Source of the DNA: Eubacterium sp.
GTDB lineage: Bacteria; Bacillota; Clostridia; Lachnospirales; Lachnospiraceae
Direction of reading: 5' to 3'
Assembly: GCA_020844525.1 (NCBI GenBank)
Contig: JAJGAH010000035.1
Span: 1 to 11,104 of the forward strand
Length of the DNA stretch: 11,104 bases
Part shown: piece after piece, positions 1 to 11,104 of the stretch
Layout of the letters: each line of letters opens with the position of its first letter
Numbering within the stretch: the stretch's first letter is position 1
Translations under genes and position numbers: made by a program
Notes under the pieces: generated by a model
Told to the model about the DNA's origin: nothing
What the model saw: the letters and a program-made list of their open reading frames with translations, nothing else
The model's database searches: none

Positions 1-332
1 ATGTTGATCAGGATCCTTTTCTGAACGGGGCATGCATGATCCGTACGCTTCTCACACCGGACGAGCTGCTGGACCTCGGTGCCTCTCTGGAACAGAAGGC
101 GAAAAGAGTCCGCAAGGTGCACTGGGGTCCTCGCACGCTGGATGTGGATATCCTCTTTTACGATCAGGAAATCATCGCAACAGAGCGGCTCAATATCCCA
201 CATCCGGATATGCCGAACCGGGATTTTGTACTCCGGCCAATGGCAGAAATCGCACCCTGGTGGCTGCATCCGATTACACACAAGACCATGGCGCAGATGC
301 TTCATGAGCTGGAAACAAGGACAGGCAACTGA
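1..332 (+). CDS. folK: 2-amino-4-hydroxy-6-hydroxymethyldihydropteridine diphosphokinase (HPPK), C-terminal part, 5' end outside window
   Basis: The frame is open from the window edge (first full codon at base 3) to TGA at 330-332, giving about 109 residues. HPPK transfers pyrophosphate from ATP to 6-hydroxymethyl-7,8-dihydropterin in cytosolic folate synthesis. The HPPK signature is clear: HWGPRTLDVDILFYD at about bases 120-164. Its Arg (132-134) and two Asp (141-143 and 147-149) correspond to E. coli R92, D95 and D97, which act in catalysis and Mg binding. Upstream, DQDPFLNGA matches the conserved 'FLNG' segment, and downstream IPHPDMPNRDFVLRP is the usual C-terminal motif. The ATG at 36 is internal, because homology runs through it. 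The N-terminal portion is missing, so a free FolK cannot be told from a FolB-FolK fusion. Only 36 bp separate it from folC on the same strand, as expected for a folate operon. Confidence 0.95.
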   Translation, partial: VDQDPFLNGACMIRTLLTPDELLDLGASLEQKAKRVRKVHWGPRTLDVDILFYDQEIIATERLNIPHPDMPNRDFVLRPMAEIAPWWLHPITHKTMAQMLHELETRTGN

Positions 333-368
333 TGCTGGAAAGCCAGTTGTGAAAATGAAAGGTATACC

Positions 369-1715
369 ATGAATTTCAAGGAATCAATGAATTATCTGGA
401 TCATGTCCCGAAATTTTCCCCAAAGGACGTTGTCAGCGGTACGGTCGCCTACGAACTTGGTGCAATGCGCGCATTAATGGCATCACTGGGCAATCCGGAA
501 CAGCATCTTCGATACGTTCATATTGCAGGAACAAATGGAAAGGGTTCCGCTTCTGCCTTCCTTACACAGATCCTGATCGAGAGTGGCTGCAAAACCGGCT
601 CCTTCAATTCCCCTGCCATCGAGCATTTCACGGAACAGTTCAGGATCAACAATCAGGACATTTCCGAGGAGGATTTTGCGAGAATTCTGACCCGTATAGC
701 CGGACAGATTCAGAAAAACCTTGAAAAAGGAATAGATCAGCCGACCCAGTTTGAAATTCTGGTGGCGGTTATGTTCTTGTATTTCGAGGAGCAGCACTGT
801 GATATCGTCGTCCTTGAAACCGGCATGGGCGGGCTGCTGGACGCGACAAATGTCATCCCCGCACCGGAAGCGGCGGTCATCATGACGGTCAGTATGGACC
901 ATACGGAAATACTTGGTCACACACTGGCAGAAATCGCCACACAGAAAGCCGGAATCATCAAGGAAGGCACCGATGTCCTCCTCTATCCCCAGAAACCGGA
1001 GGCCGATCAGATATTTGAAAGGGTAAGCCGGGAGAAAAATGCCCGTCTGCACCGTGTCAACGTCTGTCAAAAAGCAAAAAAAGCTGCACTGCAGGGACAG
1101 TACTTTGATTTTGCCTTTAATCCAGGTCAGAAAAATCCCGATCCGGCCGAAGATGCATATGCTTTACAGAACCTGTTTATTCCCCTGCTTGGCTCCTACC
1201 AGTGTTCTAACGCGTCTATGGCTGTTGCAGCCGCAGAAATCCTTGGACAAAAAGGGTATCCTGTCACAGAATCCTCTATTCGAAAGGGATTGAAAAATAC
1301 CGTCTGGCACGGAAGGTTCGAGCTGATGCACTCAAATCCTGCCATTATTGTAGATGGCGGACATAATCCGGAAGGTGCTGTAATGCTCAGGGATAGTCTC
1401 CTTCGCTACTTCCCCGATCAGAAAATCACATTCATTATGGGCATACTGGCCGATAAGGACTATCACAGAATTATCGATACTGTCGGTCCATTGGCCAAGT
1501 GCTTTTACACCGTTCCTGTGCCAAACCCACGAGCGCTTGATCCGAAACGGCTTGCCCGGGAGCTGTCGTCTTCAGGATATACAGCTGAACCCTGTGATTC
1601 AATAGAGGAGGCAGTGAATCAGGCATTGCGAAACAGTTCTTCAGAAGATATCATCTGCTCTTTCGGGTCATTGTATTATGTTGGCCAGATCCGGGAATAC
1701 CTGAAAAGCAAATGA
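369..1715 (+). CDS. folC: Bifunctional dihydrofolate synthase / folylpolyglutamate synthase
   Basis: This 448-residue protein is of normal length for FolC. It ligates L-Glu to dihydropteroate and adds further Glu to folates, using ATP. It belongs to the Mur-ligase fold. The P-loop HIAGTNGKGS is at residues 51-60. ETGMGGLLDATN (150-161) is the family's second motif, and the Mg-binding MDHTEILG with QKAGIIK follows. WHGRFE (313-318) and DGGHNPEGA (from 329) mark the C-terminal domain. Two sites differ from the E. coli-type consensus: SPAI-type sequence at 81-84 instead of SPHL, and GGLLDATN instead of GGRLDATN. I recall SPA(V/I) variants from clostridial FolC proteins. The ATG at 369 has AAAGG (358-362) upstream. 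It follows folK closely and is probably co-transcribed with it. It is convergent with the pilin locus, and no clear terminator is visible after the stop. Confidence 0.95.
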   Translation: MNFKESMNYLDHVPKFSPKDVVSGTVAYELGAMRALMASLGNPEQHLRYVHIAGTNGKGSASAFLTQILIESGCKTGSFNSPAIEHFTEQFRINNQDISEEDFARILTRIAGQIQKNLEKGIDQPTQFEILVAVMFLYFEEQHCDIVVLETGMGGLLDATNVIPAPEAAVIMTVSMDHTEILGHTLAEIATQKAGIIKEGTDVLLYPQKPEADQIFERVSREKNARLHRVNVCQKAKKAALQGQYFDFAFNPGQKNPDPAEDAYALQNLFIPLLGSYQCSNASMAVAAAEILGQKGYPVTESSIRKGLKNTVWHGRFELMHSNPAIIVDGGHNPEGAVMLRDSLLRYFPDQKITFIMGILADKDYHRIIDTVGPLAKCFYTVPVPNPRALDPKRLARELSSSGYTAEPCDSIEEAVNQALRNSSSEDIICSFGSLYYVGQIREYLKSK

Positions 1716-1955
1716 GCAAATACATTCTCTTCCATTCTCGTCTTCTCATGCTTTTCTAACTGCTTGATCTATTTCCATGGCAATACCATTAGCTGCTTGG
1801 CCCCTAAGATAATTCAAAATGTCTTGTAAACCTTGAGCTTTGCCATCGAAGAATCCCTGTGCATTCAAAAATATTGTATGCGATCCATCAACTAGCAAAG
1901 GGAGGTCACTTGTAAACTGTATACATGTGATCTCCCCAAAATAGTTATATAGCAT
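1716..1955 (-). pseudogene. 3' remnant of a PD-(D/E)XK nuclease family transposase (Rpn/PDDEXK_2-like), frameshifted
   Basis: From ATG at 1955 a 69-residue frame runs to TGA at 1746-1748. Its core, LVDGSHTIFLNAQG followed by LQDILNYLRGQ and EIDQAVRKA, matches the C-terminal part of PD-(D/E)XK family transposases, which carry a GDGT.KIFLNAKG motif, then a L..FLDYL segment, then E.D..V..A. The nuclease core is absent. After the stop, the next frame reads MRRREWKRMYLL (about 1745-1715). This fits the family's usual A-x4-EW-x3-YM ending with exact spacing if one base was lost after the KA codons. The remnant is therefore both 5'-truncated and frameshifted. Its 'start' overlaps the stop of the giant pilin gene by one base (TGATG). 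In its own frame a TAG (1959-1961) lies just upstream, so it is not a fusion. A functional 69-residue product cannot be excluded but looks unlikely. Confidence 0.7.
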
Positions 1956-4900
1956 CAGCTACCAGTATCTGATGTACTATCCCCGGAACTGCTGTCAGAA
2001 TTAGTCGTGGCTGTCTGTCCGGAGCTGGAACTGGATGTATCCGACTCAGTGCTTCCAGAGCTGTTTGCATCGGAAGCGTTGTCATCTGTCGAAGATTCTG
2101 TTTCATTACTTGAACTGGAACTACTGCCAGCAGTACTTGTCCCACTTGTGGTCTGAGAGCTGGACCCAGTTAAATCACTATCCGCATCCGAGAAGCCGCT
2201 GCTCTTTGCATTGCCAGTGTTTCCTACATTAATTTCAATAGCAGCAGTGATTTCGCTGAGCTCAGGGTTTGTCACTGTAAGCGTATAGGTTCCTGCGAAA
2301 CTGAAGGCCACTGTACGAACATTCGCTTCCGTACCTGTTGTCAGCTGACTGGAAATATCATTTCCACTGGCATCCGTCAGCTTCCAGGTGGCATCCTTGA
2401 CCGCCTGATCCTGAGAATCAGTCAGCGTAATGGTCACCGTATCATTCACGGATGGATTCGTATTATCTACGGACAGATTATAATCTGGGATATAAGTAAT
2501 ACGTCCATAGCCGTCACCCGAATTACCAATTACGTTGCGACCAGAAGGTGTAGTTATTGTTTCGTTCCCATTCAACATTTTAGCATTTTTTAATCCAGAA
2601 CTGACATATCCAGATCCACCACCAGCAGCTGCACCTTTAGTATAACCCATTCCGCCGCCAAACCAGCCTCCGCCTCCGCCGGCTCCGTTTGGACCATATA
2701 TCAAGCTTCCAAATCTACTTACTTTAACATCATCTGTTCCTCCACCTGCTCCAAACTTTCCTGGAGCGAAGCCATCTGTAATAGCGTTGCTTTTTATGGT
2801 AGTGACATAATATTTTGCATGTCCCGATCCACCACTATTCTGTGTGCCACCAGTTCCTATACCTTCACTTGGGCCTTCTCCAGATAATCCAGAAGCACCA
2901 CCACCAGCGCCTCCATTATAAGGATTATTTTTATCTTTAGCTCCGCCGCCGCCACCGCCACCCGCTACAAGAAGTATTGTGGCTTTATCACTTTCAGTTC
3001 CAAATGCAGCTAAGTCTGCTAATTTTGTAGTAGCCATATGGGATGCACCACCACCAGATCCCCAGAGAAATGCAATATGGCTTTTATTTGATATCTCAGC
3101 TTTTGCATTACCACCACCATTCCATCCGCCTTTTGTTATTGTATTTGGCTGACCATTGGAATCTATATAGTTTGCCGAGGACATCTCACCCGCTCCACCA
3201 ATATAAACATAAATCTTATCTCCCATTGTGAAGTGTTGATATCCTATAGAATAGCCGCCTTTACCTCCTTGTGATGCTAGCATTTTTTTACGTGCAATTA
3301 CGTCTGGATCATTTACATTTCCGGCTAATCCACTTCCTCCTTGTGCTCCCCACACTTCAAGTTTATACCACCCGGTATAGGGAACGATAAATTCCTGAGC
3401 CTCGTCTTCTCCCTTCGAAAAATCCCAGCTATTGTTGATCTCATGCCATTGAGCATAAAGTGTCACCTTTGTGCCATTAGGAGCAAGGGCACGTACAGTT
3501 CCCGTATCCGAATAGGAATCTCCAGTTCCATCTGCCTTGGTATTCCATCCCACAAAGGTATAGCCATTTCTCTGGAATCGACACTTAGGAAGCGTAAAAT
3601 CCCCAAAATAATCAATAGATGTACTCGGATCCATAATCCCTTTTATTTCGCTTGCAATGGCATTTGCATTATATTCAATTGTATAACCGTCGGTACTGCT
3701 CCAGTCTCCATATGCACTCATTCCTTTAGGCATAGGAAATGGATATATTACTCCATTTGTATACTGACTATAAGGATAAGTTGTTGATTGGATAGCTGAG
3801 CTCCCCATACCCTGAGCTTTAGTCAGAGCTGAGTAAGTATAAGCCCGTAATCCTGTGTAAGTATGCGGATTATTATTTGTAATTCCGGTCATGCTGGATA
3901 GATATCCACAATTACTCATTGAGAGGGAGTTATTGCCATCTAAAACAAACATATAGTAATTTTGAGTTTCGTTCTTCCAAATAGCAGCATAATCGTTTGT
4001 TAATTGAACATCATTGTTACTCTGTAGAAAACCAGCACCTACTTTTGCCTTTAGCGTCATACCAACACTGTGACAATTTGCAATCTTAGTTTTCCATTGA
4101 GTTTTTCCGCCAAAACCAGCTACCACATCAGCTGCACTTAATATTACATTAGCGTAAGAATTTGTAATACTTCCACCATCTGATTCACCAAAGAATCCAT
4201 ATGCATTCTGACTGCCATAGACCTTGCCGGAATAACTGCAATTTGTAATATTACCTTGATTGTTAATATATACAAATCCAGCAGTATTAGCATTCAAATT
4301 TTGAGTTGATAAATCTGCACCTGGTTGTAATCCACAAATTAACAGATTATAACCCAATTCCTTATTATTTTGCAGTTCGTTATCAATTGTATTAGTATTC
4401 AATTTATAATACCCATTATCTCCATATTTGTTAATGTAAGTATTATAAACATTGGCATCTGCATAAATCTGACAATCACTGACATTGCTGTTACTGTCAT
4501 TTTTATAGAGGAACCCGTTTCCCCCAATTTGAGCATTCACAATGGAACTATTTTTGATTGTTCCGCCCCATTGATTTAAAGACCCAAAACCATTACCGGA
4601 TATTTCAGCATTTTCAATTGTTACATTATTTATCGTCCCTGCATTGCTGTTCACAAATCCATCTCCGGAAATCTGTGCATTCTCTATACTTACATTTGAA
4701 ATACTGCCATTTCCATTATTAGAGTCTGCTATCAGACCTTTACCGCCAGTAATTTTCAAGGTTGTGAAATATAAATTACTTATTATTCCTGCATTATTTT
4801 CAAGAAAATAATCTGCGTCATAATCATCTATCCTTAAGTTTAACAGCGATGCTTTTGGGCCATTCTGCGGATTGGCCACTTCCTGAAAAACAGGTGTTCT

Positions 4901-7900
4901 TAATCCCTTAAGCAAAACGGGTGTATTATTGTAAACATTTCCCTGATATGTATTGCCTGCTTCAATTTTATCAATTGTATAGGTCGAGTAATATTCACTA
5001 TTATCATGAGCAATTTGCTCATTGAAGCGACAGAGAGCAGCATCACCAGAGTCCAAAGATATATCAGCATCCTGTTCAATTACATATTGCTCACTATGAC
5101 TTTTGTTAATATAGCCATCTGCACTATTTTTCTCTTCTTTGGTAAAATCTATTAATTGACGTCCGCTTCGAATGGAAAAATATCTTTTTCCATCACTTCT
5201 AACTGTGCCGGCGGATGGTAAATTTCCTCCTGTTGTCGATGGTGCTCCTACCTCGTGCGCAAAAAATGGCAAATATTCGAATGCTGCAACAGGATACTGA
5301 ATGTTGTTTTTTGAATAATAGAAGATAAGAGCACATCCTTCACCGTTGGAATAATACTCCCAATCAGTTGCAAACTTACTATCATCCAGCTTATATACTT
5401 TATATCCTGGAAAATCACTTTCCATTGAAGTATATTCACTAAATACTGAAGCTATATTATTGTTTCCATTGTTGAATGATTGCGCATAAGTAGATTTAGT
5501 ATTAAACTGGCTAACAGAGTTCTTGCCAATATATATATCTTGAATATCATCTGTTTCTTTTACCAGAAGAAGATACCCTTCCTCAGCGATATATTCGTTT
5601 TGCTTATAGGGGAATATCTGATCAGCATCGACAGGAGATTCATTTCCCGCAGAATCTATATACTGATACTCGGTCTTCTTATAAGCATTTTTATCCATAT
5701 CGTTTAAAACATCCGTTTTATCGGAAACTTTACTCGTGTAATATCCCTGGTATGCAATACTATCCCCATGTTTTTCATAATAAATTAACCCAAAGGGATT
5801 CTCATCCTCTTTACCTGTCACCCAGTCACCATAATATGATATAAGTCCGGTAACCATCTGATAGGGATAATCACCCGTTAAGGAATCATCATATTTATTT
5901 GTTTCAATAGATTGACTCTGTTTCGCAAAAGGTGTGTTGTTTTTTCCAGTTCCGGCTTTATTTACATTTGCACCTGTTAAAGTACTATTGTTTATTCCTG
6001 CCAAGTAATAATTATTTTGAGAAGAACTGCTGGCATTACCACCAACAAAATATCGCCCATTTATCAACCCAGTAGAATAACAATTTTTAACGACAAGCGT
6101 ATTTGTCCCACTGTATGCAATAAAACTTCCTGACATTGCATTGCCGTCATTTGCATTAGATCCAGAATATGCGGAAGCAGTAGAAAAACAATTGTCTATT
6201 GTGACAGCCAGACTTCCACTACTATTACCGATCTGCCCAATAAATCCACCAGAATACCCATATCCCCGCACATTGTATCTTCCCTGGGTGGTATTGTCGG
6301 TTGTTACATCCTTGTACTGACCATCCGCTGTACGCCCGCCGACATAGCAGTTTTCAATGCTGCTGCCGGAGGTAGTACTGTTCATATATCCGATCAGACC
6401 GCCAAAGCCTGCCTTCTGTGTCTGTCCTGCCTGTATGTCTGCATCTGCAACATACATGGAGGCAGCACTGTCTGACACCTTCAGAGGTCCTGAGGTGCTA
6501 ACATAGCCCAGAAGTCCGGCTGCAGCAGTTCTGGCTGAAATCAGGTCACTGCTTCCAGCTCCATATAACGTACAGTTCTGAACAGTCACAGAGCCCGCAT
6601 AGGCGCTTCCGGAGCTTGAGGATGACGGTTCTGCAGATGCACAATAGCCGAGAATTCCTGCAGCAGAATACTTACCGGAAATCTGGATATATTTGTCCGA
6701 ATCTGATGCTGTAGTATTTCCGGAACTGCTACCGGATGTAGTTTTGACAGATATCGTACAACCGGAAATGGACAGACCTGTCCCGGTGCCCTTCGTCCCT
6801 GATTTCTGCGCAGCCTGGCTTCCCAGAATTCCTCCAGCGCAGGATTGATCCGCATCCGCGGAGATGGCAATTGTTTTACCGGCTGCCACCGTTGTATTTT
6901 GTATGCTTGTTGAAGCAGAATCTGCCTGCCCGAGTATTCCGCCGGCAAACTGGTCTGCCTGAATGGCAAGCGAGGAACCTGCAGAGATTTTGGCAGCAGA
7001 AATTGAAATATTTCCCTGGGCAGAGCCGACCAGCCCGCCAGCTGCTGTTACTGTCGTCCCGGAACTCACATTCCCAGAAACTGCCTTAGCAAGACTCAGT
7101 GTAGTATCTCCGATCACACTGACATTCTGAATCGTTGTCTTCCGGTCTGTTCTTCCAGCAAGAAAACCGGTATAAGACGCAATGGCAGCAGAAGGATTTT
7201 TCAGAGTGAGGTTCTGAATGGTCATAGAGTTCCCGGCATTTGAAGCACCTGTACCAGAGCCGGTACCGGACGAACTGCCCGTGCCGGACTGCGCACTGCT
7301 GCCCTCGTCAATATATCCGAATAACCCAGAAACAGTGCTGCCTGTGTCAGAAGATATGGCAGAAGAAACCGCACTGATTTTAAGATTGGAAATCGTGCAG
7401 CTGTTTCCTTCAAATGATGTCAGCGCGGAATCCACAATACCGGAGAACTGCTCTCCATTACTGCTGGCGCTTACGTGATCGGCACGTTCTACCGGGTCTG
7501 TCTCCCAGAAGCGGATTGTCATCTTTGACCAGTCCAGATCCCGGATAAGCTTTGCCTTTGTGACCACGCTGTCAGATCCGTTTGTCCCTGAAGACGAAGC
7601 ATTGACCCCTGAAATTTTCGTACTCAGGTTCTGAAGATGTCTGCCATAGACAATCTTTGCAAGATGATCACTGCCTGCGGATCCGTTTGCAAACAGACTG
7701 TTCGTGTTCAGCGTTACGCTTGCGGAAGCATCAGACTTGTCAGAAGTATTTGAAGTACTGTCCGAATTGCTCAATGTGACCGTAATAGTCAGATTTTCTC
7801 CCGGGATCAGTGCATCCGTACCTGTTCCAAACTGCTTTGCAAACTGCCAGTCATCTCCATCTGTGACACTGTCAAGGGTGTAGTAGTATACACGGTATCC

Positions 7901-8917
7901 GGTACCGGATTTACTATATACGCCTTTCAGGGCATCCTTGCCAAGAGAAGCGGTGTCAGAGGATTTACCCAGTGTGATTTCTCTGGTATAGCCGCTTGTC
8001 TGCCCCTTTATCGCTGCCTTTATGGTATAAGCTTTCTGATTCGATCCGGTATTTTTCTGTTCCGGCACTGCAGCCTGAAGGACCAGGCGATCGTCATTTT
8101 CAACGATTGCCGTCAGTGTATCTTCCGTATCTTCAGGTTCTGATCCCGTTGAAGTCGCACCGCCATAATATCCAACCATCGGCGTGCCCTTCATGCGCTC
8201 CGACTTGCTCTTTCGGCTGGCATTCTGATAAGCATCGGTATCGGCAATAGAAGTAACGGAAGCAGTACTGCTGCCAAGTGCCTTTTTAAGGTCAGTCTGC
8301 TTGCAGAACCATACGCCGTAGACCGTCGCGGTCTTGGCATCGTATTCTATGACAATATTTCCGTTTCCGCGCAGCGTCTCATCGATAGAATCATAGGGCA
8401 GAATCATAGAAAGAATGCCGGGATCGTTTGTTTCATCTGTACTGGTGACGACATAGCGGAAGTCATGCTTCTCGTCCTCTGCTAGTGTGCCATCAGCCCA
8501 TTCTGTGCTCCAGGTGCCAAGTGTGCCATCATAATCAGACGGGCCAGCTGTATCGCCGGCACCGGCTCCCATTGCGCTTCCAAGCTGACTTGAAGCTGAC
8601 GTTGAGGATTCCGCGTCAGAGACATAGGTATCCCAGTTGCCGCTGGCCTTCGCCACCGTCATATGGTTCTGAGCAGCCACAAAGATTTCCCTTGCGGTGT
8701 TGTCCAGCTCTGTCTGCTTCAGAGATTTCTGATAGCGGATTACCGCCACAAAGCCAAAAGCTGCCAGAATGCCGATAATCGCAACCGTGATCAGCATTTC
8801 TGCCAGCGTAAAGCCCTTGCGGGATCTGCGGAATTTGTCCTGGAGCGTATACTGTTCTCTGCCGCAGGATGACACCGCTGCCTTTTTTTCCCTTCTCAGA
8901 TATCCTATATCTCTCAT
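1955..8917 (-). CDS. Giant modular type IV prepilin-like surface protein (2320 aa)
   Basis: I recognise the domains but no named gene. The N-terminus is a type III prepilin signal: a basic 35-residue leader ending RRSRKG, then FTLAEM with Glu at +5 and a hydrophobic helix (about 36-58). Peptidase cleavage after G35 and assembly into a pilus-like filament are expected. Residues about 60-210 resemble a pilin head (ILPYDSIDET, YDAKTATVYGVWF). Residues about 235-415 look like a beta-sandwich. Two beta-helix-like modules follow (418-1032 and 1246-1739) with GLFG/GGLIG-type GLUG-like motifs. Then come an InlB-type B repeat (1745-1824), a glycine-rich domain (1829-2143), an Ig-like domain (about 2146-2231) and a Ser/Thr/Gly/Asp tail (2232-2320). 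There is no LPXTG signal or C-terminal membrane segment, so retention would depend on the pilin helix. ATG 8917 is chosen because the next Met (41) lies inside the pilin helix; AAGGA (8929-8933) lies 11 nt upstream. G+C drops sharply between about 6300 and 2600. Domain identity is firm for the prepilin signal and InlB repeat, good for the glycine-rich part and inferred for the helices. The adhesin role is inference. Confidence 0.9.
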   Translation of the reverse strand: MRDIGYLRREKKAAVSSCGREQYTLQDKFRRSRKGFTLAEMLITVAIIGILAAFGFVAVIRYQKSLKQTELDNTAREIFVAAQNHMTVAKASGNWDTYVSDAESSTSASSQLGSAMGAGAGDTAGPSDYDGTLGTWSTEWADGTLAEDEKHDFRYVVTSTDETNDPGILSMILPYDSIDETLRGNGNIVIEYDAKTATVYGVWFCKQTDLKKALGSSTASVTSIADTDAYQNASRKSKSERMKGTPMVGYYGGATSTGSEPEDTEDTLTAIVENDDRLVLQAAVPEQKNTGSNQKAYTIKAAIKGQTSGYTREITLGKSSDTASLGKDALKGVYSKSGTGYRVYYYTLDSVTDGDDWQFAKQFGTGTDALIPGENLTITVTLSNSDSTSNTSDKSDASASVTLNTNSLFANGSAGSDHLAKIVYGRHLQNLSTKISGVNASSSGTNGSDSVVTKAKLIRDLDWSKMTIRFWETDPVERADHVSASSNGEQFSGIVDSALTSFEGNSCTISNLKISAVSSAISSDTGSTVSGLFGYIDEGSSAQSGTGSSSGTGSGTGASNAGNSMTIQNLTLKNPSAAIASYTGFLAGRTDRKTTIQNVSVIGDTTLSLAKAVSGNVSSGTTVTAAGGLVGSAQGNISISAAKISAGSSLAIQADQFAGGILGQADSASTSIQNTTVAAGKTIAISADADQSCAGGILGSQAAQKSGTKGTGTGLSISGCTISVKTTSGSSSGNTTASDSDKYIQISGKYSAAGILGYCASAEPSSSSSGSAYAGSVTVQNCTLYGAGSSDLISARTAAAGLLGYVSTSGPLKVSDSAASMYVADADIQAGQTQKAGFGGLIGYMNSTTSGSSIENCYVGGRTADGQYKDVTTDNTTQGRYNVRGYGYSGGFIGQIGNSSGSLAVTIDNCFSTASAYSGSNANDGNAMSGSFIAYSGTNTLVVKNCYSTGLINGRYFVGGNASSSSQNNYYLAGINNSTLTGANVNKAGTGKNNTPFAKQSQSIETNKYDDSLTGDYPYQMVTGLISYYGDWVTGKEDENPFGLIYYEKHGDSIAYQGYYTSKVSDKTDVLNDMDKNAYKKTEYQYIDSAGNESPVDADQIFPYKQNEYIAEEGYLLLVKETDDIQDIYIGKNSVSQFNTKSTYAQSFNNGNNNIASVFSEYTSMESDFPGYKVYKLDDSKFATDWEYYSNGEGCALIFYYSKNNIQYPVAAFEYLPFFAHEVGAPSTTGGNLPSAGTVRSDGKRYFSIRSGRQLIDFTKEEKNSADGYINKSHSEQYVIEQDADISLDSGDAALCRFNEQIAHDNSEYYSTYTIDKIEAGNTYQGNVYNNTPVLLKGLRTPVFQEVANPQNGPKASLLNLRIDDYDADYFLENNAGIISNLYFTTLKITGGKGLIADSNNGNGSISNVSIENAQISGDGFVNSNAGTINNVTIENAEISGNGFGSLNQWGGTIKNSSIVNAQIGGNGFLYKNDSNSNVSDCQIYADANVYNTYINKYGDNGYYKLNTNTIDNELQNNKELGYNLLICGLQPGADLSTQNLNANTAGFVYINNQGNITNCSYSGKVYGSQNAYGFFGESDGGSITNSYANVILSAADVVAGFGGKTQWKTKIANCHSVGMTLKAKVGAGFLQSNNDVQLTNDYAAIWKNETQNYYMFVLDGNNSLSMSNCGYLSSMTGITNNNPHTYTGLRAYTYSALTKAQGMGSSAIQSTTYPYSQYTNGVIYPFPMPKGMSAYGDWSSTDGYTIEYNANAIASEIKGIMDPSTSIDYFGDFTLPKCRFQRNGYTFVGWNTKADGTGDSYSDTGTVRALAPNGTKVTLYAQWHEINNSWDFSKGEDEAQEFIVPYTGWYKLEVWGAQGGSGLAGNVNDPDVIARKKMLASQGGKGGYSIGYQHFTMGDKIYVYIGGAGEMSSANYIDSNGQPNTITKGGWNGGGNAKAEISNKSHIAFLWGSGGGASHMATTKLADLAAFGTESDKATILLVAGGGGGGGAKDKNNPYNGGAGGGASGLSGEGPSEGIGTGGTQNSGGSGHAKYYVTTIKSNAITDGFAPGKFGAGGGTDDVKVSRFGSLIYGPNGAGGGGGWFGGGMGYTKGAAAGGGSGYVSSGLKNAKMLNGNETITTPSGRNVIGNSGDGYGRITYIPDYNLSVDNTNPSVNDTVTITLTDSQDQAVKDATWKLTDASGNDISSQLTTGTEANVRTVAFSFAGTYTLTVTNPELSEITAAIEINVGNTGNAKSSGFSDADSDLTGSSSQTTSGTSTAGSSSSSSNETESSTDDNASDANSSGSTESDTSSSSSGQTATTNSDSSSGDSTSDTGS
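1958..2224 (-). other. Ser/Thr/Gly/Asp-rich low-complexity tail (residues 2232-2320)
   Basis: The last 89 residues are almost only Ser, Thr, Gly, Asp, Asn, Glu and Ala, with runs such as SSSSSSN and SSSSSGQ. They end abruptly at SDTGS and a TGA. There is no LPXTG, hydrophobic segment or basic tail. The stretch may be a flexible, possibly glycosylated stalk. It could also be a truncated linker that once led to another domain. Confidence 0.75.
2225..2482 (-). other. Ig-like domain (about residues 2146-2231)
   Basis: Residues LSVDNTNPSVNDTVTITL, then ATWKLTDASGNDISS, then FSFAGTYTLTVTNPE and AAIEINV give a seven-strand-like alternation. A 'TYTLTVTN' strand near the end is common in bacterial Ig-like and PKD-like spacer domains. 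It follows the glycine-rich domain and precedes the low-complexity tail. Confidence 0.6.
2489..3433 (-). other. Glycine-rich domain resembling the ALK/LTK type, residues 1829-2143
   Basis: The opening is WDFSKGEDEAQEFIVPYTGW, then YKLEVWGAQGG, with later GGKGGYSIG, YVYIGGAGE, GGWNGGGNA, GSGGGASH, LLVAGGGGGGGAK (seven Gly at 1986-1992), GAGGGASG, GGGGGWFGGGMG and GGGSGYV. It ends SGDGYGRITYI. The order (F..PYTG.Y.LEVWGAQGG, glycine strips, then a G.GR+.. end strand) is that of the bacterial glycine-rich domain family related to the receptor ALK/LTK glycine-rich region. The poly-Gly strips suggest a packed polyglycine-helix core. The function here is unknown; a binding or adhesive role is inference. 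Confidence 0.7.
3446..3685 (-). other. InlB-type B repeat (Listeria-Bacteroides repeat), residues 1745-1824
   Basis: The segment starts YTIEYNANA and contains the diagnostic NGYTFVGWNTKADGTG, then YAQW at 1821-1824. This is the usual pattern of the family (Y.V.Y.AN, then GYTF.GW.T..DG, then tLYAQW). These small beta domains occur in secreted and wall-associated proteins of Firmicutes and Bacteroidetes, often as spacers next to binding domains. There is a single copy here, between module 2 and the glycine-rich domain. Confidence 0.85.
3701..5182 (-). other. Beta-helix-like module 2 of the giant pilin (residues 1246-1739)
   Basis: This module begins YFSIRSGRQLIDF, comparable with the IVYGRHLQNL opening of module 1. 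It ends YPFPMPKGMSAYGDW (1725-1739), comparable with the end of module 1. Inside are rungs such as ISNLYFTTLKITGGKG, three tandem SI.N..I.NA.I.G.GF units, GFVYINNQGNITNCSYSG, and GFFGESDGGSITNSYAN. It reads as a second, divergent copy of the module 1 architecture. It is encoded in far more AT-rich DNA than most of module 1. Confidence 0.55.
4511..4708 (-). repeat. Three tandem beta-helix rungs (residues 1404-1469)
   Basis: Three consecutive units share the pattern G-S/T-I-x-N-x-S/T-I-x-N-A-x-I-x-G-x-G-F. They lie at residues 1404-1421, 1427-1444 and 1452-1469, with periods of 23 and 25 residues. The first is GSISNVSIENAQISGDGF and the second GTINNVTIENAEISGNGF. A degraded fourth unit (SNVSDCQI) follows. 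Such a regular period fits stacked coils of a solenoid and points to local duplication. Confidence 0.75.
5822..7666 (-). other. Beta-helix-like module 1 of the giant pilin (residues 418-1032)
   Basis: This module opens with HLAKIVYGRHLQNLS and closes with YPYQMVTGLISYYGDW (1017-1032). Between them are repeated rung-like stretches, each with a glycine-hydrophobic turn: GLFGYID, GGLVGSAQG, GGILGQAD, GGILGSQ, AGILGY, AGLLGY, GGLIGYM and GGFIGQIG. Each is followed by short Ser/Thr-rich strands of the I-x-N-x-T/S type. This spacing is typical of GLUG-motif and pectate-lyase-like right-handed beta-helices. The fold is inferred from repeat pattern only. The first part is GC-rich, and the change to AT-rich codons begins near its end (about 6300). 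Confidence 0.6.
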
Positions 8918-8928
8918 ATAAATCGTCG

Positions 8929-8933
8929 TCCTT
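8929..8933 (-). promoter_or_regulatory. Ribosome binding site of the giant pilin gene
   Basis: AAGGA on the minus strand lies 11 nt before ATG 8917. The spacing is at the long end of normal. No other ATG in frame precedes the prepilin helix, so this site supports the chosen start. Confidence 0.6.
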
Positions 8934-8963
8934 GTTAAGTAAATTTCAGGATATGATCAGCAA

Positions 8964-8993
8964 ATCATAAAATACATGAAGCAATCCGTACAA
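8964..8993 (-). promoter_or_regulatory. Candidate sigma-70/sigma-A promoter for the giant pilin gene
   Basis: On the minus strand TTGTAC (8988-8993) and TATGAT (8964-8969) are separated by 18 bp. They would start transcription about 40 nt upstream of ATG 8917. The -10 has one mismatch to TATAAT; the -35 matches four of six bases of TTGACA. The region is AT-rich, so chance matches are possible. The presence of a gap here, unlike the tight spacing of the upstream genes, supports a separate promoter. Confidence 0.4.
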
Positions 8994-9001
8994 ATATCAC
9001 A

Positions 9002-9021
9002 CATAATATCGTGCAATTATG
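9002..9021. promoter_or_regulatory. Inverted repeat upstream of the candidate promoter, possible operator
   Basis: CATAAT (9002-9007) and ATTATG (9016-9021) form a perfect 6-bp inverted repeat around an 8-base centre, ATCGTGCA. It lies directly upstream of the proposed -35. There is no T-run after it in either direction, so it is unlikely to be a terminator. A binding site for a dimeric regulator is possible but unproven. Confidence 0.25.
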
Positions 9022-9087
9022 CATTTGTGCTGTACGTGGATTTTTAAATTCATTTTCGAAACAGAACATTTGCCAGCACATTTATTT

Positions 9088-9771
9088 TCAGGCGTCTCCA
9101 CTGTCACTTTCAGAGGAATATCCACCGATCACAGCCGTCCGGACCGTCTCGGATTCTATCTTCTTGTCACCCTTATAGACAGTCATGGTATATGTAAAAT
9201 ACGGATTGAATGCCTGTACCGTCTTTGAATTGTCCTTGGTGCGCGCTGGTGTGATGGAGATATCGCTGATCTGCAGCCGCAGATTCAGAGTTCTCGTCTT
9301 TGCTGTCACAAGCGGGATTGCACCAGTCGCATCACTTGTACCGGTAGTATCGGCGGAAGATCCAGTGCCGGAAGTTCCTCCGGATCCGGAAGCTCCATCT
9401 GTTCCTGTATCCGCATCTGTCACATAAACCGTATCTGCATCGTTGTGGATATGCACGGAATAGCCGCGGTTTCCTGAAAAAAAGGATACCTCCGCCGCTT
9501 TTGAACTGCCATCTGTATCGGAATCAATTTGCAGTGTGGAAAGATCTGCCGTGGCAAAGTCATCATCTATTGCCGCAATGGCCGTTCCAAGCAATGTCTG
9601 TGCATCCGCCTTCAGCGTCATCTCACGATAAGTGCGGACCGCAGCCGTAATACCTGCGGCAATCGCCAGCGTTGCCAGCGACATCAGCAGGACAGTCACA
9701 AGCATTTCTGTCAGGGAAAAACCTGACGCGGATTTTATTCTGTTGTTTGTATCTGTTTCCTTACTTTTCAT
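9088..9771 (-). CDS. Type IV prepilin-like (minor pilin / pseudopilin) protein
   Basis: From ATG 9771 this is 227 residues. A short polar leader (MKSKETDTNNRIKSASG, 17 residues) precedes FSLTEMLVTVLLMSLATLAI. That is a complete type III prepilin signal with Phe at +1, Glu at +5 and a hydrophobic helix. Next comes an amphipathic continuation (TYREMTLKADAQTLLGTAIAAI), as in pilin N-terminal helices. The C-terminal part is beta-like and is interrupted by a Gly/Ser/Thr-rich stretch (GASGSGGTSGTGSS). An in-frame ATG at 9870, directly after the upstream stop (TAAATG), would add 33 residues. I prefer 9771 because AAAAGGA lies 8 nt before it and the leader then has a typical length. It probably works with the neighbouring prepilins in one filament. 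No cognate family name is recognised beyond the signal. Confidence 0.85.
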   Translation of the reverse strand: MKSKETDTNNRIKSASGFSLTEMLVTVLLMSLATLAIAAGITAAVRTYREMTLKADAQTLLGTAIAAIDDDFATADLSTLQIDSDTDGSSKAAEVSFFSGNRGYSVHIHNDADTVYVTDADTGTDGASGSGGTSGTGSSADTTGTSDATGAIPLVTAKTRTLNLRLQISDISITPARTKDNSKTVQAFNPYFTYTMTVYKGDKKIESETVRTAVIGGYSSESDSGDA

Positions 9772-9779
9772 AAATAAAA

Positions 9780-9786
9780 TCCTTTT
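9780..9786 (-). promoter_or_regulatory. Strong ribosome binding site supporting the 9771 start
   Basis: AAAAGGA on the minus strand is 8 nt upstream of ATG 9771, close to ideal. The competing ATG at 9870 has only AGGGA three bases ahead of it. This site decides the start choice for the small prepilin. Confidence 0.6.
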
Positions 9787-9870
9787 GTCCGTTGTAGTCG
9801 GAAGCTCACTGTTCTTGTGCAGTGGAAGGAGTTTTGAAAATAGTTTCCTTATTTTTCGTAATATTGTCAT

Positions 9871-10401
9871 TTATCCCTGCTCTGCTGGGAAGAATGTCAG
9901 ATTTCCATCCTCCGCTTCACGAACGGTCACGCTTTCCTTGATCTGTGGCAGACTGTAATCTGACGCCTTGGAAGCATCAGCCGGCTTTATCACAACATCT
10001 GTCTTGCCATTGTCCGTAACGCTGCTTTCATCAGACGTACTGCCGGTACCACTACCGGTACTGCCGTCTGCAGTATCCGTTGCAAGTGCACTGTGCTCAC
10101 TGATGTAGCTCGCATATGCCTTTCCGGATCTTGTGATCACCCTGCGGGCTGCCAGCACCATCGTTACCAGGAGAACCGATGCCAGCGCCACGATAAGCAC
10201 CGCAACCAGTGTCTCTGTCAGGCTCTCTCCGGATCCGGACGACAGCTTTGCAAATACTGAGCCGCGTGGCGGACGATCCTGGCATGTCTTGTTTATTCTG
10301 TTTTTTCCTTCTCCATTTTCATACGTATGCATATCATCCAATTCATGCGTATGCATAGGGTTCGTATGGTTCAGCATCAATTTTCTATGCATGATCCTCA
10401 T
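9871..10401 (-). CDS. Prepilin-like protein with atypical signal (minor pilin candidate)
   Basis: From ATG 10401 this is 176 residues. After a long polar leader, SGSG is followed by ESLTETLVAVLIVALASVLL: the helix and the Glu at +5 of a prepilin signal are present, but +1 is Glu rather than Phe or Met. A short head follows with a Gly/Ser/Thr/Asp-rich stretch (DGSTGSGTGSTSDE) and a final strand (SVTVREAEDGNLTFF). The stop TAA abuts an ATG of the next gene. The start is uncertain. ATG 10401 lies 19 nt after the upstream stop with GAGAGGA close before it. ATG 10392 is also plausible, and ATG 10488 would overlap the upstream gene by 68 nt. It could be a minor pilin or pseudopilin; the odd +1 residue leaves processing open. 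Confidence 0.7.
   Translation of the reverse strand: MRIMHRKLMLNHTNPMHTHELDDMHTYENGEGKNRINKTCQDRPPRGSVFAKLSSGSGESLTETLVAVLIVALASVLLVTMVLAARRVITRSGKAYASYISEHSALATDTADGSTGSGTGSTSDESSVTDNGKTDVVIKPADASKASDYSLPQIKESVTVREAEDGNLTFFPAEQG
10324..10357. repeat. 10-bp direct repeat CGTATGCATA, 24 bp apart, in a prepilin leader
   Basis: CGTATGCATA occurs at 10324-10333 and 10348-10357. The 24-bp offset equals eight codons, so on the minus strand it produces MHTHELDD and MHTYENGE in tandem within the leader. It also adds extra in-frame ATG codons. This is probably a small local duplication with no demonstrated role. Confidence 0.5.
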
Positions 10402-10420
10402 CGTCCTCTCAGGGAAAGAT

Positions 10421-11104
10421 TCAGGTTCCTGCCGGATTCTGCGCAGTGATCGCCGATCCGGTGTAGACCTTTGCACTGCCCCATCCAAATCCGCTAAGCG
10501 TCACACTACGAGTCATTTTTACCTGATAGATCTCTGTCCTATCCTGCTTTGTCTCTGTCAATGTCGTGTTCGCGTCTTGATCATACTGAAGTTCTCCGGC
10601 GTTAGCCGGGATTTTTACAAGGCACCGGTTTGATGCATTCTTGAAGGAAATGGTATTTCCATTACTGTCGGATTCCTTCGGATAGATCTGTGCCTCCAGA
10701 TTGAGATTTTTGTCCATATAAAGATCGACGCAGACTGAAACGTTGTCCTTATCGCCCTGATCTCCCTGCACAATTACAACATAAGCCTGCCTGCTCAGGC
10801 AGGACTGTGTTTTCAGATAAGTATCAAGATTGGATCCGCTGTGTCCATACATCCAGGTGTGATTGGAAGGAACCTTATCACCCTTCCATTCGTACGCATT
10901 ATCCGAAGAAAAAGAGCTGTCCTGCACGCTCTGCCCCAGATATCCATCATCCTTCAGGACATAGCTGTTCCAGAAATAATTCATGATCTGACCCGCGCGT
11001 ACCTTTTCATAGCCCGTAAAATCCAACCCTGTCAGTGATGCGATTTTGTCAGAACTGCTTAGCGTCGCAAATGGCGATACAGGCAGCTTTTCACCAGGGT
11101 AGGA
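10421..11104 (-). CDS. Unrecognised beta-rich protein of the pilin operon, C-terminal part, 5' end outside window
   Basis: The minus-strand frame is open from the window edge to TGA at 10421-10423, giving 227 residues. A TTG at 11026 could be read as a start, but 26 sense codons precede it to the edge (SYPGEKLPVSPFATL...), so the gene most likely begins outside. The visible part has no membrane helix. It is polar with many alternating strands (AYVVIVQGDQ, NVSVCVDLYMD, LEAQIYP), three Cys and a Thr-rich end (TRSVTLSGFG). I do not recognise a family. Because two prepilin genes follow immediately, it may be the head of another large pilin or a pilus-associated protein. That is inferred from context only. 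Confidence 0.75.
   Translation of the reverse strand, partial: SYPGEKLPVSPFATLSSSDKIASLTGLDFTGYEKVRAGQIMNYFWNSYVLKDDGYLGQSVQDSSFSSDNAYEWKGDKVPSNHTWMYGHSGSNLDTYLKTQSCLSRQAYVVIVQGDQGDKDNVSVCVDLYMDKNLNLEAQIYPKESDSNGNTISFKNASNRCLVKIPANAGELQYDQDANTTLTETKQDRTEIYQVKMTRSVTLSGFGWGSAKVYTGSAITAQNPAGT

Follow-up and report, generated by a model that had tools for sequence, protein, structure and literature searches.

Analysis of the window, an 11,104-base stretch that makes up one whole contig (G000:C35) of a 2.53-Mb assembly of 69% completeness, revealed a gene for a giant prepilin of 2320 residues. Its product is probably a modular minor pilin that would be cleaved, incorporated into a type IV pilus (T4P) within an HIJK tip complex, most likely in the H place, and would present its payload at the tip as an adhesin. 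The preliminary description of this DNA had portrayed a single extreme protein; instead, a recurrent family emerged, present in at least 30 of 250 Lachnospiraceae genomes.

The giant open reading frame starts with ATG, contains no internal stop and encodes a mature protein with a computed mass of 238 kDa. A 2522-aa homologue from a genome of the same genus (G002) could be aligned over most of its length, with differences of 0.40/0.33/0.61 at the three codon positions. Judged by these codon-position differences and this homologue, the frame is genuine coding sequence, and a chance open reading frame was ruled out by homologues along its length. Close relatives of the giant that bear a name, among the matches listed in a protein search, belong to Bilifractor sp., a Lachnospiraceae genus from which the window therefore probably derives. 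The middle of the gene (window positions 3518-5917) is AT-rich, with a GC content of 0.34-0.38 compared with near 0.5 at the gene ends, and the G002 gene is similar; a recent foreign insertion behind the dip (residues 1000-1800) was unsupported, since G002 dips at about the same place. No RNA family reached its gathering score in the window, and promoter and terminator scans at two gene ends returned nothing exceeding shuffled sequences. The positions of all features are collected in Table 1.

Table 1. Location of the giant prepilin gene, its predicted modules and the neighboring genes in the window, with the basis of each assignment.
Feature	Positions	Strand	Basis
Giant prepilin gene	1955..8917	-	ORF of 2320 aa; homologues; G002 copy
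35-residue leader ending RSRKG35	8813..8917	-	Sequence; N_methyl 30-54; G35, F36 and E40 invariant in 9 giants
Pilin alpha1, residues 36-91, Glu at +5	8645..8812	-	AF2 helix 38-91; PDB sequence matches
Pilin head, residues ~92-215	8273..8644	-	AF2 strands 153-158, 186-193, 198-206
Ig-like beta-sandwich, residues 249-422	7652..8173	-	AF2
RHLxN motif, residues 426-430, solenoid entry	7628..7642	-	R426, H427, L428 and N430 invariant in 9 giants
Beta-solenoid 1, residues ~490-1000	5918..7450	-	AF2
AT-rich beta-solenoid 2, residues 1243-1721	3755..5191	-	AF2
List_Bact/InlB-type repeat (Flg_new), residues 1745-1823	3449..3685	-	PF09479, 35 bits, cutoff 27
ALK/LTK glycine-rich domain, residues 1848-2143	2489..3376	-	PF12810 (ALK_LTK_GRD), 106 bits; Foldseek 7nx1
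C-terminal Ig-like domain, residues ~2137-2229	2231..2509	-	AF2 strands; SpaA sub-threshold, 2160-2214
Ser/Thr/Asp-rich tail, residues 2230-2320	1958..2230	-	Sequence
GspJ/PilW-like minor prepilin, 260 aa, G↓FSLTEM	9088..9870	-	TIGR02532 17.0, cutoff 16.3; J label by eye
GspI/PilV-like minor prepilin, G↓ESLTET	9871..10488	-	I label by eye
GspK/PilX-like minor prepilin, C-terminal part	10421..11104	-	Start beyond contig edge
Mur-ligase-family gene, folC-like by our reading	369-1715	opposite direction to giant	ORF and domain match

The N-terminus of the giant scored over the cutoffs of both Pfam N_methyl (PF07963; 29.6 bits, cutoff 21.2) and TIGR02532 (29.0 bits, cutoff 16.3), with Glu at +5 of the cleavage context RSRKG35↓FTLAEM. 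Two features that define type IV pilins were found here, namely a class III signal (a charged leader ending in Gly, Glu5 and a hydrophobic tract) and a predicted alpha1 helix of about 50 residues, which AF2 modeled as a single helix of 54 residues and for which the PDB sequence matches were geopilin and PilA pilins. The prepilin signal and hydrophobic helix proposed in the preliminary description were, by these models and matches, borne out. The AF2 models are of moderate confidence overall (mean pLDDT 66 and 62), and the predicted pilin head (strands within residues 153-206, modest pLDDT) matched no solved pilin head. In Foldseek searches, the N-terminal model gave no PDB match at E 0.001, with P19 and Ig-type sandwiches making up most of the top rows, and none of the 50 VIA rows listed was a pilin.

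An alignment of nine diverse giants revealed invariant positions both at the cleavage site (G35, F36 and E40) and in the RHLxN motif at the entry of the first solenoid. To follow these elements through the family, 264 distinct homologues of 1833-4653 aa were assembled from three protein searches (the best 120 of 771, 51 of 51 and the best 120 of 2713 matches listed). The prepilin pattern was matched in 249 of them; in ten more the start was called at a Met within the same helix, two carried the variant motif GGFTQ[V/I]EQ, and three were fragments beginning inside the payload, so that the prepilin helix is kept in 261 of the 264 listed; RHLxN was present in 251. Homologues devoid of the signal had been named as a possible objection to the pilin reading, and none among the 264 was convincingly so; likewise, a search with the payload alone (residues 480-1700) returned no homologue clearly lacking a pilin start. 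One of the three fragments, P0121, corresponds to the portion of the giant gene of another congener (G012:C30) that lies beyond an in-frame TAG (L024 ~9429-9503). P0121, the matching piece downstream, represents ten sequences, and the TAG may therefore not be a lone assembly error.

Behind the pilin part lies a payload of about 2,000 residues in which PF09479 and PF12810 domains follow PF07963, the arrangement by which modular pilins have been recognized (Raynaud 2021). The best Foldseek match of its glycine-rich domain was LTK (7nx1, E 1.1e-5). The beta-helix-like modules, InlB repeat, glycine-rich domain, Ig-like domain and Ser-rich tail reported earlier were all recovered by AF2, Pfam or the sequence itself, and the structure prediction suggested at that time, once run, showed the beta-solenoids and an Ig-like part near the C-terminus and added a beta-sandwich at residues 249-422 that the earlier account had missed. 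That account had also pictured display without sortase anchoring. The protein ends in neither an LPXTG motif nor a hydrophobic C-terminus, on which grounds a sortase-anchored adhesin was rejected, and an LPxTG-like motif occurs in the last 60 residues of only 1 of the 264 homologues listed.

The content of the payload varies from lineage to lineage. Some relatives carry F5/8C modules and some, by the listing, a CBM2 module; CHAP and PASTA domains are found in some payloads, and Cna_B and List_Bact in others. Such differing payloads would be the pattern expected of adhesins with exchanged heads, as which the giants are candidates. Peptidoglycan hydrolase domains terminate a few of the giants, either NLPC_P60 with Hydrolase_2 or CHAP, once with PASTA (G195:C19 at L172-L174, P0020, P0095 and P0143), CHAP being present in 3 of the 264 homologues listed; no hydrolase domain was found in nine other C-terminal pieces of giants that were scanned. 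In these rare giants the terminal hydrolase domains could be relevant to the passage of the pilus across the wall. Within a clade formed by 89 of the best 120 homologues (P0024-P0120), the pilin helix is near-identical and the middle strongly variable. When 40 of the 89 were aligned, conservation averaged 0.97 over the first 60 columns and 0.99 over a stretch near the C-terminus, and it dropped to 0.47-0.68 over columns 1261-1680 of P0035; the clade sequences are representatives at 90% identity, so that this selection sets their overall diversity but does not decide where in the protein the variation lies.

A survey with a model of the giant's N-terminal part covered 250 genomes of Lachnospiraceae, which represent each genus by roughly one genome and, except that of the window, are all at least 90% complete. 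Matches at 1e-8 occurred in 88 genomes, many of them through the helix of ordinary pilins, and among the matches listed at least 30 genomes had a matching frame 1400 aa or more in length. These frames ranged from 1454 to 7664 aa; the largest (G195) runs unbroken from its prepilin start to terminal NLPC_P60 and Hydrolase_2 domains. A PilB gene was detected in 109 of these 250 genomes, in 28 of the 30 with a giant and in 81 of the 220 others (Fisher p 1.6e-9, uncorrected for phylogeny). By blast, PilB, PilC, PilD, PilM or PilT was detected in the fetched flanks of 26 of the 30 giants; the flanks devoid of machine genes were those in G000, G230 and G114, which lie on short contigs, and in G158, where PilB lies ~40 kb from the giant on the same contig. 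A scan of named genomes yielded, among the matches listed, mostly Planctomycetes that matched in the helix only, and of those listed four loci (L046-L049) matched over more than 200 query residues. Both machine genes and a K/I/J-like trio of minor prepilins were present at L046 (Eubacterium pyruvativorans) and L047, and neither at L048 and L049, which are short contigs. At L048 (actinobacterial MAG Coriobacteriaceae RUG11223, 8734-10346), a prepilin start and a matching module were read before the contig ended after 537 aa.

The machine itself is less evident around the window. In the window assembly, at 69% completeness, neither a PilB-type ATPase nor a PF06750 peptidase was found, the only pilus-type genes seen there being a Tad-like set and those for a PilT-like ATPase and its PilC-like companion. 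Neither of the two was found in the 96% complete G012, whose contig stops approximately where the T4P locus starts in G002; a gap is thus likely, and true absence of the machine in G012 is weakened by this contig end. In G002, a full T4P locus is present on a contig separate from that of the giant (C10, C14). All three congeners (G000:C55 at L033, G002:C18 and G012:C138) were read to carry a small cluster in which a PilC-like gene and a PilT-like ATPase gene accompany pilin-like genes devoid of the standard cleavage motif. In other congeners this cluster was seen by family matches, and it occurs both with and without giants. The lack of machine genes in the window genome, the separation of giant and PilB in G002 and the suitable size of the protein would all agree with a membrane-anchored surface stalk, in which the prepilin helix serves solely as an N-terminal anchor and the giant never enters a filament. 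We consider such a stalk unlikely, given that a plain anchor requires neither the cleavage-site Gly nor Glu5, both kept in nearly all of the 264 homologues listed, and given the linkage of the giants to machine genes (26/30) and to a minor-pilin cluster (30/30), and we retain the reading of the giant as a pilus subunit.

This minor-pilin cluster is also found in the window. On the minus strand the gene order is the C-terminal part of a K-like gene, an I-like gene, a J-like gene and the giant, and the order is identical in the congeners G002 and G012. The J-like product, which passes TIGR02532, scored 18.6 bits with N_methyl, under the cutoff, and shares 58-60% identity with the G002 and G012 copies. 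The I-like product matched no family among the Pfam and TIGR models and is 48-50% identical to the same copies; its listed TTG start probably lies upstream of the true start. The K-like fragment, also matching no Pfam or TIGR family, is 51% identical to the C-terminal half of a 512-aa G002 protein that carries EG↓ASLTV and lacks Glu5.

K-, I- and J-like genes, labeled by eye from the helix motif and gene order, were identified at a giant locus in all 30 giant genomes, the reading covering 27 loci of 26 survey genomes together with G017, G019, G027 and the window. The trio mostly adjoins the giant, lying ~11-13 kb away in G064 and at the first locus of G195. The K-like protein lacks Glu at +5 in 29 of 29 giant genomes with a readable K start and measures 153-316 aa in the 29 giant genomes other than that of the window. 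Glu5 was present in every giant start read, some second giants being left out, and is missing from the I-like protein at five giant loci (G252, G200, G158, G107 and G249). Outside the survey, machine and trio were both present in G052 and G058, and I- and J-like genes adjoin a giant at a contig end in G001. Enlarged J- or I-like minor pilins were observed in G163 (L159:2241-4481, 746 aa) and G017 (L030/L044, 579 and 629 aa).

Ten T4P loci from genomes without a giant, meaning below the 1400-aa cutoff or outside the model, served as controls, and their flanks were widened at eight loci or wherever enough contig was available. K/I/J-like partners were seen in seven of the ten and not in those of G089, G063 and G076; a trio special to giants was consequently rejected, and the linkage marks a minor-pilin cluster and not the giant as such. 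In one of the seven (G085) the trio is compact. The other six (G276, G101, G088, G268, G188 and G136) each encode a set of four minor prepilins. A large K-like protein, 728-939 aa long in the five cases where it is complete, lacks Glu5; the remaining three bear Glu5 and measure 339-552 aa, 173-279 aa and, for the small one adjoining K, 168-221 aa. At these loci (L184/L193, L186/L194, L187/L195, L189/L196, L191/L197 and L192/L198) the small fourth pilin follows the large K, and G268 has an additional Glu5 prepilin of 1117 aa nearby. At the giant loci the giant stands beside the trio and the small fourth prepilin is not there. The bulk is therefore carried by K in the controls and by the Glu5-bearing fourth pilin at the giant loci, a contrast that fits the giant being the H member. 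Scored against family models, the giant gave 19.7 bits with GspH, 15.6 with ComGD and 14.3 with ComGC, all far under the cutoffs.

According to published work, the pilus tip consists of HIJK subunits, which initiate assembly and have as their cap a K that lacks Glu5 (PMC9934059, PMC10191384), and it is from the HIJK-like neighborhood that we infer the tip position. The size of the payload by itself does not force it: contrary to the earlier statement that such a size permits a tip or a stalk only, a payload on a flexible linker might also be accommodated within the shaft (Raynaud 2021, PMC8179133). With this linker and the Glu5 of the giant in its favor, a pilus subunit placed along the shaft or at the base has to be weighed, and we regard it as rather improbable: the giant has a K/I/J-like set next to it, which is typical of tip-complex members, copies of a 238-kDa payload all along a shaft would presumably be very crowded, and a few genomes (G200, G181, G148 and G195) hold two giants. 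That the giant is the working head of a short pseudopilus, or of a device for type II-like secretion or transformation, appears highly improbable. HIJK sets are common to T2SS and Com systems (PMC10191384) and one relative bears the annotation 'type II secretion system protein', but many giant loci encode PilT-like ATPases (in a few, the PilT query matched PilB only) and most encode ordinary pilins of ~150 aa, as in pili.

The best reading is thus that of a minor pilin at the fourth (H) place of HIJK, a counterpart in monoderms to the job of PilY1 in diderm pili. In the proposed mechanism, the prepilin peptidase would cut the leader after G35, the alpha1 helix would anchor the giant in the membrane with the remainder outside, and the pilus machine would pack this helix into the filament. 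The giant and the minor pilins of K, I and J type would jointly form a tip complex from which assembly of the filament starts, with the giant most likely occupying the H place beneath the Glu5-less K. The payload would thereby be displayed at the end of the pilus and act as an adhesin that PilT could retract. More tentatively, the giants may represent a class of monoderm T4P in which the H subunit has turned into an effector of ~0.2-0.8 MDa, with one giant starting each filament, its payload swapped in a cassette-like manner and, in rare cases, hydrolases that could aid the crossing of peptidoglycan. If true, a fair share of gut Lachnospiraceae genera would display giant, fast-varying adhesins on their pili, and monoderm pili would gain a general tip effector. 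Monoderm pilus binding, the maximum load on one pilin and wall crossing, which a 2019 review lists as an open question (PMC6916266), would then become addressable.

Our search of the open-licence literature found, among the papers listed, no published account of giant pilins of this kind, and their current annotations read 'glycine-rich protein', 'GLUG motif-containing protein', 'type II secretion system protein', 'prepilin-type N-terminal cleavage/methylation domain-containing protein' or hypothetical. Clostridial T4P, including Ruminococcus albus GP25 and those of Clostridioides, take part in adherence (PMC6916266), and no giant pilin is named in the passages on them. The solenoids resemble the beta-helix and GLUG repeats of the IgA1 protease (M26), but an M26 reading of the GLUG-type solenoid was rejected, the HExxH zinc site being absent from the 2320 residues. 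With PilC/PilY1 of diderm T4P the giant shares a very large size, a modular build and a proposed role as tip effector beside the minor-pilin complex. PilY1, however, is a non-pilin with its own C-terminal domain and neither is true of the giant; homology was rejected, as a prepilin signal is present and no PilY1 C-terminal-domain Pfam match appeared at E 0.1. Monoderm pili are said to be without PilY1, S. sanguinis having modular pilins at the tip instead (PMC9934059). The likeness to HIJK complexes (PilH-K, GspH-K and ComGD-G) lies in the four-gene set with a K-like protein devoid of Glu5, with the difference that the fourth member at the giant loci is the giant, a putative H by its locus position.

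S. sanguinis PilB and PilC likewise combine a prepilin signal with Glu5, a small pilin module and C-terminal adhesion-type domains in a monoderm T4P, and models place them with a second minor pilin in a complex at the tip, to which we liken the giant (PMC8179133, PMC9934059). They differ in size (PilB has 454 residues and PilC 52.8 kDa, against 2320 residues in the giant and frames of up to 7664 in its relatives), in payload, which in the giant consists of solenoids, a glycine-rich domain and InlB-type repeats, and in the partners, which are K-, I- and J-like here. Among the 264 architectures described for modular pilins, the extreme by domain number has 860 residues with 12 motif copies (PMC8179133). 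Modular pilins are thus already known, and what is new in the giants is a size class that exceeds this extreme by a factor of about two to nine, together with a locus in the minor-pilin cluster.
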